Below the pieces are notes generated by a model. That model had not been told where the DNA came from. It searched no databases and worked only from the letters and a program-made list of their open reading frames with translations. Positions 1 to 64,000 of a stretch of DNA of 64,000 nucleotides are shown here, piece after piece (the first letter of the stretch is position 1; the number at the start of each line of letters is the position of its first letter). This stretch comes from Agathobacter rectalis ATCC 33656 (GTDB lineage Bacteria > Bacillota > Clostridia > Lachnospirales > Lachnospiraceae), in assembly GCF_000020605.1 (NCBI RefSeq), contig NC_012781.1, positions 1,302,001-1,366,000 on the forward strand, written 5' to 3'. The position numbers and the translations under genes were made by a program.

Positions 1-1
1 C

Positions 2-250
2 AATCTGCACCTCATAGGAGGCAGGGATGTGCTTGACAGCGAGGACTTTATGGTAAGCAATCTGCTTCTCCCAATTGGCTCACTGGTTTATCTGCTTTTT
101 TGTGTGACAAAGTGGGGCTGGGGCTTTGATAAGTATATAGATGAGGCAAATACAGGATCAGGACTTAAGATTTCAAGGAAGCTTAAACCGTATTTTCAGT
201 TCATACTGCCGCTTTTAATTTTGTTTATTTTTATCCAGGGATTGATATAG
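2..250 (+). CDS. Sodium-coupled transporter of the NSS family, C-terminal end (partial)
   Basis: The frame is open to the left edge, so only the last 82 or so residues are visible. They contain two hydrophobic helices, one around FMVSNLLLPIGSLVYLLFCV and one at the extreme C-terminus (FILPLLILFIFIQGLI). The stretch D-x-x-D-F-x-x-SN-x-LLP-x-G before the first helix matches the penultimate helix of neurotransmitter:sodium symporter (SNF) family proteins, inner-membrane carriers that import amino acids or similar solutes with sodium. The substrate cannot be inferred from this fragment. The next gene begins 39 bp downstream and could be cotranscribed. The family call rests on a short segment, so it is moderately secure. 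Confidence 0.6.
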   Translation, partial: NLHLIGGRDVLDSEDFMVSNLLLPIGSLVYLLFCVTKWGWGFDKYIDEANTGSGLKISRKLKPYFQFILPLLILFIFIQGLI

Positions 251-289
251 TTATGTAGTTTTTGAAAATCAGACAGGAGAGTGTAAAAT

Positions 290-1195
290 ATGTTAGACCA
301 GAATACCTTTATAGAGACAGTGCAGAGCGTGGCCGAGATTATCAGGACATCAGCGGAGCCGATAGGCAGAGATGAAATCATGTCTTATTTTAAGGATATG
401 GAGCTTAATAAGGCGCAGGAGGATATGGTATTTGAATTTCTCATCACACCGCATGAGCAGGAGAATGAGAGTGCAGGCGATTATGAGGATGAATCACATG
501 AGGACGAATTACATGGGGATGAATCGTCTGAAAATGCTGCATTGAACAATATAATTTACTCAGAAGGAGATTCGATGGCTGCCATAGCAGGTGGAAAGAA
601 TAATAAGGCCAAGCAGGATAATGAAGCTGAGCCTGATATAGACGAGGACAGCCTTATCCCGGATTCACCTATGTTTAGGATGTATCTTGAGGAGCTTGAA
701 GAGATACCTGATTACACAAAGGCCGAGCAGGACGATATGTACAAAAAGCTGCTTGCAGGTGATGAGAGTGTGATACACACTATATCAAATTTCTGGCTCA
801 AAAGTGTGCTTGCCATGGCAAAGAAGCTTGCCGTTACATCAGAGGGCTTTGAGGACGTAGTACAGGAGGGAAACATGGGACTTTTCATGTGCCTTACTGA
901 GCTCTGTGGCTGCGGGGATGAGATAGATGTGGAAAAAGAGCTTTTGGATGCCATAGAGGAGTCTATGAAAGAGTGTATCAGGGAGCAGACCGGTGAGGAT
1001 GAGAGCGAGAATACTGTGGTAGGAAAGGTTTCATTAGTAAACCGTGCAGTGGAGAAACTAAAATCCGATAAGGGTTTCGAGCCGAGTCTTAGTGAGCTTT
1101 CAGGCTACACCGGCGTGGATGAGGAGGAGCTTGAAAAGCTTCTGGAGCTTATCAAAAAGGCTGATGTGGAGAAAAATAAACAGGACAGTAAATAA
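290..1195 (+). CDS. Sigma-70-like protein without region 4
   Basis: A 301-residue protein. Residues 1-125 are acidic and low in complexity, rich in Glu and Asp. Residues ~126-210 (SPMFRMYLEELEEIP then LLAGDE and FEDVVQEGNMGLF) resemble sigma-70 regions 1.2 to 2.2, which bind core RNA polymerase. Residues ~240-290 (KLKSDKGFEPSLSELSGYTGVDEEELEKLLEL) resemble region 3. The aromatic, basic DNA-melting part (2.3-2.4) is not recognisable and the helix-turn-helix of region 4 is absent. It may therefore bind polymerase without recognising a -35 element, or be a decayed sigma factor. A GGAGAG ribosome binding site sits ~9 bp before the ATG. The frame is intact and codon use is normal, which argues against a pseudogene. 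No precise function is assigned. Confidence 0.6.
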   Translation: MLDQNTFIETVQSVAEIIRTSAEPIGRDEIMSYFKDMELNKAQEDMVFEFLITPHEQENESAGDYEDESHEDELHGDESSENAALNNIIYSEGDSMAAIAGGKNNKAKQDNEAEPDIDEDSLIPDSPMFRMYLEELEEIPDYTKAEQDDMYKKLLAGDESVIHTISNFWLKSVLAMAKKLAVTSEGFEDVVQEGNMGLFMCLTELCGCGDEIDVEKELLDAIEESMKECIREQTGEDESENTVVGKVSLVNRAVEKLKSDKGFEPSLSELSGYTGVDEEELEKLLELIKKADVEKNKQDSK

Positions 1196-1263
1196 TCTGT
1201 GGCATTTGTAGATTTGTGTCATATATTAAACCATACCTGAATATATGAAAGGATGGAAAATAT

Positions 1264-2115
1264 ATGGCACGATTTACTAATCAGGCACAGCTTCGTTATG
1301 GCAACAATGTAGCCAATTCAAATATAGCAGTCGGAGAAATACTGGAGGTGCTTTCTGCTACGAAAACAGCAGTCAAAAACACCTACAATCAAAACGATAC
1401 AATAACCTATGTGGTGAGCATCGTAAACTCCGGAAATACCGCGATAAACGGTCTGACACTTTCTGACAATCTAGGTGCTTATACCTTTAACACCAACACT
1501 CTTGTACCATTAACCTATGTGAATAATACCACAAAATACTATACAAACGGCACACTCCAGGCAGCGCCTGCAGTAACCCAGGGACCGCCTCTTAGCATAA
1601 CAGGCATAAATGTCCCGGCAGGTGGCAATGCAACTGTCATCTATGAGGCAGCGTTAAATGAGTATGCTCCTCTTGGCACAGAGGCATCTGTCACAAACAC
1701 CGCTACAGTAAGCGGCACAGGAATCACTCCGGTCACAGCAGCAGAGACAGTAAATGCCGAGGCTGCACCAAATCTTGCAATTACTAAGTCAGTAAGCCCT
1801 GTTCCTGTGACGGAAAACGGTACACTGACCTATACCTTCAGGATTCAAAACTACGGAAGCGTTGCGGCAACCAATACCACAGGCGTGGTTATAACAGACA
1901 CATTTGCTCCGGTTTTGAACAATCTTACAGCCGCATTAAACGGCACAGCCTGGACCGCAGCTACAGATTACACTTACAATGAGGCGACAGGCACATTTTC
2001 GAGCACGGCAGGTGCAATCACTGTTCCGGCTGCAACCTACACACAGGATAGCACAACCGGTGCGTGGATTGTCACACCGGGTGAGAGCACACTTGTCATC
2101 ACCGGAACAGTGTAG
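1264..2115 (+). CDS. DUF11 repeat protein, no signal peptide
   Basis: A 283-residue protein built from two DUF11-like beta-sandwich repeats, roughly residues 25-155 and 165-283. Typical marks are Y-x-V-x-I-x-N-x-G-N and SVTNTATVSG in the first repeat and TYTFRIQNYGS with ITDTF in the second. It is rich in Thr, Asn, Ala and Val and almost lacks Cys and charged clusters, as surface adhesins do. There is no N-terminal signal peptide, transmembrane helix or LPxTG sorting signal; it starts directly MARFTNQAQLRYG. An AAAGGATGG ribosome binding site precedes the ATG. Similar stand-alone DUF11 proteins occur in Clostridia. A structural or spore/cell-surface role is possible, but export would need an unrecognised route. 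Confidence 0.7.
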   Translation: MARFTNQAQLRYGNNVANSNIAVGEILEVLSATKTAVKNTYNQNDTITYVVSIVNSGNTAINGLTLSDNLGAYTFNTNTLVPLTYVNNTTKYYTNGTLQAAPAVTQGPPLSITGINVPAGGNATVIYEAALNEYAPLGTEASVTNTATVSGTGITPVTAAETVNAEAAPNLAITKSVSPVPVTENGTLTYTFRIQNYGSVAATNTTGVVITDTFAPVLNNLTAALNGTAWTAATDYTYNEATGTFSSTAGAITVPAATYTQDSTTGAWIVTPGESTLVITGTV

Positions 2116-2163
2116 CGGCAGAGGTGATTAATTTTAAGAATTGTTTAATTTAAGGGATAAAAG

Positions 2164-2192
2164 TTGAAATATTGATACTAAATATGTAAAAT
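2164..2192 (+). promoter_or_regulatory. Putative sigma-A promoter of the moxR operon
   Basis: TTGAAA (2164-2169) and TAAAAT (2187-2192) are separated by 17 bp, about 75 bp before the preferred moxR start. It is the best housekeeping promoter match in this intergenic region. Confidence 0.5.
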
Positions 2193-2268
2193 ATATATAG
2201 CTGTTTATGAATAAGATGATGAAGATGATCATCGGCAGTTTAAAATGATTAACCGGGGGATAAGACAA

Positions 2269-3222
2269 ATGAATAATGCACAGTTAGTGATAGACGAAGT
2301 AAAAAAGGCAGTAAAGGGCAAGGATGATTGTATCATCAAGGCATTTGCTGCCTTTTTGGCAGGTGGACATATACTGCTTGAGGATGTGCCGGGAGTGGGA
2401 AAGACTACGCTTGCAGTAGCTTTTTCAAGGGCGATGGCGCTTGTGAATCACAGAGTACAGTTCACTCCGGATGTGCTGCCTGCTGATATACTTGGCTTTT
2501 CGATGTATCAGAAGCAGACCGGAGAGTTTGTGTACCGCGAGGGTGCCGTGATGTGTAATCTGTTTCTGGCAGATGAGATTAACAGAACAAGTCCCAAAAC
2601 ACAGTCTGCGCTCCTGGAGGTTATGGAGGAGGGAAATGTCACTGTGGATGGAATAAGCAGGAAGGTCCCGGAGCCGTTTATAGTGATGGCCACTCAAAAT
2701 CCAAAGGGCAGCGCCGGTACACAGTTGTTGCCGGAGTCACAGCTTGACAGGTTTATGATATGTATGAGCATGGGATATCCTTCACATGAGGCAGAGGTGG
2801 ATATCGCAAAGGGCAAAAGTGTGAAGGCTGATGAGTATACGATAAAGCCTGTTATGAATGCACAGGGACTTGTTGAGATGCAGGGAGAGGTTGAACAGGT
2901 GTTTATACATGACAGTATTTATTCGTACATTGTGGATCTGGTTGATGCGACAAGGACAAGTCCGTACATTGAGCTTGGAGTGAGTCCGAGAGGTACGATT
3001 GCGTGTGTTAGGATGGCAAAGGCATATGCGTATCTGAGTGGGCGAAGCTATGTCATACCATCTGATGTGGTTTCTGTATTTGCGGATGTGACAAAGCACA
3101 GAATCGTGCTAAATACCAAGGCGAGAGTATCACACGTATCAGAGCTTTCAGTGATAGATGAGATACTAAAGGCTGTAAAACAGCCGACAACTTATGTGAA
3201 AAAGGCAGGTAATCGTGATTAG
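2269..3222 (+). CDS. MoxR-family AAA+ ATPase
   Basis: A cytoplasmic AAA+ ATPase of the MoxR class, which acts as a chaperone-like remodeller, commonly with DUF58 and transglutaminase partners. Visible motifs are Walker A PGVGKTTLA (residues ~41-49), Walker B LFLADEINR, sensor 1 ATQNP, and the lid containing LGVSPRG. The length of 317 residues is typical. A longer frame opens at 2245, but GGGGGA lies 8 bp before the ATG at 2269 and no Shine-Dalgarno precedes 2245, so 2269 is preferred. It overlaps the DUF58 gene by 8 bp and forms an operon with it and the transglutaminase. The family is certain; the client process is unknown. Confidence 0.88.
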   Translation: MNNAQLVIDEVKKAVKGKDDCIIKAFAAFLAGGHILLEDVPGVGKTTLAVAFSRAMALVNHRVQFTPDVLPADILGFSMYQKQTGEFVYREGAVMCNLFLADEINRTSPKTQSALLEVMEEGNVTVDGISRKVPEPFIVMATQNPKGSAGTQLLPESQLDRFMICMSMGYPSHEAEVDIAKGKSVKADEYTIKPVMNAQGLVEMQGEVEQVFIHDSIYSYIVDLVDATRTSPYIELGVSPRGTIACVRMAKAYAYLSGRSYVIPSDVVSVFADVTKHRIVLNTKARVSHVSELSVIDEILKAVKQPTTYVKKAGNRD

Positions 3223-4252
3223 TTTTTTGATAGGAATAATTACTGCGGCAATAGTTTTTTATATGTCGATGATATACGGTAATGCTGCGCTGGCACTGCT
3301 TGGCTGCTTTATGTGTGTGTTTATGGTGCTGACATTTATAGCATTGCTTGTAAAGGCGCACCGGGCGGTGGCAGCTATAAACATTCCGATAGCTATCGCC
3401 ACACAGGGCGAGAGTATCAGGGTGAGTCTTTCCTGCCGGCTGAAGGAGGCAGGCTTTTATGGTGTAAAATACCGTGTAACGGTGAAAAATAATTTATCCG
3501 GCGAAAAAAGTACAAAATGGCTGTCAGGAGGCAGTGATTTTTTGTACAGCGTGAACCTGTGCGGCAATTATGAATTTGAGCTTGTAAGGATAAAGCTATA
3601 TGACTTTTCAAGGCTTTTTTATGTCACGAAAAGAGTTAAAAAATATGCAAATGTTGAGGTGATGCCGCAGATTGATGAGATTCCTGTCAGGATAACGGAC
3701 AGAGTGAGAAATTTCTTTGGGGATTCTGATATCTATGATGATTTAAGACCCGGATATGATCCGTCGGAGCTGTTTGATGTCAGAGAGTTTCAAAACGGTG
3801 ACAGGCTGCAGAGTGTGCATTGGAAGCTTTCTGCAAGGACTGATGAGCTGATGGTAAAGGAAAACAGCCTGCCAAAGGCATGTGCCGTGGCCATAGTCGC
3901 AGACTTAAAGGGGATAAAGAAGGGCAGACAGACGGATGCATTTATGAAGCTTCTTGTCTCACTTTCCTTTTCGCTTATGGATCAAAAATGCTCTCATTAT
4001 GTGGCGTGGTATGATACCGCCATAAACGATATTGTGAGAGCCAGAGTGGATGACGAGGAGGGCTTTTACATATTTTTGAACAGTTTTCTTAAAATAAAGC
4101 CGGATACAAAAAATGATGCACTTTTTTTGTATGAGGAAAAGTACCGGGCAGAAAAGCTTGTGTGTCTGCTTAGTGTGGACGGAAGACTTCAGATAAAAAG
4201 GGGAGAGGAGATAGTTGGCAGAGCGGATGAAAAAAACGAGATTGTCATTTAG
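3215..4252 (+). CDS. DUF58 domain protein
   Basis: A 345-residue membrane-attached protein that starts at GTG inside the end of the MoxR ATPase gene. Two hydrophobic helices occupy residues ~1-20 and ~25-48. The DUF58 signature lies around residues 175-215 (RPGYDPSELFDVREFQNGD followed by SVHWKLSARTDELMVKE). DUF58 proteins have a von Willebrand A-like fold and are almost always paired with a MoxR ATPase, as here. It overlaps the next gene by 38 bp, so the three are translationally coupled. The family function is not established; a role in assembling or maturing an envelope complex is an inference from the gene trio. Confidence 0.85.
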   Translation: MISFLIGIITAAIVFYMSMIYGNAALALLGCFMCVFMVLTFIALLVKAHRAVAAINIPIAIATQGESIRVSLSCRLKEAGFYGVKYRVTVKNNLSGEKSTKWLSGGSDFLYSVNLCGNYEFELVRIKLYDFSRLFYVTKRVKKYANVEVMPQIDEIPVRITDRVRNFFGDSDIYDDLRPGYDPSELFDVREFQNGDRLQSVHWKLSARTDELMVKENSLPKACAVAIVADLKGIKKGRQTDAFMKLLVSLSFSLMDQKCSHYVAWYDTAINDIVRARVDDEEGFYIFLNSFLKIKPDTKNDALFLYEEKYRAEKLVCLLSVDGRLQIKRGEEIVGRADEKNEIVI

Positions 4253-6854
4253 GAAAAGCAGATGGCAGAGATCTGATACAAATGAGATAAAGCCTGATTA
4301 TAATAATGTATTTACAGTGCTTGGTGTCCTGCTTACTGAACTTGCCAATGCAGCTGCAGCAGTACTTCTTACGGTGTGTGCAGTGTCTGTTGTGAATACG
4401 ACCGTTTCACATGTGAGATGCCCATATTATGTGTATGTGTGGCTGTTTATTTTTTCGGTGATAAGCGGCTTTATAAACAGGCTTACATCGCTTGACACAA
4501 GAAAATGGGTGCGCCATGCGATAAATACGGGGCTGCTGCTTGTATTTGTGCTTGGAGTGTTTATTGCAAACTGGCAGGCTGCAGAGCATATAAAAGACGG
4601 CTTTTTGTATGTAAAGGGCAGGTATCTTGAGATAATAAATGTGTACTATGGCACTTCATTTGTCTGTCCAAAGGGCGATAAAGCCTTTGCGGGGGCGTTT
4701 GTTGGCTTTGTATCGTTTATAGTTATGCTTTTGCTGGTGACACTGGCGGTTCAAATTAAAAGAAAACGCATGCTCACATTATTTCCAACGCTTATGCTTG
4801 CGGTACAGCTGTGCATAGGCAAAAGCCCAAGTGTCAGCGAGGTTGTTATGCTCACGCTGTGTACACTCTGGTGTCTTATCGCAGATGGCAACGCACGCAC
4901 AGTGGCAGGATATGATGCAAATGGCAGTGCACAGGGCAATGAGGCTTTAAGGATAGCGGCGGCGTTTTTATACATGGCGGCGGTGTCTGCAGTACTTTTC
5001 ATATGTGTATTTTCATTTAAACCTCTTGCTGATACACTTGCCGATAAAAAGCCACAGATGCTTGCCTTTCAAAAGGATTTGGAGGGCAGCGTAAAATCAT
5101 TCTTCAGCGTGGGGATTGATTTACAGGATGGCACGGTTAGTAATCACTATCCAAGCTACAGTGAAAAAACAGTGATGACGGTAGAAGCATCATCAGGCGC
5201 ACCTTCTAATATTTATCTGAGAAGCTTCTACGGTGATACCTATGAGAATGGCAGATGGATTAAAAAGTCTGATTTTTCCGGGATGGAAAAAGAGTATCAT
5301 GATGCTTCAAGGATGACAGCCTGGCAGACTACAATCGGATTAGCAACGCTGCTTGATGGTTATTATGATGATGAGACCAATCCGGCCACCGAAAAGTATA
5401 CAATCACGATGGAGAAGCTTTCCACCAAATACGCCTATTTACCGTACTGTATAGACCCATACAGTATAGATGCCAAGGGTGATATAGATTTTGACGAAGA
5501 CTTTTTTATCACAAAGGATAAAGGGACAAAGACTATCGAGGTGTCGGCGTGCCCCGGCTTTTTCGATGGTAGTCTGGAAATGTCTATCCTTGAGCCGGAG
5601 CAGCCTCTTGAGGTCAATAATGATTTCTATGCGGCATACAATAATTATGTAATGGAAAACTATACTGCAAAGCAGGGTGGTGACGGGATTGTTGCGGAAG
5701 ATGCAAAGTGGCTTCTTAGGACAGGACAGCTCACAAGCAATATGATGTATACAGGCTATATAAGAGAAAATGATGCCAACAGGATTGCGGCAGCACAGCT
5801 GGTGCAGCAGTTTCTGACATCGAAGGCTTTTAAGTACAGCAAAAATCCTCCTTCCACAGGTGGTAAGGATGTAGTTGAAAATTTCCTCTCAAATAGCAGA
5901 CAGGGCTTTTGTGTGCATTTTGCATCGGCTGGCACGATGATACTCAGACAGATGGGCGTTCCATGCCGTTATGTAAGCGGATACTGTGCAAAGGAGGACA
6001 GCTTCAAATCCGGTGAAAATGATGAGGATATATGTGAGGTGAAGGATTCGCAGTCGCATGCTTGGGTTGAAATATATCTGGATGATTTCGGATGGATTCC
6101 GGTGGAGATGACACCGGGATATTTTGAGTATGTGACAGGTGAGAATCCGTTTGACTATATTGGTGTCAACGGAAAGAAAACAAACACCGGTGCTGCTTAT
6201 AATGATAGTGAGCATATGAATGATACTGCGGCAGATGAAGATGCTGCAAATGAAGATACAAAAAATACAGATGCAGAAAATGATGACACAGCAAAAGATG
6301 ATACATCAAAAGCTGCAGCAAACAGTACATCAGGTGATGGCAGTGAGAAGGCTTATGGTTCACAGTCAGGTGCGGATAAACGTACAGATGCTCAGAACTC
6401 AAAAACGAGACTTCATATACCACCGGTGATTTTAAAAACCTCACTCTGTGTGATTTTTCTGACTGCACTTACAGCCATCATAGTTTATATCAAAAGGCGA
6501 AGAAATATTTTGTGGGAAGCAAGACTTGAAAAAAGGGTGAAAAAATGCCGTTACAGCAGGGCTGCAATAATGATAAACAACCGCATCTACAAAGGACTGG
6601 GACATCCTTCAAAAAACAGGACAGATGAGCTTTATCTGGCTAACCTTAAGGAAAAATACTGCGGACCGGATTATTGCGGAATCCACTGGGACGAGTACAT
6701 GCGCATCATACAAAAGGCTGTGTATTCATCAGAGGGCATCACGGGGGAAGAATGCTTTATGGTGATGGAAACATGGAGGCGTCTGGAGAAAAAAGACATT
6801 AGACATAATTCACAAAAAAACATGTATAAAAACAGCATGATTAACAAAAAATAA
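4215..6854 (+). CDS. Membrane transglutaminase-like protein (TgpA type)
   Basis: An 879-residue protein. An N-terminal block of about six membrane helices (residues ~25-275) is followed by a large extracytoplasmic part with a transglutaminase/cysteine protease core at ~555-640. The Cys is in GFCVHF (~565) and the His in SHAWVEIY (~614). The usual third residue, the Asp of a DPT motif, is Glu here (VEMTPGY). Then come an Asp/Ala/Thr-rich linker (~660-725), one more helix (~735-757) and a basic cytoplasmic tail. TTG at 4215 follows AGGAG by 4 bp; an in-frame ATG at 4227 is the alternative. It ends the MoxR-DUF58 operon, and the ensemble probably modifies envelope or exported proteins, substrate unknown. 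Confidence 0.82.
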   Translation: MAERMKKTRLSFRKSRWQRSDTNEIKPDYNNVFTVLGVLLTELANAAAAVLLTVCAVSVVNTTVSHVRCPYYVYVWLFIFSVISGFINRLTSLDTRKWVRHAINTGLLLVFVLGVFIANWQAAEHIKDGFLYVKGRYLEIINVYYGTSFVCPKGDKAFAGAFVGFVSFIVMLLLVTLAVQIKRKRMLTLFPTLMLAVQLCIGKSPSVSEVVMLTLCTLWCLIADGNARTVAGYDANGSAQGNEALRIAAAFLYMAAVSAVLFICVFSFKPLADTLADKKPQMLAFQKDLEGSVKSFFSVGIDLQDGTVSNHYPSYSEKTVMTVEASSGAPSNIYLRSFYGDTYENGRWIKKSDFSGMEKEYHDASRMTAWQTTIGLATLLDGYYDDETNPATEKYTITMEKLSTKYAYLPYCIDPYSIDAKGDIDFDEDFFITKDKGTKTIEVSACPGFFDGSLEMSILEPEQPLEVNNDFYAAYNNYVMENYTAKQGGDGIVAEDAKWLLRTGQLTSNMMYTGYIRENDANRIAAAQLVQQFLTSKAFKYSKNPPSTGGKDVVENFLSNSRQGFCVHFASAGTMILRQMGVPCRYVSGYCAKEDSFKSGENDEDICEVKDSQSHAWVEIYLDDFGWIPVEMTPGYFEYVTGENPFDYIGVNGKKTNTGAAYNDSEHMNDTAADEDAANEDTKNTDAENDDTAKDDTSKAAANSTSGDGSEKAYGSQSGADKRTDAQNSKTRLHIPPVILKTSLCVIFLTALTAIIVYIKRRRNILWEARLEKRVKKCRYSRAAIMINNRIYKGLGHPSKNRTDELYLANLKEKYCGPDYCGIHWDEYMRIIQKAVYSSEGITGEECFMVMETWRRLEKKDIRHNSQKNMYKNSMINKK

Positions 6855-6873
6855 ATTCGTTGGGAAAATTGTG

Positions 6874-6902
6874 TTGAAATGATAAAGCTTCTGTGATATA
6901 AA
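6874..6902 (+). promoter_or_regulatory. Putative sigma-A promoter of the PTS gene
   Basis: TTGAAA (6874-6879), a 17-bp spacer and TATAAA (6897-6902). The expected start point, near 6909, puts the antiterminator-like element at the very 5' end of the transcript, the normal arrangement for such leaders. Confidence 0.6.
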
Positions 6903-6906
6903 CTTT

Positions 6907-6986
6907 AACAGACGTGTTACTTTTAGGGAGGCATTTGTCGTACATAACTTTTAACAGGGTTAGTGTATGATAAGTGCCTCCTTTTT
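6907..6986 (+). promoter_or_regulatory. Antiterminator/terminator leader (RAT-like) of the PTS gene
   Basis: An intrinsic terminator is formed by GGAGGCATTT (6927-6936) and AAGTGCCTCC (6972-6981), followed by five T. Its 5' arm overlaps a segment at about 6908-6940 containing ACGTGTTACTTTTAGGGAGGC. This resembles the ribonucleic antiterminator of BglG/GlcT-type regulators, whose ptsG form also has ACGTGTTACT and AGGCAT. Protein binding to the first element would block the terminator. The terminator is plain in the sequence; the antiterminator identity rests on recalled consensus. Confidence 0.6.
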
Positions 6987-7055
6987 GTCGCTGGAGCAAA
7001 AAAGAATGATAGGTGCAAATCGGTACATACCCTGCATTTATAGGAGGAAAAGCTC

Positions 7056-9308
7056 ATGAAAGACAAAATTTTTGGTGTCCTGCAGAGAGTAGGACGAAGC
7101 TTCATGCTTCCAATCGCAATCCTTCCGGTAGCAGGCTTGCTTTTAGGACTAGGAAGCTCATTCACCAACACCACAACAATTGAGACCTATGGTTTACAGT
7201 GGCTGCTCGGGGATAAGACTATACTCCATGCACTTCTTGTAATCATGAATGCGGTCGGAAGTGCCATATTCGATAACCTTCCGCTCATTTTTGCGGTCGG
7301 AGTAGCAATCGGAATGGCAAAGAAGGAAAAAGAGGTGTCAGCACTTTCAGCAGTCATAGCATACTTTGTTATGAATGTATCAATCAATGCGATGCTCAAG
7401 ATTTCCGGAAAAATCCTTGCAGACGGAAGCATTGCAAAGGATGTGCTTGATGGAACCATCACATCAGTATGTGGTATCCAGTCATTGCAGATGGGTGTGT
7501 TTGGCGGAATTATTGTAGGACTGGGAGTGGCAGCACTGCACAACCGTTTCTACAAGATTGAGCTGCCGAATGCATTGTCATTTTTCGGTGGAACAAGATT
7601 TGTGCCTATCATCTCAACCGTGGCATATCTGTTTGTAGGAATCCTAATGTATTTTATCTGGCCGACAGTGCAGAACGGAATCTATGCACTCGGCGGAGTG
7701 GTGACAGGAACAGGATATTTCGGAACACTTCTCTTTGGTATTATAAAGAGAGCTCTTATTCCATTCGGACTGCACCATGTATTTTACATGCCGTTCTGGC
7801 AGACAGCAGTCGGTGGAACAATGGAGGTTGCAGGACATATGGTTGAGGGTGGACAGAACATCTTCTTCGCACAGCTTGCTGACTCTGCAAATATCGCACA
7901 TTTCAGTGCCGATGCCACAAGATATTTCTCGGGAGAGTTCATTTTCATGATTTTTGGACTTCCGGGAGCAGCACTTGCAATGTATAAATGTGCAAAGCCG
8001 GAAAAGAAAAAACAGGCAGGAAGCCTTTTACTTTCTGCAACACTTGCATGTATGTTTACAGGAATCACAGAGCCTCTTGAGTTCTCATTCCTTTTCGTAG
8101 CACCGGCTCTCTTTGCAGTACAGGTAGTGCTCGCAGGAAGCGCATACATGATAGCACATATTTTAAACATCGCTGTAGGACTTACTTTCTCAGGAGGATT
8201 ACTTGATTTCTTCCTGTTTGGTATATTGCAGGGAAATGAAAAGACAAGCTGGCTGCTCGTGATTCCGGTGGGAATAGTATATTTCTTACTGTATTACTTT
8301 ATTTTCAGCTTCCTTATAAAGAAGTTTGATTTCAAGACTCCGGGCCGTGAGGATGACGATACAGAGACAAAGCTCTACACCAAGGCAGATGTAAATGCAA
8401 GAAAAGCTGCTAAGGATACAAAAGCTTCTGACGACAAAGCGACTGTAGACGAGCTCTCGCAGACTATATCACGAGGTCTCGGCGGCAAAGCCAATATCTC
8501 AGATGTGGACTGCTGTGCGACAAGGCTTCGTATCACAGTAATTGATCCCGACAAGGTAAACGATGCGCTTCTTAAATCAACAGGAGCATCAGGAGTCGTG
8601 CACAAGGGACAGGGCGTACAGATTATCTATGGACCAAGAGTAACAGTGATAAAATCAGATCTGGAGGATTATCTTGCGAGTGTGACAGAGGAGCATTTCG
8701 AGGATGATGCAGCAGAAAATAATACAGCAGACGCAGATGAAGTGAAGAATGAAAATGCAGCTTCGGCCACTGATTCAAAAACAGAAGATTCAAGCACCGT
8801 TTCAGATAAAGCACAGGACGCTGCTGACACCAAAGAGCCGACAAGCACAGTTATCATCTCAAGCCCTATGACAGGAATAGCAGCAGACCTCTCAACAGCA
8901 CCGGATGAGGCTTTTGCCGGCAAAATGATGGGTGACGGAGCAGTAGTCACACCTGAGGAGGGCGTGGTTGTAGCACCTGAGGATGGAACTGTTTTATTCG
9001 TTTTTGATACAAAGCATGCTTTGGGATTTACAACCGACTCAGGAATTGGTATGATAATCCATGTAGGAATTGATACAGTAAAGCTCGAGGGTAAAGGCTT
9101 TGACGTACAGGTTGAGGCAGGATGCCATGTTAATAAGGGCGATGTGCTCATGAAGCTTGACCTTGACTACTTAAAGGCGAACGCACCATCAGTTACAACT
9201 CCTGTCATCTGCACAGAGCTAAAAGATAATCAGAAAATCCGCCTCATCACAGACGGACCGATTAAGGCGGGGGAGCCTCTCTACGCAGTTGACACCTACG
9301 AGAAGTAA
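7056..9308 (+). CDS. PTS sugar transporter, IICBA fusion, glucose family
   Basis: A 750-residue fused phosphotransferase permease that imports and phosphorylates a hexose at the membrane. The IIC part (~1-425) has about ten hydrophobic segments and GLHHVFYMPFW, typical of the glucose/GlcNAc/maltose family. The IIB domain (~465-550) has the phospho-acceptor Cys487 in DCCATRLR. After an acidic Ala/Glu/Thr linker, the IIA domain (~585-740) carries the active His669 in IIHVGIDTVKL. An AGGAGG site precedes the ATG. The leader carries a conditional terminator, and a PRD protein follows, so substrate-controlled antitermination is likely. Glucose is the favoured substrate, but maltose- or GlcNAc-type permeases share this layout. 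Confidence 0.88.
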   Translation: MKDKIFGVLQRVGRSFMLPIAILPVAGLLLGLGSSFTNTTTIETYGLQWLLGDKTILHALLVIMNAVGSAIFDNLPLIFAVGVAIGMAKKEKEVSALSAVIAYFVMNVSINAMLKISGKILADGSIAKDVLDGTITSVCGIQSLQMGVFGGIIVGLGVAALHNRFYKIELPNALSFFGGTRFVPIISTVAYLFVGILMYFIWPTVQNGIYALGGVVTGTGYFGTLLFGIIKRALIPFGLHHVFYMPFWQTAVGGTMEVAGHMVEGGQNIFFAQLADSANIAHFSADATRYFSGEFIFMIFGLPGAALAMYKCAKPEKKKQAGSLLLSATLACMFTGITEPLEFSFLFVAPALFAVQVVLAGSAYMIAHILNIAVGLTFSGGLLDFFLFGILQGNEKTSWLLVIPVGIVYFLLYYFIFSFLIKKFDFKTPGREDDDTETKLYTKADVNARKAAKDTKASDDKATVDELSQTISRGLGGKANISDVDCCATRLRITVIDPDKVNDALLKSTGASGVVHKGQGVQIIYGPRVTVIKSDLEDYLASVTEEHFEDDAAENNTADADEVKNENAASATDSKTEDSSTVSDKAQDAADTKEPTSTVIISSPMTGIAADLSTAPDEAFAGKMMGDGAVVTPEEGVVVAPEDGTVLFVFDTKHALGFTTDSGIGMIIHVGIDTVKLEGKGFDVQVEAGCHVNKGDVLMKLDLDYLKANAPSVTTPVICTELKDNQKIRLITDGPIKAGEPLYAVDTYEK

Positions 9309-9346
9309 TTCATACATCCTTAAACAATTCAAAGGTATCGGATGCC

Positions 9347-9667
9347 ATGGAGATGGCGGCAGCAGTTCGAAAATGCGCCACATTTATAGAGGAAAAGATT
9401 GGAAAGCACATAGATGTCACTACTATGGCCTACAACCGCCTCATGAACCATATCCGCCACATGGTATCAAGAGCCGCGACCGGAGAAAAATTAAAGGTTG
9501 ATCTCAATCAGTTTATCGAGAAAAATTATCCGGAGTCATTCGCACTGGCAGGTGATATATGTAAAGAGCTTGGAAAGGACTTAAATCATGAGTTTTTGGA
9601 CAATGAGACAGGCTACCTTGCCATACATATCGAGCAGATTAAGTGTGATGAGATGGTAAGTGAATAA
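9347..9667 (+). CDS. Stand-alone PRD-domain protein
   Basis: A 106-residue protein that is essentially one PTS regulation domain. Both regulatory histidine contexts of a PRD are present: LMNHIRHMV (~residues 26-34) and TGYLAIHIEQI (~90-100). BglG/LicT/GlcT antiterminators have an RNA-binding CAT domain plus two PRDs; here the CAT domain and one PRD are missing. The frame is open upstream only to a stop at 9290, inside the end of the PTS gene, and offers no earlier start codon. A weak AAAGG lies 11 bp before the ATG. It could be a remnant of an antiterminator, or a small regulator that senses PTS phosphorylation and acts on another protein. It begins 38 bp after the PTS gene. Confidence 0.7.
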   Translation: MEMAAAVRKCATFIEEKIGKHIDVTTMAYNRLMNHIRHMVSRAATGEKLKVDLNQFIEKNYPESFALAGDICKELGKDLNHEFLDNETGYLAIHIEQIKCDEMVSE

Positions 9668-9800
9668 TAAAATGTGAAAACCTTCCTGCATATTAGGTTA
9701 TGTACAAATCTCTTGCAATGTGGTACACTACATAGTTGTATCAACAAACATCCGATACACAAAATACATATGAAATCAATTTAAAGGAGATATATATACC

Positions 9801-10901
9801 ATGAAACTCGGAATCGTCGGACTTCCGAACGTCGGAAAGTCTACATTATTCAACTCACTCACAAAGGCAGGAGCGCTTTCAGCAAACTATCCTTTTGCCA
9901 CAATCGACCCAAACGTAGGTATTGTTTCAGTGCCTGACGAGAGAATCGTAAAGCTCGGAGAGCTCTATCACACAAAGAAGGTTACACCTGCAACAATCGA
10001 ATTTGTTGATATCGCAGGTCTTGTGAAGGGAGCCAGTAAGGGTGAGGGACTTGGAAACCAGTTCCTTGCAAATATCCGTGAGGTAGATGCAATCGTACAC
10101 GTAGTGCGCTGCTTTGAGGATACAAACATTATCCATGTAGATGGCTCTGTAGATCCTGCAAGAGATATCGAGACAATCAATCTTGAGCTTATTTTCTCGG
10201 ATGTTGAGATTCTTGACAGGCGAATTGCAAAGATTGCAAAGCAGGCAAGAATGGACAAGACACTTGCAAAGGAGCTTGAGCTTGTTGAGGCAGTAAAGGC
10301 TCATCTTGAGGACGGAAAGATGGCCAGAACCTTTGAAGTGCCTGATGATGAGGATGCACAGCTTTGGTTCAAGGGATATAATCTCCTTACAGCAAAGCCT
10401 ACCATCTACGCAGCAAACGTATCAGAGGACGACCTCGCAGATGACGGCGCAAGCAATCCGCATGTTGCAAAGGTAAGAGAAATGGCAAAGGAAGAGGGCG
10501 CAGAGGTATTTGTTATCTGTGCACAGATTGAGCAGGAGCTTGCAGATCTCGATGAGGACGAAAAGAAGGAGTACCTTGAGGATTTAGGTGTTGAGTCAAG
10601 CGGTCTCGATAAGCTTGTAGCAGCCAGCTATTCACTTCTCGGACTTATTTCCTTCCTCACAGCAGGAGAGGATGAGTGCCGTGCATGGACTATAAAGAAA
10701 GGTACAAAGGCACCACAGGCAGCCGGCAAGATACATACTGATTTCGAGCGTGGCTTCATCAAGGCGGAGGTAGTCAACTATCAGGATCTTCTTGACAACG
10801 GAAGCCTTGCAGCCGCAAGAGAAAAGGGCATCGTAGGCATGGAAGGAAAAGAGTACGTTGTTAAGGACGGAGATGTAATTCTTTTCAGATTTAATGTATA
10901 A
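9801..10901 (+). CDS. ychF: YchF/OLA1-type ribosome-associated ATPase
   Basis: A 366-residue cytoplasmic P-loop NTPase of the Obg superfamily that prefers ATP and associates with ribosomes. The P-loop GLPNVGKST is at residues 7-15, the G3 motif DIAGLVKGASKGEGLGNQFL at ~70-90, and NVSEDDLA replaces the usual guanine-specificity NKxD near 205, as is characteristic of YchF. The C-terminal TGS domain ends in AAREKGIVGMEGKEYVVKDGDVILFRF. The length is normal for the family. AAGGAG precedes the ATG. Many codons are those of well-expressed genes. The identification is secure. Confidence 0.97.
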   Translation: MKLGIVGLPNVGKSTLFNSLTKAGALSANYPFATIDPNVGIVSVPDERIVKLGELYHTKKVTPATIEFVDIAGLVKGASKGEGLGNQFLANIREVDAIVHVVRCFEDTNIIHVDGSVDPARDIETINLELIFSDVEILDRRIAKIAKQARMDKTLAKELELVEAVKAHLEDGKMARTFEVPDDEDAQLWFKGYNLLTAKPTIYAANVSEDDLADDGASNPHVAKVREMAKEEGAEVFVICAQIEQELADLDEDEKKEYLEDLGVESSGLDKLVAASYSLLGLISFLTAGEDECRAWTIKKGTKAPQAAGKIHTDFERGFIKAEVVNYQDLLDNGSLAAAREKGIVGMEGKEYVVKDGDVILFRFNV

Positions 10902-10942
10902 TTTTATGAATAAAACGCTTTTATAAGCACAAAATCAAAAAG

Positions 10943-10984
10943 AAACGCATAAGATAGACCAAGGGAGGTCTGTTTTATGCGTTT
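10943..10984 (+). promoter_or_regulatory. Hairpin burying the ribosome binding site and start of the next gene
   Basis: AAACGCATAA (10943-10952) pairs perfectly with TTATGCGTTT (10975-10984). Inside, AGACC (10956-10960) pairs with GGTCT (10967-10971). The GGGAGG Shine-Dalgarno lies across the apical loop and inner stem, and the ATG at 10977 is within the outer stem. The structure could block translation on long transcripts. With its short T tract it could also act as a weak terminator for ychF. Confidence 0.6.
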
Positions 10985-11234
10985 TCTGGATTTATGCGAA
11001 AAAGAGGTTGTGAGCGTGGAGGAGGGCAGGTTCATAGGGCACGTACGGGATTTGGAGTTTGACCCGGTCTGTGGCAAAATCTGTGCGATTATCGTGCCGG
11101 GACCGGGAAAATATATGGGAATATTTTGCAGGGATTATGAATATTGTATTCCATGGGTTAAGATTGTGAAGATTGGACCCGATATAATATTGGTAAATAT
11201 ATGTGAGTCTGATATGCGGCGCAAGCTGTTATGA
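10977..11234 (+). CDS. YlmC/YmxH-family PRC-barrel protein
   Basis: An 85-residue protein matching the small PRC-barrel family that includes B. subtilis YlmC and YmxH, which is annotated as sporulation-linked. Diagnostic parts are VVSVEEGRFIGHVRDLEFDP (~residues 10-29), then G-K-I-C-A-I-I-V-PGPGKYMGIF and Y-C-I-PW-x-x-I-x-KIG-x-D-I-I-LV. The biochemical role of the family is unknown. The initiation region is enclosed in a stable hairpin that includes both Shine-Dalgarno and ATG, which is unusual. It lies 75 bp after ychF and has no clear promoter of its own. The family call is firm; which paralogue is uncertain. Confidence 0.85.
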   Translation: MRFLDLCEKEVVSVEEGRFIGHVRDLEFDPVCGKICAIIVPGPGKYMGIFCRDYEYCIPWVKIVKIGPDIILVNICESDMRRKLL

Positions 11235-11286
11235 TTTTATAAATACAAAAAAAATATAAAAAAAGTCGAAATCAGTACAAAACATA

Positions 11287-11315
11287 TTGACAACGAAAAT
11301 TAGTATATATATACT
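11287..11315 (+). promoter_or_regulatory. Putative sigma-A promoter of nrdR
   Basis: TTGACA (11287-11292), a 17-bp spacer and TATACT (11310-11315), about 110 bp before nrdR. Confidence 0.6.
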
Positions 11316-11423
11316 AAAATATGTATAGGTCTTTTTAAATACAGATGATGATTTGAAGTATTATAATGAGAAACAAAGATATTTTGCTTCTTCATACTAT
11401 ATGATACCTACGGAGGGTACAGC

Positions 11424-11879
11424 ATGAAGTGTCCATTTTGCAGTAGTGACAACACAAGGGTAATAGACTCAAGACCGGCTGATGACAACAGCTCTATCAG
11501 GCGCAGAAGGCTGTGCGATGATTGCGGCAAGCGTTTCACTACATATGAGAAGGTGGAGACAATCCCGCTCATCGTTATAAAAAAGGACAACAACAGAGAG
11601 CAGTATGACCGCTCCAAGATTGAAAAGGGCGTGCTTCTTGCATGTCACAAGAGACCGATTTCAGCAGATACAATCTCAAAGCTTGTAGATGAGGTCGAGA
11701 TAGAAATCTTTGCCAGAGAGGAAAAGGAAATCTCTACATCACTCATCGGAGAGTTGATTATGGACAGATTAAAGGACCTTGATGCGGTAGCATATGTGAG
11801 GTTTGCGTCAGTTTACAGAGAGTTTAAGGATGTCAATACATTTATGACAGAGCTTAAAAAGATGCTTGACACCAAATAG
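11424..11879 (+). CDS. nrdR: Transcriptional repressor NrdR
   Basis: A 151-residue regulator that represses ribonucleotide reductase genes when dATP is abundant. The N-terminal zinc ribbon has Cys3 and Cys6 in MKCPFC and Cys31 and Cys34 in CDDC. The segment RRRRLCDDCGKRFTTYE is nearly invariant in NrdR. Residues ~49-140 are the ATP-cone that senses the nucleotide (KRPISADTI, then EIEIFAREEKEISTSLIGELIMDRL). GGAGGG precedes the ATG and a good promoter lies upstream. NrdR boxes are expected at nrd operons, none of which is in this window. The following small gene begins 45 bp downstream and is probably cotranscribed. Confidence 0.97.
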   Translation: MKCPFCSSDNTRVIDSRPADDNSSIRRRRLCDDCGKRFTTYEKVETIPLIVIKKDNNREQYDRSKIEKGVLLACHKRPISADTISKLVDEVEIEIFAREEKEISTSLIGELIMDRLKDLDAVAYVRFASVYREFKDVNTFMTELKKMLDTK

Positions 11880-11924
11880 TGTTTAGGCAGCAGGATTTAT
11901 TTAAAACAGGATGGGAAGGTGCGT

Positions 11925-12332
11925 ATGAACATTTCCGGTATTCGCCCGAGCGAAGGCTTTTATTCATACAATTCCATAAGGGTAAACGAGCTTAGAAACA
12001 GCCAGATTATGAGTTCGAAGCAGGCAGTGGATGACACAGCTTCACAGCAATCCATTGCTGATGATACGGCTGATTATGAGGCTGCAAGGGCAAGGCAGAG
12101 CTTTACCTCGCTTGATTATGCAAAGACATATGATTCCAATGCGAGCTATGAGCTTAAGGGTGCTGACAGTGATATCAGCACACTTGATGTCGCAAAGGCT
12201 GTATCCGATTTAGACAAGGATAAGGTATTGCAGCAGTATCAGCATTTTGTCGGCAGTGCGGATGGTATGGTTATGCAGCAGGCAGCCTTGAATGAACAGA
12301 TTAACAGGGAGACAGAGAATTTTATACTATGA
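11925..12332 (+). CDS. Small Lachnospiraceae-type protein of unknown function
   Basis: A 135-residue protein I do not recognise as a named family. It begins MNISGIRPSEGFYSYNSIRV and is hydrophilic and rich in Ala, Ser, Asp and Gln, with no signal peptide, membrane helix or cysteine. Low-complexity helical segments with many Gln near the end (QQYQHFVGSADGMVMQQAALNEQ) recall small flagellar or export-related proteins, but this is only an impression. A GTG at 11919 opens the frame slightly earlier; GGAAGG lies 5 bp before the ATG at 11925, which is preferred. Its stop overlaps the start of the YqeG-like gene (ATGA), so the two are translationally coupled. Confidence 0.6.
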   Translation: MNISGIRPSEGFYSYNSIRVNELRNSQIMSSKQAVDDTASQQSIADDTADYEAARARQSFTSLDYAKTYDSNASYELKGADSDISTLDVAKAVSDLDKDKVLQQYQHFVGSADGMVMQQAALNEQINRETENFIL

Positions 12333-12835
12333 GTTTTTTATACCCGGGAGAGTACATTGACTCGACATACAGCATAGATTTTGATAAATTATATAAGGAG
12401 GGCTACAGGGGCATTATTTTTGATATCGACAACACCCTTGTGACTCATGGTTCGCCTGCTGATGAGCGGGCGATTGCTTTGTTTAAGCACCTTAAGGAGC
12501 TTGGTTTTTCGTGCCTTGTGCTCTCAAACAACAAAGAGCCGCGTGTGAAGAGCTTTGCTAAGCAGGTTGGGATAAAGTATATCTACAAGGCAGGAAAGCC
12601 CAAGCCATCAGGCTATCGTACAGCAATGGAGAGGCTTGGCACAGATACGAAAAACACTCTTTTTGTGGGAGATCAGATATTTACAGATATCATCGGAGCT
12701 AATCTTACGGGCATCAGATCAATACTTGTAGCACCTATTGACCCACATGAGGAGATACAGATTGTGCTTAAGCGCTTTATTGAAAAGCCTGTAATTGCAT
12801 GCTACAAGAAGCATTTAAAGAAAGTAAATAAATAA
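12329..12835 (+). CDS. YqeG-family HAD phosphatase
   Basis: A 168-residue HAD-superfamily class IIIA hydrolase of the YqeG/GEP4 family, thought to act on phosphatidylglycerophosphate or a related phosphate ester. Motif I is FDIDNTLVTHG (~residues 29-39) with the nucleophile and acid-base Asp pair. Motif II is LVLSNN (~64-69), motif III the Lys in AGKPKPSG (~90-97), and motif IV GDQIFTDIIGAN. It overlaps the preceding small gene by 4 bp and is followed by rpiB 39 bp later. The substrate is inferred from the family only. Confidence 0.88.
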   Translation: MSFLYPGEYIDSTYSIDFDKLYKEGYRGIIFDIDNTLVTHGSPADERAIALFKHLKELGFSCLVLSNNKEPRVKSFAKQVGIKYIYKAGKPKPSGYRTAMERLGTDTKNTLFVGDQIFTDIIGANLTGIRSILVAPIDPHEEIQIVLKRFIEKPVIACYKKHLKKVNK

Positions 12836-12874
12836 TTTTTAACTAATAATTTAAAATTTGGAGGCATATATATT

Positions 12875-13318
12875 ATGAAGATTGCAATCGGAAACGATCA
12901 CGCAGCAGTTGAGCTTAAAAAGACAATAATGGAGTACGTTGAGAGCATGGGTCACGAGGTTACCAACTTCGGCACAGATTCAAGTGAGAGCTGCAATTAC
13001 CCGGAGTATGGTGAGAAGGTGGCTAATGCAGTGGCATCGGGCGAGTTTGACTGCGGAATACTGATATGCGGTACCGGTGTGGGTATCTCAATAGCAGCCA
13101 ATAAGGTCAACGGAATCCGTGCGGCAGTTTGCTCAGACACAGCCACAGCACGCCTTGTAAAACAGCACAACAATGCCAATATCATAGCCTTTGGTGAGAG
13201 GATTGTAGGTGTTGAGCTTGCAAAGGATATCGTAAAGGCTTATCTGACAGCCGAGTTTGAGGGCGGCAGACACGCAAAGAGAATAGCTATGATATCGGAT
13301 ATCGAGGCTAGAAACTAA
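12875..13318 (+). CDS. rpiB: Ribose-5-phosphate isomerase B
   Basis: A 147-residue enzyme that interconverts ribose 5-phosphate and ribulose 5-phosphate in the pentose phosphate pathway. It has the RpiB/LacAB fold signature: GNDHAAVELK (~6-15), YPEYGEKVA (~49-57), CGTGVGISIAANKVNGIRAA (~68-87) with the catalytic Cys in ICGTG, and HNNANIIAFGERI. The length is normal. GGAGG lies about 10 bp before the ATG. Related LacA/B subunits and allose-6-phosphate isomerases share the fold, but the single stand-alone copy fits RpiB. Confidence 0.94.
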   Translation: MKIAIGNDHAAVELKKTIMEYVESMGHEVTNFGTDSSESCNYPEYGEKVANAVASGEFDCGILICGTGVGISIAANKVNGIRAAVCSDTATARLVKQHNNANIIAFGERIVGVELAKDIVKAYLTAEFEGGRHAKRIAMISDIEARN

Positions 13319-13358
13319 TATAAAACCAATACAAATTCATGCAATAGAAAATAAATAC

Positions 13359-13387
13359 TTGAAATGTATTGCTTTTTATTGTAAAAT
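13359..13387 (+). promoter_or_regulatory. Putative sigma-A promoter of efp
   Basis: TTGAAA (13359-13364), a 17-bp spacer and TAAAAT (13382-13387), 49 bp before the efp start. Confidence 0.55.
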
Positions 13388-13436
13388 GGACGAATGAGAG
13401 AGCTTAGGCTCGCACGATTTAAGGAGGAAGTAACTA

Positions 13437-13994
13437 ATGATTTCAGCAGGAGATTTCAGAAACGGTGTTACTATCGAGTTCGAGGGAAACATCTATCAGA
13501 TTATCGAATTTCAGCATGTTAAACCAGGAAAAGGTGCAGCATTTGTACGTACAAAGTTAAAGAATATCATCAGTGGTGGTGTTGTTGAGAAGACATTCCG
13601 TCCAACAGAGAAATGCCCTACAGCACACATTGACCGTAAGGATATGCAGTATCTTTATGCAGATGATGATTTCTATCATTTCATGGATGTTGAGACATAT
13701 GACCAGATTGACTTACCAAAGGATGAGGTTGGCGATGCTCTCAAGTTTGTAAAAGAGAATGAGATGTGTAAGGTTTGTTCACACAAGGGCAATGTATTTG
13801 CAGTTGAGCCACCACTTTTCGTTGAGCTTACTGTTACAGAGACAGAGCCTGGCTTCAAGGGTGATACAGCAACAGGTGCTACAAAGCCTGCTACAGTTGA
13901 GACAGGTGCTACAGTTTATGTACCACTTTTTGTTGAGACAGATGATGTTATCAAGATTGATACAAGAACAGGTGAGTACCTTTCACGTGTATAA
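13437..13994 (+). CDS. efp: Elongation factor P
   Basis: A 185-residue translation factor that relieves ribosomes stalled at consecutive prolines. Domain I carries the loop [12 protein letters not shown] with Lys32 at the tip, the residue that is modified in some bacteria. The two OB domains follow, with [18 protein letters not shown] and the C-terminal signature [29 protein letters not shown]. The length is exactly typical. AAGGAGG stands before the ATG, and codon use is that of highly expressed genes. It has its own promoter and a strong terminator immediately downstream, so it is probably monocistronic. Confidence 0.98.
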
Positions 13995-14011
13995 TCTGTA
14001 GTTTTATGAGT

Positions 14012-14055
14012 CTGCACATATTCCGGTATGCCTGGAGTATGTGCAGGCTTTTTTT
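14012..14055 (+). terminator. Intrinsic terminator after efp
   Basis: A 13-bp stem with one wobble, CTGCACATATTCC (14012-14024) with GGAGTATGTGCAG (14034-14046), followed by a run of seven T. The convergent flippase gene ends at 14054, inside this element. Confidence 0.9.
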
Positions 14056-15376
14056 ATTTGTGTGCTGTGTGGCAGGTGAGAATCCCGACAGCAAGTGTCA
14101 CAAACACATGCGACACAAGCATAGCCCACAGATATGCATCTATCCCATAGTGGGGTACGAGAAGCATAATCATCAGAATTCTTATTGCACAGGTGAGCAG
14201 ATTGACAAAGAGCACCTGCTTTGCTTTACCCAGACCGTGCAGTATGCTGCAGAGCATTCCGCTTATGTGCATCAGTGGGCACAGAAAACACAGTCTTCTA
14301 AGGAAATATCCACAAAGCTTCGATGAAAAAAGAAAATCCCCTATAAAATCCGACAGCAGATAGAATATGCATGTAAAGATAAGACCAAAGCATAGTCCGA
14401 ATAAGGCACAGGAGTTTATGGTTTTTGTGATTTTTGTATCCTTTCCGGCGGCATTCGCTTCAGAAACAGATGGCAGAAGCATCACGCAGGCACAGCTGCA
14501 AAGCACACCGGGGAATAAAAGCACAGGAAGGGTGAGACCGGAAATGGTTCCAAATATGTCAAGGGCCAATGCCGGTGATAGTCCGTAGAGCTTAAGAGTT
14601 CTCGGGATAAGCACATTTTCGACTGAGGATGAAAAGCTTGCCAATATGTAGTTTAGTGATAAAGGAATGAAAAGCGCAGCCATGCCATAGGCTGTTGTTT
14701 TCAGGCTTTTGACGGATATTTTAAAGTATGAGAAATCTTTTTTTATTGTGATAACAGAAAAGACGGTTGCGCTCGCTTCGCCTGCCACGATGCCGTATAT
14801 AGAGTATACAGGCTTAAAGCAGCTGCCACCGTCAGATAGTATTGCGTATATCAGATAGCAGGTGCCAATGCGCGCGGTCTGCTCAATTAATTGTGTGGCA
14901 GCGGGGATGGTTGCCTTTTTCAATCCATAATAGTATCCGTTTATGCAGGAATGGATAGCGGCGGGCAGAATGGAAAAGGACAGTGCCTTGACAAGCTCTG
15001 TGCAGCGTGGCTCACTTAAAATACAAAGGCTTATGTAGTTGGCATTGGAATACATAATAATTGTGAGTAAAAGAGCAATGGTGGCTGACATAATTATTGC
15101 GCAAATGAGTATAATCTGCCTGTTTTGAGGCTTTTCGGCAACAAGCTTTGATGTAGCAGTCTGAAAGCCGTTGCAGCAGAGTGACATGCATACAGACATG
15201 AGTGGAATCACAAGCTGATAGAGTCCCAGACCTGTTGAGCCCATGACGTTATTAAGAAATATGCGAAAGAAAAAACCCATAAACCGACTGGTTGTACCGG
15301 CAAGTGTCAGAAAAATAGTTCCGGTCACAAGTGGATTGGATAAATATTTTTTTACAATCAAAAAATCACCTGTCAT
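14054..15376 (-). CDS. SpoVB-like polysaccharide/lipid flippase (MOP superfamily)
   Basis: A 440-residue membrane protein with about 12-14 hydrophobic helices. The N-terminus (GTIFLTLAGTTSRFMGFFFRIF) and MGSTGLGLYQLVIPLM are typical of the SpoVB/MurJ-like branch, which flips lipid-linked precursors during spore cortex or cell wall synthesis. The ATG at 15376 lacks a visible Shine-Dalgarno and lies in the arm of a 15-bp inverted repeat. A TTG at 15361, six bases after AGGTG, gives an N-terminus closer to the family and is a serious alternative. Several paralogues usually occur per genome, so a specific spoVB assignment is not made. Confidence 0.82.
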   Translation of the reverse strand: MTGDFLIVKKYLSNPLVTGTIFLTLAGTTSRFMGFFFRIFLNNVMGSTGLGLYQLVIPLMSVCMSLCCNGFQTATSKLVAEKPQNRQIILICAIIMSATIALLLTIIMYSNANYISLCILSEPRCTELVKALSFSILPAAIHSCINGYYYGLKKATIPAATQLIEQTARIGTCYLIYAILSDGGSCFKPVYSIYGIVAGEASATVFSVITIKKDFSYFKISVKSLKTTAYGMAALFIPLSLNYILASFSSSVENVLIPRTLKLYGLSPALALDIFGTISGLTLPVLLFPGVLCSCACVMLLPSVSEANAAGKDTKITKTINSCALFGLCFGLIFTCIFYLLSDFIGDFLFSSKLCGYFLRRLCFLCPLMHISGMLCSILHGLGKAKQVLFVNLLTCAIRILMIMLLVPHYGIDAYLWAMLVSHVFVTLAVGILTCHTAHK

Positions 15377-15427
15377 ATGTTGTCTTAGAAGTATATGTGC
15401 TTCCGGGGATATATATGACAGGTGATT
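15364..15427 (-). repeat. Perfect 15-bp inverted repeat over the flippase start
   Basis: The arms are 15364-15378 (AATCACCTGTCATAT) and 15413-15427, exact reverse complements, with a 34-bp loop. On the minus-strand transcript the second arm contains the annotated ATG and the AGGTGA that could serve as ribosome binding site, and it is followed by a run of six U. It can therefore act as a terminator-like attenuator or hide the start of translation. Confidence 0.7.
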
Positions 15428-15512
15428 ATTTATTGTGTGTTAAACAGCTATTTTGCGCTAAACAACTATTATACTCTTATATGACCGGTATCGTTATATT
15501 AAATTTGTGAGA

Positions 15513-16343
15513 TTAACCCATAAAGTGGCGGATAGCCTTGGCTACGCCGTCATTTTCGTTTGTGTCGGTGACGTAATCAGCCTGTGCCTTAAGCTCATCG
15601 GTTGCATTTCCCATGGCCACGCCGATGTGTGCGGCTTTTACGATAGCCATGTCGTTTTCGGTGTCACCGACAGCCATTGTCTCATCAGCTGCTATATTCA
15701 GGAGTTGAGTCAGCTTGTGAAGTGCCACACCTTTGTCAACGCCTGCTTTTGTGAATTCCAGATTACCGTAGCCACCGCTTACAAGCGTGATTTCAGGGAT
15801 TTTTTTCAGGTGCTCAAATACTTCGTCGCGGCAGTAGTAGTTATCATCTGCATCCTTTGGGAAATTGATGGTCATTTTCTGCATATGGTAATTGTTTTCG
15901 CGCATCATTTCAGTGATATCGTTCACACGTTTCCTGGTTGTCATGATGTATTCCTTTATAGAAGGAGGCATTTTGAGATCCTTTGCATCCTCGAGACACT
16001 TGTACGGAGAATAGCCACAGCCGTTTATGAAGGCATCCATATGAACGCGCTTTGTCATCAGGTAATCAATTATTGAAAACGCTGTCTCATCAGAAAGGCA
16101 GTTTTCGTAAAGACATTTTTTGGTGTCAATCTCGTAGATTGCACTTCCGTTTGCAGTAATAGCGTAGCGGATGCCGGTGTCCTTAATTGCCTCAAACGGC
16201 AGCCCTCCGAATGGACGGCCGGTGGAGATGACCACATTTATCCCGGCAGCAGTTGCCTCTTTTATAGCTTTTATATTTTCCCTGGATATCTGACTTTTGT
16301 TGTTGAAAAGTGTTCCGTCAAGATCTAAAGCAATAAGTTTCAT
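15513..16343 (-). CDS. Cof-type HAD-IIB phosphatase
   Basis: A 276-residue cytoplasmic HAD hydrolase of the Cof/YidA class, which dephosphorylates sugar phosphates and other small metabolites. Motif I is LDLDGTLFN (residues 6-14), motif II is STGRPFGG (~40-47), a C2-type cap covers ~85-190 with NGSAIYE before it, the motif III Lys is in KAGVDKG, and motif IV is VGDTENDMAIVKAA. GAAAGGA precedes the ATG. The gene is alone on the minus strand, 136 bp upstream of the flippase gene, and could share a transcript with it. The natural substrate cannot be read from sequence. Confidence 0.9.
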   Translation of the reverse strand: MKLIALDLDGTLFNNKSQISRENIKAIKEATAAGINVVISTGRPFGGLPFEAIKDTGIRYAITANGSAIYEIDTKKCLYENCLSDETAFSIIDYLMTKRVHMDAFINGCGYSPYKCLEDAKDLKMPPSIKEYIMTTRKRVNDITEMMRENNYHMQKMTINFPKDADDNYYCRDEVFEHLKKIPEITLVSGGYGNLEFTKAGVDKGVALHKLTQLLNIAADETMAVGDTENDMAIVKAAHIGVAMGNATDELKAQADYVTDTNENDGVAKAIRHFMG

Positions 16344-16542
16344 AAGAAATCCTTTCTTTTGTTTGAAAAATATAGTGTTTTAGTATATTATGGTGAATAG
16401 ACTATTGATTTTTGTGTTTTAAAATCGGTTACAATGATAATATAAATTATCACAAATTTCAAGGATGAAGAGCACATAGCTTTTGCTTTGAAATATTTTA
16501 CACTGTGGAGTGAATAACAGCTGAAACAGAAAAGGAAACGAA

Positions 16543-18993
16543 ATGACAAGAGAAGAATTCAGAAAATATATCAGAGAAAACATAGTTATCCTGGATGGAG
16601 CGACCGGCACAAACCTGATGGCAGCAGGCATGCCGGTAGGAGTGTGTCCGGAGGAATGGGTGATGGAGCATCCGCAGGTGATTCTTGATTTGCAGAAGGC
16701 TTATGTCGATAACGGCACGAATATTGTTTATGCACCTACATTTACAGGAAACAGGATTAAGCTTTTAGAATATGGTTTACAGGAGAAAATTAACGAGATA
16801 AATACCACACTGGTTGGCCTGTCAAAGCAGGCTGTCGGGGATAGGGCACTTGTAGCAGCAGATATGACGATGACCGGCAGACAGCTTTTTCCACTCGGGG
16901 ATCTGATGTTTGAGGAGCTTTTGGAGGTGTACAAGGAGCAGGCGAGGATTCTTGATGAGGCGGGCGCAGATGTATTTGTGGTTGAGACAATGATGAGTCT
17001 TCAGGAGTGCAGAGCGGCAGTGCTTGCGATAAAAGAGGTAAGCGACCTGCCTATTATGGTGACACTCACCTACAACGAGGATGGCAGGACTCTTTTTGGT
17101 ACACCGCCTGAGACAGCAGTTGTTGTGCTGCAGTCACTTGGAGTGGATGCAATCGGTGTGAACTGCTCGACGGGACCTGCTGAGATGATAGCTCTGGTTG
17201 AGAAAATGGCAGAGTACTCTACAGTGCCTCTTATTGCAAAGCCAAATGCCGGGCTTCCGGAGCTTGAGGATGGTAAAACTGTATACAAGATGACTCCGGA
17301 TATGTTTGCCGATGCGATGAGAGGGCTTGTGAAGGCAGGTGCATCCATTGTAGGAGGCTGCTGTGGCACCACGCCGGAGCATATCCGTGCACTGACAGAG
17401 GCTGTAAAGACAATGCCTGTTCATAAGCCGCTTGAGCATCATAGAAGAGTGCTTGCGTCTGAACGAAAGAATGTAGAGATTGACTTAGATGGCAACTTTA
17501 CCGTTGTCGGAGAGAGAATCAATCCTACAGGCAAGAAAAAGCTGCAGGCACAGCTTCGTGAGGGAAAGCTTGACCTGGTGCGCCAGATGGCTATGGAGCA
17601 GGAGACAAATGGTGCGGGAATACTTGATATCAATATGGGCATGAATGGTATCGATGAGAAGGAGATGATGAAATCGGTTATATATGAGGTTTCATCAACA
17701 GTGGACTGCCCTCTTTGTATTGATTCAAGCTATGTGGAGGTAATAGAGGAGGCTCTTAAGATTTATCCGGGAAGAGCTCTCATCAATTCTATTTCCCTTG
17801 AGACAGAAAAGATGGAAAAGCTTCTGCCTCTTGCAGCAAAATATGGGGCGATGTTCATACTCTTACCACTTTCGGATGCAGGATTGCCAAAGGATGTCGA
17901 GGAGAAAAAGCAGATTATAAATACTATTTATGACAAGGCACTTTCGCTTGGAATGGCACATGAGGATATAGTGGTGGATGGACTTGTTGCGACAATAGGT
18001 GCAAATCCAAAGGCCGCAATCGAGTGCTATGAGACCATTGCGTACTGTAAGGATGAGAAAAAGCTTCCTACAATATGCGGCCTTTCAAATATATCCTTCG
18101 GACTGCCTGAGCGTATGTACGTGAACACAGCGTTTCTTACAATGGCCATATGCAAGGGACTCACCATGGCTATTGCCAATCCATCACAGGAGCTTTTGAT
18201 GAATGCTGCATTTGCATCGGATATGCTGCTCGACAGACCTGACAGCGATATAGCATACATCGAGCGCATGAGCAGGCTTGCGGAGGAAAAGGCCCAATAT
18301 GAGACTGTTGTTGTGAAAAAGTCGGACAATGATGCGTCTGCTTCAAACGGCACATGCGCAGCGGGCAGTAAGGATGCGGTATTTCAGGCTGTCTTAAAGG
18401 GAAACAAGGGCAGTATAATTGATGAAGTAAAGAAAATGCTTTCTGATGGGGCAAAGCCTGACGAGATTATTAATAACAGCCTGATTCCGGCTATTAATGA
18501 GGTGGGAGAGCTTTTCAACCAGAAGAAATATTTCCTGCCACAGCTTATCGGCAGTGCAAATACCATGAAGCTTGCTATAGAGCATCTGGAGCCGTTACTT
18601 GAAAAAAAGGACTCGGGTGATGATATGCCGACTCTTGTCATTGCAACGGTGGAGGGCGATATTCATGATATAGGAAAGAACCTTGTCGTGCTTATGCTTA
18701 AAAACTATGGCTACAACGTGATTGATATGGGAAAGGATGTGCCTTGTGAGGATATCGTCAACAAGGCGATTGAGACGAACGCGGCTGTTATCGGACTGTC
18801 AGCTCTTATGACCACCACCATGATGCGCATGAAGGATGTAGTGGAAATATGTAAGGAAAAGGGCTGTAAGAGCAAGGTTGTAATCGGTGGAGCCTGCATT
18901 ACACAAAGCTTTGCAGACGAGATAGGAGCCGACGGATATTCAAAGGATGCGGCAGAGTGCGTGAAGCTTGTGGAGAGACTTCTGAATAGTTAA
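16543..18993 (+). CDS. metH: Cobalamin-dependent methionine synthase without reactivation domain
   Basis: An 816-residue enzyme that transfers a methyl group from methyl-tetrahydrofolate through cobalamin to homocysteine. Residues ~1-300 form the homocysteine domain with zinc ligands in GVNCSTGP and GGCCGT. Residues ~320-580 form the pterin domain (ERINPTGKKKL, ILDINMG). Residues ~625-700 form the helical cap and ~700-816 the B12 domain, with the axial His708 in DIHDIGKN. E. coli MetH has about 1,230 residues; the AdoMet-dependent reactivation domain is missing, as is usual in Clostridia, where a separate protein may do this. AAAGGA precedes the ATG. No SAM or cobalamin riboswitch is visible upstream. 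With the sulfhydrylase downstream it covers late methionine synthesis. Confidence 0.93.
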   Translation: MTREEFRKYIRENIVILDGATGTNLMAAGMPVGVCPEEWVMEHPQVILDLQKAYVDNGTNIVYAPTFTGNRIKLLEYGLQEKINEINTTLVGLSKQAVGDRALVAADMTMTGRQLFPLGDLMFEELLEVYKEQARILDEAGADVFVVETMMSLQECRAAVLAIKEVSDLPIMVTLTYNEDGRTLFGTPPETAVVVLQSLGVDAIGVNCSTGPAEMIALVEKMAEYSTVPLIAKPNAGLPELEDGKTVYKMTPDMFADAMRGLVKAGASIVGGCCGTTPEHIRALTEAVKTMPVHKPLEHHRRVLASERKNVEIDLDGNFTVVGERINPTGKKKLQAQLREGKLDLVRQMAMEQETNGAGILDINMGMNGIDEKEMMKSVIYEVSSTVDCPLCIDSSYVEVIEEALKIYPGRALINSISLETEKMEKLLPLAAKYGAMFILLPLSDAGLPKDVEEKKQIINTIYDKALSLGMAHEDIVVDGLVATIGANPKAAIECYETIAYCKDEKKLPTICGLSNISFGLPERMYVNTAFLTMAICKGLTMAIANPSQELLMNAAFASDMLLDRPDSDIAYIERMSRLAEEKAQYETVVVKKSDNDASASNGTCAAGSKDAVFQAVLKGNKGSIIDEVKKMLSDGAKPDEIINNSLIPAINEVGELFNQKKYFLPQLIGSANTMKLAIEHLEPLLEKKDSGDDMPTLVIATVEGDIHDIGKNLVVLMLKNYGYNVIDMGKDVPCEDIVNKAIETNAAVIGLSALMTTTMMRMKDVVEICKEKGCKSKVVIGGACITQSFADEIGADGYSKDAAECVKLVERLLNS

Positions 18994-19023
18994 AAATTTT
19001 TTTAATAAAATAAAAAAAAGTTG

Positions 19024-19052
19024 TTGACAATAAGGTGCCGACTGTATATAAT
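19024..19052 (+). promoter_or_regulatory. Consensus promoter of the tRNA cluster
   Basis: A perfect TTGACA (19024-19029), 17-bp spacer and perfect TATAAT (19047-19052), ending 21 bp before the first tRNA. Strength of this kind is typical of stable-RNA promoters. Confidence 0.85.
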
Positions 19053-19073
19053 AATCAAGTCGGTTGACGACAT

Positions 19074-19146
19074 GGGATCTTAGCTCAGCTGGGAGAGCAT
19101 CTGCCTTACAAGCAGAGGGTCACAGGTTCGAGCCCTGTAGGTCCCA
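19074..19146 (+). tRNA. tRNA-Val (anticodon TAC), copy 1
   Basis: A 73-nt cloverleaf. The acceptor GGGATCT pairs with AGGTCCC, the anticodon loop is CTTACAA, and the T-arm contains GGTTCGAGCC. CCA is not encoded. It is the first gene of a four-tRNA cluster and is identical to the copy at 19270. Confidence 0.96.
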
Positions 19147-19172
19147 TCCTTTTAAAGGATATCAATCAATAT

Positions 19173-19246
19173 GGCGAGGTGGCTCAACTGGCTAGAGCGT
19201 CCGGTTCATACCCGGGAGGTTGAGAGTTCGAGTCTCTCCCTCGCTA
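19173..19246 (+). tRNA. tRNA-Met (anticodon CAT), elongator type, copy 1
   Basis: A 74-nt cloverleaf. The acceptor GGCGAGG pairs with CCTCGCT (first pair G-U), the anticodon loop is TTCATAC, and the T-arm contains AGTTCGAGT. The anticodon stem lacks the three G-C pairs of initiators and there is no C1-A72 mismatch, so it is elongator Met. A CAT-reading Ile isoacceptor is less likely. Confidence 0.92.
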
Positions 19247-19269
19247 CTTTACTTCAACAGAAGTGACAC

Positions 19270-19342
19270 GGGATCTTAGCTCAGCTGGGAGAGCATCTGC
19301 CTTACAAGCAGAGGGTCACAGGTTCGAGCCCTGTAGGTCCCA
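19270..19342 (+). tRNA. tRNA-Val (anticodon TAC), copy 2
   Basis: 73 nt, identical to the tRNA at 19074. It begins the second copy of a 173-bp tRNA-Val/tRNA-Met unit. Confidence 0.96.
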
Positions 19343-19368
19343 TCCTTTTAAAGGTATCAATCAAATAT

Positions 19369-19442
19369 GGCGAGGTGGCTCAACTGGCTAGAGCGTCCGG
19401 TTCATACCCGGGAGGTTGAGAGTTCGAGTCTCTCCCTCGCTA
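19369..19442 (+). tRNA. tRNA-Met (anticodon CAT), elongator type, copy 2
   Basis: 74 nt, identical to the tRNA at 19173. It is the last tRNA of the cluster, directly followed by a terminator. Confidence 0.92.
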
Positions 19443-19448
19443 CTTGTT

Positions 19449-19476
19449 AAGACTTGCAGTTGTTGCAGGTCTTTTT
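19449..19476 (+). terminator. Intrinsic terminator of the tRNA cluster
   Basis: AAGACTTGCA (19449-19458) pairs with TGCAGGTCTT (19464-19473) around a 5-nt loop and is followed by T residues. Confidence 0.85.
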
Positions 19477-19510
19477 GTTATAAATAGTTACGAAACAGAA
19501 AGGGATAAGC

Positions 19511-20578
19511 ATGATAAGACCTAAAATAGGACTTGACTGGGATGATGTGACAGCCCCATTCAACAGCATAGCCATAGATATGGCAAACAAAAAATATAAT
19601 ATCACCCCACCTCTTGCGCTGGATGATATAGATTCCTGGGAGAATACCGGCAGAGCCTCTGTCATAAAGGAATTTTACCGGGATAATACGCTTTACGAGA
19701 GGCAGAAGCCTACAGAAGAGACAAAGCGGATGATAAGAAAGCTCATGGATATCGGAGAGGTCTATTTTATCACTGCGGTGGCACCGGGCTTCATGGGAGT
19801 GAGAGCGAGTCAGATAATGGAGGCATTTCCTGATTTCCCAACAGAAAATATCATACTTGGCAATGCAAAAAATCTTGTGCAGTTTGATATAATTTTAGAT
19901 GATGCCATACACAATGTGCTTGAGACACCGGCCACGTATCCCGTGCTCATGAGAAAACCGTGGAATTCAAAAATGACAGGACTTTTATCTGTTAATAATA
20001 TCACAGAGTTTGTATATCTCGTGGAGCAGATAATAAATGCGTCATTATATAGAAATAAAAATATAAAAAATCCGTCAGTTGTGGCGCTTGTCGGACCATC
20101 AGGCTCAGGAAAAACAGCGCTCTCAGACAGCCTGTGCGCCATGGAGCAGTTTGAGAATCCGAAAACATACTGTACCAAGCCCGGAGATAAGCATAGGTAC
20201 CTGACGGAGGATGAGTTCAATGCACAGGATTTCTTTGAAAAGACAAGGTACGCCGGAATACAATATGGCACCAAAATGGAGGATATAGAGGCAGTGCTTG
20301 AAAAGGGACACTTTGTCGTGATGCCGCTTGACATGTGCGGCGCCATTGCCATGAAGCGCCATTTTCCTACTGTTATAGTGTATGTGGCGCGTGACAAGGA
20401 GCTTTTAATCCGGGATATCATAGAGCAGGATTACTCAATAGAAGAAAAGACACTTCGTATTCTGTCCATAGATGCCGAGAAACGCAACCGCCAGATATGT
20501 GACTATGCAGTAAATAACATGGACGTTGGTGCAGCTACGAGAGAACTTGCAGATGTTTTAAAGAATATGCAGTTATAA
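19511..20578 (+). CDS. 5'-nucleotidase (NT5C-like) fused to a guanylate-kinase-like domain
   Basis: A 355-residue protein with two nucleotide-handling modules. Residues ~1-180 are a HAD-type deoxyribonucleotidase: the nucleophile pair Asp9/Asp11 in GLDWDDV, a threonine motif in YFITAVAPG, and a late acidic motif in IILDDAIHNV. Residues ~190-355 are P-loop kinase-like: GPSGSGKTALS (~194-204) as in guanylate kinase and a following YCTKPGDKHRYLTEDEF segment. This segment replaces the canonical Arg- and Glu-containing GMP-binding residues, so GMP specificity is doubtful. The domains have opposite chemistries (dephosphorylation and phosphorylation), suggesting nucleotide-pool control or repair. 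A GGGAT site precedes the ATG. It lies just after the tRNA terminator. Each domain call is reasonably safe; the substrate is unknown. Confidence 0.72.
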   Translation: MIRPKIGLDWDDVTAPFNSIAIDMANKKYNITPPLALDDIDSWENTGRASVIKEFYRDNTLYERQKPTEETKRMIRKLMDIGEVYFITAVAPGFMGVRASQIMEAFPDFPTENIILGNAKNLVQFDIILDDAIHNVLETPATYPVLMRKPWNSKMTGLLSVNNITEFVYLVEQIINASLYRNKNIKNPSVVALVGPSGSGKTALSDSLCAMEQFENPKTYCTKPGDKHRYLTEDEFNAQDFFEKTRYAGIQYGTKMEDIEAVLEKGHFVVMPLDMCGAIAMKRHFPTVIVYVARDKELLIRDIIEQDYSIEEKTLRILSIDAEKRNRQICDYAVNNMDVGAATRELADVLKNMQL

Positions 20579-20611
20579 AATATGTTTATAGCAAGCTCTT
20601 AGTTATAAGTA

Positions 20612-20641
20612 TTAACACTTTTCCTAGAAAGATGATATGAT
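20612..20641 (+). promoter_or_regulatory. Possible promoter of the sulfhydrylase gene
   Basis: TTAACA (20612-20617), an 18-bp spacer and TATGAT (20636-20641). The leader between 20650 and the start codon contains a small GGGA/TCCC hairpin (about 20654-20669), but no recognised SAM riboswitch. Confidence 0.4.
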
Positions 20642-20724
20642 ATGATTAGTTCAAGGGAACAGCATCCCGGAATTAAAATTAAAAACAAATAACATTAACA
20701 TATCATTAATAGGAGGATATTAAT

Positions 20725-22035
20725 ATGAGCAAGAAACATTATGCAGACAGAAATTTAAAATTTGAGACATTACAGTTACATGTAGGACAGGAAACACCTG
20801 ATCCGGTTACAGATGCGAGAGCAGTTCCAATCTACCTTACTTCATCATATGTGTTCCATAACAGTGAGCATGCGGCAGACAGATTCGGACTCAGAGATGC
20901 AGGAAATATCTACGGCAGACTGACAAACCCTACAGAGGATGTATTTGAGAGAAGAATTGCAGCACTCGAGGGTGGCGTGGCAGCACTTGCTGTTGGTTCC
21001 GGAGCAGCGGCACTCACATATGCTTTCCAGGCAGTAGCACACGCAGGTGACCATATCGTTGCAGCAAAGAATATCTACGGCGGTACATACAATCTCTTGG
21101 CACACACACTTCCTGATTACGGAATTGAGGCTACATTCGTAGATCCATTCGATTATGATGGAATCAAGGCTGCCATAAAAGAGAATACAAAAGCTATTGA
21201 AATAGAGACACTCGGAAATCCAAACTCAGAGGTGGTAGATATCGAAAAAATTGCAAATATCGCTCATGAGGCAGGAATCCCACTTATCGTAGATAATACC
21301 TTTGCTACACCATATCTTGTCCGTCCGATTGAGTACGGTGCTGATATCGTGGTTCACTCAGCAACAAAGTTCATCGGTGGACACGGAACAACAATTGGTG
21401 GAGTTATAATTGACAGCGGTAAATTCGACTGGACACAGAATGATAAATGGCCATGGCTTGTAGAGCCAAACGTATCATACCACGGAGTAAGCTTTGCAAA
21501 GGATTGCGCACCGGCAGCATTTGCGACATATATCAGGGCAATTTTACTTCGTGATACAGGAGCAACAATTTCACCTGTTCATTCATTTATCTTCCTTCAG
21601 GGACTTGAGACACTTTCGCTTCGTGTGGAGCGTCATGTTGAGAATGCACTCAAGGTAGTTCAGTACTTAAAGGATCAGCCACTCGTAGAGAAGGTTAATC
21701 ATCCATCTATTTCAGAGGATAAAGAGCAGCAGGAGCTTTACAAGAAATACTTCCATAACGGAGGCGGTTCTATATTTACATTCGAGATTAAGGGTGGAGC
21801 AAAGGAAGCGCAGAAATTTATTGACAACCTTGAGCTTTTCTCACTGCTTGCAAACGTAGCTGATGTTAAGTCACTTGCTATACATCCGGCTTCTACCACA
21901 CACTCAGAGTGCAATGAGGCAGAACTCTTAGATCAGGGCATCAAGCCAAACACAATCCGTCTTTCAATCGGAACTGAGAATGTGGATGATATAATTGAGG
22001 ATCTTGATGAGGCATTTAAGGCACTTGCAGAGTAA
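20725..22035 (+). CDS. O-acetylhomoserine sulfhydrylase
   Basis: A 436-residue PLP enzyme of the Cys/Met metabolism family that makes homocysteine (or methionine) from O-acetylhomoserine and sulfide (or methanethiol). The PLP lysine is Lys215 in HSATKFIGGHGT. Other family blocks are FETLQLHVGQE, Y-G-R-L-TNPT, VGSGAAAL, and the C-terminal HPASTTHSE with RLSIGTE. Its length of ~430 residues separates it from the shorter (~380-400) cystathionine synthases and lyases and fits the MetY/Met17 type. AGGAGG precedes the ATG. Codon use is that of a well-expressed gene. It feeds homocysteine to the nearby methionine synthase. Confidence 0.93.
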   Translation: MSKKHYADRNLKFETLQLHVGQETPDPVTDARAVPIYLTSSYVFHNSEHAADRFGLRDAGNIYGRLTNPTEDVFERRIAALEGGVAALAVGSGAAALTYAFQAVAHAGDHIVAAKNIYGGTYNLLAHTLPDYGIEATFVDPFDYDGIKAAIKENTKAIEIETLGNPNSEVVDIEKIANIAHEAGIPLIVDNTFATPYLVRPIEYGADIVVHSATKFIGGHGTTIGGVIIDSGKFDWTQNDKWPWLVEPNVSYHGVSFAKDCAPAAFATYIRAILLRDTGATISPVHSFIFLQGLETLSLRVERHVENALKVVQYLKDQPLVEKVNHPSISEDKEQQELYKKYFHNGGGSIFTFEIKGGAKEAQKFIDNLELFSLLANVADVKSLAIHPASTTHSECNEAELLDQGIKPNTIRLSIGTENVDDIIEDLDEAFKALAE

Positions 22036-22085
22036 ACGGTTTTGTATGATAAATACTCCTTAAACGAATAAATAGTGATCATTAT

Positions 22086-22122
22086 AAAAGGAATCGGAAA
22101 ATATTAATCCGGTTCCTTTTAT
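22086..22122 (+). terminator. Intrinsic terminator after the sulfhydrylase gene
   Basis: AAAAGGAATCGG (22086-22097) pairs with CCGGTTCCTTTT (22109-22120), with one G-U pair; the T run forms part of the second arm. Confidence 0.85.
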
Positions 22123-22185
22123 TGTGCCATGAAATATCATGGATTGGATTTTTTCGCGAACATCTTGACAACCTTTTAACAATTA

Positions 22186-22214
22186 TTGATATTCGAGAAA
22201 AATAAGTATATTAT
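22186..22214 (+). promoter_or_regulatory. Putative sigma-A promoter of pta
   Basis: TTGATA (22186-22191), a 17-bp spacer and TATTAT (22209-22214). A second -35-like TTGACA at 22165 may mark another start. Confidence 0.55.
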
Positions 22215-22279
22215 AGTCAGTGGTGTGAAACCAGATATAGTTTTAAATAATAAATAATATACATAAAGGAGACATTATC

Positions 22280-23263
22280 ATGTTTGGATTTGGTCAGTTA
22301 ATCGAAATATTAAAGAAAGACCCAAAGAAAATCGTATTCACAGAGGGAGAGGATCCACGTATCCTTGAGGCAGCTTCGCGTTTACTTGCAAGCAACTTTT
22401 TACATCCTATCCTTGTCGGAGATCCTGAGAAGATTAGTGCAAGCGCTGAGAAGAGCGGTTTCAATATCCGTGGAGCAGAGATTATAGATCCTATGAACTT
22501 TGACCGTATGGATGAGATGGTTGAATTATTCTGCGAGCTTCGTAAGAGCAAGGGTGTTACACCGGAGCAGGCTAAGGGAATTCTTTCATCAGCTAACTAC
22601 TTTGGAACAATGCTTGTAAAGATGGGTATCGCAGACTCACTTCTCGGAGGAGCTACATACTCAACAGCAGATACAGTTCGTCCGGCATTACAGCTTATCA
22701 AGACAAAGCCTGGCAACACAATCGTATCTTCATGCTTTATCCTTGTTCGTCCATCTGCAACAGGTGAGAATGAGGTGCTTGCAATGAGCGACTGTGCTAT
22801 CAATATCCATCCAACAGAGGACGAGCTTGTTGAAATCGCAGGAGAATCAGCAGAGTGTGCTAAGATCTTCGGTATCGATCCAAAGGTTGCATTCTTAAGC
22901 TACTCAACACTTGGCTCAGGAAAGGGCGAGGATGTTGACAAGATGAGAAACGCAGCTCACAAGGCAAGAGAGAAATATCCAAATCTTCCAATCGAGGGAG
23001 AAATCCAGTTTGACGCAGCAGTTGCACCACGTGTAGCCCGCACAAAGTGCCCACAGTCTGAGGTTGCGGGTCATGCAAATACATTTATCTTCCCTGACAT
23101 CAACGCAGGAAATATCGGATACAAGATTGCACAGAGACTTGGTAATTTCGAAGCATACGGCCCAATCCTTCTTGGACTCAATGCTCCAATCAATGACCTT
23201 TCTCGTGGATGTAATGCAGGAGAGGTTTACTCAATGGCTATCATCACTGCAGCACTTGCATAA
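22280..23263 (+). CDS. pta: Phosphate acetyltransferase
   Basis: A 327-residue single-domain enzyme that converts acetyl-CoA and phosphate to acetyl phosphate and CoA. Blocks include VFTEGEDPRILEAA near the N-terminus, LGGATYSTADTVRPALQ (~125-141), SSCFILV, and the C-terminal CPQSEVAGHANTFIFPDINAGNIGYKIAQRLG. It is the short Firmicutes form, without the N-terminal regulatory domain of E. coli Pta. AAAGGAG precedes the ATG, and codon use suggests strong expression. ackA is not adjacent; the gene has its own promoter and terminator. Phosphate butyryltransferase is a related alternative but lacks several of these blocks. Confidence 0.95.
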   Translation: MFGFGQLIEILKKDPKKIVFTEGEDPRILEAASRLLASNFLHPILVGDPEKISASAEKSGFNIRGAEIIDPMNFDRMDEMVELFCELRKSKGVTPEQAKGILSSANYFGTMLVKMGIADSLLGGATYSTADTVRPALQLIKTKPGNTIVSSCFILVRPSATGENEVLAMSDCAINIHPTEDELVEIAGESAECAKIFGIDPKVAFLSYSTLGSGKGEDVDKMRNAAHKAREKYPNLPIEGEIQFDAAVAPRVARTKCPQSEVAGHANTFIFPDINAGNIGYKIAQRLGNFEAYGPILLGLNAPINDLSRGCNAGEVYSMAIITAALA

Positions 23264-23292
23264 GACATTTAATGGACTATTCCCATTTTAAT

Positions 23293-23328
23293 AAAGACCG
23301 CTCCGGTTTGTCCGGGGCGGTCTTTTAT
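23293..23328 (+). terminator. Intrinsic terminator after pta
   Basis: AAAGACCGCTCCGG (23293-23306) pairs with CCGGGGCGGTCTTT (23312-23325, one T-G pair) around a short loop, then T residues. Confidence 0.92.
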
Positions 23329-23462
23329 TTGAAAATAGCTTAAAATAATATCTTGGCGCAACAGGAGAAATAAGGTATACTATATTTAAAAAACCAAAAT
23401 ACAGAGCAATGACAGTTGGCAATAACATGAGGTATTGTATCTGATAGAAAGAGAGACGATAT

Positions 23463-23996
23463 ATGAGAGTAGGAATGGGCTATGATGTGCACAAGCTTGT
23501 TGAGGGCAGAGATTTGATTTTAGGAGGAGTGAAGGTTCCGCATACACTCGGGCTTTTAGGTCATTCGGATGCCGATGTACTGTTGCATGCGATAATGGAT
23601 GCACTCTTGGGTGCAGCGGCACTTGGAGATATCGGAAAGCATTTCCCGGATACAGACCCGGCATATGAGGGTATTTCGAGTCTTAAGCTTTTGGAGCATG
23701 TGAGAGACCTCATTGCAAAAAAAGGCTATGTGATAGAAAACATAGATGCGACAGTAATTGCACAAAAGCCGAAGCTTCGTCCGTATATTGAGCAGATGGA
23801 GCAGAATGTGGCTGATACGCTGCAAATCGCAAAGGAGCAGGTAAATATAAAGGCGACGACCGAGGAGTGGCTTGGTTTTACAGGCCGCGAGGAGGGGATT
23901 GCATCACAGGCAATCTGCTCACTTACAGGTCTCTATGAAGCAAGTATGCAGGTCGGAGGCGGATGCAGCGGCTGCGGAGGCTGTCAGGCCGATTGA
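23463..23996 (+). CDS. ispF: 2-C-methyl-D-erythritol 2,4-cyclodiphosphate synthase
   Basis: A 177-residue enzyme of the non-mevalonate isoprenoid pathway that cyclises the diphosphocytidyl intermediate to MEcPP and releases CMP. The metal site is Asp8 and His10 in GYDVHKL, with a third ligand His in the [13 protein letters not shown] region. [12 protein letters not shown] and the C-terminal signature [21 protein letters not shown] are intact. After the usual family end near residue 160 there is an unusual tail, [13 protein letters not shown], with three cysteines. It lies upstream of cysS, but no other isoprenoid gene is near. The enzyme call is secure; the tail's role is unknown. Confidence 0.95.
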
Positions 23997-24066
23997 TTTG
24001 AATATATAGGGAAAACATGCTAAAATAAAAAGATAGTTATAAATCATCCAAAAGGAGATATAAATA

Positions 24067-25494
24067 ATGGAGAACAATTTCAAGTTTTACAATACACTCA
24101 CAAGACAGATTGATACTGTTGTTCCGCGTGTTGACGGCAAAATCGGCATGTATACATGTGGACCTACAGTTTACCATTTTGCACATATCGGAAATATCCG
24201 CTCATACATCATGGAGGATGTGCTTGAGAAGGCACTTCGCTATGTGGGCTATGATGTAAAGCGTGTCATGAATATCACTGATGTGGGACATCTCTCAAGC
24301 GACGGAGATACCGGAGAGGACAAGATGCTAAAGGGCGCAAAGCGTGAGCATAAGAGCGTCATGGAGGTGGCAAAGGAGTACACGGACGCCTTTTTCAAGG
24401 ATTTCACGGCTGTACACAACAGGATGCCTGATGTCGTAGAGCCTGCAACCAACTGTATTCCGGAATTCATCCATATGGTGGAGGTGCTTATCGAGAAGGG
24501 CTATGCCTATTTTGCCGGAGGCAATGTATATTTCGATACATCAAAGCTTGATGATTATTTTGTGTTCTCTTCAGCAGTAGAGAAGGAACAGCTTCAGGTT
24601 GGAGTGCGAGATGATGTCGAGGAGGATGTAAACAAGAAGAATAAAAATGATTTCGTACTCTGGTTTACACAGTCTAAGTTTGAGGACCAGGCTCTTAAAT
24701 GGGACAGCCCATGGGGCGTCGGATATCCGGGCTGGCATATAGAGTGCTCATGCATCAGCATGAAGCATCTCGGAGAGTACGTGGATATCCACTGTGGCGG
24801 TGTGGACAATATTTTCCCACATCACACCAATGAGATTGCACAGTCAGAGAGCTATCTGGGACACGACTGGTGCAAGTACTGGTTCCATGTCAATCACTTA
24901 AATGACAGAGCCGGCAAGATGAGCAAGTCGAAGGGGGCAATCCTCACAGTTTCGGTGCTTCAGGAGAAGGGCTACAATCCGCTTGCCTACAGATTCTTCT
25001 GCTTACAGTCACACTACAGAAAGCCTCTTGAGTTTTCGTTTGATGCGCTCGACAATGCAGTTGCGGCATACAATAAGATTGCAAAGCGTGTGGCAGAGCT
25101 TAAGGATGAGGGTGATATAGATGAGACAGCTTTTGCTGACTTTAAGAAGAAATTTACTGATGCAGTTTCAAATGATCTGAATACATCAATGGCTATAACC
25201 ATAGTGTATGATGTGCTTAAGGCTGATATCTCAGACAGGACAAAGCTTGCACTTATCGATGACTTTGAGCAGGTACTTGATCTGGGACTTAGGGAATCAG
25301 GAAAGGCCTTACTTGAGGCATCGTCATCTGTAGACAGTGAGCTTGAGGCATTTATCAATGATAAAATTGCAGAGCGTGCAGCCGCTAAAAAGGCAAAGGA
25401 TTTTGCGACAGCCGATGCCATAAGAGATGAGCTTCTGGCAAGGGGGGTTGCCATAAAGGATACCAGAGAGGGAGTAAAATGGGAGCTTGTATAG
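24067..25494 (+). CDS. cysS: Cysteinyl-tRNA synthetase
   Basis: A 475-residue class I aminoacyl-tRNA synthetase that charges tRNA-Cys. The catalytic fold has CGPTVYHFAHIGNIRSY (~31-47), where HIGN stands for HIGH, zinc-binding residues including the Cys in CGPTVY and those of HIECSCISMKHLGEYVDIHCGGVD, and the KMSKS loop GKMSKSKG (~275). The C-terminal anticodon-binding helical domain contains AFADFKKKFTDAVSNDLNTS and ends in KDTREGVKWEL, typical of the family. AAAGGAG precedes the ATG. It begins the conserved cysS-mrnC-rlmB-sigH block of Firmicutes, and mrnC begins 1 bp after its stop codon. Confidence 0.98.
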   Translation: MENNFKFYNTLTRQIDTVVPRVDGKIGMYTCGPTVYHFAHIGNIRSYIMEDVLEKALRYVGYDVKRVMNITDVGHLSSDGDTGEDKMLKGAKREHKSVMEVAKEYTDAFFKDFTAVHNRMPDVVEPATNCIPEFIHMVEVLIEKGYAYFAGGNVYFDTSKLDDYFVFSSAVEKEQLQVGVRDDVEEDVNKKNKNDFVLWFTQSKFEDQALKWDSPWGVGYPGWHIECSCISMKHLGEYVDIHCGGVDNIFPHHTNEIAQSESYLGHDWCKYWFHVNHLNDRAGKMSKSKGAILTVSVLQEKGYNPLAYRFFCLQSHYRKPLEFSFDALDNAVAAYNKIAKRVAELKDEGDIDETAFADFKKKFTDAVSNDLNTSMAITIVYDVLKADISDRTKLALIDDFEQVLDLGLRESGKALLEASSSVDSELEAFINDKIAERAAAKKAKDFATADAIRDELLARGVAIKDTREGVKWELV

Positions 25495-25495
25495 T

Positions 25496-25924
25496 ATGAA
25501 GATAGACTCATATATTAAGGAACAGTTTGGAATAAAGGACGTTGATATAAGGACATACTCGCCGCTTACACTTGCATATATCGGTGATGGCATATTTGAT
25601 ATTGTCATCCGCTCAGTTGTGGTGGGAAAAGGCAATACAAAGGCAAATCTGCTTCATAAGCACACAAGTAATATAGTAAAGGCACATACGCAGGCTCTCA
25701 TGATAGAGGCACTTTTACCTCATCTGACAGAGGAGGAGAGTGATGTGTATCACAGGGGGCGCAATGCCAAGTCGCCTTCCATGGCAAAAAACGCTACAAT
25801 GGCTGATTACAGGAAGGCTACAGGGCTTGAGGCGGTCATGGGCTATCTTTATCTGAAGGATGATTTTGAGAGGGTTGTTTCACTCACTAAGCTTGGAGTG
25901 GAGCTTTTAGGAATTGAAATATAG
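25496..25924 (+). CDS. mrnC: Mini-ribonuclease 3
   Basis: A 142-residue RNase III-like catalytic domain without a dsRNA-binding domain; Mini-III matures the ends of 23S rRNA in Firmicutes. Diagnostic motifs are LAYIGDGIFDIVIR (~26-39), where the catalytic acidic residues lie, and the block HRGRNAKSPSMAKNATMADYRKATGLEAVMGYLYL (split here: HRGRNAK at ~86 and ATGLEAVMGYLYL at ~106). The frame opens at a TTG at 25487 within cysS, but GGGAGC lies ~9 bp before the ATG at 25496, which is chosen. Its place between cysS and rlmB is as in Bacillus. Confidence 0.93.
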   Translation: MKIDSYIKEQFGIKDVDIRTYSPLTLAYIGDGIFDIVIRSVVVGKGNTKANLLHKHTSNIVKAHTQALMIEALLPHLTEEESDVYHRGRNAKSPSMAKNATMADYRKATGLEAVMGYLYLKDDFERVVSLTKLGVELLGIEI

Positions 25925-25943
25925 CACAAAATAAGAGGAAAAT

Positions 25944-26711
25944 ATGGATAACAACAATAAAGAAAAATTTCATGAGAATTATATAGAGGGCAGAAATGCT
26001 GTGCTGGAGGCTTTCCGTTCGGGAAAGACAATAGACAAGCTTTTTGTGCTTGACGGCTGTCAGGACGGACCAATAAAGTCAATCACAAGAGAGGCCAGAA
26101 AGCATGATGCAATCATAAACTATGTTGCAAAGGAAAGACTTGATCAGATGTCTGAGACAGGCAAGCATCAGGGTGTCATTGCAGTTTCAGCAGCATATGA
26201 GTATGCCGAGGTTTCGGACATACTGGAAAATGCCGAAAGGAAGGGCGAGCCGCCTTTTATCATCATACTTGACGGTATAGAGGATCCACACAATCTTGGC
26301 GCAATAATCCGTACCGCAAATCAGGCGGGTGCACATGGCATCATCATACCAAAAAGGCGTGCAGTGGGACTTACCCCTACAGTGGCAAAGACGTCTGCAG
26401 GTGCGATAAACTATACACCTGTTGCCAAGGTTACCAATATCTCAAATACCATAAAGGAGCTTAAGGAAAAGGGTATGTGGTTTGTATGTGCTGATATGGG
26501 TGGCACTACAATGTATGACTTAAACCTCACAGGTCCTATAGGTCTTGTCATAGGCAATGAGGGTGACGGAGTCAGCAAGCTTGTAAAGGAAAACTGTGAT
26601 ATGACAGCTTCTATTCCTATGGTGGGCGATATTGACTCACTGAACGCATCGGTTGCGACAGGCGTGCTTGCATATGAGATAGTCAGACAGAGACTTAAGA
26701 GTGGAAAGTAG
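25944..26711 (+). CDS. rlmB: 23S rRNA 2'-O-methyltransferase, TrmH/RlmB family
   Basis: A 255-residue SPOUT methyltransferase that uses SAM to methylate the 2'-hydroxyl of a 23S rRNA guanosine. A small N-terminal substrate-binding domain (EGRNAVLEAFRSG, ~13-25) is followed by the knotted catalytic domain. Motif 1 is DGIEDPHNLGAIIRTANQAG (~107-126), motif 2 is GLVIGNEGDGVS (~203-214), and motif 3 is IPMVGDIDSLNASVATGVLAYE (~224-245), split by the conserved SLNASVA. AGAGGAA precedes the ATG. The gene context (mrnC upstream, sigH downstream) supports RlmB rather than another TrmH paralogue. Confidence 0.94.
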   Translation: MDNNNKEKFHENYIEGRNAVLEAFRSGKTIDKLFVLDGCQDGPIKSITREARKHDAIINYVAKERLDQMSETGKHQGVIAVSAAYEYAEVSDILENAERKGEPPFIIILDGIEDPHNLGAIIRTANQAGAHGIIIPKRRAVGLTPTVAKTSAGAINYTPVAKVTNISNTIKELKEKGMWFVCADMGGTTMYDLNLTGPIGLVIGNEGDGVSKLVKENCDMTASIPMVGDIDSLNASVATGVLAYEIVRQRLKSGK

Positions 26712-26774
26712 ATTGCATGTCGCTGGATGAGTGGTGTATTATGAATTGTATATTTATAGAATAGGAAGCATATA

Positions 26775-27380
26775 GTGGAAGATTACAGCGCATATACGGA
26801 TGAAGAGCTTATTATGAGGATTCATAATGACAAAAATGACCATGGTGACAACAATGAAATCATGGACTATATATTGGAAAAGTATAAGCCGCTTGTGCGT
26901 AAAAAGACGAATGCACTCTACCTGATAGGCGGTGAGAATGATGACCTTATTCAGGAGGGCATGATTGGCCTGTTTAAAGCGGTCAGAGACTATAAGAGCG
27001 ACAAGGAAGCATCTTTCTACAGTTTTGCACAGCTATGCATCACAAGGCAGCTTAGCTCGGCGCTTGAGGCTTCAAACCGAAAGAAACATATGCCGCTTAA
27101 CACATATATATCCTTTTCGCAGAGTGACAGTGATGGTACAGAGTTTGAGGAAATGTTGCAAGATGATATTGCAAGTCCTGAGCAGCTTCTCATAGAGAAG
27201 GAAAAATTTAAGGAATTTAAGGAACAATTGTGGAATAAACTGAGTAATATGGAGAAAAAAGTGCTACAATTGTATCTGGAAGGAAATAATTATACATCGA
27301 TAGCGCATATGCTTGGAAAATCAGACAAATCAATTGACAATGCACTATCCCGTATCAGACAAAAGCTAAAAAGAAAGTAG
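26775..27380 (+). CDS. sigH: RNA polymerase sigma-H factor
   Basis: A 201-residue sigma-70 family factor of the SigH/Spo0H type, which in Firmicutes drives early sporulation and stationary-phase genes. Region 2 contains DDLIQEGMIGLFKAVRDY (~59-76) and the SigH hallmark NRKKHMPLN (~108-116). Region 4 contains the helix-turn-helix NYTSIAHMLGKSDKSIDNALSRIR. It starts at GTG (26775), with AGGAAG 6 bp upstream. The Bacillus gene rae1/yacP, normally between rlmB and sigH, is absent: only 63 bp separate them. mecA follows 12 bp after its stop. Confidence 0.93.
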   Translation: MEDYSAYTDEELIMRIHNDKNDHGDNNEIMDYILEKYKPLVRKKTNALYLIGGENDDLIQEGMIGLFKAVRDYKSDKEASFYSFAQLCITRQLSSALEASNRKKHMPLNTYISFSQSDSDGTEFEEMLQDDIASPEQLLIEKEKFKEFKEQLWNKLSNMEKKVLQLYLEGNNYTSIAHMLGKSDKSIDNALSRIRQKLKRK

Positions 27381-27392
27381 GTGAAGCTTGTT

Positions 27393-28049
27393 ATGGAGTT
27401 TTCAAGAATAGGTGAACACACTATAAAATGTGTTATTTCAGAAGAAGAAATATATGATCTGGGATATACAATGGATGAAATTATGAGCAATGGCGAGCGC
27501 ACCCAGGAATTCATGAACCAGATATTTGACATGGCTTCAGAAGAGTTTGGAACTGATTTTAATTCGGGAATCAAGACTGTGAGAGCAGATTTTTTGGCGG
27601 ATCACACACTTTCTCTGACATTTTCTGAACATCCTGCTACTGAGGGCATGATGGAGCATCTTAAGGATATCGTTAATGGATTGCTTAATTCGCTGCCGGC
27701 TGAGGCTGCAGAGAATGAGAAAAATAAAAAAGGCAGGACAACTGCAAAAAAGCAGGATATGGTGTCTGTTGTAATGTTCATTTTTGAAAAATTTGATGTG
27801 GCTGTCAGATTTGCAAAGATGATTAAAGGACTGCCAATGCCATTCTCACAGCTTTTTAAGTTTGAGGGAGAGTACTTTATGAGCATGGATTTATCGGGCT
27901 ATGATGAGCATGAGCTTGAAAAGATGTCTGTCATAGCAGATGAGTATGCAGATGATATCATTGCAGGGGCTGACAAAAGGGCTTTTCTTATGGAGCATGC
28001 AAAGGTTATTCTTGATGACAAGGCTATTGAGAGTCTTGCGCAGCTGTGA
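27393..28049 (+). CDS. mecA: MecA-type ClpC adaptor protein
   Basis: A 218-residue adaptor that delivers substrates to the ClpCP protease. The N-terminal domain begins MEFSRIGEHTIKCVISEEEI, equivalent to the substrate-binding domain of Bacillus MecA. A lysine-rich linker (~residues 105-120) is followed by the C-terminal ClpC-binding domain with VVMFIFEKFDVAVRFAKMI and YFMSMDL. A GTG opens the frame at 27381 immediately after sigH, but AGGTG lies 9 bp before the ATG at 27393, and family N-termini match that start. It sits downstream of sigH in one operon and ends at a strong terminator. Confidence 0.87.
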   Translation: MEFSRIGEHTIKCVISEEEIYDLGYTMDEIMSNGERTQEFMNQIFDMASEEFGTDFNSGIKTVRADFLADHTLSLTFSEHPATEGMMEHLKDIVNGLLNSLPAEAAENEKNKKGRTTAKKQDMVSVVMFIFEKFDVAVRFAKMIKGLPMPFSQLFKFEGEYFMSMDLSGYDEHELEKMSVIADEYADDIIAGADKRAFLMEHAKVILDDKAIESLAQL

Positions 28050-28079
28050 AGGTACTGAACAGTTACAAAAATATAATAA

Positions 28080-28118
28080 AACAAGGTCTGTCAGCTATAC
28101 TGACAGACCTTGTTTTAT
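28080..28118. terminator. Bidirectional terminator between mecA and cheY
   Basis: A perfect 15-bp stem, AACAAGGTCTGTCAG (28080-28094) with its complement at 28100-28114, and a 5-nt loop. T residues follow on the plus strand and A residues precede it, so it can stop both converging operons. Confidence 0.93.
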
Positions 28119-28127
28119 ATGTAAATA

Positions 28128-28487
28128 TTATCCAAGTACTTTTCTGATTGACTCGATAACACGGTCAGCCTGAAATGGCTTAACGATGAAATCCTTGGCA
28201 CCTGACTGGATAGCGTCAATAACCATAGACTGCTGTCCCATAGCAGAGCACATAACGCATGTAGCATTTGGGTCAGCTGCTTTAATTTCCTTTAAAGCCT
28301 GGATGCCATCCTTATTTGGCATAGTGATGTCAAGTGTTACAAGATCAGGCTTGAGCTCATTGTACTTTGCAACTGCCTCATTTCCGTCAGCAGCCTCGCC
28401 TGCAATCTCGAATCCACCCTTTGTAAGGATATCCTTCAGCATCATTCTCATAAATGCTGCATCATCAACTATTAAAATTCTAGCCAT
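28128..28487 (-). CDS. cheY: Chemotaxis response regulator CheY
   Basis: A 119-residue single receiver domain that, when phosphorylated by CheA, binds the flagellar switch. It has the Asp pair in ILIVDDAAFMR (Asp8, Asp9 of the acidic pocket), the phospho-acceptor Asp in LVTLDITMPNKDG (~residue 53), the Thr/Ser position in VMCSAMGQQ, and the conserved Lys in FIVKPF. It has no output domain. AGGAGG lies before the ATG. It is 4 bp downstream of a CheC/FliY-like gene and in the same operon, so phosphorylated CheY is a likely substrate of that protein. Codon use indicates good expression. Confidence 0.92.
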   Translation of the reverse strand: MARILIVDDAAFMRMMLKDILTKGGFEIAGEAADGNEAVAKYNELKPDLVTLDITMPNKDGIQALKEIKAADPNATCVMCSAMGQQSMVIDAIQSGAKDFIVKPFQADRVIESIRKVLG

Positions 28488-28491
28488 TTTG

Positions 28492-29070
28492 TTAAACCTC
28501 CTGTTTGATAATCTGTTTTACTATGCTTATTGGATACAACTGTAAGAGATCACTGTCTATTAAATCTCCAACAGTCAGCCTGAATGTCACCTTGACAATA
28601 TCTGTTCCGTTACACAACTCGTCCGGTATATCAAAGGTCTTCTGATAACTTGAATTGATAAGCGGAAAACCTATGTCGGTTGGCTCGTTTAAGAGCGAAG
28701 ACATTGATGTAGCTATTGTACCACACATCTGGTTCATAGCCTCCGATATGGCGGAAAGTGTGATTTCATCAAGTGTCATATCAGAAACATTACTTCCGTT
28801 GCCTCCCATCATGAGATTGGCAATAACCAATGCATCATTTAATTTTATAATAAGTAGGTTGGTTCCGTCAAGTCCTTTTGTGTAAGGAACCTTAATTAAA
28901 ATTCGATCATCATGATCGAGAGCATCCTCTTTTTTCAAAACCTCTACAATCGGAGTCGTAATATTTGTCGGTTTTTGTAGAATCATGCTCAGTGTTGTGG
29001 CTGCATTGCCTATGCAGATATTGGCTACTTCGCCTATGATATCGGCATTTTCCCGAGATATATTTTGCAT
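28492..29070 (-). CDS. CheC/FliY-N-like CheY phosphatase
   Basis: A 192-residue protein of the CheC/CheX/FliY family, which dephosphorylates CheY. Both active helices are present: IGEVANICIGNAATTLS (with E-x-x-N) and ISEAMNQMCGTIATSMS (with E-x-x-N), each followed by the expected Pro. There is no SpoA (FliN-like) domain, so it is CheC or a truncated FliY rather than a full switch protein. The frame can be read from 29112, but GGAGG lies 8 bp before the ATG at 29070, and the promoter start point is expected near 29108, so the longer start is unlikely. The cheY gene follows 4 bp later. Confidence 0.85.
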   Translation of the reverse strand: MQNISRENADIIGEVANICIGNAATTLSMILQKPTNITTPIVEVLKKEDALDHDDRILIKVPYTKGLDGTNLLIIKLNDALVIANLMMGGNGSNVSDMTLDEITLSAISEAMNQMCGTIATSMSSLLNEPTDIGFPLINSSYQKTFDIPDELCNGTDIVKVTFRLTVGDLIDSDLLQLYPISIVKQIIKQEV

Positions 29071-29114
29071 TATTTTATCCTCCATATGACTGTGGTACCT
29101 ATTTCCTAACATAT

Positions 29115-29142
29115 ATTATATCAGAGTTTTTAAAAATATCAA
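29115..29142 (-). promoter_or_regulatory. Promoter of the cheC-like/cheY operon
   Basis: Read on the minus strand: TTGATA (29142-29137), a 16-bp spacer and a perfect TATAAT (29120-29115). It resembles a sigma-A promoter; no sigma-D (flagellar) element is evident. Confidence 0.65.
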
Positions 29143-29200
29143 AGGAAATGTTTAATTTTTTTGAATTTATGTTAAAATAGTTTCAAAAGGAGATTACAAT

Positions 29201-31108
29201 ATGGGTGAAACAGAATATTCAGAAGCATTAAAGCTGGGAAAAAAAGAATACAGGGCAAGGATAGCTAAAGGACAGTTTCCTTATCTGCCAGTGCTTGATG
29301 AAATCTTATCAGAGGCAGATATTCAGACAGAGCAGAATATGGGGCTGGTTCATGTGCCTTTGGATTTCGTTGTAGGAACAAGCACCATGGGAAGGACATA
29401 TTCATTTGCGGCAAATTTTATGCCGATATTGGACTGGGAAACCGAATTTGCAGTGAAGTGGTCTAATCTGTCAGATGCACAGATGAATGAGGGAATCAGA
29501 GATCCAATCAAGGCATTTGAGTACATGAACAGGTATTATGTGCTTGAGGGCAATAAGAGGGTCAGTGTACTCAAGTACTTCAACGCCGTTTCGATTCCTG
29601 CAATTGTGACCAGAAAGATTCCAAAGCTGTCGGATGATTATGATGTGAGGCTTTATTATGAGTATATGAAGTTCAATGAAATCACGGGGCTTTGCTCGGT
29701 GGAGTTTACGAAGCTGGGCAATGCTGATAAGCTTCTTTCGCTTGTTGGAAAAGAGGGCAGATGGGATGATGAGACCAAGGAAAAATTTGCCAAGGTAATG
29801 TTTGATTTTTCAAAGGTCTATAATTTCCGCGGTGGTGACAGGCTGGACATTAAGCTGGGTGATGCTATTACAGTATTTATGGAGGTCTTTGGCATGGATG
29901 CCATGCTTGAGATGTCTGAGAATGATTACAACAAAAACGTCATCAATACATGGAAGGAGTTTGCAGCAGAAGGGGAAAAGCACAAGATAAATCTGGTGCT
30001 GGATCCGAAAAAGGTGCAGACCAAAAAGAGTCTGCTCAATTATCTGATTCCTCAGACACCGAAGAAGCTTAAGGTGGTATTTTTGTATCCGAGAGAGCCA
30101 AAGACATCTGCATGGCTGTATTCGCATGAGCTTGGGCGTATGTATCTTGATGAAACCTTTTCAGACAAACTGGAGACAGAATATGTGGCAGGTGTAGATG
30201 AGAACAATGTGGAGCAGGTGCTTGAAGATATCATAAAGTCCGGTGCCGATATAGTTTTTTGTGTGGGACCGCAGATGATGCCAAACAGCTTAAAGGTGGC
30301 TGTTGAGCATCCGGAGGTTTATATACTCAACTGTTCGCTGAATGCGCCTCATCCTTATATCAGAACATACTATGGACGTATGTATGAGGCAAAGTTTCTC
30401 GCAGGAATGATAGCAGGAGCTGTCACAGACAATGAAAGGGTTGCATATATTGCAGACTACCCGATATATGGCATGATTGCCAATATCAACGCGTTTGCTC
30501 TGGGAGTTGCAAGTGTGAATCCAAGGGCAAAGGTATATCTGGCATGGTCAAAGACAAAGGATTATGACAGGAATAAATTCCTTACAGAAAATGACCTGCA
30601 TTATGTGTCGGATCAGGATATTATCACTCCGAATGACGCGTCCAGATATTTTGGCCTGTATAAGCTGCAGGATGGACAGGCATTAAACCTTGCCATGCCT
30701 ATATGGAACTGGGGAGTGTTTTATGAGAAGCTTTTGCAGAGCGTACTTGCAGGCTCCTACAAGGCTGAAGGGCAGGAACAGGTTAAGGCACTTAATTACT
30801 GGTGGGGCATGTCTGCAGGTGTTATTGACCTGATTTGTTCAAAGCATGTACCTTATGGAGTGAAAAGGCTTGCGGATCATTTAAAGAGCGATATCACAAA
30901 GGGTGAGGTTGTGCCGTTCTTTGGACAGATATATAATCAGAAGGGAGAGCTTAAAAACAAAGGTGAGCACGAGATGAAACCGTCTGATATCATGAAAATG
31001 GACTGGCTTGTAGATAATGTTGTAGGTAGTATTCCGCCTATGAGTGAGTTTGTTGACAATGCAAAGATGGTGGTTGAACTAAAGGGTGTAGAGGAAAATA
31101 AACTGTAA
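29201..31108 (+). CDS. Cytoplasmic ParB-like/BMP-domain protein
   Basis: A 635-residue protein with no signal peptide, lipobox or membrane helix. Residues ~45-145 resemble a ParB/sulfiredoxin-like module (PLDFVVGTSTMGRTYSFA, then YYVLEGNKRVSVLKYF). Residues ~285-590 resemble the BMP/PnrA family, whose known members are lipoproteins that bind nucleosides for ABC transport (LKVVFLYPREP, SHELGRMYLDE, YEAKFLAGMIAGAV, ASVNPRAKVYLAWS). A cytoplasmic ligand-binding domain implies sensing rather than transport. AAAGGAG precedes the ATG. Its stop codon overlaps the start of the phosphoesterase gene (TAATG), so the two are made together. Nucleoside is the best ligand guess; the function is undetermined. 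Confidence 0.72.
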   Translation: MGETEYSEALKLGKKEYRARIAKGQFPYLPVLDEILSEADIQTEQNMGLVHVPLDFVVGTSTMGRTYSFAANFMPILDWETEFAVKWSNLSDAQMNEGIRDPIKAFEYMNRYYVLEGNKRVSVLKYFNAVSIPAIVTRKIPKLSDDYDVRLYYEYMKFNEITGLCSVEFTKLGNADKLLSLVGKEGRWDDETKEKFAKVMFDFSKVYNFRGGDRLDIKLGDAITVFMEVFGMDAMLEMSENDYNKNVINTWKEFAAEGEKHKINLVLDPKKVQTKKSLLNYLIPQTPKKLKVVFLYPREPKTSAWLYSHELGRMYLDETFSDKLETEYVAGVDENNVEQVLEDIIKSGADIVFCVGPQMMPNSLKVAVEHPEVYILNCSLNAPHPYIRTYYGRMYEAKFLAGMIAGAVTDNERVAYIADYPIYGMIANINAFALGVASVNPRAKVYLAWSKTKDYDRNKFLTENDLHYVSDQDIITPNDASRYFGLYKLQDGQALNLAMPIWNWGVFYEKLLQSVLAGSYKAEGQEQVKALNYWWGMSAGVIDLICSKHVPYGVKRLADHLKSDITKGEVVPFFGQIYNQKGELKNKGEHEMKPSDIMKMDWLVDNVVGSIPPMSEFVDNAKMVVELKGVEENKL

Positions 31109-31698
31109 TGAAGATACTATTCTTAGCTGATGAAGAGTCGAAAATGTACTGGGAATACTTTAAGAAAGAGGATTTTAAAGGAATTGATATTATTGTATCA
31201 TGTGGAGACTTAAACCCGAGCTATCTGTCCTTTCTGACAACGATGGTTGGAGTCCCTCTTTTGTATGTGCATGGCAATCACGATGACAAATACAATGTAA
31301 AGCCGCCGGAAGGCTGCATATGCATTGAGGATGAGATTTACGAATATGAGGGTGTACGGTTTCTTGGCCTGGGAGGCTCAAACCGTTATAAACCGGGAGA
31401 AAATCAGTATACTCAGAAGGAGATGACAAAGCGTGTTAAGAAGCTGTGGTGGAAGCTTAAACGTAAAAACGGCTTTGATGTGCTTGTCACCCATTCGCCG
31501 GCAAAGGGACTGCATGATGGTGAGGATACATGTCATACAGGCTTTGATGTGTTTAACAGGCTTATTGAGCAGTATAAGCCAAGGTATTTTGTGCATGGAC
31601 ATGTTCATATGAGTTACGGCAGGCAGTTTGTCAGGCTTGACAAGGTGGGAGAAACTACTGTTATCAATGCATACGAGAAATATATTGTTGAAATATAG
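31108..31698 (+). CDS. Calcineurin-like metallophosphoesterase
   Basis: A 196-residue cytoplasmic phosphoesterase with a dinuclear metal site. Motifs are the opening MKILFLADEES, in which the usual D-x-H has Glu in place of His, then SCGDLNP (~31-37), GNHDD (~56-60), VTHSP (~124-128) and HGHVH (~164-168). The last four are standard, so catalysis is plausible, with an altered first metal-binding motif. It starts on the last base of the preceding ParB-like/BMP gene's stop (TAATG) and so is translationally coupled. Substrates of such small enzymes range from cyclic nucleotides to phosphoproteins; the partner suggests a nucleoside-related phosphate, which is inference. Confidence 0.85.
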   Translation: MKILFLADEESKMYWEYFKKEDFKGIDIIVSCGDLNPSYLSFLTTMVGVPLLYVHGNHDDKYNVKPPEGCICIEDEIYEYEGVRFLGLGGSNRYKPGENQYTQKEMTKRVKKLWWKLKRKNGFDVLVTHSPAKGLHDGEDTCHTGFDVFNRLIEQYKPRYFVHGHVHMSYGRQFVRLDKVGETTVINAYEKYIVEI

Positions 31699-31795
31699 AA
31701 TATTTCTGCCGGATTAAGAGTTTGTTTGTAGATATTTACCAAATTTAAGAAAATATTTATCACATGGCTATATTTAGGACACAATTAAGTGTTAC

Positions 31796-31952
31796 TATAA
31801 TATCATCAAAAGGAGCTGTTGTATTTCAACTATGTGTTGGGGTACACTCAGTTCCGACTAAAAATTATTCATGTGCACAGAATTGACGTCGCATATGCTT
31901 TTCCTCATATACATTGAATGCCACAGGCTTTATGTCTGTGGCATTCAATATA
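31796..31952 (+). other. Possible small RNA or micro-ORF locus
   Basis: A perfect TATAAT (31796-31801), with a TTAGGA -35-like hexamer 16 bp before it, lies in a region without an annotated gene. About 110 bp later there is a 13-bp perfect hairpin, TTGAATGCCACAG (31913-31925) with its complement (31936-31948). AGGAG at 31811 is followed by a TTG that opens a 32-codon frame, but no family is recognisable. The hairpin lacks a T tract. The rest of 31699-31975 shows nothing else I can name. Confidence 0.35.
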
Positions 31953-31975
31953 TAAAATAACTATTTCTTTAAATA

Positions 31976-32047
31976 AGCTGATGACGGGAATTGAACCCGT
32001 GACCCCTTCCTTACCAAGGAAGTGCTCTACCTCTGAGCCACATCAGC
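31976..32047 (-). tRNA. tRNA-Thr (anticodon GGT)
   Basis: A 72-nt cloverleaf on the minus strand. The acceptor GCTGATG pairs with CATCAGC, the D-arm is GCTCAGAGGTAGAGC, the anticodon stem-loop is CTTCC-TTGGTAA-GGAAG, and the T-arm is CGGGTTCAATTCCCG. CCA is not encoded. Confidence 0.95.
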
Positions 32048-32140
32048 AACTATCAACTTGCTAAGTTTACTATATACATCAGCATTTGTCAAGCCACTTT
32101 GAATTAAAATATAATTTTATGTGAGTCAGAATACAATTTA

Positions 32141-32953
32141 TTATGAATTATAGTATGCCATAACCTTTGCTACATAGTTCTGAGTTTCTTTAAATGGCGG
32201 AATGCCGCCATATTTGGCTACGTTGCCGGAGCCTGCATTGTAGGCAGCTAAGGCCAGTGATTTGTCACCATTATACTGGGTGAGCTTTTCACTTATGTAC
32301 CTGGCGCCACCCATGATATTCTGGTATGGGTCGTAGGCGTTTGTGACACCAAGTGAGGCAGCGGTCTGTGGCATGAGCTGCATGATACCCATGGCACCTG
32401 AACGGCTGGTGCACTCTGTGGAGAAGTCAGACTCGCACTTGGCGATAGCCTTAAGGAATTTGGCATCCACACCGTATTTTGAGGCAGCCTCATTAAAAAT
32501 TGCATCAAGATCGGCAGAGCATGACAAACCGGAAGCTTCGAGTTTTACGGAGCTGCTGCTAATTCCTGAGGCTCCGGAAGCTGCTGCATTATATGTATTT
32601 GTATCTGAGCTGATGCCGGCTGGAGAACCGGAATAAGCAGCTGTATTATTAACTGCGGCAGAAGGAGAAACTGTATTACGGCAAAGCTCGATATTTATAC
32701 CATTTTGATCAAAGAACCTCTGTACAAGCGACATATCAACTGAGCCACCGTTACTTTGGGCAATCAGTCTGTCAATGGCAACAGCAGCTTCAGCCATTTT
32801 TGCATCGTCAAGCACCTGATCAAAATCAGCACCGGTGCTATTGACAGCGGAGCTGCTATTGGAAGGAATGTTATCACCGGTTACAGCAGCCTGACCGGTA
32901 GTTATATTATTTTTTGGTGTATTATCAATATACTGAAGTACTTTAATGTTCAT
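32141..32953 (-). CDS. Lytic transglycosylase (SLT domain), no signal peptide
   Basis: A 270-residue protein. Residues 1-145 are Ala/Ser/Asn-rich and disordered. Residues ~150-270 form a soluble-lytic-transglycosylase domain: catalytic Glu in AIAKCESDF, then SRSGAMGIMQLMPQTA, YDPYQNIMGGARYISEKL, and ALAAYNAGSGNVAKYGGIPP. This enzyme class cuts peptidoglycan without hydrolysis. The N-terminus, MNIKVLQYIDNTPKNN, is not a signal peptide. In motile Firmicutes such signal-less enzymes can be exported through the flagellar apparatus to open the wall for the rod, which fits the many motility genes here but is inference. AAAGGGAAAC-AGGAAA precedes the ATG. Confidence 0.85.
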   Translation of the reverse strand: MNIKVLQYIDNTPKNNITTGQAAVTGDNIPSNSSSAVNSTGADFDQVLDDAKMAEAAVAIDRLIAQSNGGSVDMSLVQRFFDQNGINIELCRNTVSPSAAVNNTAAYSGSPAGISSDTNTYNAAASGASGISSSSVKLEASGLSCSADLDAIFNEAASKYGVDAKFLKAIAKCESDFSTECTSRSGAMGIMQLMPQTAASLGVTNAYDPYQNIMGGARYISEKLTQYNGDKSLALAAYNAGSGNVAKYGGIPPFKETQNYVAKVMAYYNS

Positions 32954-32982
32954 TTTCCTGTTTCCCTTTATATCTTAATTTA

Positions 32983-33015
32983 AATAGTTATATCAGTTTT
33001 GAATAGTTATATCAA
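32983..33015 (-). promoter_or_regulatory. Transglycosylase promoter with 13-bp direct repeats
   Basis: On the minus strand, TTGATA (33015-33010), a 17-bp spacer and TATAAC (32992-32987). The sequence AATAGTTATATCA is present twice (32983-32995 and 33002-33014), 19 bp apart, one copy over each promoter box, as in a regulator binding site. Confidence 0.5.
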
Positions 33016-33142
33016 CTATACTTAAAAAAGTAAAGACATTTACCTAATGAGAAATTATACCATAAAAATTCTTGAAAATATACCCATTTTGTTGTAGCAT
33101 ATGTTTTAGTACACTTTACTATGTAAAAGTTAGGAGATAAAC

Positions 33143-34411
33143 ATGAAAAAGACACCATTTGTGACAAAACAACAGGTAGAGGAGATTGTTAAACAATTTC
33201 CTACACCATTTCATTTATATGACGAGGCTGGCATCCGTGCCAACGCGCAGGCTGTAAAGGATGCATTTGCATGGAATCCGGGTTTTAGAGAGTATTTTGC
33301 TGTAAAGGCTACCCCAAACCCATATCTGCTCAAGATTTTAAAGGATTATGACATGGGCTGTGACTGCTCATCATACACAGAGCTTATGCTTGCAAAGTCA
33401 TGCGGCTTCGACGGAGAGCATATCATGTTTTCATCAAATGATACACCGGCAGAGGAATTTGCATATGCAGACAAGCTTGGTGCTATCATCAATCTCGATG
33501 ATTTCACACATATTGATTTTTTGGAGGAAACAATCGGACATATTCCGGAGACAATAAGCTGCAGATATAATCCGGGTGGAGTGTTCACACTGTCAAACGG
33601 TATTATGGACAATCCGGGAGACTCCAAGTATGGAATGACAAAGGAACAGCTTTTTGAGGCATTCAAAATTCTTAAGTCAAAAGGCGCTAAATACTTTGGC
33701 GTGCATGCATTCCTGGCAAGCAATACAGTAACCAACGAGTATTATCCACAGCTTGCAAAGGAGCTTTTTGAGCTGGTTGTTGAGCTTAAAAATGAGACCG
33801 GCTGCGATATTAGATTTGTAAATCTTTCAGGTGGAGTTGGCGTGGCTTATAAGCCGGATCAGACACCAAACGATATATCAGTTATCGGCGCCGGTGTACA
33901 TAAGGTGTACGATGAGGTTTTGGTACCGGCAGGAATGGGCGATGTGGCTATTTACACAGAGATGGGACGTTTTATGATGGCTCCGTATGGCTGTCTTGTG
34001 ACAAAGGCTATCCATGAGAAGCATATCTACAAGGAGTATATAGGAGTAGATGCGTGTGCGGCAAACCTTATGAGACCGGCTATTTACGGCTCATACCATC
34101 ATATCACAGTGCTCGGCAAGGAGGATGCACCTTGTGACCATACATATGATGTGGTAGGCTCACTCTGTGAGAACTGTGACAAGTTTGCAATTGACAGACA
34201 GCTTCCGAAGATTGATATGGGAGACTATCTGGTAATCCATGATACAGGAGCACACGGCTTTTCAATGGGCTACAATTACAACGGACGACTTCGCTCAGCA
34301 GAGATATTGCTCGAAAGCAATGGAGAGGCAAAACTCATCAGAAGAGCAGAAACTCCGGCAGACTACTTTGCAACCTTTGACTGCTTTGATGATATTAAAA
34401 TAACAGAGTAA
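33143..34411 (+). CDS. lysA: Diaminopimelate decarboxylase-family enzyme
   Basis: A 422-residue PLP-dependent enzyme of fold type III, expected to convert meso-diaminopimelate to lysine. The PLP lysine is in YFAVKATPNP (~residue 53). Other blocks are CDCSSYTELMLA, NLSGGVGVAYKP (~229-240), EMGRFMMAPYG and VGSLCENCDKF near the C-terminus with CE as the substrate-binding Cys-Glu. LysA proteins and decarboxylases of ornithine/carboxynorspermidine share this fold; the SLCE motif favours LysA. A TTAGGAG site precedes the ATG. No lysine riboswitch is visible upstream. dapF and dapA lie 22-25 kb downstream. The convergent XRE gene ends 4 bp after its stop codon. Confidence 0.88.
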   Translation: MKKTPFVTKQQVEEIVKQFPTPFHLYDEAGIRANAQAVKDAFAWNPGFREYFAVKATPNPYLLKILKDYDMGCDCSSYTELMLAKSCGFDGEHIMFSSNDTPAEEFAYADKLGAIINLDDFTHIDFLEETIGHIPETISCRYNPGGVFTLSNGIMDNPGDSKYGMTKEQLFEAFKILKSKGAKYFGVHAFLASNTVTNEYYPQLAKELFELVVELKNETGCDIRFVNLSGGVGVAYKPDQTPNDISVIGAGVHKVYDEVLVPAGMGDVAIYTEMGRFMMAPYGCLVTKAIHEKHIYKEYIGVDACAANLMRPAIYGSYHHITVLGKEDAPCDHTYDVVGSLCENCDKFAIDRQLPKIDMGDYLVIHDTGAHGFSMGYNYNGRLRSAEILLESNGEAKLIRRAETPADYFATFDCFDDIKITE

Positions 34412-34415
34412 TCTG

Positions 34416-35153
34416 CTAGCGCACCTTGCAGAGCACGTGTCCGAATTTTATCCATTTGCTCATATCATCAACATTATCGCTGTCGACATAAAAGGTCTCA
34501 CCGTAATTGTTGATTGGTGTGAGCTCACATGGGTTTTTCTGATGCAGTTTTCTGATGTATGCACGCTTGTTCTGTGCGTTGATAAAGATACCGGTATCGC
34601 CGTCGCGGATTGGGTTTCGACTGATTAGAAGTATATCGCCTTTATTATATACAGGATGTAGATGATTGCTTGTGATGCGGATTCCGATGTGAAGGGCATC
34701 ACCGAAGGCTTTTCTGTAATTTGAAACATCAAGCTTTTCGACATTGTAGGAGTCCAAAATCATGCCGTCGGTCATATTGCCTGTCGGGATGAGGACGGAA
34801 ATCAGATCCTCCGTATGACAGCTTTCATCCTTGTAGGCAGATAGCGCAAGCTCAGTGTCTATAATCGAGTCTATAAGTATGCGCTGGCTTTTGGAAAGCT
34901 TTTTGATGCGCTTTACAAGGTTTATTACATCATCATTGAAGCCTGTTAGTTCGCAGGAAAACCGTCCTGTCAGCTTGTATATCAGGTAAGCGGTGTAGAC
35001 GTCTATACGAGAGGATTCTCCGTTTGCTATCCGCTTGTAGGTGGAGAGTGACATATCAAGTGCTTTTGCAAACTGTGCCTGGGACATACCAAGCTTTATG
35101 CGTTCGCGCTCAATATTTGTCGATATGTTATTTACTATTTCAAGTCGGTTCAT
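34416..35153 (-). CDS. XRE-family regulator with S24/LexA-like C-terminus
   Basis: A 245-residue repressor-like protein. Residues ~10-65 form a helix-turn-helix (LGMSQAQFAKALDMSLSTYKRIANGES). Residues ~140-245 resemble a peptidase S24 / phage-repressor C-terminal domain (HPVYNKGDILLISRNPIRDGDTGIF), with the YNKGDILL strand. The serine of the LexA cleavage site is not obvious: SNHLHPVY stands where S-M-x-P usually occurs, so Ser may be Ser-Asn-His shifted or lost. Such proteins control prophage or stress functions, but no phage genes surround it. A 5-bp palindrome 54 bp upstream is a possible operator. The target is unknown. Confidence 0.78.
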   Translation of the reverse strand: MNRLEIVNNISTNIERERIKLGMSQAQFAKALDMSLSTYKRIANGESSRIDVYTAYLIYKLTGRFSCELTGFNDDVINLVKRIKKLSKSQRILIDSIIDTELALSAYKDESCHTEDLISVLIPTGNMTDGMILDSYNVEKLDVSNYRKAFGDALHIGIRITSNHLHPVYNKGDILLISRNPIRDGDTGIFINAQNKRAYIRKLHQKNPCELTPINNYGETFYVDSDNVDDMSKWIKFGHVLCKVR

Positions 35154-35206
35154 TTATGAGCTAATCTCCCTTCTTTTTAAAAAAATAAACTCCAAATTTG
35201 GTCAAG

Positions 35207-35223
35207 TATTGACATGCGCAATA
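35207..35223. promoter_or_regulatory. Possible operator of the XRE regulator
   Basis: TATTG (35207-35211) and CAATA (35219-35223) form an inverted repeat with 7-bp spacing, about a helical turn between centres. A TATAAT on the plus strand starts 4 bp later. The location between the regulator and an orphan terminator suits autoregulation, but nothing else supports it. This 340-bp region (35154-35493) otherwise holds only the terminator at 35331 and the promoter at 35433. Confidence 0.35.
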
Positions 35224-35330
35224 CACTATAATGGTTATTGTTGAAACATAAATAAATATATAAGAAACGTCAATTACTGTCAAATTAGAATGTTTGTTAT
35301 ATAAAAAGGGAGGTGTCCTGAAACTTAATT

Positions 35331-35363
35331 AGTGTAAGCTGAATGCAGCTTACACTTTTTTTA
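35331..35363 (+). terminator. Orphan intrinsic terminator
   Basis: A perfect 11-bp stem, AGTGTAAGCTG (35331-35341) with CAGCTTACACT (35346-35356), then a run of seven T. No protein-coding gene ends upstream on this strand, so it implies a short transcript starting somewhere in 35225-35290. Confidence 0.88.
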
Positions 35364-35432
35364 TTTAAACAAATGCAGCTTTATTTATAATAAATATCAA
35401 AAAACTTTTTTGAAATAAATGTGTCTGAGGCA

Positions 35433-35461
35433 TTGATTAGAGCACCGCTAATTGGTACAAT
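35433..35461 (+). promoter_or_regulatory. Promoter of the small-protein/fbp operon
   Basis: TTGATT (35433-35438), a 17-bp spacer and TACAAT (35456-35461). The start point expected near 35468 excludes the upstream TTG at 35452 as translation start of the next gene. Confidence 0.7.
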
Positions 35462-35493
35462 GTTTTATTATATACAAAAGAGCAGGTGAATAT

Positions 35494-35769
35494 ATGTCGC
35501 TAAGTTTTAGAAAGTGGCGGGAAATGGCGCTTACTGACTACCCGGTAGTGAGTGATAAATACTACAAGAAGGTGTACGAAAACATAGCCACAGATCCGCA
35601 GACAGGGGAGAGTATACTTGTACAGCTTACATTGCAGGGAGTTTTGGATAAGTGCGAGGGTACTAATTTTGAGGAGCCAATCAGAAAGTGCATTATGAAG
35701 TGTGTATACACGGGCTGTAAGCTTGAAAAGGAAATAAATAAGGTGATGAATCAGTATTACGAGGTCTAG
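35494..35769 (+). CDS. Small protein of unknown function upstream of fbp
   Basis: A 91-residue protein, MSLSFRKWREMALTDYPVV onward, not recognised as a named family. It is hydrophilic and probably helical, with three cysteines, two of them in RKCIMKCVYTGCK (a C-x3-C-x4-C pattern), which could bind metal or be incidental. No signal peptide or membrane helix. A longer frame opens at TTG 35452, but the promoter at 35433 places the transcript start after it, and AGGTG lies 6 bp before the ATG at 35494. Only 6 bp separate its stop codon from fbp, so the two are cotranscribed and perhaps coupled. Confidence 0.6.
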   Translation: MSLSFRKWREMALTDYPVVSDKYYKKVYENIATDPQTGESILVQLTLQGVLDKCEGTNFEEPIRKCIMKCVYTGCKLEKEINKVMNQYYEV

Positions 35770-35775
35770 ATATAA

Positions 35776-37749
35776 ATGAATGATATAGCAATTGATAAAG
35801 AACACTTACATTATTTGGAACAGCTGTCGGAGATGTATCCGACAATAGGCAAGGCATCATCTGAGATTATCAATCTGCAGGCTATTTTAAACCTGCCAAA
35901 GGGCACAGAGCACTTTGTATCTGATGTGCATGGTGAGTATGAAGCCTTTTCCCATGTGCTGAAAAATGGTTCTGGGGCTGTAAGAAAGAAGATAGATGAT
36001 GTATTTGGTCTGGCGATGGACAAGGCTGACAAGGCTGCGCTTGCCACACTCATCTACTACCCAAGGGAAAAGATGGAGCTTATTAAGCAGGACGAGCCGG
36101 ATATGGACTCGTGGTATAAGACGACTCTTTATAAGCTGATAGAGGTGTGCAAGACCGTTTCGTCAAAGTATACGCGCTCCAAGGTGAGAAAAGCTTTGCC
36201 GGAGGAGTATGCATATGTTATAGAGGAGCTCATCACAGAAAAGCCGGAGGTGTTAAACAAGGAGGCTTACTACGAGTCAATCATCAATACAACAGTGGAG
36301 CTGGGTACTGCGGAGGAGTTTATAGTGGTGCTTTCAGAGCTTATTCAGAGACTTGCTGTTGACCATCTGCATGTGCTTGGTGATATATACGACAGGGGAG
36401 CGGGGCCGCATCTGATAATGGACAGGCTGTGCAGATATCACTCGCTGGATATACAGTGGGGCAATCACGATATTATCTGGATGGGGGCAGCCGCAGGAAA
36501 TCCTGCATGTATTGCAACTGTTGTCAGAAACAGTATCAGATATGGTAATCTGGACGTGGTCGAGGAGGGCTATGGCATAAATATGCTTCCGCTTGCTACG
36601 TTTGCACTGAAGGCTTACAAGGATGACCCATGCACCAGATTTGTGTTTAAGGTGGCTCCAAGTGGCGCAGATAATATGGAGAGTGATCTGATAAAGAAGA
36701 TGCACAAGGCCATTGCCATCATACGTTTCAAGCTGGAGGGACAGCTCATTAAGAAGTGGCCTGAGTATGGCATGAAGGAACGATTGCTTTTGGAACATAT
36801 TGATTATGAACAGGGCACTATAGATCTTGAGGGCAGAACTTATAAGCTGCTTGATACAAGCTTTCCAACAATTGACCCGGCTGATCCTTACAGGCTGACA
36901 GAGGGGGAAGAGGAAGTCATACAGAGGCTCAGGAGCTCGTTTATTCATTGCGAGAAGCTTAAAAACCACGTTGGGCTGCTGCTTAAAAGAGGCAGCATGT
37001 ACAAGGTATATAATGGCAATCTGCTTTTCCACGGATGCATCCCCATGGAGGAGGATGGAAGCTTCGCAAAGGTAAATATCTACGGTAAAGAGTATAGTGG
37101 CAAGGCTTTGTTTGATATACTGGAGACTTACGTCAGAAAGGCTTTTTTCTCGGACGACAGGCTGGAAAGACAAAAGGGCAGCGATATCATGTGGTACATA
37201 TGGACAGCACCATATTCTCCGCTTTATGGCAGAAATAAGATGGCTACGTTTGAGAGATATTTTATAGATGACGATGATATGAAAATAGAAAAGAAAAACT
37301 TTTATTATGAGTATATAAACAAGCCTGAGTGTGCGCAGCGTATACTCGAGGAGTTTGGTTTGCATGATAAAAGAGACCATATCATAAACGGACATGTTCC
37401 TGTACACAGATTAAGAGGTGAAAGCCCTGTGAAGTGCGACGGCAGAGTGATAGTCATAGATGGTGGTTTTTCAAAGGCGTACCGCAGGCGGACAGGCATC
37501 GCGGGATATACCTTGATTTACAATTCATATGGGCTGACATTGACAGCGCATGAGCCGTTTGAATCACCGGAGACGGCAGTAAGGGATGAGAGGGATATCG
37601 TATCAAGGCGTGAGGCTGTAGAGGTACTTGATAAGAGAATACTTGTCGGAGATACGGATGCCGGAATAAAGATGAAGGAAAAGATAGCTGATCTAAAGCA
37701 TCTCATTGCGGCATATCGTTCGGGTGAGATTGCAGAGCGCGATGATTAG
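35776..37749 (+). CDS. fbp: Fructose-1,6-bisphosphatase, class III
   Basis: A 657-residue Firmicutes-type enzyme that hydrolyses fructose 1,6-bisphosphate in gluconeogenesis. Unlike class I and II enzymes it has a calcineurin-like metal site: FVSDVHGEYEAF (~residues 47-58), LGDIYDRGAGPHLI (~200), WGNHDIIWMGAA (~228), and NGHVPVHRLRGESP near residue 540. Length and motif order match the B. subtilis Fbp. The site KEHLHYLEQL near the N-terminus also matches. The start is 6 bp after the small upstream gene. Class III enzymes are typically regulated by AMP and PEP; no control element is visible within the gene. Confidence 0.95.
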   Translation: MNDIAIDKEHLHYLEQLSEMYPTIGKASSEIINLQAILNLPKGTEHFVSDVHGEYEAFSHVLKNGSGAVRKKIDDVFGLAMDKADKAALATLIYYPREKMELIKQDEPDMDSWYKTTLYKLIEVCKTVSSKYTRSKVRKALPEEYAYVIEELITEKPEVLNKEAYYESIINTTVELGTAEEFIVVLSELIQRLAVDHLHVLGDIYDRGAGPHLIMDRLCRYHSLDIQWGNHDIIWMGAAAGNPACIATVVRNSIRYGNLDVVEEGYGINMLPLATFALKAYKDDPCTRFVFKVAPSGADNMESDLIKKMHKAIAIIRFKLEGQLIKKWPEYGMKERLLLEHIDYEQGTIDLEGRTYKLLDTSFPTIDPADPYRLTEGEEEVIQRLRSSFIHCEKLKNHVGLLLKRGSMYKVYNGNLLFHGCIPMEEDGSFAKVNIYGKEYSGKALFDILETYVRKAFFSDDRLERQKGSDIMWYIWTAPYSPLYGRNKMATFERYFIDDDDMKIEKKNFYYEYINKPECAQRILEEFGLHDKRDHIINGHVPVHRLRGESPVKCDGRVIVIDGGFSKAYRRRTGIAGYTLIYNSYGLTLTAHEPFESPETAVRDERDIVSRREAVEVLDKRILVGDTDAGIKMKEKIADLKHLIAAYRSGEIAERDD

Positions 37750-37760
37750 AAAGAGGGAAT

Positions 37761-38303
37761 ATGATGTATGTAGTTGATGGGTTTGAGTTTCAGACAAAGG
37801 AAGAGGCAAGGCAGGCTAAAAAAGAAAGTGACGGAATACGATATATAAAGGATCAGACTGATATGTCTGACCCGGATACGGTATACAAGCTGTATTTAAG
37901 GCTTAACAAGCCGGGGTATTTTTTTACTCCTGTAGGGCTATCGTTTCTTGTTGAACTGCAGGAATATCTGCATACAATCCCATATATCAAGAATGAGGAT
38001 ATCCGTCCGATTTATATTCCTGAGGATAAAAAAGCGGTTGTCGAGGTAAAAAAACAGACGGAAGGCTATAAGAAAAAGTTCCATGTGGCATTGTTTTTTA
38101 CTATTGTATTATCGGCTGCCATAGTAACTATGTTTGGCATCACATATGTGAGTGGACACAGTCCGTATGTGGTGGACTACGAGAATGAGCTGATAGACAA
38201 ATATGAAAACTGGCAGAAGGAGCTTGAAAAAAGGGAAAAAGCAGTAGAAGAGAGGGAAAAAGCACTGGATGAAAGGCAGGATGCAACAGAGTGGACAAAA
38301 TAA
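37761..38303 (+). CDS. Unknown membrane protein linked to a two-component system
   Basis: A 180-residue protein that I cannot name. Residues 1-100 are a cytoplasmic-looking soluble part (VVDGFEFQTKEEARQAKKES and YKLYLRLNKPGYFFTPVGLSF split by polar turns). One hydrophobic helix spans ~109-132 (ALFFTIVLSAAIVTMFGITYV). The C-terminal tail (~145-178) is a charged helical segment, KELEKREKAVEEREKALDER, likely a coiled coil outside the membrane. GAGGGAAT precedes two adjacent ATG codons (37761, 37764). It is 11 bp after fbp and overlaps the response regulator gene by 13 bp, so it may be an accessory to that system. Confidence 0.6.
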   Translation: MMYVVDGFEFQTKEEARQAKKESDGIRYIKDQTDMSDPDTVYKLYLRLNKPGYFFTPVGLSFLVELQEYLHTIPYIKNEDIRPIYIPEDKKAVVEVKKQTEGYKKKFHVALFFTIVLSAAIVTMFGITYVSGHSPYVVDYENELIDKYENWQKELEKREKAVEEREKALDERQDATEWTK

Positions 38304-38971
38304 AGATACTGGTGGTAGATGACGAGAGCAGGATGAGAAAGCTCGTGCATGATTTCCTTGCAAGGGAAGGGTACGAGGTACTTGAGGCCGGAGACGGCGA
38401 GGAGGCACTTGATATATTTTATCAGCAGAAGGACATAGCACTGCTGGTGCTCGATATAATGATGCCAAGGATAAATGGCTTTGAGGTATGCCGTGAAATC
38501 AGACAGACTTCAAAGGTGCCGATTATTATGCTTACAGCTAAGGGCGATGAGCGTGATGAATTAAACGGCTTTGACATTGGTGCTGATGAGTACATTTCAA
38601 AGCCATTTTCTCCAAAGATACTGGTGGCCAGGGTAAATGCTCTCCTTCGCAGGGCGAATAAACTGGGCAAGGAGGCAGTAATAAGCGAGGCCGGTGGTAT
38701 TGTTATGGACAAGACGGCGCACACTGTAGCTATTGATGGCAGGAATATTGAACTTTCGGTAAAGGAATTTGAGCTTTTGGATTACTTTATGAGCAATCAG
38801 GGGATTGCTCTTACCAGGGAGCGCATACTTGATAGTGTGTGGAGCTATGATTATTTTGGCGATGCGAGGACTATTGATACACATGTGAAGAAATTAAGAA
38901 GCAAGATGGGCGCTAAAGGCGACTATATAAAGACTGTCTGGGGTGTGGGATATAAGTTCGAGATACAGTAA
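38291..38971 (+). CDS. OmpR/PhoB-family response regulator
   Basis: A 226-residue two-component regulator. The receiver domain (~1-120) has the acidic pair in ILVVDDESRMRKL, phospho-acceptor Asp in LLVLDIMMPRING (~54), Thr in MLTAKGD and Lys in YISKPFSP. The C-terminal winged helix (~130-226) has ELSVKEFELLDYFMSN and the recognition region TRERILDSVW with RTIDTHVKKLRSKMG. It starts at GTG 38291, overlapping the unknown membrane protein gene by 13 bp. The cognate histidine kinase follows 44 bp later. The regulon cannot be predicted from sequence. Confidence 0.93.
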   Translation: MDKIKILVVDDESRMRKLVHDFLAREGYEVLEAGDGEEALDIFYQQKDIALLVLDIMMPRINGFEVCREIRQTSKVPIIMLTAKGDERDELNGFDIGADEYISKPFSPKILVARVNALLRRANKLGKEAVISEAGGIVMDKTAHTVAIDGRNIELSVKEFELLDYFMSNQGIALTRERILDSVWSYDYFGDARTIDTHVKKLRSKMGAKGDYIKTVWGVGYKFEIQ

Positions 38972-39015
38972 GTGTTAAGCTTAGGACTAATGGATTCGGG
39001 ATAAGAGGTGTCACC

Positions 39016-40491
39016 ATGAAAAAGAAAAAAACGCTATCCACGCAGCTTACGTTTGTGATTTCATTCATTGTACTTCTGATAGTAGGCGTGTTCTGGATGG
39101 CTAATAACACACTGCTGGAAAAGTATTATGTATATAACAAGGAAAAAGAGATGCTTGCGGTATACAAAATGGTGGACCTGGCTGCAAAAAATGATAAACT
39201 TTCAGATGATACGTTTGCTGTAGCATTTGAAAAGAAATGCGTTGGCGCCAATATAGATGCGGTTGTGTTCAACAAATACGGTAAGGTCATCATTGAGGGA
39301 ACCACTGACAATCAGGAAATATTCCAGCTGCTTTTGGAGGCAAGCATGTCGTCGTATTCGGCAGACTACAACAACCTGAATATGACAAGGCAGAAGGATA
39401 AAAGGCTGGGGACAGAGTATATCATCATAAATAACAGACTGATTGACGGTAACTTTGTATACATGAAGACACCGCTTGAGAGCATTAAGGAGAGCGTGTC
39501 TATATCGAACCGCTTTTTTGCAATAGGCACAGTGGCTGCTATTGTTGTGGGAGTGTTTATGGCATATATTGTTGCTCGCAACATGACCAGGCCGATAAGA
39601 AATATGACTGAGCTGTCGACAAGGATGGCGAAGCTTGATTTTGATGCGAAGTACATTGATACGGAAAACAGTGCAAAGGAGCTTTATGTGCTTGGTGAGC
39701 ATATGAATGAGCTGTCGCAGACACTTGAGCAGACCATCACAAGACTAAAGGTGGCAAACAATGAATTACAGCGTGATATAAAGAAAAAAGAAGAGATTGA
39801 TGAGATGAGAAAGGAGTTTTTGTCAAATGTGTCACATGAGTTAAAAACTCCGCTTGCTCTGATCTCAGGCTATGCTGAGGGGCTCAAAGAGGTCGTAAAT
39901 GACGATGAGGAGAGCCGTAACTTCTACTGTGATGTCATCATGGACGAGACTGACAAGATGAACCGCATGGTTATGAAGCTTTTATCTCTCAATCATCTGG
40001 AGGATGGCAGTGATGTGCTTGAGATGACGAGGTTTGATCTGACACCGCTTGTCAGAGGGGTTATAGACTCATCTAAGCTTCTGGCACAGAAAAATGAGGC
40101 TGCAATTGAGTTTGACCGCACCGATTCCGTATATGTGAGCGGTGATATATACAAGATTGAAGAGGTTGTGACAAACTATATCAGCAATGCGATAAATCAC
40201 TGCACAAGAGGTGGTACTATCACTGTATCATACAGCATGTACAGCGACCGTGTGAGGGTCAGTGTGTTTAACACGGGAGAGCCGATACCTGATAAGGATA
40301 TAGAAAATATATGGAATAAGTTCTATAAGGTGGATAAGGCTAGAACAAGGGAATATGGCGGAAGCGGCATAGGACTGTCTATAGTAAAGGCAATTATGGA
40401 ACTGCATCACAGAGGGTATGGTGTCATAAATCACAAGGATGGTGTAGAATTCTGGTTTGAACTTGAGTTATTTATTGCAAACAATCAATAA
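39016..40491 (+). CDS. Membrane histidine kinase
   Basis: A 491-residue sensor kinase partnered with the upstream response regulator. TM1 is residues ~10-30 (VISFIVLLIVGVFWMA), an extracellular sensor covers ~31-170, and TM2 ~172-193. A HAMP domain (RNMTRPIRNMTELSTRMA) leads to a HisKA domain with the phospho-acceptor His in LSNVSHELKTPLALISGYAEGL (~277), and an HATPase domain has N-box NYISNAINHC (~385) and G2 box GGSGIGLSIVKAI. GAGGTG lies 5 bp before the ATG. The extracellular domain has no recognisable ligand-binding family. A lipoprotein gene follows and may be under the control of this pair. Confidence 0.93.
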   Translation: MKKKKTLSTQLTFVISFIVLLIVGVFWMANNTLLEKYYVYNKEKEMLAVYKMVDLAAKNDKLSDDTFAVAFEKKCVGANIDAVVFNKYGKVIIEGTTDNQEIFQLLLEASMSSYSADYNNLNMTRQKDKRLGTEYIIINNRLIDGNFVYMKTPLESIKESVSISNRFFAIGTVAAIVVGVFMAYIVARNMTRPIRNMTELSTRMAKLDFDAKYIDTENSAKELYVLGEHMNELSQTLEQTITRLKVANNELQRDIKKKEEIDEMRKEFLSNVSHELKTPLALISGYAEGLKEVVNDDEESRNFYCDVIMDETDKMNRMVMKLLSLNHLEDGSDVLEMTRFDLTPLVRGVIDSSKLLAQKNEAAIEFDRTDSVYVSGDIYKIEEVVTNYISNAINHCTRGGTITVSYSMYSDRVRVSVFNTGEPIPDKDIENIWNKFYKVDKARTREYGGSGIGLSIVKAIMELHHRGYGVINHKDGVEFWFELELFIANNQ

Positions 40492-40550
40492 ATGTGTTAC
40501 TATATGTATTATTAGGATAAAAGTCATAGAATAAGAATGGGTTTATTGCA

Positions 40551-41288
40551 ATGATGGGAAGAAATATAAAAATGGCAGCTGTGGCATTTACAGCAATTAT
40601 AACGTTGACAGGCTGCGGAACAAAATTATATGATATGACTGATGAGGAACAAGGCCTTATCGCTAATTATTCAGCATATGTTGTTGCAAAACACAATATA
40701 TACCAGCAGGATGGCATGACTAACGCTACGGAGAAACGTGGGGATATGGAGGATGCTGACGACACTGAGAAAGTGGACGAGGCGTCACCTGATAATTCAC
40801 TTTCGCAGGATAATAAGACATCTGAAGCTGGAAATGATAAGAGCAGCAATTCGCAGAAAGAGCCTTCTGCCACGCAGGAAAAGAAGGTGTCACTTGCCGA
40901 GGCAACAGGCTACGGCAGCCTTGAAATTACATATGATGGAGTAAACGAGTCAGATGTGTACAATGAGGGCTCATACTATTCTATAACGGCAGGAAGCGGT
41001 AATACTTTTGCGGTTATGAAATTCACTCTTAAAAATCCGACAGACGAGGATATAAATGTTGATATGTTTGGCAATGCCAGGACATATAAAGCCACTTTCC
41101 CCGATGGAAAGGAATACACGGCTGAGGGCACATTCCTTACATATTCCCTTAATACTTTTCAGGGAACCGTAAAGGCGCACGATGCGGTTGATGTGGTGCT
41201 GCTTTTCAAGATACCTCAGGGTACGGCATGTGACAATATTAAGATGTCGGTTATAAAAGATAACGAAAAAAGTTTGATTGAATTATAA
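40551..41288 (+). CDS. Putative lipoprotein with DUF4352-like C-terminus
   Basis: A 245-residue secreted protein anchored by lipid. The N-terminus is a type II signal peptide ending in the lipobox LTGC with Cys22. Residues ~55-120 are a low-complexity polar linker rich in Asp, Ser, Glu and Lys. Residues ~125-245 form a beta-rich domain resembling DUF4352/DUF5067 immunoprotective-type lipoproteins (FAVMKFTLKNPTDEDINVD then VVLLFKIPQGT). The Shine-Dalgarno is weak. It follows the histidine kinase by 59 bp and precedes cheV. The function is unknown; an extracellular sensor or stress protein would fit, as an inference from position. Confidence 0.7.
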   Translation: MMGRNIKMAAVAFTAIITLTGCGTKLYDMTDEEQGLIANYSAYVVAKHNIYQQDGMTNATEKRGDMEDADDTEKVDEASPDNSLSQDNKTSEAGNDKSSNSQKEPSATQEKKVSLAEATGYGSLEITYDGVNESDVYNEGSYYSITAGSGNTFAVMKFTLKNPTDEDINVDMFGNARTYKATFPDGKEYTAEGTFLTYSLNTFQGTVKAHDAVDVVLLFKIPQGTACDNIKMSVIKDNEKSLIEL

Positions 41289-41331
41289 AACATATGATAT
41301 ACTTAGATTACTAAGAGGTGGAGGTTGTATT

Positions 41332-42231
41332 ATGGATACGAACATATTATTGGAGTCAGGAACAAACGAGCTTGAAGTGCTTGAATTCACGTTGGGAGAC
41401 AATCACTACGGAATCAATGTCGCAAAGATCAGAGAGATTTTGCAATATATGCCGGTCACTCCTGTTCCGAATACTCATCCGAGTGTTGAGGGAATATTTA
41501 TGCCACGTGACACAATGATTACGGTTATCAATTTAAAGAATTGTCTTAATCTGCCACAGACGGATGAAAAGGGCTTATTTATCATTACGAATTTTAACAA
41601 ACTCAATGTGGCATTTCATGTAGATCAGGTTATCGGTATACACCGCGTATCGTGGGAGAATATCATAAAGCCTGACGAGACACTGACGGGCGAGCATGGC
41701 AGCACTGCTACAGGTGTTATCAAAATGGATGACAGGCTTATAGTTATCCTTGATTTTGAGGCTATAGTTGCTTCTATTAGTCCACAGACAGGACTTAGGG
41801 TTAATGATATCGATGAGATGGAGGCAAGAGATAGGAGTGATGCTACAATTCTTATCGCAGAGGATTCGGCTTTATTGTCAAAGCTCATCACCGAGTGCCT
41901 TAAGAAGTCGGGATATACCAATCTCATAGTGGAAGAGAATGGTCAGGAGGCCTGGGATGTGATAGAGGCTATGCAGGCAAAGGGCGATATTACAAAGCAT
42001 CTTGACTGCATTATAACTGATATTGAGATGCCACTCATGGATGGACACAGACTCACAAAGCTTGTAAAATCAGATGCAGAGCTTAGAGATATACCGGTTA
42101 TCATATTCTCTTCACTGGTAAATGAAGAGATGAGGAAAAAGGGTGAACAGCTTGGAGCAGACGCACAGCTTACAAAGCCTGAAATCGGAAAGCTTGTAGA
42201 GGCGATTGACAAGCTGATTGATAAAGCATAA
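41332..42231 (+). CDS. cheV: Chemotaxis coupling protein CheV
   Basis: A 299-residue protein linking chemoreceptors to CheA, with adaptation through its receiver domain. The CheW-like domain (~1-155) has VLEFTLGDNHYGINVAKIREIL and VEGIFMPRDTMITVINLKN. The receiver domain (~170-299) has an Asp pair in ILIAEDSALLSKL, phospho-Asp in CIITDIEMPLMDG (~238) and Lys in QLTKPEIG. The frame opens at TTG 41278, inside the lipoprotein gene, but GGAGG lies 7 bp before the ATG at 41332, which gives the normal CheV start. It supports active motility, together with cheY and the cheC-like gene 13 kb away. Confidence 0.93.
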   Translation: MDTNILLESGTNELEVLEFTLGDNHYGINVAKIREILQYMPVTPVPNTHPSVEGIFMPRDTMITVINLKNCLNLPQTDEKGLFIITNFNKLNVAFHVDQVIGIHRVSWENIIKPDETLTGEHGSTATGVIKMDDRLIVILDFEAIVASISPQTGLRVNDIDEMEARDRSDATILIAEDSALLSKLITECLKKSGYTNLIVEENGQEAWDVIEAMQAKGDITKHLDCIITDIEMPLMDGHRLTKLVKSDAELRDIPVIIFSSLVNEEMRKKGEQLGADAQLTKPEIGKLVEAIDKLIDKA

Positions 42232-42300
42232 TATATTTAGATACAAGGGGTGTGGCTTGTTTAGCTGCACCCTTTAATGGATTATAGATGGAGAATACTA

Positions 42301-43836
42301 ATGAGCGATAAATCGACAGAAAACTATCTGGACAATTTGCTGGATTCAATGAATAAGCTGCAGGATACAGATACGAAGATGTCTGGGGCTGATCAGGATG
42401 AATTCCTCAAAAAGTTTGAGGACGAGCTTGAAAATGAGACATATGATGAGTATCTGTCGAACTTTGAAAAGGAACTTGAGAGGGAAAATGAGCAGGCCAA
42501 GGGTCAGGCTCTTAATGTACAGACTCCGGCTCCTGATGACAAGGATGCTTCACTTGATGATATGCTCACTGAGTTTGACCGCAGGATGAAGGAACAGGAG
42601 ACTCAGGGAGATAAACAGGAAAACAAAGCAGACAATAATCTAAGCGATGCGGTATTTAATTTTACACCGGCAGATTCTGGGATAGAGATGATGGATGCAA
42701 ACATGCCGGAAATGGCTGAGAATCCCAAACAGGAGGAGACTCCGGAGAGTATAATAACAAATGAACCTCAGATGGTTGAAGAAATAGGAGAGCCGGATTT
42801 GGCAGGAAATGCATCAAAGGATATACTTGACATACTGGGTAGTGATGGTCTGGATAATATCGGTGATCTGCTTGAAGGAAAAACCGGTGAGACAGGGGCT
42901 GATATAGATGATTATGCAAGCAGCCAGATGAAAGTGCACGAGACGGCTGATGCAGCAGTTGATGCACAAGATACTGAAAAAAAGAGCCTTTTAAAAAGAA
43001 TAATATCATTTTTTACAAAAGAGCCGCAGTCAGATGATGTCACAGATATACAGAGCACAGCAGAAGGTGCAGAAACTGACGCAAAGACACTCTCAGATGA
43101 GAATAAGCAGATACTTGAAGCGCTGGATGCTGACGGAGAGCTAAACGAAGCCACAGATAAGCCAAAGAAGGGCAAAAAGCCTAAAAAAGAAAAGAAGCCA
43201 AAAAAACCTAAAAAAGAAAAAAAGCCAAAGGCTCCAAAGGAAAAGAAGGAACGCATTGGATGGGAGAAGGGACCTAAGCTTCCTAAGGGACCTGTTATAG
43301 TAATCTGGGTATTTGTTATGTCGATAGTTGTGTTTGTTCTCATATGCACCTTTTTGCTCGGAAACAACTCCAAAGTGACTGATGCTCAGAATACGTACAA
43401 TCAGGCAATAGCTGATCTGGGACAGAATAAAGCTGATTCAATAGAACTGTATACAAAGGCCTACAGCAGGCTGAGCGGCTTGAAGCTTTCGGGTGACGAT
43501 AAGCAGTTGTACAATAAGCTGTCGGTGCTTGCATCAGTGTCAGGTAAGTATGATGCCTATAAGAGCTTTAGCGATTCAGGCTATGTAACCATGGCAGCGG
43601 ATTCCTTAGTATGTGCGGCAGGACGATGTGCTGTAAATGCAGACAATGCAAAGGAATACGGATGTGAGCTGCAGCTTGAGCAGCTTAAAAACATTATTTC
43701 TGATACCCTGAGCAGTCAGTATGGCTTATCATATGATGATGCCATTGCTCTATATAATATAGATGATAGAGATGACTATACACTGGCACTGACACAGAAA
43801 TTAAATGAATTAGGCATTAAAGAGGAGACAAAATGA
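42301..43836 (+). CDS. Large unknown membrane protein with acidic head and Lys/Pro-rich hinge
   Basis: A 511-residue protein with no recognised family. Residues 1-280 are strongly acidic and presumably disordered, with repeated E-x-E-x-L-E and Asp/Glu runs (KFEDELENETYDEYLSNFEKE). A Lys/Pro-rich tract (~285-320: KKPKKEKKPKKPKKEKKPK) precedes one helix (~332-356, VIWVFVMSIVVFVLICTFLL). A ~155-residue outer domain follows, helical, with TPR-like periodicity (YNQAIADLGQNKADSIELYTKAY). By topology the charged head is cytoplasmic. The ATG at 42301 follows GGAG and is preferred over 42277. It is 1 bp upstream of hisH, so both lie on one transcript, but no link to histidine synthesis is evident. Confidence 0.6.
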   Translation: MSDKSTENYLDNLLDSMNKLQDTDTKMSGADQDEFLKKFEDELENETYDEYLSNFEKELERENEQAKGQALNVQTPAPDDKDASLDDMLTEFDRRMKEQETQGDKQENKADNNLSDAVFNFTPADSGIEMMDANMPEMAENPKQEETPESIITNEPQMVEEIGEPDLAGNASKDILDILGSDGLDNIGDLLEGKTGETGADIDDYASSQMKVHETADAAVDAQDTEKKSLLKRIISFFTKEPQSDDVTDIQSTAEGAETDAKTLSDENKQILEALDADGELNEATDKPKKGKKPKKEKKPKKPKKEKKPKAPKEKKERIGWEKGPKLPKGPVIVIWVFVMSIVVFVLICTFLLGNNSKVTDAQNTYNQAIADLGQNKADSIELYTKAYSRLSGLKLSGDDKQLYNKLSVLASVSGKYDAYKSFSDSGYVTMAADSLVCAAGRCAVNADNAKEYGCELQLEQLKNIISDTLSSQYGLSYDDAIALYNIDDRDDYTLALTQKLNELGIKEETK

Positions 43837-43837
43837 T

Positions 43838-44452
43838 ATGATTGCAATCATCGATTATGGAGCAGGCAACCTGCGAAGTGTGGAAAAGGCTCTTACAGCT
43901 ATAGGCGAGGAGAGTATTGTGACCAGAGACAGGCATGAGATTTTAAATGCCGATAAGGTAATACTTCCCGGAGTAGGAGCTTTTGGAGATGCAATGAATT
44001 CGCTTAAAAAATACGAGCTGGACAAGGTGATTCACGAGGTTTGTGACATGGACAAGCCATTTCTTGGCATATGCCTGGGACTTCAGCTATTATTTGAGGG
44101 AAGCGATGAGAGTCAGGGCGTTGAGGGGCTTCATGTGCTTGACGGACAGATACTTCGCATACCAGATAAGGAAGGACTTAAAATACCTCACATAGGCTGG
44201 AATTCACTTGATTTACAGAACAATGGAAGGCTGTTTAAAGGTCTTTCAGAGCATCCGTATGTATATTTTGTGCATTCGTACTATCTGAAAGCCGCTGATG
44301 AAGCAATTGTCACAGCAACGACAGAGTACAGCACACACATTCATGCGTCTGTAGAGAAAAACAATGTGTTCGCCTGCCAGTTCCATCCGGAAAAGAGCAG
44401 CACAGTCGGACTTTCGATACTTAAAAATTTTGCAGGGATAGGGGAGGCATAA
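43838..44452 (+). CDS. hisH: Imidazole glycerol phosphate synthase, glutaminase subunit
   Basis: A 204-residue class I glutamine amidotransferase that supplies ammonia to HisF in histidine biosynthesis. The N-terminus [16 protein letters not shown] is diagnostic. The nucleophile is Cys in [13 protein letters not shown] (~residue 80), and the His-Glu pair is in FHPEKSS (~184). IPHIGWNSL is also typical. The gene begins 1 bp after the preceding unknown gene and hisF starts 1 bp after its stop codon. The other his genes are not in this window. Confidence 0.97.
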
Positions 44453-44453
44453 T

Positions 44454-45215
44454 ATGTTTACGAAGAGAATAATCCCATGTCTGGATGTGAATAACGGACG
44501 TGTTGTTAAGGGCATAAACTTTGTCAATTTAAGAGATGCAGGTGACCCGGTTGAGATTGCGGCTGCTTATGATAAGGCAGGTGCAGATGAGGTGGTTTTT
44601 CTGGATATTACGGCGTCAAGCGACAACAGAAATACTGTTGTGGATATGGTCAGAAAGGTTGCTGAAAAGGTGTTTATACCGTTCACTGTGGGCGGCGGCA
44701 TCAGAACAGTCGATGATTTTAAGGCACTTCTTAGAGAGGGTGCGGACAAGATTTCAATAAATTCAAGTGCCATAAACACACCGCGGCTTATCAGCGACGC
44801 TGCGGATAAGTTTGGCAGCCAGTGTGTGGTTGTGGCAATCGATGCAAGGCGTCGTGTTGACGGAAGCGGCTGGAATGTATACAAGAACGGAGGCCGCATA
44901 GATACAGGCCTTGATGCCATTGAATGGGCTGTTAAGGCAAATGAGCTTGGAGCGGGAGAGATACTTCTTACAAGCATGGACTGTGACGGCACAAAGGATG
45001 GCTACGATATCGAGCTTACAAGGTTTATTGCCGATAACGTTTCTGTTCCGGTTATCGCATCGGGCGGTGCAGGCACAAAGGAGCATTTTTACGAGGCTCT
45101 GACCGAGGGAAAGGCGGACGCAGCGCTTGCAGCTTCACTTTTCCACTACAAGGAGCTTGAAATTATGGATTTAAAGAATTATCTGGCAGATAAAGGTGTG
45201 TCGGTCAGAAGATAG
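44454..45215 (+). CDS. hisF: Imidazole glycerol phosphate synthase, cyclase subunit
   Basis: A 253-residue TIM-barrel enzyme that closes the imidazole ring using ammonia passed from HisH, giving imidazole glycerol phosphate and AICAR. Catalytic Asp11 is in [14 protein letters not shown], and the second catalytic Asp is in the [15 protein letters not shown] segment (~residue 178). The phosphate-binding loops FTVGGGIRT and IASGGAG are intact. GGGGAGG is found at the end of hisH before the ATG. The length is normal. The uracil-DNA glycosylase gene begins 16 bp downstream, probably on the same transcript. Confidence 0.97.
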
Positions 45216-45231
45216 GCGGGAGATAAAGATT

Positions 45232-45909
45232 ATGAGTATGCTTGATGGCGAGTGGGCAAAGGCTGTGGGAGCCGAGTTTAAAAAACCGTATTATAGGGAT
45301 TTGTACAATTTTGTAAGAGATGAATATGCCACACATGTGGTATATCCTCCGGCAGATGACATATTTAATGCCATGCATTTTACGCCACTTGACAAGGTGA
45401 AGGTACTCATCCTCGGACAGGATCCGTACCACAATGTCAATCAGGCGCATGGATTGTCGTTTTCTGTGCTTCCGTCTCAGAAGGATATTCCACCATCACT
45501 GCAGAATATCTACAAGGAACTGCACGACGATTTAGGGTGTGATATCCCCAATAACGGATACCTGAAGAAATGGGCTGACCAGGGTGTTTTACTATTGAAT
45601 ACGGTGCTCACTGTCAGAGCTCATCAGGCAAACTCGCATCAGGGGCACGGCTGGGAGAAGTTCACGGATGCAATCATAGAGGCTGTAAATGAGCAGGATA
45701 GACCTATAGTGTATATGCTCTGGGGACGTCCGGCGCAGTCAAAGATTCCTATGCTTACAAATCCAAAGCATCTGATATTGAAAGCACCGCATCCAAGCCC
45801 GCTGTCGGCTTACAGAGGCTTTTTTGGTTGCAAGCATTTTAGTAAAGCCAATGAGTTTCTTAAGGAGCATGGAGTGGAGCCTGTTGACTGGCAGATAGAG
45901 GATATATAA
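45232..45909 (+). CDS. ung: Uracil-DNA glycosylase
   Basis: A 225-residue family 1 repair enzyme that removes uracil from DNA. The water-activating loop GQDPYHNVNQAHGLSFSV (~residues 60-77) has the catalytic Asp. The uracil-binding region is LLNTVLTVRAHQANSHQGHGW, and the leucine-loop HPSPLSAYRGFFGCKHF (~185-201) has the conserved His and Ser. The frame opens at 45196, inside hisF, but GGGAG lies 9 bp before the ATG at 45232, whose N-terminus agrees with family proteins. Location behind hisF is probably incidental. Confidence 0.96.
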   Translation: MSMLDGEWAKAVGAEFKKPYYRDLYNFVRDEYATHVVYPPADDIFNAMHFTPLDKVKVLILGQDPYHNVNQAHGLSFSVLPSQKDIPPSLQNIYKELHDDLGCDIPNNGYLKKWADQGVLLLNTVLTVRAHQANSHQGHGWEKFTDAIIEAVNEQDRPIVYMLWGRPAQSKIPMLTNPKHLILKAPHPSPLSAYRGFFGCKHFSKANEFLKEHGVEPVDWQIEDI

Positions 45910-45972
45910 AGGACGACAATACCGGCTCATATGTTAGTAATACCTGGCTGGGTAATATCGGCAGATATTATC

Positions 45973-46001
45973 TTGACATAAATTGGAAAAGCGTCTATAT
46001 T
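45973..46001 (+). promoter_or_regulatory. Promoter of the FliD-like gene
   Basis: TTGACA (45973-45978), a 17-bp spacer and TATATT (45996-46001), 50 bp before the start codon. It is a housekeeping-type promoter rather than a flagellar sigma-D one. Confidence 0.7.
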
Positions 46002-46051
46002 AAAAATATATAGAAGGTAACGGATTACATGATTATCAAAGGAGTGATACT

Positions 46052-46771
46052 ATGAGAGGAATAGGAATGTGGGATTCATCATCCATATCCACACTGTTTT
46101 CCGGCTTTAGCAGCAGTAGAAGCAGCAATGCAGCGTCGTCTTTTATTGCCAATATGGATATGACTACATATAGCGGCATTAGAAGTGGCAGCTATTTTAA
46201 GCTTCTCAAGTCATATTATGGAAATAACCTTAATTCAAAGGCCCAGTCTCTTGTCTCATCATCTGTTTCTACATCTAAGGATTCAGCGAAGACACTTGCG
46301 TCCATCGAGTCGGAGTCAGAGGACATGGTAAAGTCGGCGCAGGCTCTTTACAAAAACAGCCGCAAGGACGATACAGATGCTACGTACAAGAAAGTGGCAG
46401 CTTTTGTGTCTGATTACAACAGCCTCATTAATGCTGCGGATGATTCCGAGACAAAGCAGATTTCGAGAAATCTTGAGTCTATGAAGTCACTTACAGATAT
46501 CAATTCAAAGTCGCTTGCGAAGGTGGGAATCACAGTTGATTCCAAGTCCGGCAAGCTGTCTGTCGACGAGGATACCTTTAAAAAGGCTGATTCGACCAGG
46601 GTTGATGCACTTTTTAAGGGGAATGGCTCTTATGCTTATGCAGTTGCAAGCAAGGCTTCAATGCTTGAGTATGCTGCAAAGAATGAGGCAGAAAAGACTA
46701 ACACATATGGCGCCAATGGAAGGTATACACAGGCCTATAACAGTGGATATAATTATAATATGTTTTTATAG
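46052..46771 (+). CDS. FliD-C-terminus-like flagellar protein
   Basis: A 239-residue protein. Residues ~1-75 are Ser-rich and low in complexity, and ~75-220 resemble the C-terminal part of the flagellar filament cap FliD: KKVAAFVSDYNSLINAADDS, LTDINSKSLAKVGITVDSKSGKLSVDEDTFKKA, and DALFKGNGSYAYAVASKA (given here as separate segments). It lacks the N-terminal half of FliD and the coiled-coil D0 pair, so it is not a standard cap protein. It ends YNSGYNYNMFL. AAAGGAG precedes the ATG, the gene is monocistronic, and no other flagellar structural genes adjoin it. A role as a small cap or hook-associated paralogue is plausible. Confidence 0.65.
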   Translation: MRGIGMWDSSSISTLFSGFSSSRSSNAASSFIANMDMTTYSGIRSGSYFKLLKSYYGNNLNSKAQSLVSSSVSTSKDSAKTLASIESESEDMVKSAQALYKNSRKDDTDATYKKVAAFVSDYNSLINAADDSETKQISRNLESMKSLTDINSKSLAKVGITVDSKSGKLSVDEDTFKKADSTRVDALFKGNGSYAYAVASKASMLEYAAKNEAEKTNTYGANGRYTQAYNSGYNYNMFL

Positions 46772-46815
46772 TCAAAGACAGGCAGGGAATCACCCACCTT
46801 ACTTTACGGCTTAAT

Positions 46816-46850
46816 AAAAGAAGCATCCCGGATTGGGATGCTTCTTTTTA
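46816..46850. terminator. Bidirectional terminator between the FliD-like and ABC-F genes
   Basis: A 14-bp perfect stem, AAAAGAAGCATCCC (46816-46829) with its complement (46835-46848) and a 5-nt loop, flanked by A residues before and T residues after. Confidence 0.93.
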
Positions 46851-46862
46851 ATTAATTAGCGT

Positions 46863-48503
46863 TTAGTTGTCTTTTTCATCGTCCTCGCTCATTGAGTAGA
46901 CCTGACGCTTACGTGCCATCTCATCGCTATCAAGATATTCGTCGTAGGTTGTGATCTTGTCGATCATTGAACCGTTTGGCAGGAATTCTATGATTCGGTT
47001 GGCGGTTGTCTGGACTACCTGGTGGTCACGGCAGGCAAAGAGGATTACTCCCGGGAATTTTATCATTCCGTTGTTTAATGCTGTTATTGACTCCATGTCG
47101 AGGTGGTCTGTAGGCTCATCGAACATGAGTACATTGCTTCCCATGATCATCATGCGGGAGAGCAGTACACGAACCTTTTCTCCTCCGGAGAGTACACGCA
47201 TTTTCTTTACTCCATCCTCACCGGCAAAGAGCATACGGCCAAGGAAACCTCGCACATATGTGGCGTCCTTGATTTCTGAGTACTGTGTGAGCCAGTCGAC
47301 GATTAGCTCATCAGTATCAAAGATTGTGGTATTGTCCTTTGGAAAGTATGACTGGCTGGTTGTGACACCCCATTTATATGAGCCCTCGTCAGGCTCAAGC
47401 TCTCCGGCAAGGATTTTAAACATAGTTGTTTTTGCAAGCTCGTTTCCACCGACAAATGCAATTTTGTCATCATGGTTGACAGTGAATGAGATATTGTCAA
47501 GTACCTTTACGCCGTCGATGGTTTTTGAAATGCCCTCGACAAAGAGCACGTCGTTTCCGATTTCACGCTCAGGACGGAAATCAATGTATGGGTATTTACG
47601 GCTTGATGGACGTATTTCATCAAGCTGGATTTTTTCGAGGGCACGCTTTCTTGATGTAGCCTGCTTTGATTTAGAGGCATTGGCAGAGAAACGCTGGATA
47701 AATTCCTGCAGCTCCTTGATTTTTTCCTCTTTCTTTTTGTTTGCTTCCTTCATCTGACGGACAATAAGCTGGCTTGATTCATACCAGAAATCATAGTTTC
47801 CTGCGTAGAGCTGGATCTTACCGTAATCCATGTCGGCGATGTTTGTGCAGACCTTGTTGAGAAAGTATCTGTCATGGGATACAACGATGACCGTATTCTC
47901 GAAATTGATGAGGAATTCCTCAAGCCATGAGATGGCATCGAGGTCTAAGTGGTTGGTAGGCTCATCGAGAAGCAGTATGTCAGGATTTCCAAACAGTGCC
48001 TGAGCGAGAAGCACCTTGACCTTTATTGCACCCGGCAGATCTGCCATCAGAGTGTAGTGATCATCAGTAGATACACCGAGACCGTTTAAGAGAGTAGCTG
48101 CATCCGACTCAGCATTCCAGCCGTCCATATCGGCAAACTCAGCCTCAAGCTCGCTGGCACGGATTCCGTCCTCGTCTGAGAAATCCTCCTTCATATAGAT
48201 GGCTTCCTTCTCCTTCATGATATCATAGAGACGCTTATTACCCATGATAACCGTATCAAGTACTGTAAACTCATCGTACTTGAAGTGATCCTGCTGTAAG
48301 AATGACAGTCTCTGTCCCGGAGTGATTGCGATATCACCGCTTGTAGGCTCAAGCTGTCCTGAGAGAATCTTTAAAAATGTAGACTTGCCGGCACCGTTTG
48401 CACCAATAAGTCCGTAGCAGTTTCCCTCTGTGAATTTTATGTTGACATCCTCAAATAAAGCTTTTTTACCAATTCTTAATGTAATATTGTTTGCACTAAT
48501 CAT
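46863..48503 (-). CDS. ABC-F ATPase, YkpA/YbiT type
   Basis: A 546-residue soluble protein with two ATPase domains and no membrane segment, of the ABC-F class that acts on ribosomes. Domain 1 has Walker A GANGAGKST, Walker B ILLLDEPTNHLDLD and SHDRYF. A linker (KKKEEKIKELQEFIQRFSAN) follows. Domain 2 has an altered Walker A, GGNELAKTT, signature LSGGEKVRVLLS, Walker B MFDEPTDHLDMES, and CRDHQ where SHDHQ is usual, so the switch histidine is lost. The signature in domain 1 is also divergent (LPGAIKVK). TTG at 48518 lies directly on its Shine-Dalgarno, and homologues begin MI-x-x-N-N, so ATG 48503 is preferred. Confidence 0.88.
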   Translation of the reverse strand: MISANNITLRIGKKALFEDVNIKFTEGNCYGLIGANGAGKSTFLKILSGQLEPTSGDIAITPGQRLSFLQQDHFKYDEFTVLDTVIMGNKRLYDIMKEKEAIYMKEDFSDEDGIRASELEAEFADMDGWNAESDAATLLNGLGVSTDDHYTLMADLPGAIKVKVLLAQALFGNPDILLLDEPTNHLDLDAISWLEEFLINFENTVIVVSHDRYFLNKVCTNIADMDYGKIQLYAGNYDFWYESSQLIVRQMKEANKKKEEKIKELQEFIQRFSANASKSKQATSRKRALEKIQLDEIRPSSRKYPYIDFRPEREIGNDVLFVEGISKTIDGVKVLDNISFTVNHDDKIAFVGGNELAKTTMFKILAGELEPDEGSYKWGVTTSQSYFPKDNTTIFDTDELIVDWLTQYSEIKDATYVRGFLGRMLFAGEDGVKKMRVLSGGEKVRVLLSRMMIMGSNVLMFDEPTDHLDMESITALNNGMIKFPGVILFACRDHQVVQTTANRIIEFLPNGSMIDKITTYDEYLDSDEMARKRQVYSMSEDDEKDN

Positions 48504-48565
48504 TTTGTCTTTATTCAATCCTTTCCTATTTAATAACCTGTTCGTTTCTGTAACACATCGTTTCT

Positions 48566-48593
48566 ATTTTAACGTAAAACCAGTATTTTGCAA
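48566..48593 (-). promoter_or_regulatory. Promoter of the ABC-F gene
   Basis: On the minus strand TTGCAA (48593-48588), a 16-bp spacer and TAAAAT (48571-48566), giving a leader of about 55 nt. Confidence 0.55.
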
Positions 48594-48787
48594 GTGTTTT
48601 ACAGGCGATTTATAGCCATTGTGCCCTTTTGTACATAAATTTTACCTTGTTAATAAATATTTTAGGGTTTTTGTACAATGTATTGCTAAAAAAACTTGAT
48701 TTTTTACAGCGCACAAACTAAACTATTATGTAGAGACATTCTGATTCATGTCTATAATTGAACATTTATTTTACAGGAGGAAATATC

Positions 48788-51700
48788 ATGTCTAGAGCAA
48801 AACAGTCGATGGATGGAAATACCGCTGCCGCTCATGTAGCATATGCCTACACAGAGGTTGCCGGAATCTATCCTATCACACCTTCTAGCCCAATGGCTGA
48901 TACAGTTGATCAGTGGTCAGCAGCAGGACAGAAGAACATTTTCGGAAGCACTGTAAAGGTAGTTGAGATGGAGTCTGAGGCAGGTGCCGCTGGTACAGTT
49001 CACGGATCTCTTGCAGCTGGTGCACTTACTACAACATTTACAGCTTCACAGGGACTTTTACTTATGATCCCTAATATGTACAAAATCGCAGGTGAGAATC
49101 TTCCTTGCGTATTTGACGTATCAGCTCGTACAGTATCTTCACATGCACTGAATATTTTCGGTGATCACAGTGATGTATATGCTTGTCGTCAGACTGGTTT
49201 CGCAATGCTTTGTGAGACAAATCCACAGGAGGTTATGGATCTTTCACCGGTTGCACACTGTGCAGCACTTGAGGGAAAGGTTCCATTCATCAACTTCTTC
49301 GATGGATTCCGTACTTCTCATGAGATTCAGAAGATCGAGAAGTGGGATTATGAAGATCTCAAAGAGATGTGTCCAATGGATGCAGTTGCAGAATTCAGAG
49401 CACACGCTCTTAACCCAGAGCATCCAGCAGCTCGTGGATCACACGAGAACGGAGATATCTTCTTCCAGCATAGAGAGGCATGTAACAAGTTCTATGATGA
49501 GCTTCCAGCAGTTGTTGAGAAGTACATGGACAAGGTTAATGCTAAGCTTGGTACAGATTACAAATTATTCAACTACTACGGAGCACCTGACGCAGATCGT
49601 GTAATCATCGCTATGGGTTCTATCAATGATGTAGCTGAGGAAGTAATTGATTACTTAACAGCAAAGGGAGAGAAAGTCGGACTTATTAAGGTACGTCTTT
49701 ACCGTCCATGGTCTTCAGAGGCTCTTCTTAATGCTATTCCAAAGACAGCAAAGAAGATCGCTGTATTAGACCGTACAAAAGAGCCAGGATCACTTGGTGA
49801 GCCATTATACTTAGACGTTGCTACAACACTTCGTGAAGCAGGAATGAACGATGTTGTATTAGTAGGCGGACGTTACGGATTAGGATCTAAGGATACACCA
49901 CCTTCTTCAGTATTTGCTGTATATACAGAGCTTGAGAAGGATGCTCCTAAGCACAGATTTACAATTGGAATCGTGGATGATGTTACAAATCTTTCACTTC
50001 CAGAGGTTAAGCCAGCTCCTATCACATCTGCACCTGGTACAAAAGAGTGCAAGTTCTGGGGTCTCGGCGGAGATGGTACTGTAGGTGCTAACAAGAACTC
50101 TACAAAGATCATCGGTGACCACACAGACAAATACATCCAGGCATACTTCCAGTATGATTCAAAGAAGACTGGTGGTGTTACAATTTCTCACTTGAGATTT
50201 GGTGACAACCCAATCAGAAGCCCATACTACATCAACCAGGCAGACTTCGTAGCATGCCACAACCCTGCATATGTTATCCAGGGCATGAAGATGGTTCAGG
50301 ATGTTAAGCCAGGCGGAGTATTCATGATCAACTGCCAGTGGTCAGATGAAGAGCTTGCTCATCACCTCAACGCTGACGCTAAGAAATATATCGCTGACAA
50401 CAACATTCAGCTTTACACAATCAACGCTATCGACAAGGCTATCGAGATCGGAATGGGTAAGAGAACTAACACAATTCTCCAGTCTGCATTCTTCAAGCTT
50501 GCTGACGTAATGCCTATCGATAAGGCTGTAGAGTACATGAAGGCTGCTGCTAAGAAGTCATACTCAAAGAAGGGTGATGCAGTAGTAGAGATGAACTACA
50601 AGGCTATCGATGCCGGTGTTGACGCTGTACATAAGGTAGAGGTTCCTGAGTCTTGGAAGAATCCAGAGGCAGATGCTCCTAAGGCAGAGCGCACAGGACG
50701 TCCAGAGGTTGTTAAGCTTGTTAACGAGCTTCTTGATCCAATCGCTAAGATGGATGGAGACAGCCTTCCAGTTTCAGCATTCGCTGACAAGGCAGACGGA
50801 CAGTATGTAACAGGTGCTTCTGCATACGAGAAGAGAGGAACAGCCGTTACAGTTCCACAGTGGGATCCAGAGAAGTGTATCCAGTGTAACAACTGTGCAT
50901 TTGTATGTTCTCACGCTACAATTCGTCCATTCTTACTTACAGATGACGAAGTAAAGGCAGCTCCTGACAACATGAAGGTTGCTGATATGAAGCCAAAGGC
51001 AGGCGCTTACAAGTATACAATGAGCGTATCTCCACTTGACTGTATGGGATGTGGTGAGTGTATCACAGTTTGTCCTACAGCAGCTATCTCAATGCAGCCA
51101 CAGGAGTCTCAGGCAGCAGAGCAGCCAGTATTTGATTACTTAGTAGCTAACGTTTCTAAGAAGACAGATGCCGGAATGGTTGATACAACACCTAAGGGAT
51201 CACAGTTCAACCAGCCACTCCTTGAGTTCTCAGGCTCATGTGCAGGATGTGCTGAGACATCTTATGCTAGACTTATTACACAGCTCTTCGGTGAGCAGAT
51301 GTACATCTCTAACGCAACAGGATGTTCTTCTATCTGGGGTAACCCGGCAGCTACATCACCATACACAGTAAATATCAACTCTAAGAAGGGACCAGCTTGG
51401 TCTAACTCACTCTTCGAGGATAATGCTGAGCATGGTTTAGGTATGGAAGTTGGACAGAGATATCTCCGTGACCAGGCTATCGAGCTTGTTAAAGAGATCG
51501 CTGCATCAGACAAGGCTACAGCTGAGTTCAAGGCAGCAGCAGATAAGTTCCTTGAGACAAAGGATGACACAAAGGCAAATGTTGAGCCAACAACAGCTCT
51601 TATTGCAGAGTTAGAGAAGGCAGCAGCAGCCGGATGTGAGAAATCTAAAGAAGTACTTGCTAAGAAGGATTACCTAGGAAAGAAATCTGTATGGATCTTC

Positions 51701-52345
51701 GGTGGTGACGGATGGGCATATGATATCGGTTTCGGTGGATTAGACCATGTACTTGCTTCTGGTGAGAACGTAAACGTAATGGTATTCGATACAGAGATGT
51801 ACTCTAACACAGGTGGACAGGCTTCTAAGGCTTCTAACATCGGTGAGGTATGTCAGTTCGCAGCAGCCGGTAAAGAGACAAGCAAGAAGTCACTTTCAGA
51901 GATCGCTATGAGCTACGGATATGTATACGTTGCACAGATCGCTCTTGGAGCAAACCCAGCACAGGCTGTTAAGGCTATCACAGAGGCTGAGGCTTATCCG
52001 GGACCATCACTCATCATCGGATACGCACCTTGCGAGCTTCACGGTATCGCTAAGGGTGGTATGAACCACTGCCAGGATGAGATGAAGAAGGCTGTTAAGG
52101 CTGGATACTGGAATCTCTTCTCATTCAACCCTGCACTCAAGGCTGAAGGAAAGAATCCATTCACACTTACATCAAAGGCCGGCGACGGATCTTACCAGGA
52201 GTTCCTTAACAACGAGGCACGTTATACTCGTCTTATCAAGCCATTCCCAGAGAGAGCAGAGAAACTCTTTGCTAAGTCTGAGGAGACAGCTAAGGCACGT
52301 TATACACACCTTGAGAAACTCGTTAAATTATACGGAGAGGACTAA
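48788..52345 (+). CDS. nifJ: Pyruvate:ferredoxin (flavodoxin) oxidoreductase
   Basis: A 1185-residue single-chain enzyme converting pyruvate and CoA to acetyl-CoA, CO2 and reduced ferredoxin, the main pyruvate outlet of anaerobes. Domains in order: TPP/pyrimidine-binding part (YAYTEVAGIYPITPSSPMAD, ~23-42), gamma domain (~430-620), two 4Fe-4S clusters in CIQCNNCAFVCSH and CMGCGECITVCP (~690-770), and the TPP/pyrophosphate domain with CAGCAETSYARL and GGDGWAYDIGFGGLDHVL. The best start has AGGAGG 7 bp upstream. Codon choice (many TCT, AAC, GCT and CGT) differs from neighbours and indicates very high expression. A separate terminator follows. A half Rex-like site lies upstream, weak evidence. 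Confidence 0.97.
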   Translation: MSRAKQSMDGNTAAAHVAYAYTEVAGIYPITPSSPMADTVDQWSAAGQKNIFGSTVKVVEMESEAGAAGTVHGSLAAGALTTTFTASQGLLLMIPNMYKIAGENLPCVFDVSARTVSSHALNIFGDHSDVYACRQTGFAMLCETNPQEVMDLSPVAHCAALEGKVPFINFFDGFRTSHEIQKIEKWDYEDLKEMCPMDAVAEFRAHALNPEHPAARGSHENGDIFFQHREACNKFYDELPAVVEKYMDKVNAKLGTDYKLFNYYGAPDADRVIIAMGSINDVAEEVIDYLTAKGEKVGLIKVRLYRPWSSEALLNAIPKTAKKIAVLDRTKEPGSLGEPLYLDVATTLREAGMNDVVLVGGRYGLGSKDTPPSSVFAVYTELEKDAPKHRFTIGIVDDVTNLSLPEVKPAPITSAPGTKECKFWGLGGDGTVGANKNSTKIIGDHTDKYIQAYFQYDSKKTGGVTISHLRFGDNPIRSPYYINQADFVACHNPAYVIQGMKMVQDVKPGGVFMINCQWSDEELAHHLNADAKKYIADNNIQLYTINAIDKAIEIGMGKRTNTILQSAFFKLADVMPIDKAVEYMKAAAKKSYSKKGDAVVEMNYKAIDAGVDAVHKVEVPESWKNPEADAPKAERTGRPEVVKLVNELLDPIAKMDGDSLPVSAFADKADGQYVTGASAYEKRGTAVTVPQWDPEKCIQCNNCAFVCSHATIRPFLLTDDEVKAAPDNMKVADMKPKAGAYKYTMSVSPLDCMGCGECITVCPTAAISMQPQESQAAEQPVFDYLVANVSKKTDAGMVDTTPKGSQFNQPLLEFSGSCAGCAETSYARLITQLFGEQMYISNATGCSSIWGNPAATSPYTVNINSKKGPAWSNSLFEDNAEHGLGMEVGQRYLRDQAIELVKEIAASDKATAEFKAAADKFLETKDDTKANVEPTTALIAELEKAAAAGCEKSKEVLAKKDYLGKKSVWIFGGDGWAYDIGFGGLDHVLASGENVNVMVFDTEMYSNTGGQASKASNIGEVCQFAAAGKETSKKSLSEIAMSYGYVYVAQIALGANPAQAVKAITEAEAYPGPSLIIGYAPCELHGIAKGGMNHCQDEMKKAVKAGYWNLFSFNPALKAEGKNPFTLTSKAGDGSYQEFLNNEARYTRLIKPFPERAEKLFAKSEETAKARYTHLEKLVKLYGED

Positions 52346-52370
52346 TTCATTAGTCACGGTATATATTTTA

Positions 52371-52407
52371 TCCCACAGGGCATTTGCCCTGTGGGATTTT
52401 TGCTTTT
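52371..52407 (+). terminator. Intrinsic terminator after nifJ
   Basis: A perfect 11-bp stem, TCCCACAGGGC (52371-52381) with its complement (52386-52396), a 4-nt loop and a T-rich tail. Confidence 0.95.
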
Positions 52408-52515
52408 TCTCCTGTGATTACACTATATTTCGTGGTTTTTTTGTTTACAAATACAATATGTAATGGTACAATATATATGTTAATGGTATTTAATTGAACC
52501 ATCGGAGGAATACGA

Positions 52516-53478
52516 ATGTCAGGCATATTTGATAGACGTGCAAAAAGATTTATATCTACAGAACAAGCGGAGCGGGCAGTACCTTCAAGAACAGTAATGG
52601 CATCCCGTGTAGCAAGAGACGATGTTAACCGTAGTGAAAGAGTGCAGAAAAAAGAGGATAATATACAAATGGATAAAGATGATTTTTTGTTAACACAAAT
52701 TGATGAGTTTCGTGAAAAGGCAAAACGTCTTCAGGAGATGCTCAATACGAAAGAATCAAAAGCAGAGGAGCTTTCAACCATAGTTGAGGAGAGGGAAGCT
52801 AAGGCAGAGGAGCTGCAGCAGATACTTGACGAGAGACAGGAAAAAGCCGATGGAATCACTGCACAGGTTGCTAAGCAGATAGATGTGCTTATAGAAAGTG
52901 TTCATGAAAAGATGGCTGAGATAGAGCAATCTATGAATGCAGGCATGGACAGCTTAGGCCGTCAGGTAAGCTCAGATATGGATAATCTTGGACGCTCGGT
53001 AAATGCCAATATGGACAATCTTGGTAGTTCGGTGTCCGGACAGATTGGAAATCTCGGACAGTCACTTGGCACTGAGATATCAGGCATCAGCCAGAATATA
53101 GGCCAGAGTCTTGATTTTGGTGACACATTAGAGCAGACAAGGCGTATCACAGAGGAGGGCACAGCAGCAGTTACATCAGCGGTAAATGAGGCGAATGCCC
53201 ATATGCTTCAGTCGCTTACAGAGCTTAATGATCAGCTTGTTTCGTTAAAGGCGGAGCTGTCTGACAAGGTACATACAGAGAATGTTAAGTGCTTCAGGAA
53301 TATTCAGGATCTCTTTAAGGTAATGGGAGACAAGGTGGACACAGTGTCAGAGCTTGAGAAGCAGGTAGGAACAACAAAGACTTTTGCAGTCATCTCTACT
53401 GTGCTGGCTATTATCAATACATTTGGTTTTGTTGCAATCGCATTGTATATATTGGGGTTCTTTGGTTCGATTTTTTAA
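52516..53478 (+). CDS. Tandem-repeat coiled-coil protein with C-terminal membrane anchor
   Basis: A 320-residue protein of unknown family. Residues 66-121 are four 14-residue repeats (consensus x-KAEEL-x-x-I-x-x-E-R-x), classical heptads. Residues 143-197 are five 11-residue repeats (consensus MDNLGRSV-x-x-x), hendecads that would form a straight or right-handed coil. Residues ~225-285 are further helix, and ~290-318 is one hydrophobic helix (VISTVLAIINTFGFVAIALYIL) at the end, making it C-terminally anchored with the bulk in the cytoplasm. A basic, disordered N-terminus (~1-50) contains many Arg. GGAGG precedes the ATG. It could organise a cytoplasmic scaffold; this is inference. Confidence 0.7.
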   Translation: MSGIFDRRAKRFISTEQAERAVPSRTVMASRVARDDVNRSERVQKKEDNIQMDKDDFLLTQIDEFREKAKRLQEMLNTKESKAEELSTIVEEREAKAEELQQILDERQEKADGITAQVAKQIDVLIESVHEKMAEIEQSMNAGMDSLGRQVSSDMDNLGRSVNANMDNLGSSVSGQIGNLGQSLGTEISGISQNIGQSLDFGDTLEQTRRITEEGTAAVTSAVNEANAHMLQSLTELNDQLVSLKAELSDKVHTENVKCFRNIQDLFKVMGDKVDTVSELEKQVGTTKTFAVISTVLAIINTFGFVAIALYILGFFGSIF

Positions 53479-53498
53479 TAAATATTATTGTAATAGGG

Positions 53499-53535
53499 TG
53501 GTGCAGTTCCCAGTCAGGGAGTTGCACCATATTTT
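53499..53535 (+). terminator. Weak terminator-like hairpin
   Basis: TGGTGCA (53499-53505) pairs with TGCACCA (53523-53529), and TCCC with GGGA inside, followed by TATTTTG. Moderate, since the T tract is interrupted. Confidence 0.6.
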
Positions 53536-53569
53536 GACATTTTATAAGGCAGACAGAGAGGAAGACTAA

Positions 53570-55219
53570 ATGGCAAAAAAGATTGTAAGAGTTGTTGGAC
53601 ATAAAAATCCTGACACAGATTCTATCTGTGCAGCAATAGCGTATGCAAACCTTAAATCACATACAGACGATACGATGGAATACATACCAATGAGAGCAGG
53701 CAGCATCAGTGCAGAGACAGCATTTGTGCTGGATTATTTTAAGGCAGATACGCCTGCCCTTTTAAAGGATGTTGGCACACAGATAAAGGATATACATATC
53801 AGAAGGACTGAGGGTGTCAGCAGTAATCTATCCATGAAAAAGGCATGGGAGATGATGAAGATACTCAACGTAGTCACTCTTCCGGTTGTCAATAAGAAGG
53901 ACAAGCTTGAAGGACTTATTGTGACAGGTGATATAGCAAAGTCATATATGGATGTGTATGACAATTCTATCCTGGCAAAAGCGAGGACCCAGTACAGAAA
54001 TATTATAGAGACGCTGGATGGCAAGATAGTTGCAGGCAATGAGCATGGCTATTTTGTGAAAGGAAAGGTTATAGTTGCAGCAGGTACACCTGATACTATA
54101 AAGGGCAATGTGGCTGAGGATGATCTGGTCATCATATCAGACCGTGAAGAGTCACAGCTTATATGTATTGAGGCAAACTGCAGCTGTATCATTGTGACAA
54201 GCGGCTTCGATATATCGAAGGATGTCATAAATGCTGCAAACGCTAAGGATGTGGTAGTGATAAGTACACCATATGACACGTTTACCACATCGCGTCTGAT
54301 AAACCAGAGTATGCCGATAAAATCATTTATGACAAGGGAAAATCTTATTCATTTTGATTTGGATGATTATGTGGATGATGTGCGTGATACTGTTTCAAAA
54401 ATCCGACACAGGGATTTCCCAATACTTGACGAAAACCAAAATTATGTGGGTATGTTTTCACGCAGAAATTTAATGAATGCAAGGAAAAAACAGGTGATAC
54501 TTGTGGATCATAATGAGACCTCACAGGCAGTGGCCAACATTGATGAGGCTGAGATTCTTGAGATAATTGATCATCATCGAATTGGTTCTCTTGAGACAAT
54601 AGGACCTGTGTATTTCAGAAATCAGCCGCTTGGATGTACCGGAACCATCATCTATCAGATGTATATGGAAAAGGGTGTGGAGGTTACTCCTCAGATGGCG
54701 GGGCTTATGTGCGCTGCAATACTCTCTGACACACTAGTGTTCCGTTCGCCTACATGTACCCAGGTTGATAAATCTACAGCACTTATCCTAGCGGAGATTG
54801 CGCAGATAGATGTAGAAGAGTTTGCCCAGAAAATGTTCGAGGCAGGCAGTAACTTTGCTAACAAGACAGAAGAGGAAATATTAAATCAGGATTTTAAAAT
54901 CTTTCATTCAGGGGATTATACATTTGGAGTATCACAGATTTCTGCTCTTTCGAGAACAGAGCTCGATAAGGTACAGGCGAGAGTGGTGCCTCTGCTTGAC
55001 AAGATGCAGGTGGAAAAACAGCTTGATATGCTCTTTGTTATGCTCACGGATATACTTAATGAGTCTACATATCTCATCTACAGTGGTGCAGAGGCAGCGT
55101 CAATAGCAGCTTCAGCATACAATCTGCCACAGAGCAAGGATGGAATTATGCTTAAGGGAGTAGTGTCGCGTAAGAAGCAGCTCATACCTGAGCTTATAAA
55201 TGTGATTAATGAGAGATAA
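53570..55219 (+). CDS. ppaC: CBS-domain manganese-dependent inorganic pyrophosphatase
   Basis: A 549-residue family II pyrophosphatase, hydrolysing PPi to phosphate. The DHH half has GHKNPDTDSICAAIAYA (~residues 10-26) and IIDHHRIGS (~330). Between them lie two CBS domains (~70-120 and ~245-300) around a DRTGG-like insert (~125-225), a regulatory unit that in Clostridia binds adenine nucleotides and diadenosine polyphosphates. The catalytic DHHA2 domain (~380-549) ends in SRKKQLIPEL. GAGGAAG precedes the ATG. The regulated form means PPi hydrolysis responds to energy state. The length agrees with other CBS-PPases (~550). Confidence 0.95.
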   Translation: MAKKIVRVVGHKNPDTDSICAAIAYANLKSHTDDTMEYIPMRAGSISAETAFVLDYFKADTPALLKDVGTQIKDIHIRRTEGVSSNLSMKKAWEMMKILNVVTLPVVNKKDKLEGLIVTGDIAKSYMDVYDNSILAKARTQYRNIIETLDGKIVAGNEHGYFVKGKVIVAAGTPDTIKGNVAEDDLVIISDREESQLICIEANCSCIIVTSGFDISKDVINAANAKDVVVISTPYDTFTTSRLINQSMPIKSFMTRENLIHFDLDDYVDDVRDTVSKIRHRDFPILDENQNYVGMFSRRNLMNARKKQVILVDHNETSQAVANIDEAEILEIIDHHRIGSLETIGPVYFRNQPLGCTGTIIYQMYMEKGVEVTPQMAGLMCAAILSDTLVFRSPTCTQVDKSTALILAEIAQIDVEEFAQKMFEAGSNFANKTEEEILNQDFKIFHSGDYTFGVSQISALSRTELDKVQARVVPLLDKMQVEKQLDMLFVMLTDILNESTYLIYSGAEAASIAASAYNLPQSKDGIMLKGVVSRKKQLIPELINVINER

Positions 55220-55238
55220 TGCAGCATTAAAAATAATT

Positions 55239-55274
55239 AAAAGCTTCCTGTGATATATCGTGAAGCTTTTATGT
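55239..55274. terminator. Terminator between ppaC and the AraC-type gene
   Basis: AAAAGCTTC (55239-55247) pairs with GAAGCTTTT (55262-55270); T-rich flank on the plus side. The minus-strand gene ends inside it. Confidence 0.6.
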
Positions 55275-56105
55275 ATTTGTAGGGGTAGAATGGAATTGCT
55301 TGCGGTATGCACGGATAAATGAGGAATAGCTTCCAAATCCACAGGCATCGCAGGCGGCAGACACACTGCTTCCGTCGCGAATCATATCGCGGGCGAGCAG
55401 CAGACGCTTTGTTGTGATGTATGAACCTATGGTGCAGCCGGTTTCTTCCTTGAAGGTGTGCATCAGGTGATACCTGCTCATATAGAATTTATCTGCCAGT
55501 TCATCAATACTTATACGGTTTGTTAAATTCTTATTTAAGAAATCCAAAATCTCTACAATTTTTTTGTTTGAGGAAAATGTGTTAATATATTCGATACCGC
55601 CATGCAGGGTGATACGATTGAGCTGTATCAGAAACTCTAAAAACAGGAGCTTCTGGTACAGCTCATTTGCATATTCATTGGTTTCTCTAAGTGTAGAGTC
55701 TAGTCCCTTGATTGTATCAGCCAGGCGGCTGCCTTTGGTCGCAGCGAGTCTTAGTACATGTGACTGGTTAGCATAGGCCTGCTTGAAACAGCATGCCAGA
55801 TCATAGCCTTTGCTCACATAATCGTCAATAAGCTGCTGTGATACATATATAATGATTCTTTCATAAATTGAATCGTCATTTAATATTGGCTTATGAACCT
55901 CGCCGGCATTGACAAGCACGATATCATGTTCTTTGAGCTCATAGCTGCGGCCCTCAATGCAGTAGGATACATTGCCGTGCAGATGAATCAGAATTTTGTG
56001 GAAATCATGGTAATGGAAATCTATATTTAGCTTGTGTTCATCTCTTAGATGAAATATTTTAAAAGGCTCCGTCAGGTAGCCTGCTTTTGTATAATTTGAA
56101 TCCAT
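55269..56105 (-). CDS. AraC-family transcriptional regulator
   Basis: A 278-residue regulator. The N-terminal cupin-like sensing domain (~15-150) contains FHYHDFHKILIHLHGNVSY and DIVLVNAGEVHKP, typical of sugar-sensing AraC proteins. The C-terminal double helix-turn-helix (~180-278) has ISIDELADKFYMSRYHLMHTFKEETG and ACDACGFGSYSSFIRAYRKQFHSTP (given split). The frame extends to 56276, but AAAGGAG lies 6 bp before the ATG at 56105 and the extra 57 residues are hydrophobic nonsense overlapping the promoter. Direct repeats at the promoter suggest autoregulation. Divergent dapF may share the control region. The effector and regulon are unknown. Confidence 0.9.
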   Translation of the reverse strand: MDSNYTKAGYLTEPFKIFHLRDEHKLNIDFHYHDFHKILIHLHGNVSYCIEGRSYELKEHDIVLVNAGEVHKPILNDDSIYERIIIYVSQQLIDDYVSKGYDLACCFKQAYANQSHVLRLAATKGSRLADTIKGLDSTLRETNEYANELYQKLLFLEFLIQLNRITLHGGIEYINTFSSNKKIVEILDFLNKNLTNRISIDELADKFYMSRYHLMHTFKEETGCTIGSYITTKRLLLARDMIRDGSSVSAACDACGFGSYSSFIRAYRKQFHSTPTNT

Positions 56106-56132
56106 GATATGCTCCTTTGATAATAAGATGTT

Positions 56133-56186
56133 ACTATAAGCATAATCTATAACAGCACAAAACGCAATATAAAACGCACAAAATGC
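56133..56186 (-). promoter_or_regulatory. AraC promoter with 21-bp-spaced direct repeats
   Basis: GCACAAAACGC (56155-56165) and GCACAAAATGC (56176-56186) are near-identical, with 21 bp between their starts, two helical turns, the spacing of AraC-type half sites. The first overlaps the -35 (minus strand TTGTGC, 56160-56155) of a promoter with TATAGT (56138-56133) 16 bp on. Binding would affect the regulator's own transcription and possibly dapF on the other strand. Confidence 0.6.
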
Positions 56187-56255
56187 TATAGAAAAACAAG
56201 AAAGTGCGCTGTATAATATAGTTACCAATATAAAACCAATAACGAGGTGATCACT

Positions 56256-57113
56256 ATGAAATTTACGAAAATGCACGGCTGTGGAAATGATTATGTATAT
56301 GTAAACCTTTTTGAAGAGAAGTTGGATGACCCGGCAAGGGTGTCAATATATGTCAGTGACAGGCATTTTGGAATAGGCTCAGACGGACTAATCACAATAG
56401 GTCCGTCTGATAAGGCAGATTTTAGAATGAGGATATATAATGCAGACGGTTCGGAAGCCGAGATGTGCGGAAACGGCATACGCTGCGTGGCGAAATACGT
56501 GTATGACCATAAACTTACTGACAAGACTGAAATATCGGTTGAGACAGGAGCAGGCATCAAGTACCTTACACTATATGTTGAGGAAAATAAGGTATCACAG
56601 GTGCGCGTGGATATGGGTGAGCCTATTCTGACGCCTGGGGACATTCCGGTTGTTAAAGCAGACGGAAGTGCTTATAGTGATGACTACAGGGTAATAGATG
56701 AACCGATTTCAGCAGGCAATAGAGAGTGGCACATGACCTGTGTTTCAATGGGAAATCCTCATGCGGTAGTGTTTGTCGATGATGTGGCAGGTTTTGAGCT
56801 TGAGAAATACGGTCCGCTTTTTGAGAATCATAAGATGTTTCCAAAGCGAACCAACACGGAGTTTGTAGAGATACTTTCAAGGAATGAGGCGAAAATGAGA
56901 GTATGGGAGAGGGGCAGCGCTGAGACATGGGCCTGCGGTACAGGAACCTGTGCGACCGTCATGGCATGTATACTCAACAAAAAGACTGACAACAAGGTGC
57001 TTGTGCATCTAAGGGGCGGAGATCTGACTATCGAGTATATACCTGAAACCAATCATGTGTTTATGACTGGCCCTGCTACTGAGGTTTTCTCAGGAGAAAT
57101 TGATATCATATAA
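56256..57113 (+). CDS. dapF: Diaminopimelate epimerase
   Basis: A 285-residue PLP-independent epimerase that converts LL- to meso-diaminopimelate for peptidoglycan and lysine. The two catalytic cysteines are in AEMCGNGIRC (~residue 71) and AETWACGTGTCA (~222). MHGCGNDYV at the start and MGNPHAVVFVDD are also typical. The frame opens at GTG 56247, but GAGGTG lies before the ATG at 56256, which gives the standard N-terminus MKFTKMHGCGNDYV. It is followed by murE and dapA, so the DAP branch is clustered. Confidence 0.95.
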   Translation: MKFTKMHGCGNDYVYVNLFEEKLDDPARVSIYVSDRHFGIGSDGLITIGPSDKADFRMRIYNADGSEAEMCGNGIRCVAKYVYDHKLTDKTEISVETGAGIKYLTLYVEENKVSQVRVDMGEPILTPGDIPVVKADGSAYSDDYRVIDEPISAGNREWHMTCVSMGNPHAVVFVDDVAGFELEKYGPLFENHKMFPKRTNTEFVEILSRNEAKMRVWERGSAETWACGTGTCATVMACILNKKTDNKVLVHLRGGDLTIEYIPETNHVFMTGPATEVFSGEIDII

Positions 57114-57180
57114 AGCACAAGTATTGTGCGGTTTGGCGAATGTCTGTGGTTGAATAGTTACAAATCTTTAAGAAACAAAA

Positions 57181-57210
57181 TTAACAGAAAATATATATCA
57201 AAAATATAAT
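57181..57210 (+). promoter_or_regulatory. Putative promoter of murE
   Basis: TTAACA (57181-57186), an 18-bp spacer and TATAAT (57205-57210), 20 bp before the start codon, so it could allow murE to be transcribed apart from dapF. Confidence 0.5.
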
Positions 57211-57230
57211 AAAATATGGGAGAAAATAAA

Positions 57231-58703
57231 ATGAAGCTTGAAAAATTACTTGAAAGAATGGATTATAAAGTATTAGCAGGAAGCACGGATATAGAGATTT
57301 CCACACTCGTGTATGACTCGCGCAAGGTGGAGAAGGCATCGGTATTTGTGTGCATATCGGGAGCTGTGTCAGATGCACATGATTTCATCCCTGATGTGGT
57401 AAAGAAAGGTGCAGCGGCAGTGGTTGTCGAAAAAGATGTGACTCCTATCGAAGGGGTGACATATATTAAGGTAGATAATACAAGGCTTGCACTTGCGTGT
57501 ATGTCAGCAGCTTATTTTGATTATCCGGCCGAGAAGATAAAGACTATCGGTATTACAGGTACAAAGGGTAAGACCACTACCACATATATGGTAAAGTCAA
57601 TTCTTGAGTCAGCCGGCATAAAGACAGGACTTATCGGTACAATAGAGTCTATATGTGGTGACAAGAGAATTCCGTCAGCAAATACCACACCTGAGTCATA
57701 CAGAGTTCAGGAGCTGTTTAAGGAGATGGTGGATGAAGGCCTTGATGCAGTTGTTATGGAAGTGTCATCACAGGCTCTAATGCTTCACAGAGTATCGGGC
57801 TTTACCTTTGATATCGGTGTATTTACAAATCTTGAGCCTGACCACATCGGAGAGCATGAGCACAAGGATTTTGCAGACTACATGCATTGCAAGAGTCTTT
57901 TATTCAGACAGTGCAGGCTTGGTATCTTTAACGGAGATGATGAGCACTTAGAGGGTGTTATGAAGGGACACACATGCCAGGTGGAGACTTACGGCTACAA
58001 GTCCACAAACAACCTGATAGCAGAAAATGTTGAGCTTAAAAAGGAGCATGGAGCACTCGGCGTTAAATATCATGTATCAGGGCTTCTGGATTTTGATGTG
58101 GAGGTCAATGTGCCGGGCAAATTCTCAGTATACAATTCACTAACAGCCATTGCTATCTGCCATCATTTCAATGTGGATAAAAAGGCAATCGGGGAGGCTC
58201 TTCATCATGTGAGTGTAAAGGGCAGAATAGAGATTGTTCCTGTTACAAAGAGATATACCCTTATGATTGATTATGCACACAATGCGATGGCACTTGAAAG
58301 CCTTCTCACCACTCTTAAGGAGTATGAGCCGGGAAGACTTGTATGCCTGTTTGGCTGTGGCGGAAACAGGGCAAAGTCACGCCGTTATGAGATGGGAGAG
58401 GTGTCATCGAGACTTGCAGACCTTACTGTTGTCACATCCGATAATCCAAGAGATGAGGAGCCTATGGACATAATCAATGATATTTTACAGGGTGTACACA
58501 AGGCAGATGGAGAGTATGTGACAATTCCTGACCGTAAGGAGGCTATCAGATACTGCATGGAGAATGCCAAGGATGGTGATATCATAGTACTTGCAGGAAA
58601 GGGCCATGAGGATTATCAGGAGATAAAGGGTGTGAAGCATCACATGGATGAGAGAGAATTAATTGCTGATATAATAAAAGAAAATCCTGACATCAGACTT
58701 TAA
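57231..58703 (+). CDS. murE: UDP-MurNAc-tripeptide synthetase (MurE)
   Basis: A 490-residue cytoplasmic Mur ligase that adds the third amino acid to the peptidoglycan stem. The P-loop is GITGTKGKTTTTYMVKS (~105-121). Residues following include ANTTPES, VFTNLEPDHIGEHEHKDFADY (~200-220) and, near residue 405, DNPRDEEP, the motif (DNPR) that marks the meso-diaminopimelate-adding form. The GGGAG site lies 8 bp before the ATG at 57231; an ATG at 57216 has no Shine-Dalgarno. Neighbouring dapF and dapA supply its substrate. UDP-MurNAc-tripeptide ligases that add lysine lack DNPR, so this organism probably has DAP-type peptidoglycan. Confidence 0.93.
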   Translation: MKLEKLLERMDYKVLAGSTDIEISTLVYDSRKVEKASVFVCISGAVSDAHDFIPDVVKKGAAAVVVEKDVTPIEGVTYIKVDNTRLALACMSAAYFDYPAEKIKTIGITGTKGKTTTTYMVKSILESAGIKTGLIGTIESICGDKRIPSANTTPESYRVQELFKEMVDEGLDAVVMEVSSQALMLHRVSGFTFDIGVFTNLEPDHIGEHEHKDFADYMHCKSLLFRQCRLGIFNGDDEHLEGVMKGHTCQVETYGYKSTNNLIAENVELKKEHGALGVKYHVSGLLDFDVEVNVPGKFSVYNSLTAIAICHHFNVDKKAIGEALHHVSVKGRIEIVPVTKRYTLMIDYAHNAMALESLLTTLKEYEPGRLVCLFGCGGNRAKSRRYEMGEVSSRLADLTVVTSDNPRDEEPMDIINDILQGVHKADGEYVTIPDRKEAIRYCMENAKDGDIIVLAGKGHEDYQEIKGVKHHMDERELIADIIKENPDIRL

Positions 58704-58771
58704 TATTTTAGTATAGGTTAAATAGTTTAGTATAAACTAGTTCAGTAAAATAGTGTATTTGGGAGGTATAT

Positions 58772-59656
58772 ATGTCTCTGTTTAAGGGCGCCGGAGTAGC
58801 GCTAATTACTCCTTTCAATGAGGATAACAGTGTAAACTATGAAATGCTTAGGACGCTGGTGAGAAGGCAGATAGACGGTGGCACTGATGCAATTATCGTG
58901 TGTGGCACGACAGGTGAGCCTGCCACAATGACAGAGGAAGAAAAGCTTTCGGTAATAAAATGTGTGGTAGACGAGACAGCCGGGCAGATTCCTATAATAG
59001 CGGGAACCGGTGCCAACTGCACACAAAATGTGATAGATTTCTCACAGAAGGCTGAAAAGCTTGGTGTAGACGGTCTGCTTGTTGTCACACCTTACTACAA
59101 TAAAGCCACACAGAATGGTCTTTATGCGCACTATGCAGCGATAGCAGGGGCGGTTAGGCTTCCAATCATTATGTACAACGTACCGTCGCGCACAGGCTGC
59201 AATATACTTCCACAGACTGCGGCAAGGCTTGGCAGGAATTTTGAAAATATAGTAGGAATCAAGGAAGCGAGTGGCAATATATCGCAGGTTGCAAAGCTAA
59301 AGAAGCTGGCAGGAAATGACCTCGATATTTATTCGGGAAACGATGACCAGGTCATCCCAATACTCTCACTCGGTGGAATCGGTGTGATATCAGTGCTGTC
59401 TAATGTAATGCCCGCTGCAGTGCACGATATGGTAATGGAATACCTGAATGGAAATATTAAATCAGCACTTGATATCCAGCTTAAATACCTGGATTTAATA
59501 GAGGCACTGTTTTGTGAGGTGAATCCGATTCCTGTAAAGGCAGCTATGAAGCTTTTGGGATATAATGTGGGAGGACTTCGTCTGCCACTCACGGAGCTTG
59601 AGGATGCAAACCGGGCAAGGCTTAAAGAAAGCATGGAAAAACTAAAGGAAAATTAG
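58772..59656 (+). CDS. dapA: 4-Hydroxy-tetrahydrodipicolinate synthase
   Basis: A 294-residue TIM-barrel enzyme condensing pyruvate with aspartate semialdehyde, first step of the DAP/lysine branch. The Schiff-base Lys is in GIKEASGNISQ (~residue 163), the catalytic Tyr in MYNVPSRTGCN (~134), and the Thr pair in CGTTGEPATM (~44-53). These residues mark true DapA rather than sialate lyase. GGGAGG lies 6 bp before the ATG. It is 68 bp after murE. dapB and the other steps are not in this window. Feedback inhibition by lysine is usual in the family but cannot be seen here. Confidence 0.96.
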   Translation: MSLFKGAGVALITPFNEDNSVNYEMLRTLVRRQIDGGTDAIIVCGTTGEPATMTEEEKLSVIKCVVDETAGQIPIIAGTGANCTQNVIDFSQKAEKLGVDGLLVVTPYYNKATQNGLYAHYAAIAGAVRLPIIMYNVPSRTGCNILPQTAARLGRNFENIVGIKEASGNISQVAKLKKLAGNDLDIYSGNDDQVIPILSLGGIGVISVLSNVMPAAVHDMVMEYLNGNIKSALDIQLKYLDLIEALFCEVNPIPVKAAMKLLGYNVGGLRLPLTELEDANRARLKESMEKLKEN

Positions 59657-59702
59657 TGGATATAAAAGGATATTAAAGAAAAATTAAAGGATAAATTAAC
59701 AT

Positions 59703-60272
59703 ATGGGAAAACAAAACTGGAAGCCGGGCAATATGCTAAACCCGGTGCCGGCTGTGATGGTGAGTGTCACTGACAAGGCCGGAAATAACAATATAATAAC
59801 AGTGGCATGGGCGGGGACGGTGTGCACCAATCCGCCTATGCTTTCAATATCTGTAAGGCCGGAGCGCTTTTCTTATAACATGATTAAAGAAACGGGAGAG
59901 TTTGTGGTTAATCTGACCACCGAGGAGCTGCTTAGAGCCTGCGACTACTGCGGAGTGAAAAGCGGCAGGGATGTGGATAAATTTAAAGAACTGCATCTGA
60001 CACCGCTTGCGATGCAGCATGTGTCAGCAGTGGGAATATCACAAAGCCCGGTAAATATTGAGTGCAGGGTAAGAAAAATCGAGGAGCTCGGCAGCCATAC
60101 AATGTTTATAGCAGACGTCGTCGGCGTGACAGTGGATGATAAATACATGGACGGGACCGGGAAATTTCATATCAATGATACCGGCCTCGTGATGTACTCG
60201 CACGGAGAGTATTTTGGTTTTGGAGATAAGCTCGGAAGCTTCGGCTACTCTGTAAGAAAAACTAAAAAATAA
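59703..60272 (+). CDS. Flavin reductase-like FMN-binding protein
   Basis: A 189-residue protein of the flavin reductase-like family, which bind FMN and act as NAD(P)H-flavin reductases or electron carriers. Signatures are NPVPAVMVSVTDKAGNNNIITVAWAG near the N-terminus (a run of small residues with T-V-A-W), the loop NPPMLSISVRPERFSY and ETGEFVVNLTTEEL. The histidine/tyrosine cluster HGEYFGFGDKLGSFGY closes it. The Shine-Dalgarno AAAGGA is 12 bp upstream, rather far. It follows dapA by 46 bp but has no known part in the DAP pathway. Whether it reduces flavin or a specific partner is not known. Confidence 0.87.
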   Translation: MGKQNWKPGNMLNPVPAVMVSVTDKAGNNNIITVAWAGTVCTNPPMLSISVRPERFSYNMIKETGEFVVNLTTEELLRACDYCGVKSGRDVDKFKELHLTPLAMQHVSAVGISQSPVNIECRVRKIEELGSHTMFIADVVGVTVDDKYMDGTGKFHINDTGLVMYSHGEYFGFGDKLGSFGYSVRKTKK

Positions 60273-60273
60273 T

Positions 60274-60789
60274 CTATCGAAGCAGCATATCCATGAGGTA
60301 TGCGTACACATCCTCGTTCTGATTCTTCCAGTTGCTGCAGATGGCCTCGGCCTGCTCCTTTGTGCCGACTGAGAGAGTCAGGTCGATGATGGTGGTGCTC
60401 TCTGAGCGTACCTGACAACGTACTGCATATTTGCGGTCAGTTGTCCTGTAATAGTCGGCAAGAATGGAGTTTTCCTGTCTGAACTCGAGCTTGTTGTCCG
60501 TAAAGAAGCTCTTTACATCGGACTCAATACCGTCGGTAATCTTGTCTTTGAAGAAACCGAGAGTCTCTTTTCCGGCAGCAGTCAGAGTGTACTGTGTATT
60601 GGAATGAGTAGACTCGAAATTAATTAAATCAGCATTTACTAAATCACCGATGACCTCCTGTACACGGAAGTAGTCGGTGTATTCTTTTTCCAAAAAGAAA
60701 TTGGAAATCTGTGTGTTTGACAGCGGAAAGCCCGCTTTGTCGAGCATGTATAAAATTGTCAGCTTATATATGGTAAATGGCTCAGCCAT
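60274..60789 (-). CDS. DUF4364 family protein
   Basis: A 171-residue Clostridia-specific protein of the DUF4364 family, probably a winged-helix DNA-binding regulator. The N-terminal part has the pattern of a wHTH: LTILYMLDKAGFPLSNTQIS (~9-28), DYFRVQEVIGDLVNADLI (~38-55), and YTLTAAGKETLGFF (~66-79). The C-terminal half (~90-171) is unassigned. AAAGGAG precedes the ATG. It is the last gene of the operon malic enzyme, radical SAM protein, DUF4364, starting 11 bp after the radical SAM gene. Its target is unknown. Confidence 0.82.
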   Translation of the reverse strand: MAEPFTIYKLTILYMLDKAGFPLSNTQISNFFLEKEYTDYFRVQEVIGDLVNADLINFESTHSNTQYTLTAAGKETLGFFKDKITDGIESDVKSFFTDNKLEFRQENSILADYYRTTDRKYAVRCQVRSESTTIIDLTLSVGTKEQAEAICSNWKNQNEDVYAYLMDMLLR

Positions 60790-60800
60790 GATTTTCTCCT

Positions 60801-61709
60801 TTAAAACAAGTTTAATCGTCCCTGATATGTGTCTCGCACTTTAAATCTTTTATTGATTGTGTTCAGAACCCGTTTTTTATCTGTGCTCCAAAGAGGTGCA
60901 ACAAGTAAAGAACGTGGTCCGTCACCGGTCATGCGGTGGATAACCATATCCTTTGGAAGTCTTTCTATACAGTCTACCACAAAATCGCAGTAATCATCCA
61001 GCGTAAAAAGCTCAAATGGCTGTTTAATATACATATCAGCCAGTGGTGTGCCCTTTAGCACATGCAGCAGCTGAAGCTTAACTCCGAAAATACCGCTTTT
61101 AGCAACAAAATCAACTGATTCAAGCATCATGCCGCGTGTTTCATGAGGAAGCCCGAGTATGAGATGTGCAATAACCTTTATGCCACGGCGTCTAAGCTCA
61201 TCTGTTACAATGATGAAATCATCAACACATGTATGTGTATTCATGGCATCAAGAGTAGACCGGTGAATGGTCTGAAGGCCCAACTCAACCCAAACGGGCT
61301 TTATTTCGTTTAATTCTGAGAGCAGATCATAAATTTCAGCAGAAAAACAATCTGTTCTTGTGCCGATGGAGAGCACAGCGACAGATGGATCTTCTATAGC
61401 CTCATAAAATATGCGCCGCAGATAATCTACCGGCGCATATGTGTTGGTAAAAGCCTGAAAATATGCGATAAAGTGCTCACAGCTGCTCTTTGAAGCAACC
61501 TTTTCCTTAGCGGCAGACAGCTGCTCCTTTATGGAAAGGCTGCGGTCCGCCGCAAAATCACCGGAGCCACCGGCGCTGCAGTACAGGCATCCAAGCGATG
61601 AGAGTGTGCCATCACGGTTTGGACAGGTCATGCCTCCATCTAGAGAGAGCTTGTAAAGCTTTTCACCGAATGTATCGCGGCAGTATCTGTTGAGGGAATA
61701 GTATCTCAT
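60801..61709 (-). CDS. Radical SAM protein, TIGR01212/YhcC family
   Basis: A 302-residue radical SAM enzyme. The iron-sulfur cluster motif has the YhcC-type spacing: CPNRDG (Cys29 of the segment GGMTCPNRDGTL) followed 11 residues later by CLYC. The C-terminal part has HRMTGDGPRSLLVAPLW, typical of TIGR01212. The barrel contains VAVLSIGTRTDCF and VWVELGLQTIHRSTLDAMN. The substrate of this family is not established; suggested roles are tRNA or cofactor modification. It starts 1 bp after the malic enzyme stop codon and is in the same operon. Confidence 0.88.
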   Translation of the reverse strand: MRYYSLNRYCRDTFGEKLYKLSLDGGMTCPNRDGTLSSLGCLYCSAGGSGDFAADRSLSIKEQLSAAKEKVASKSSCEHFIAYFQAFTNTYAPVDYLRRIFYEAIEDPSVAVLSIGTRTDCFSAEIYDLLSELNEIKPVWVELGLQTIHRSTLDAMNTHTCVDDFIIVTDELRRRGIKVIAHLILGLPHETRGMMLESVDFVAKSGIFGVKLQLLHVLKGTPLADMYIKQPFELFTLDDYCDFVVDCIERLPKDMVIHRMTGDGPRSLLVAPLWSTDKKRVLNTINKRFKVRDTYQGRLNLF

Positions 61710-61710
61710 A

Positions 61711-62859
61711 TTAAATATGTGACTTTACAGCTTCGCTGACAACAGCGGCAACACGCGGGTCAAATGCCTCAGGCATAATAAAATCATCATTTAATTCTTC
61801 GTCTGAAACAAGACCGGCCAGTGCCTCTGCGGCAGCAAGCTTCATTTCCTCAGTGATCTGCGTGGCGCGTCCCTCTAAGGCACCCTTGAAGATTCCGGGG
61901 AATGCAACCACGTTGTTTATCTGGTTAGGAAAATCACTTCTTCCGGTACCGACCACTCTGGCACCTGCAGCCTTTGCCACATCAGGCATAATCTCAGGAA
62001 CAGGATTTGCCATGGCAAAAAGGATAGAGTCCTTGTTCATAGAAGAAACCATCTCGGCTGTGACGATATTTGGAGCGGAAACACCTACGAATATGTCAGC
62101 ACCCTTTAAAGCATCTGCGAGAGTACCCTTTGCATTTTCAAGGTTTGTAACCTCTGTCATTTTCTGCTGCATCCAGTTGAGGTTTGGATAGTCCTTTCCT
62201 ATGATGCCTAGACGGTCACACATGGTCACATGTGTAAAGCCGTATGTCAGAAGAAGTTTAGTGATGGCAACACCTGCTGAGCCTGCACCGTTTACAACAA
62301 CCTTGCAGTCCTCTTTCTTTTTGCCGGTCAGGCGCAGAGAGTTGATGATACCGGCGAGTACGACGATTGCAGTTCCGTGCTGGTCATCGTGGAATACAGG
62401 AATATCGAGCATCTCTTTAAGTCTTTCCTCAATCTCAAAGCAGCGCGGAGCAGAAATATCCTCTAAGTTTATTCCGCCAAAGCCCGGTGCGATATTTTTG
62501 ACTGCAGCAATAATCTCCTCAGTGTCCTGAGTGTCGAGACAGATAGGAACAGCGTTTACGTTTCCAAACTCCTTGAAAAGTACGCATTTACCCTCCATGA
62601 CAGGCATGGCAGCGTAAGGACCGATGTTTCCAAGACCAAGCACAGCACTTCCGTCTGACACTACGGCAACGGTATTTGCCTTCCAGGTGTATTTGTATGC
62701 AGCCTCCTTATCCTCGGCTATGACCTTACATGGCTCAGCAACACCTGGGGTGTATGCAATTGCAAGGTCCTCTCTCGAATTAACCTTTGATTTGGCGATG
62801 GTTTCGAGTTTTCCGTTCCACTCTTCGTGGCATTTCAGTGCTTTTTCTTTATTATCCAT
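61711..62859 (-). CDS. NAD(P)-dependent malic enzyme
   Basis: A 382-residue short-form malic enzyme that oxidatively decarboxylates malate to pyruvate, linking dicarboxylates to the pyruvate pool. Motifs are the malate-binding Tyr in AIAYTPGVAEP (~30-40) and TWKANTVAVVSDGSAVLGLGNIGP, the Lys/Asp pair in VFHDDQHGTAIV (~155-166), and the dinucleotide-binding fold VVVNGAGSAGVAITKLL (~187-203). FANANPVPEI is FAMANPVPEI here. It is the short bacterial form, lacking the C-terminal phosphotransacetylase-like domain of MaeB. GAGGGAG precedes the ATG. Cofactor choice (NAD or NADP) is not decidable by eye. Confidence 0.93.
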   Translation of the reverse strand: MDNKEKALKCHEEWNGKLETIAKSKVNSREDLAIAYTPGVAEPCKVIAEDKEAAYKYTWKANTVAVVSDGSAVLGLGNIGPYAAMPVMEGKCVLFKEFGNVNAVPICLDTQDTEEIIAAVKNIAPGFGGINLEDISAPRCFEIEERLKEMLDIPVFHDDQHGTAIVVLAGIINSLRLTGKKKEDCKVVVNGAGSAGVAITKLLLTYGFTHVTMCDRLGIIGKDYPNLNWMQQKMTEVTNLENAKGTLADALKGADIFVGVSAPNIVTAEMVSSMNKDSILFAMANPVPEIMPDVAKAAGARVVGTGRSDFPNQINNVVAFPGIFKGALEGRATQITEEMKLAAAEALAGLVSDEELNDDFIMPEAFDPRVAAVVSEAVKSHI

Positions 62860-62974
62860 GGTAATTCTCCCTCTAAAAATTCTTTTGAATAATCATAACA
62901 TTGCAGGTGATTTAAATCAAGTAACTATGCAGATAACCGATTATATAAAAATATGATAAAAAATAAGAAATCGC

Positions 62975-63003
62975 TTTATATTTTTAAAGAAATGATGTAT
63001 AAT
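62975..63003 (+). promoter_or_regulatory. Putative promoter of rho
   Basis: TTTATA (62975-62980), a 17-bp spacer and TATAAT (62998-63003), leaving a leader of ~120 nt before the start codon. rho genes are often autoregulated through long leaders; no hairpin is obvious here. Confidence 0.4.
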
Positions 63004-63129
63004 CAATAATTAATAATTCAAAAGTCAATTCAGGCGTTATTTCCCAATAGCTACACAGATATATTTGTTAAATAATATTGTTTAGACGAATTGAATAAAT
63101 ACTGTTATCAAATTTAAGGAGAAGACGAA

Positions 63130-64000
63130 ATGGAACAGATGAGAGAAAAATATGAAAGTTTGTCGGCATTTGTGCTTAAGGATCTGGCGAAGGCAAGAGG
63201 AATTAAGGGCGTTTCATCACTGAAAAAGGGACAGATTATTGAAAGAATGCTCGAGGAGGATGCAAAAGAGGCTGAGGAGGCTGAGAAAAACGGTACAGCC
63301 GAGGAGCGCGCCAACTCTTTTAAAGATGATTATGCAGCACTCGACAGTGGAGAAGAGGCAGAAGGCATACTTGAGGTAATGCCGGAGGGCTTTGGATTTA
63401 TCCGCTGTGATAATTATATGCCGGGAGATCATGATATCTATGTGGCACCTGCGCAGATACGCCGCTTCAATTTAAAGACAGGTGATATCGTAAAGGGTAA
63501 TATGAAGGTGAAGTCTGAGCGTGAGAAATTCCAGGCTCTTTTATACCTGACAACTGTCAACGGATATACACCGGATGTAGCACAGAAGCGTACAAGCTTT
63601 GAGGATCTTGTGCCTATATTCCCGAATGAGAGACTGCGTCTCGAGAGACCTGGAGCAAGTGTTGCGATGAGGGTTGTAGATCTCATCTCTCCAATAGGAA
63701 AGGGACAGCGAGGCATGATCGTTTCACAGCCTAAGGCCGGAAAGACCACATTACTTAAAGAGGTTGCAAAGTCTGTCACTGTAAACAATCCTGAGATGCA
63801 TCTTATTATTCTCCTTATTGATGAGAGACCGGAGGAGGTTACAGATATCAAGGAGGCTATAGAGGGGAACAATGTCGAGGTAATCTACTCTACATTTGAT
63901 GAACTTCCTGAGCATCACAAGAGAGTGTCAGAGATGGTAATAGAGAGAGCAAAGCGCCTTGTAGAGCATGGTAATGATGTCATGATACTCCTTGACAGCA
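63130..64000 (+). CDS. rho: Transcription termination factor Rho (5' part, runs off window)
   Basis: The frame is open to the right edge; 290 residues are visible. Rho is a hexameric RNA helicase that ends transcription. Seen are the Rho N-domain (LKDLAKARGIKGVSSLKKGQIIE, ~18-40, split here by the charged VSSL), the RNA-binding CSD with GFGFIR and PGDHDIYV, the ATPase Walker A GQRGMIVSQPKAGKTTLLKE (~192-211), and the start of the Walker B region VMILLDS at the edge. A short acidic insert (EEAEKNGTAEE) lies between the N-terminus and the CSD. AAGGAG lies 7 bp before the ATG at 63130. Identity is unambiguous, but the C-terminus is not in the window. Confidence 0.95.
   Translation, partial: MEQMREKYESLSAFVLKDLAKARGIKGVSSLKKGQIIERMLEEDAKEAEEAEKNGTAEERANSFKDDYAALDSGEEAEGILEVMPEGFGFIRCDNYMPGDHDIYVAPAQIRRFNLKTGDIVKGNMKVKSEREKFQALLYLTTVNGYTPDVAQKRTSFEDLVPIFPNERLRLERPGASVAMRVVDLISPIGKGQRGMIVSQPKAGKTTLLKEVAKSVTVNNPEMHLIILLIDERPEEVTDIKEAIEGNNVEVIYSTFDELPEHHKRVSEMVIERAKRLVEHGNDVMILLDS

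Follow-up and report, generated by a model that had tools for sequence, protein, structure and literature searches.

A conserved ParB-like and metallophosphoesterase gene pair that looks like a cytoplasmic sensing module with an exchangeable C-terminal domain

That ParB-fold switches have roles beyond chromosome segregation has only recently come to light. The accessible part of a recent survey (PMC12704722) describes archaeal ParB-CBS and similar proteins, found outside parAB operons, in which a ParB/sulfiredoxin core with a GxxR motif is joined to a small-molecule-sensing domain; GxxR is given there as the NTP/phosphate-binding (P) motif of the ParB-CTPase fold. The free serine kinases SerK and SbnI belong to the same fold superfamily. 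For BMP domains, the nearest solved structures to the protein studied here are 3s99 (profile E 6.3e-70) and AtzT (6pi5; E 1.4e-69), and AtzT holds guanine by residues that include Glu165 and Trp194 (PMC6834077). Med of the Bacillus subtilis type (2hqb), a transcriptional activator of comK, likewise combines the BMP fold with a regulatory name (E 3.8e-9 against our BMP profile). To our knowledge, Med has neither a ParB-like core nor a phosphoesterase partner.

We analyzed a 64,000-nucleotide window of the Agathobacter rectalis ATCC 33656 genome, in which a ParB-like/BMP fusion gene is followed by a small metallophosphoesterase gene. Kept together in many gut bacteria, the pair resembles an internal sensing module not described before, one in which evolution has exchanged the sensor domain. 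A literature search for a description of such a pair returned nothing evidently about it, and the accessible main text of PMC12704722 contains no mention of phosphoesterase, ferredoxin, 4Fe-4S, DUF4032, BMP, or substrate-binding. Because the window protein scores 11.7 bits against PF02195, below the 26.3-bit Pfam cut-off used by that survey, a Pfam-based search of this kind, as far as its accessible text describes it, likely misses the family. A stable two-gene unit of gut Lachnospiraceae in which the C-terminal domain can be exchanged would be a tractable case of a secreted binding protein turned internal sensor, and would also offer a way to learn what such a ParB-fold switch controls. The features of the locus are as follows.

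29187 to 29193, plus strand: ribosome-binding site AAGGAGA of the fusion gene (sequence; similar sites in relatives)
29201 to 31108, plus strand: ParB-like/BMP fusion protein gene, 635 aa (ORF, Pfam Bmp, full-length relatives)
29321 to 29623, plus strand: predicted ParB/sulfiredoxin-fold core, residues ~41–141 (AF2 model, Foldseek, profile)
29546 to 29560, plus strand: EGNKR, the putative GxxR phosphate-binding (P) motif, residues 116–120 (conservation; accessible part of PMC12704722)
29639 to 29989, plus strand: helical region, residues 147–263 (model; PF13224 in distant homologues; profile homology)
29990 to 30064, plus strand: low-confidence linker, residues 264–288 (pLDDT <50 at 263–288)
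30065 to 31036, plus strand: BMP domain of periplasmic-binding-protein type, residues 289–612, without export signal (Pfam, profile)
30470 to 30472, plus strand: Gly424, at the place of the AtzT purine contact Glu165 (alignment; contacts per PMC6834077)
30557 to 30559, plus strand: Lys453, at the place of the AtzT purine-stacking Trp194 (alignment; contacts per PMC6834077)
31090 to 31095, plus strand: internal ribosome-binding-like AGAGGA ahead of the phosphoesterase gene (sequence)
31106 to 31110, plus strand: TAATG stop/start overlap of one base (sequence)
31108 to 31698, plus strand: calcineurin-like metallophosphoesterase gene, 196 aa, with a noncanonical motif I (Pfam Metallophos, model, Foldseek)
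31129 to 31137, plus strand: phosphoesterase motif I, Asp8-x-Glu10 replacing Asp-x-His (homologue alignment)
31600 to 31608, plus strand: phosphoesterase GHxH motif, His165-x-His167 (homologue alignment)

Both reading frames and their overlap lie where a preliminary description had placed them, and the fusion starts at the ATG that follows AAGGAGA. That description had also proposed translational coupling. The overlap is present at the window locus, but the one-base form recurs at only two others (L003 and L021), spacing at the remaining measured tandem loci runs from −23 to 69 nt, and further fused loci have convergent genes; coupling is therefore not a conserved feature. Our leading reading, held tentatively and at slightly below an even chance, is that the genes encode a soluble sensor-effector module, in which a ligand-gated NTP-binding switch would control, or be opposed by, the phosphoesterase.

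The pair is conserved in relatives, and none of the three outcomes that would have overturned the preliminary description (no such conservation, an N terminus unrelated to ParB, or a signal peptide) was observed. A full-length fusion at 41% identity or better is encoded in 37 of 60 genomes of the genus, its own included (two matches have one internal stop codon), and in one further genome the gene is split across two contigs; its occurrence is far beyond chance. The phosphoesterase is found in the same 38 genomes, adjacent each time. A broader set gave 33 full-length fusion matches from 31 of 293 genomes, with the partner checked for 30 (all except G282:C30, G143:C28, and G327:C52). Across fused loci, the two genes lie together in 116 of 119 (102 tandem, 14 convergent), these 119 sequences being distinct by exact match only and including L180 and L181; at L053 and L070, the phosphoesterase is cut by the contig end. 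The three exceptions are a sequence that ends 36 bases beyond the fusion (L094), a fusion whose partner is on another contig of the same genome (L037, G209), and a fusion at a contig end (L033) whose genome, G147, is 99% complete and has no phosphoesterase match. In another genome (G059), an additional copy of the fusion lies without a partner. The named loci come from the 80 top-ranking stretches among 592 confirmed and are thus biased toward close relatives. No other neighbor is conserved, the next cluster occurring at 10 of 71 loci. Among 348 genomes of the phylum, at cut-offs of 0.01 and 1e-15, 20 have both genes and two and two have either alone (Fisher p 3e-28, uncorrected for kinship); the genes are neighbors in 17 of these 20 and apart in G367, G617, and G637. 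The single-gene genomes include G605 (97% complete), with the ParB-like core and no phosphoesterase, and G352, with the reverse.

The pair also exists without a BMP domain. At 12 loci outside the class, elsewhere in the phylum (L151–L162), the phosphoesterase gene comes first, a third gene order, and the ParB-like protein ends in a cysteine-rich, partly ferredoxin-type tail, with a reduced cysteine set in five of the 12. At two loci (L163 and L169), a short ParB-like gene overlaps that of the phosphoesterase, and certain distant forms end right after the core. Given the reduced tails and short forms, a sensor is not obligatory. No third gene is conserved at the BMP-free loci, where the neighbors are lineage-specific (endonuclease III-, Sir2-, and NagA-like, by eye). 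In a tree of 66 fused sequences (with every third named locus) and the 12 BMP-free ones, a single branch parts BMP-fused from BMP-free forms and the convergent form falls in one clade (SH-aLRT 99 each); its root is unsure because the method was quick and the branches are long. The core module is ParB-like protein plus phosphoesterase, which goes beyond the preliminary description. The earlier label of an intracellular sensor-enzyme pair remains a fair one, but the system does not center on the BMP domain, as the pair occurs without it outside this lineage.

The N terminus had been called ParB-like, and structure prediction and profile comparison agree. In the AF2 model of the N-terminal part of the fusion (modeled singly, as was the phosphoesterase), the core has a pLDDT of 88.5; its top Foldseek matches are Noc, KorB, and ParB (E 2.6e-5, probability 1.00), and there is a local superposition with sulfiredoxin 6ky4 (88 columns, rmsd 4.0). 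A profile built from 16 ParB-core sequences, of which two are BMP-fused, finds Noc at E 3.5e-4 and sulfiredoxin at E 5.2e-4 in the PDB. GxxR is present in all 133 homologues (119 fused, 14 BMP-free), and the core is very likely to bind nucleotide by way of this motif. The helical region is related by profile homology to that of distant homologues, three of which (L158, L160, and L162, of 10 scanned) exceed the Pfam DUF4032 (PF13224) cut-off in the counterpart region. Profile comparison of the N-terminal part with three single ParB-type proteins of the same genome gave no significant score. One such comparison, with L121, put EGNKR on GERR, again at no significant score.

What this core does admits other readings. 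It could be a metabolite kinase of SerK/SbnI type opposed by a phosphatase, with the C-terminal domain sensing demand. Distant homologue L151 scores highest with the NCBIfam SerK family (27.2 bits, E 1.9e-6), which also matches 13 of the 16 ParB-core sequences, SbnI structures are found by profile at E 3.6e-3, and SerK itself, according to the accessible part of PMC5120207, carried a ParB annotation until its kinase activity was found. However, the SerK (NF053625) cut-off of 380 lies far above the L151 score, the window protein has no NCBIfam SerK match up to E 1, SerK structures match only at E 0.3, and models for partition-type ParB and for Noc hit 12 and 11 of these 16 sequences and outscore SerK for L170. 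EGNKR or EGHKR is found in each of the 119 BMP-fused forms, which we also count against a kinase, and the partners differ; we regard this alternative as unlikely. Somewhat less probable still is a Noc/KorB-type DNA clamp or regulator that depends on CTP and bears a ligand-sensing tail, the phosphoesterase acting separately, perhaps on the nucleotide. The nine Foldseek matches at E <0.001 are without exception Noc, KorB, or ParB, but they superpose poorly over their whole length (TM by query 0.22–0.24, rmsd 14.8–19.1). A scan for helix-turn-helix families, the basis on which the helical region was judged, found none in the window protein or 33 N-terminal parts, no parA was recognized by eye among the ORFs flanking the window locus, and some distant forms stop after the core.

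The second gene product belongs to Pfam Metallophos (PF00149; 44.3 bits, cut-off 21.5), and its model (pLDDT 94.2) is nearest by Foldseek to MPPED2, aq_1956, and Dbr1. Canonical calcineurin-like motif I is Asp-x-His. Among 133 aligned phosphoesterases (116 from fused loci and 17 others), Asp8 is invariant, the residue at position 10 is never His and is Glu in 118, and catalysis may therefore be weak or of another kind. His165 and His167 are present in 131, the remaining two being gaps. This Asp-x-Glu motif I, together with the conserved His143-x-Gly145-Phe146, sets the family apart from its closest folds, with which it shares only 15–18% identity, and its score for the YfcE phosphodiesterase family TIGR00040 is 21.9 bits against a cut-off of 56.25. 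The window protein does match the PADLOC candidate profile PDC-S10 (67.7 bits, E 2e-19; no PADLOC cut-off is stated here), as do the four homologues tried, which would fit an anti-phage defense pair with the ParB-like protein as sensor. We consider this very improbable, since 38 of the 60 genus genomes carry the pair, a scan of viral contigs found no relative of the ParB-like part, and the basis of the PDC-S10 candidate type was not found in a literature search. Among 113 immediate neighbors of 110–700 aa, each PADLOC family occurred at most three times (among 25 of 29 families listed, and without a random-gene baseline). Several of the families matching neighbors are general ATPase models on one protein.

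The C-terminal half of the fusion matches Pfam Bmp (PF02608) at 63.4 bits against a cut-off of 24.1, in line with the BMP/PnrA-like domain first proposed, and by homology it resembles secreted purine-binding proteins. Pocket residues were mapped by sequence alignment, including 12 stand-alone BMP stretches picked by hand. Equivalents of AtzT Glu165 and Trp194 are present in all 13 stand-alone relatives looked at and mostly present in the convergent-gene clade, which keeps most of the purine contacts. In the tandem clade of the window, by contrast, Glu165 is replaced by Gly in 100 of 102 sequences and Trp194 by Lys in 88 of 102; Phe98 of AtzT is Pro in most fused forms. With the purine-contact Glu and mostly the Trp lost, a nucleoside or nucleobase ligand is not supported for this clade.

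The fusion also differs from AtzT and 3s99 in being a probably cytoplasmic form joined to a ParB-like core. Judged by N-terminal pattern, hydrophobicity, and upstream reading frame, none of the 119 distinct fused homologues has a lipobox-like motif, their highest 15-residue hydrophobicity is 1.97 (2.3–3.5 in 12 of 13 stand-alone BMPs, eight of which match a slightly looser lipobox pattern), and the reading frame continues for just 13 open codons ahead of the start at the window locus; nothing pointing to export was seen, in keeping with the earlier claim of a protein without export signal. One public record, from Collinsella, names the fusion a "BMP family ABC transporter substrate-binding protein," and at least one thus files it as a transporter component, but that it is a binding protein of nutrient transport, misannotated or relict, beside an incidental phosphoesterase is extremely improbable given the missing lipobox, the absence of any other Bmp match (E 0.001) in the genome, the lack of ABC genes recognized by eye beside the fusion gene, and the three gene orders of the pair.

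We return to the ligand-gated switch as our preferred reading. The core would bind nucleotide through GxxR; behind it come the helical region and a C-terminal domain that can be exchanged. In the lineage of the window, this BMP domain would be a capture from a secreted purine-binding lipoprotein, retained in the cytoplasm, where its closing on a small ligand may alter the nucleotide state of the core. That state would in turn control the partner phosphoesterase, through a physical or functional interaction between the partners, and the enzyme would cleave a small phosphorylated or nucleotide substrate. A wider reading, possible though rather doubtful, is a widespread signaling module in which a ParB/sulfiredoxin NTP switch or kinase and its dedicated noncanonical phosphoesterase would serve lineage-specific cytosolic sensors (a purine-type solute-binding domain or an iron-sulfur tail), with nutrient or redox state setting a phosphorylated small-molecule signal.

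Mobile-element collections added a few minor observations. A Subdoligranulum record is a second full-coverage match in a plasmid collection. A viral-contig scan with the phosphoesterase returned nine weak relatives (24–38% identity). A faecal record labeled as phage (L181), an unverified 10-kb scaffold that may be bacterial, carries the whole pair.

The two genes at the centre of this analysis lie on the plus strand:

29201-31108, plus strand: fusion gene, an ORF of 635 aa
31108-31698, plus strand: phosphoesterase gene, an ORF of 196 aa

By Pfam, the C-terminal half of the first product is a Bmp domain, and the second is a calcineurin-like phosphoesterase. The fusion start follows a good ribosome-binding site, and the open frame continues upstream for 13 codons. 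The ORFs have a single base in common (TAATG), confirming the overlap of stop and start read in the preliminary description. Translational coupling, which it derived from this overlap, is not a general property of the pair, because the tandem loci that were measured have gaps of -23 to 69 nt between the genes. No second Bmp match at E 0.001 was found in the 3,449,685-base single-contig genome, of which the window covers bases 1302001-1366000. Upstream of the fusion, at 28128-29112, lie divergent genes that by eye resemble cheY and cheC; Pfam CheC was matched by the neighbor in one other locus (L042) and by 4 of 113 flanking proteins scanned.

The pair proved to be conserved in relatives. Among 60 genomes of the genus, this one included, the phosphoesterase occurs in 38 and the fusion in these same 38 (37 full length, one divided between contigs), with both genes adjacent by coordinates in every case. 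In the best 80 of 592 confirmed stretches from a homolog search, close relatives of the fusion are found in Agathobacter, Roseburia, and other Lachnospiraceae, and the phosphoesterase is next downstream on the same strand in 79, once after an 847-base gap (L111). Altogether, of 119 distinct fused loci, 102 have the two genes in tandem and 14 have them convergent; in the remaining 3, no phosphoesterase adjoins the fusion. One of these three (L094, the 80th named locus) ends with its contig, 36 bases past the match; in another (L037), the phosphoesterase is on a different contig of the genome; in the third (L033), the fusion is at a contig end, but its genome, listed at 99% completeness, gave no match to the phosphoesterase on any contig. 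A 69% complete genome carries a second fusion copy without partner (G059:C19:8357-10264, 42% identity). The pair has no other conserved neighbors, the next cluster occurring in 10 of 71 loci. It is also present in a record labeled Collinsella, a different phylum, annotated as a transporter binding protein and a metallophosphoesterase. This 900-kb record, called "plasmid 6," may be a piece of chromosome, since ribosomal protein, nusG, and tuf genes adjoin the pair. A further complete pair lies at 1615-4245 of a phage-labeled, unverified fecal scaffold (MT836456), possibly bacterial DNA.

A search of 348 phylum genomes gave 22 that matched the ParB-like profile (E 0.01) and 22 that matched the phosphoesterase profile (E 1e-15), with 20 common to both. 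The two genes stand side by side in 17 of these 20 and apart in three (G367, G617, G637). The four single-match genomes comprise one in which a short ParB-like gene adjoins the phosphoesterase (G594), one with only the ParB-like core (G605), one with only the phosphoesterase (G352), and one whose match, judged by eye, seems unrelated (G653). In 12 loci outside the class (L151-L162), the phosphoesterase precedes, on the same strand, a ParB-like protein that has a cysteine-rich tail and no BMP domain. Fer4-type models scored above their cut-offs in five of seven tails scanned (L157, L158, L160, L162, and narrowly L156) and were not found in those of L151 and L153; by eye, the tails of L159 (partly masked) and L161 are ferredoxin-like and those of L152, L154, and L155 reduced. 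In L163 and L169, short ParB-like genes lie directly 5′ of the phosphoesterase gene and overlap it. A quick tree, its root unsure because of long branches, divides BMP-free from BMP-fused forms by one branch and gathers the convergent forms in a single clade, each with SH-aLRT 99. The BMP domain is thus accessory to the pair. What we infer most strongly is that the ParB-fold protein and the phosphoesterase are functionally linked, and that this linkage outlasted at least two gene-order changes and one C-terminal domain change.

An AlphaFold2 model of fusion residues 1-288, built from 33 homologs (mean pLDDT 88.5), gave Noc, KorB, and ParB as its top PDB matches, nine at E <0.001. Global superposition of these on the predicted structure was poor (rmsd 14.8-19.1); sulfiredoxin superposed locally (rmsd 4.0, 88 columns). 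A ParB-core profile of 16 sequences, 14 from BMP-free homologs, matched PDB chains of Noc (3.5e-4), sulfiredoxin (5.2e-4), ParB (1.5e-3), and SbnI (3.6e-3). Membership of the ParB/Srx superfamily, in line with the ParB-like module first proposed, is therefore well supported; the subfamily assignment is ambiguous, given these matches and the mixed assignments by NCBIfam models (SerK 13/16, parB_part 12/16, Noc 11/16). In Pfam, up to E 1, no ParB family matched the window's N-terminal part alone, and ParB_N matched 4 of 33 homologous N-terminal parts (best E 0.0081). The P motif GxxR is kept in 133/133 homologs, 119 fused and 14 BMP-free (EGNKR 117, EGHKR 2, DGNHR 9, DGHHR 5). Counterparts of the helical region exceeded the cut-off of DUF4032, a domain of unknown function, in 3 of 10 distant homologs scanned (L158, L160, L162); this model was matched in 6 of 14 control genomes, above cut-off in 3.

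We tentatively favor a reading in which the ParB-like protein would act as an NTP-binding switch, gated by a ligand, and would control its partner phosphoesterase. There are two main rivals. That the pair instead forms a kinase/phosphatase cycle is unlikely; the ParB-core profile matched SerK among PDB chains only at E 0.3. A CTP-type DNA clamp is somewhat less probable again. A 2025 PNAS survey of the ParB-CTPase fold was based on PF02195, whose cut-off of 26.3 bits the window protein does not reach (11.7 bits), and its main text nowhere mentions phosphoesterase, ferredoxin, BMP, or DUF4032 (PMC12704722). The literature searched gave no description of the pair, as the preliminary description had supposed.

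The solved structures nearest the BMP part are 3s99 (E 6.3e-70) and the purine-binding AtzT (E 1.4e-69), in which guanine contacts Asn218, Asn220, Glu165, Ser97, and the Phe98 backbone and sits between Tyr45 and Trp194 (PMC6834077). In AtzT numbering, Glu165, Trp194, His218, and Ser97 occur in all 13 BMP proteins of stand-alone type that were taken from 12 stretches chosen by hand; 12 have a hydrophobic N-terminal stretch (2.3-3.5), the thirteenth (L195) appearing truncated, and a somewhat looser pattern gives 8 of them a lipobox-like motif. The apparent lack of an export signal in the fusion held throughout the set: none of 119 fused proteins has a lipobox-like motif, and their maximum N-terminal hydrophobicity is 1.97. 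The 14 convergent loci keep Asp/Glu165 (14/14), Trp194 (11/14), His218 (14/14), and Asn/Asp220 (14/14); L033 and L037, of the same clade, keep Asp165 and His218 and not Trp194. The tandem clade, including the window, has Gly165 in 100/102 and Lys194 in 88/102. The simplest reading is that the fused domain is a purine-type binding protein that was captured; the convergent clade probably still binds purines. The nucleoside-type ligand originally suggested is not supported for the window's own clade, which would bind another ligand or bind in another way.

The phosphoesterase model (pLDDT 94.2) most resembles MPPED2, aq_1956, and Dbr1. Asp8, Asp34, Asn57, and His58 are present in 133/133 homologs, His129 in 132 (one gap), and His165 and His167 in 131 (two gaps). 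Motif I of such phosphoesterases usually has His at position 10; here this position is Glu in 118/133 and His in 0/133. This makes the metal site non-canonical by sequence, so activity should not be taken for granted. PADLOC PDC-S10 was matched by the window phosphoesterase and by 4/4 homologs. In raw counts over 113 immediate neighbors of 110-700 aa, PADLOC families each matched at most 3 (best 25 of 29 families), and Pfam families were diverse, citrate synthase leading with 6 (best 25 of 122). Elsewhere in the window, four tRNA genes at 19074-19442 form two pairs that alternate and score equally, and look like a tandem duplication.
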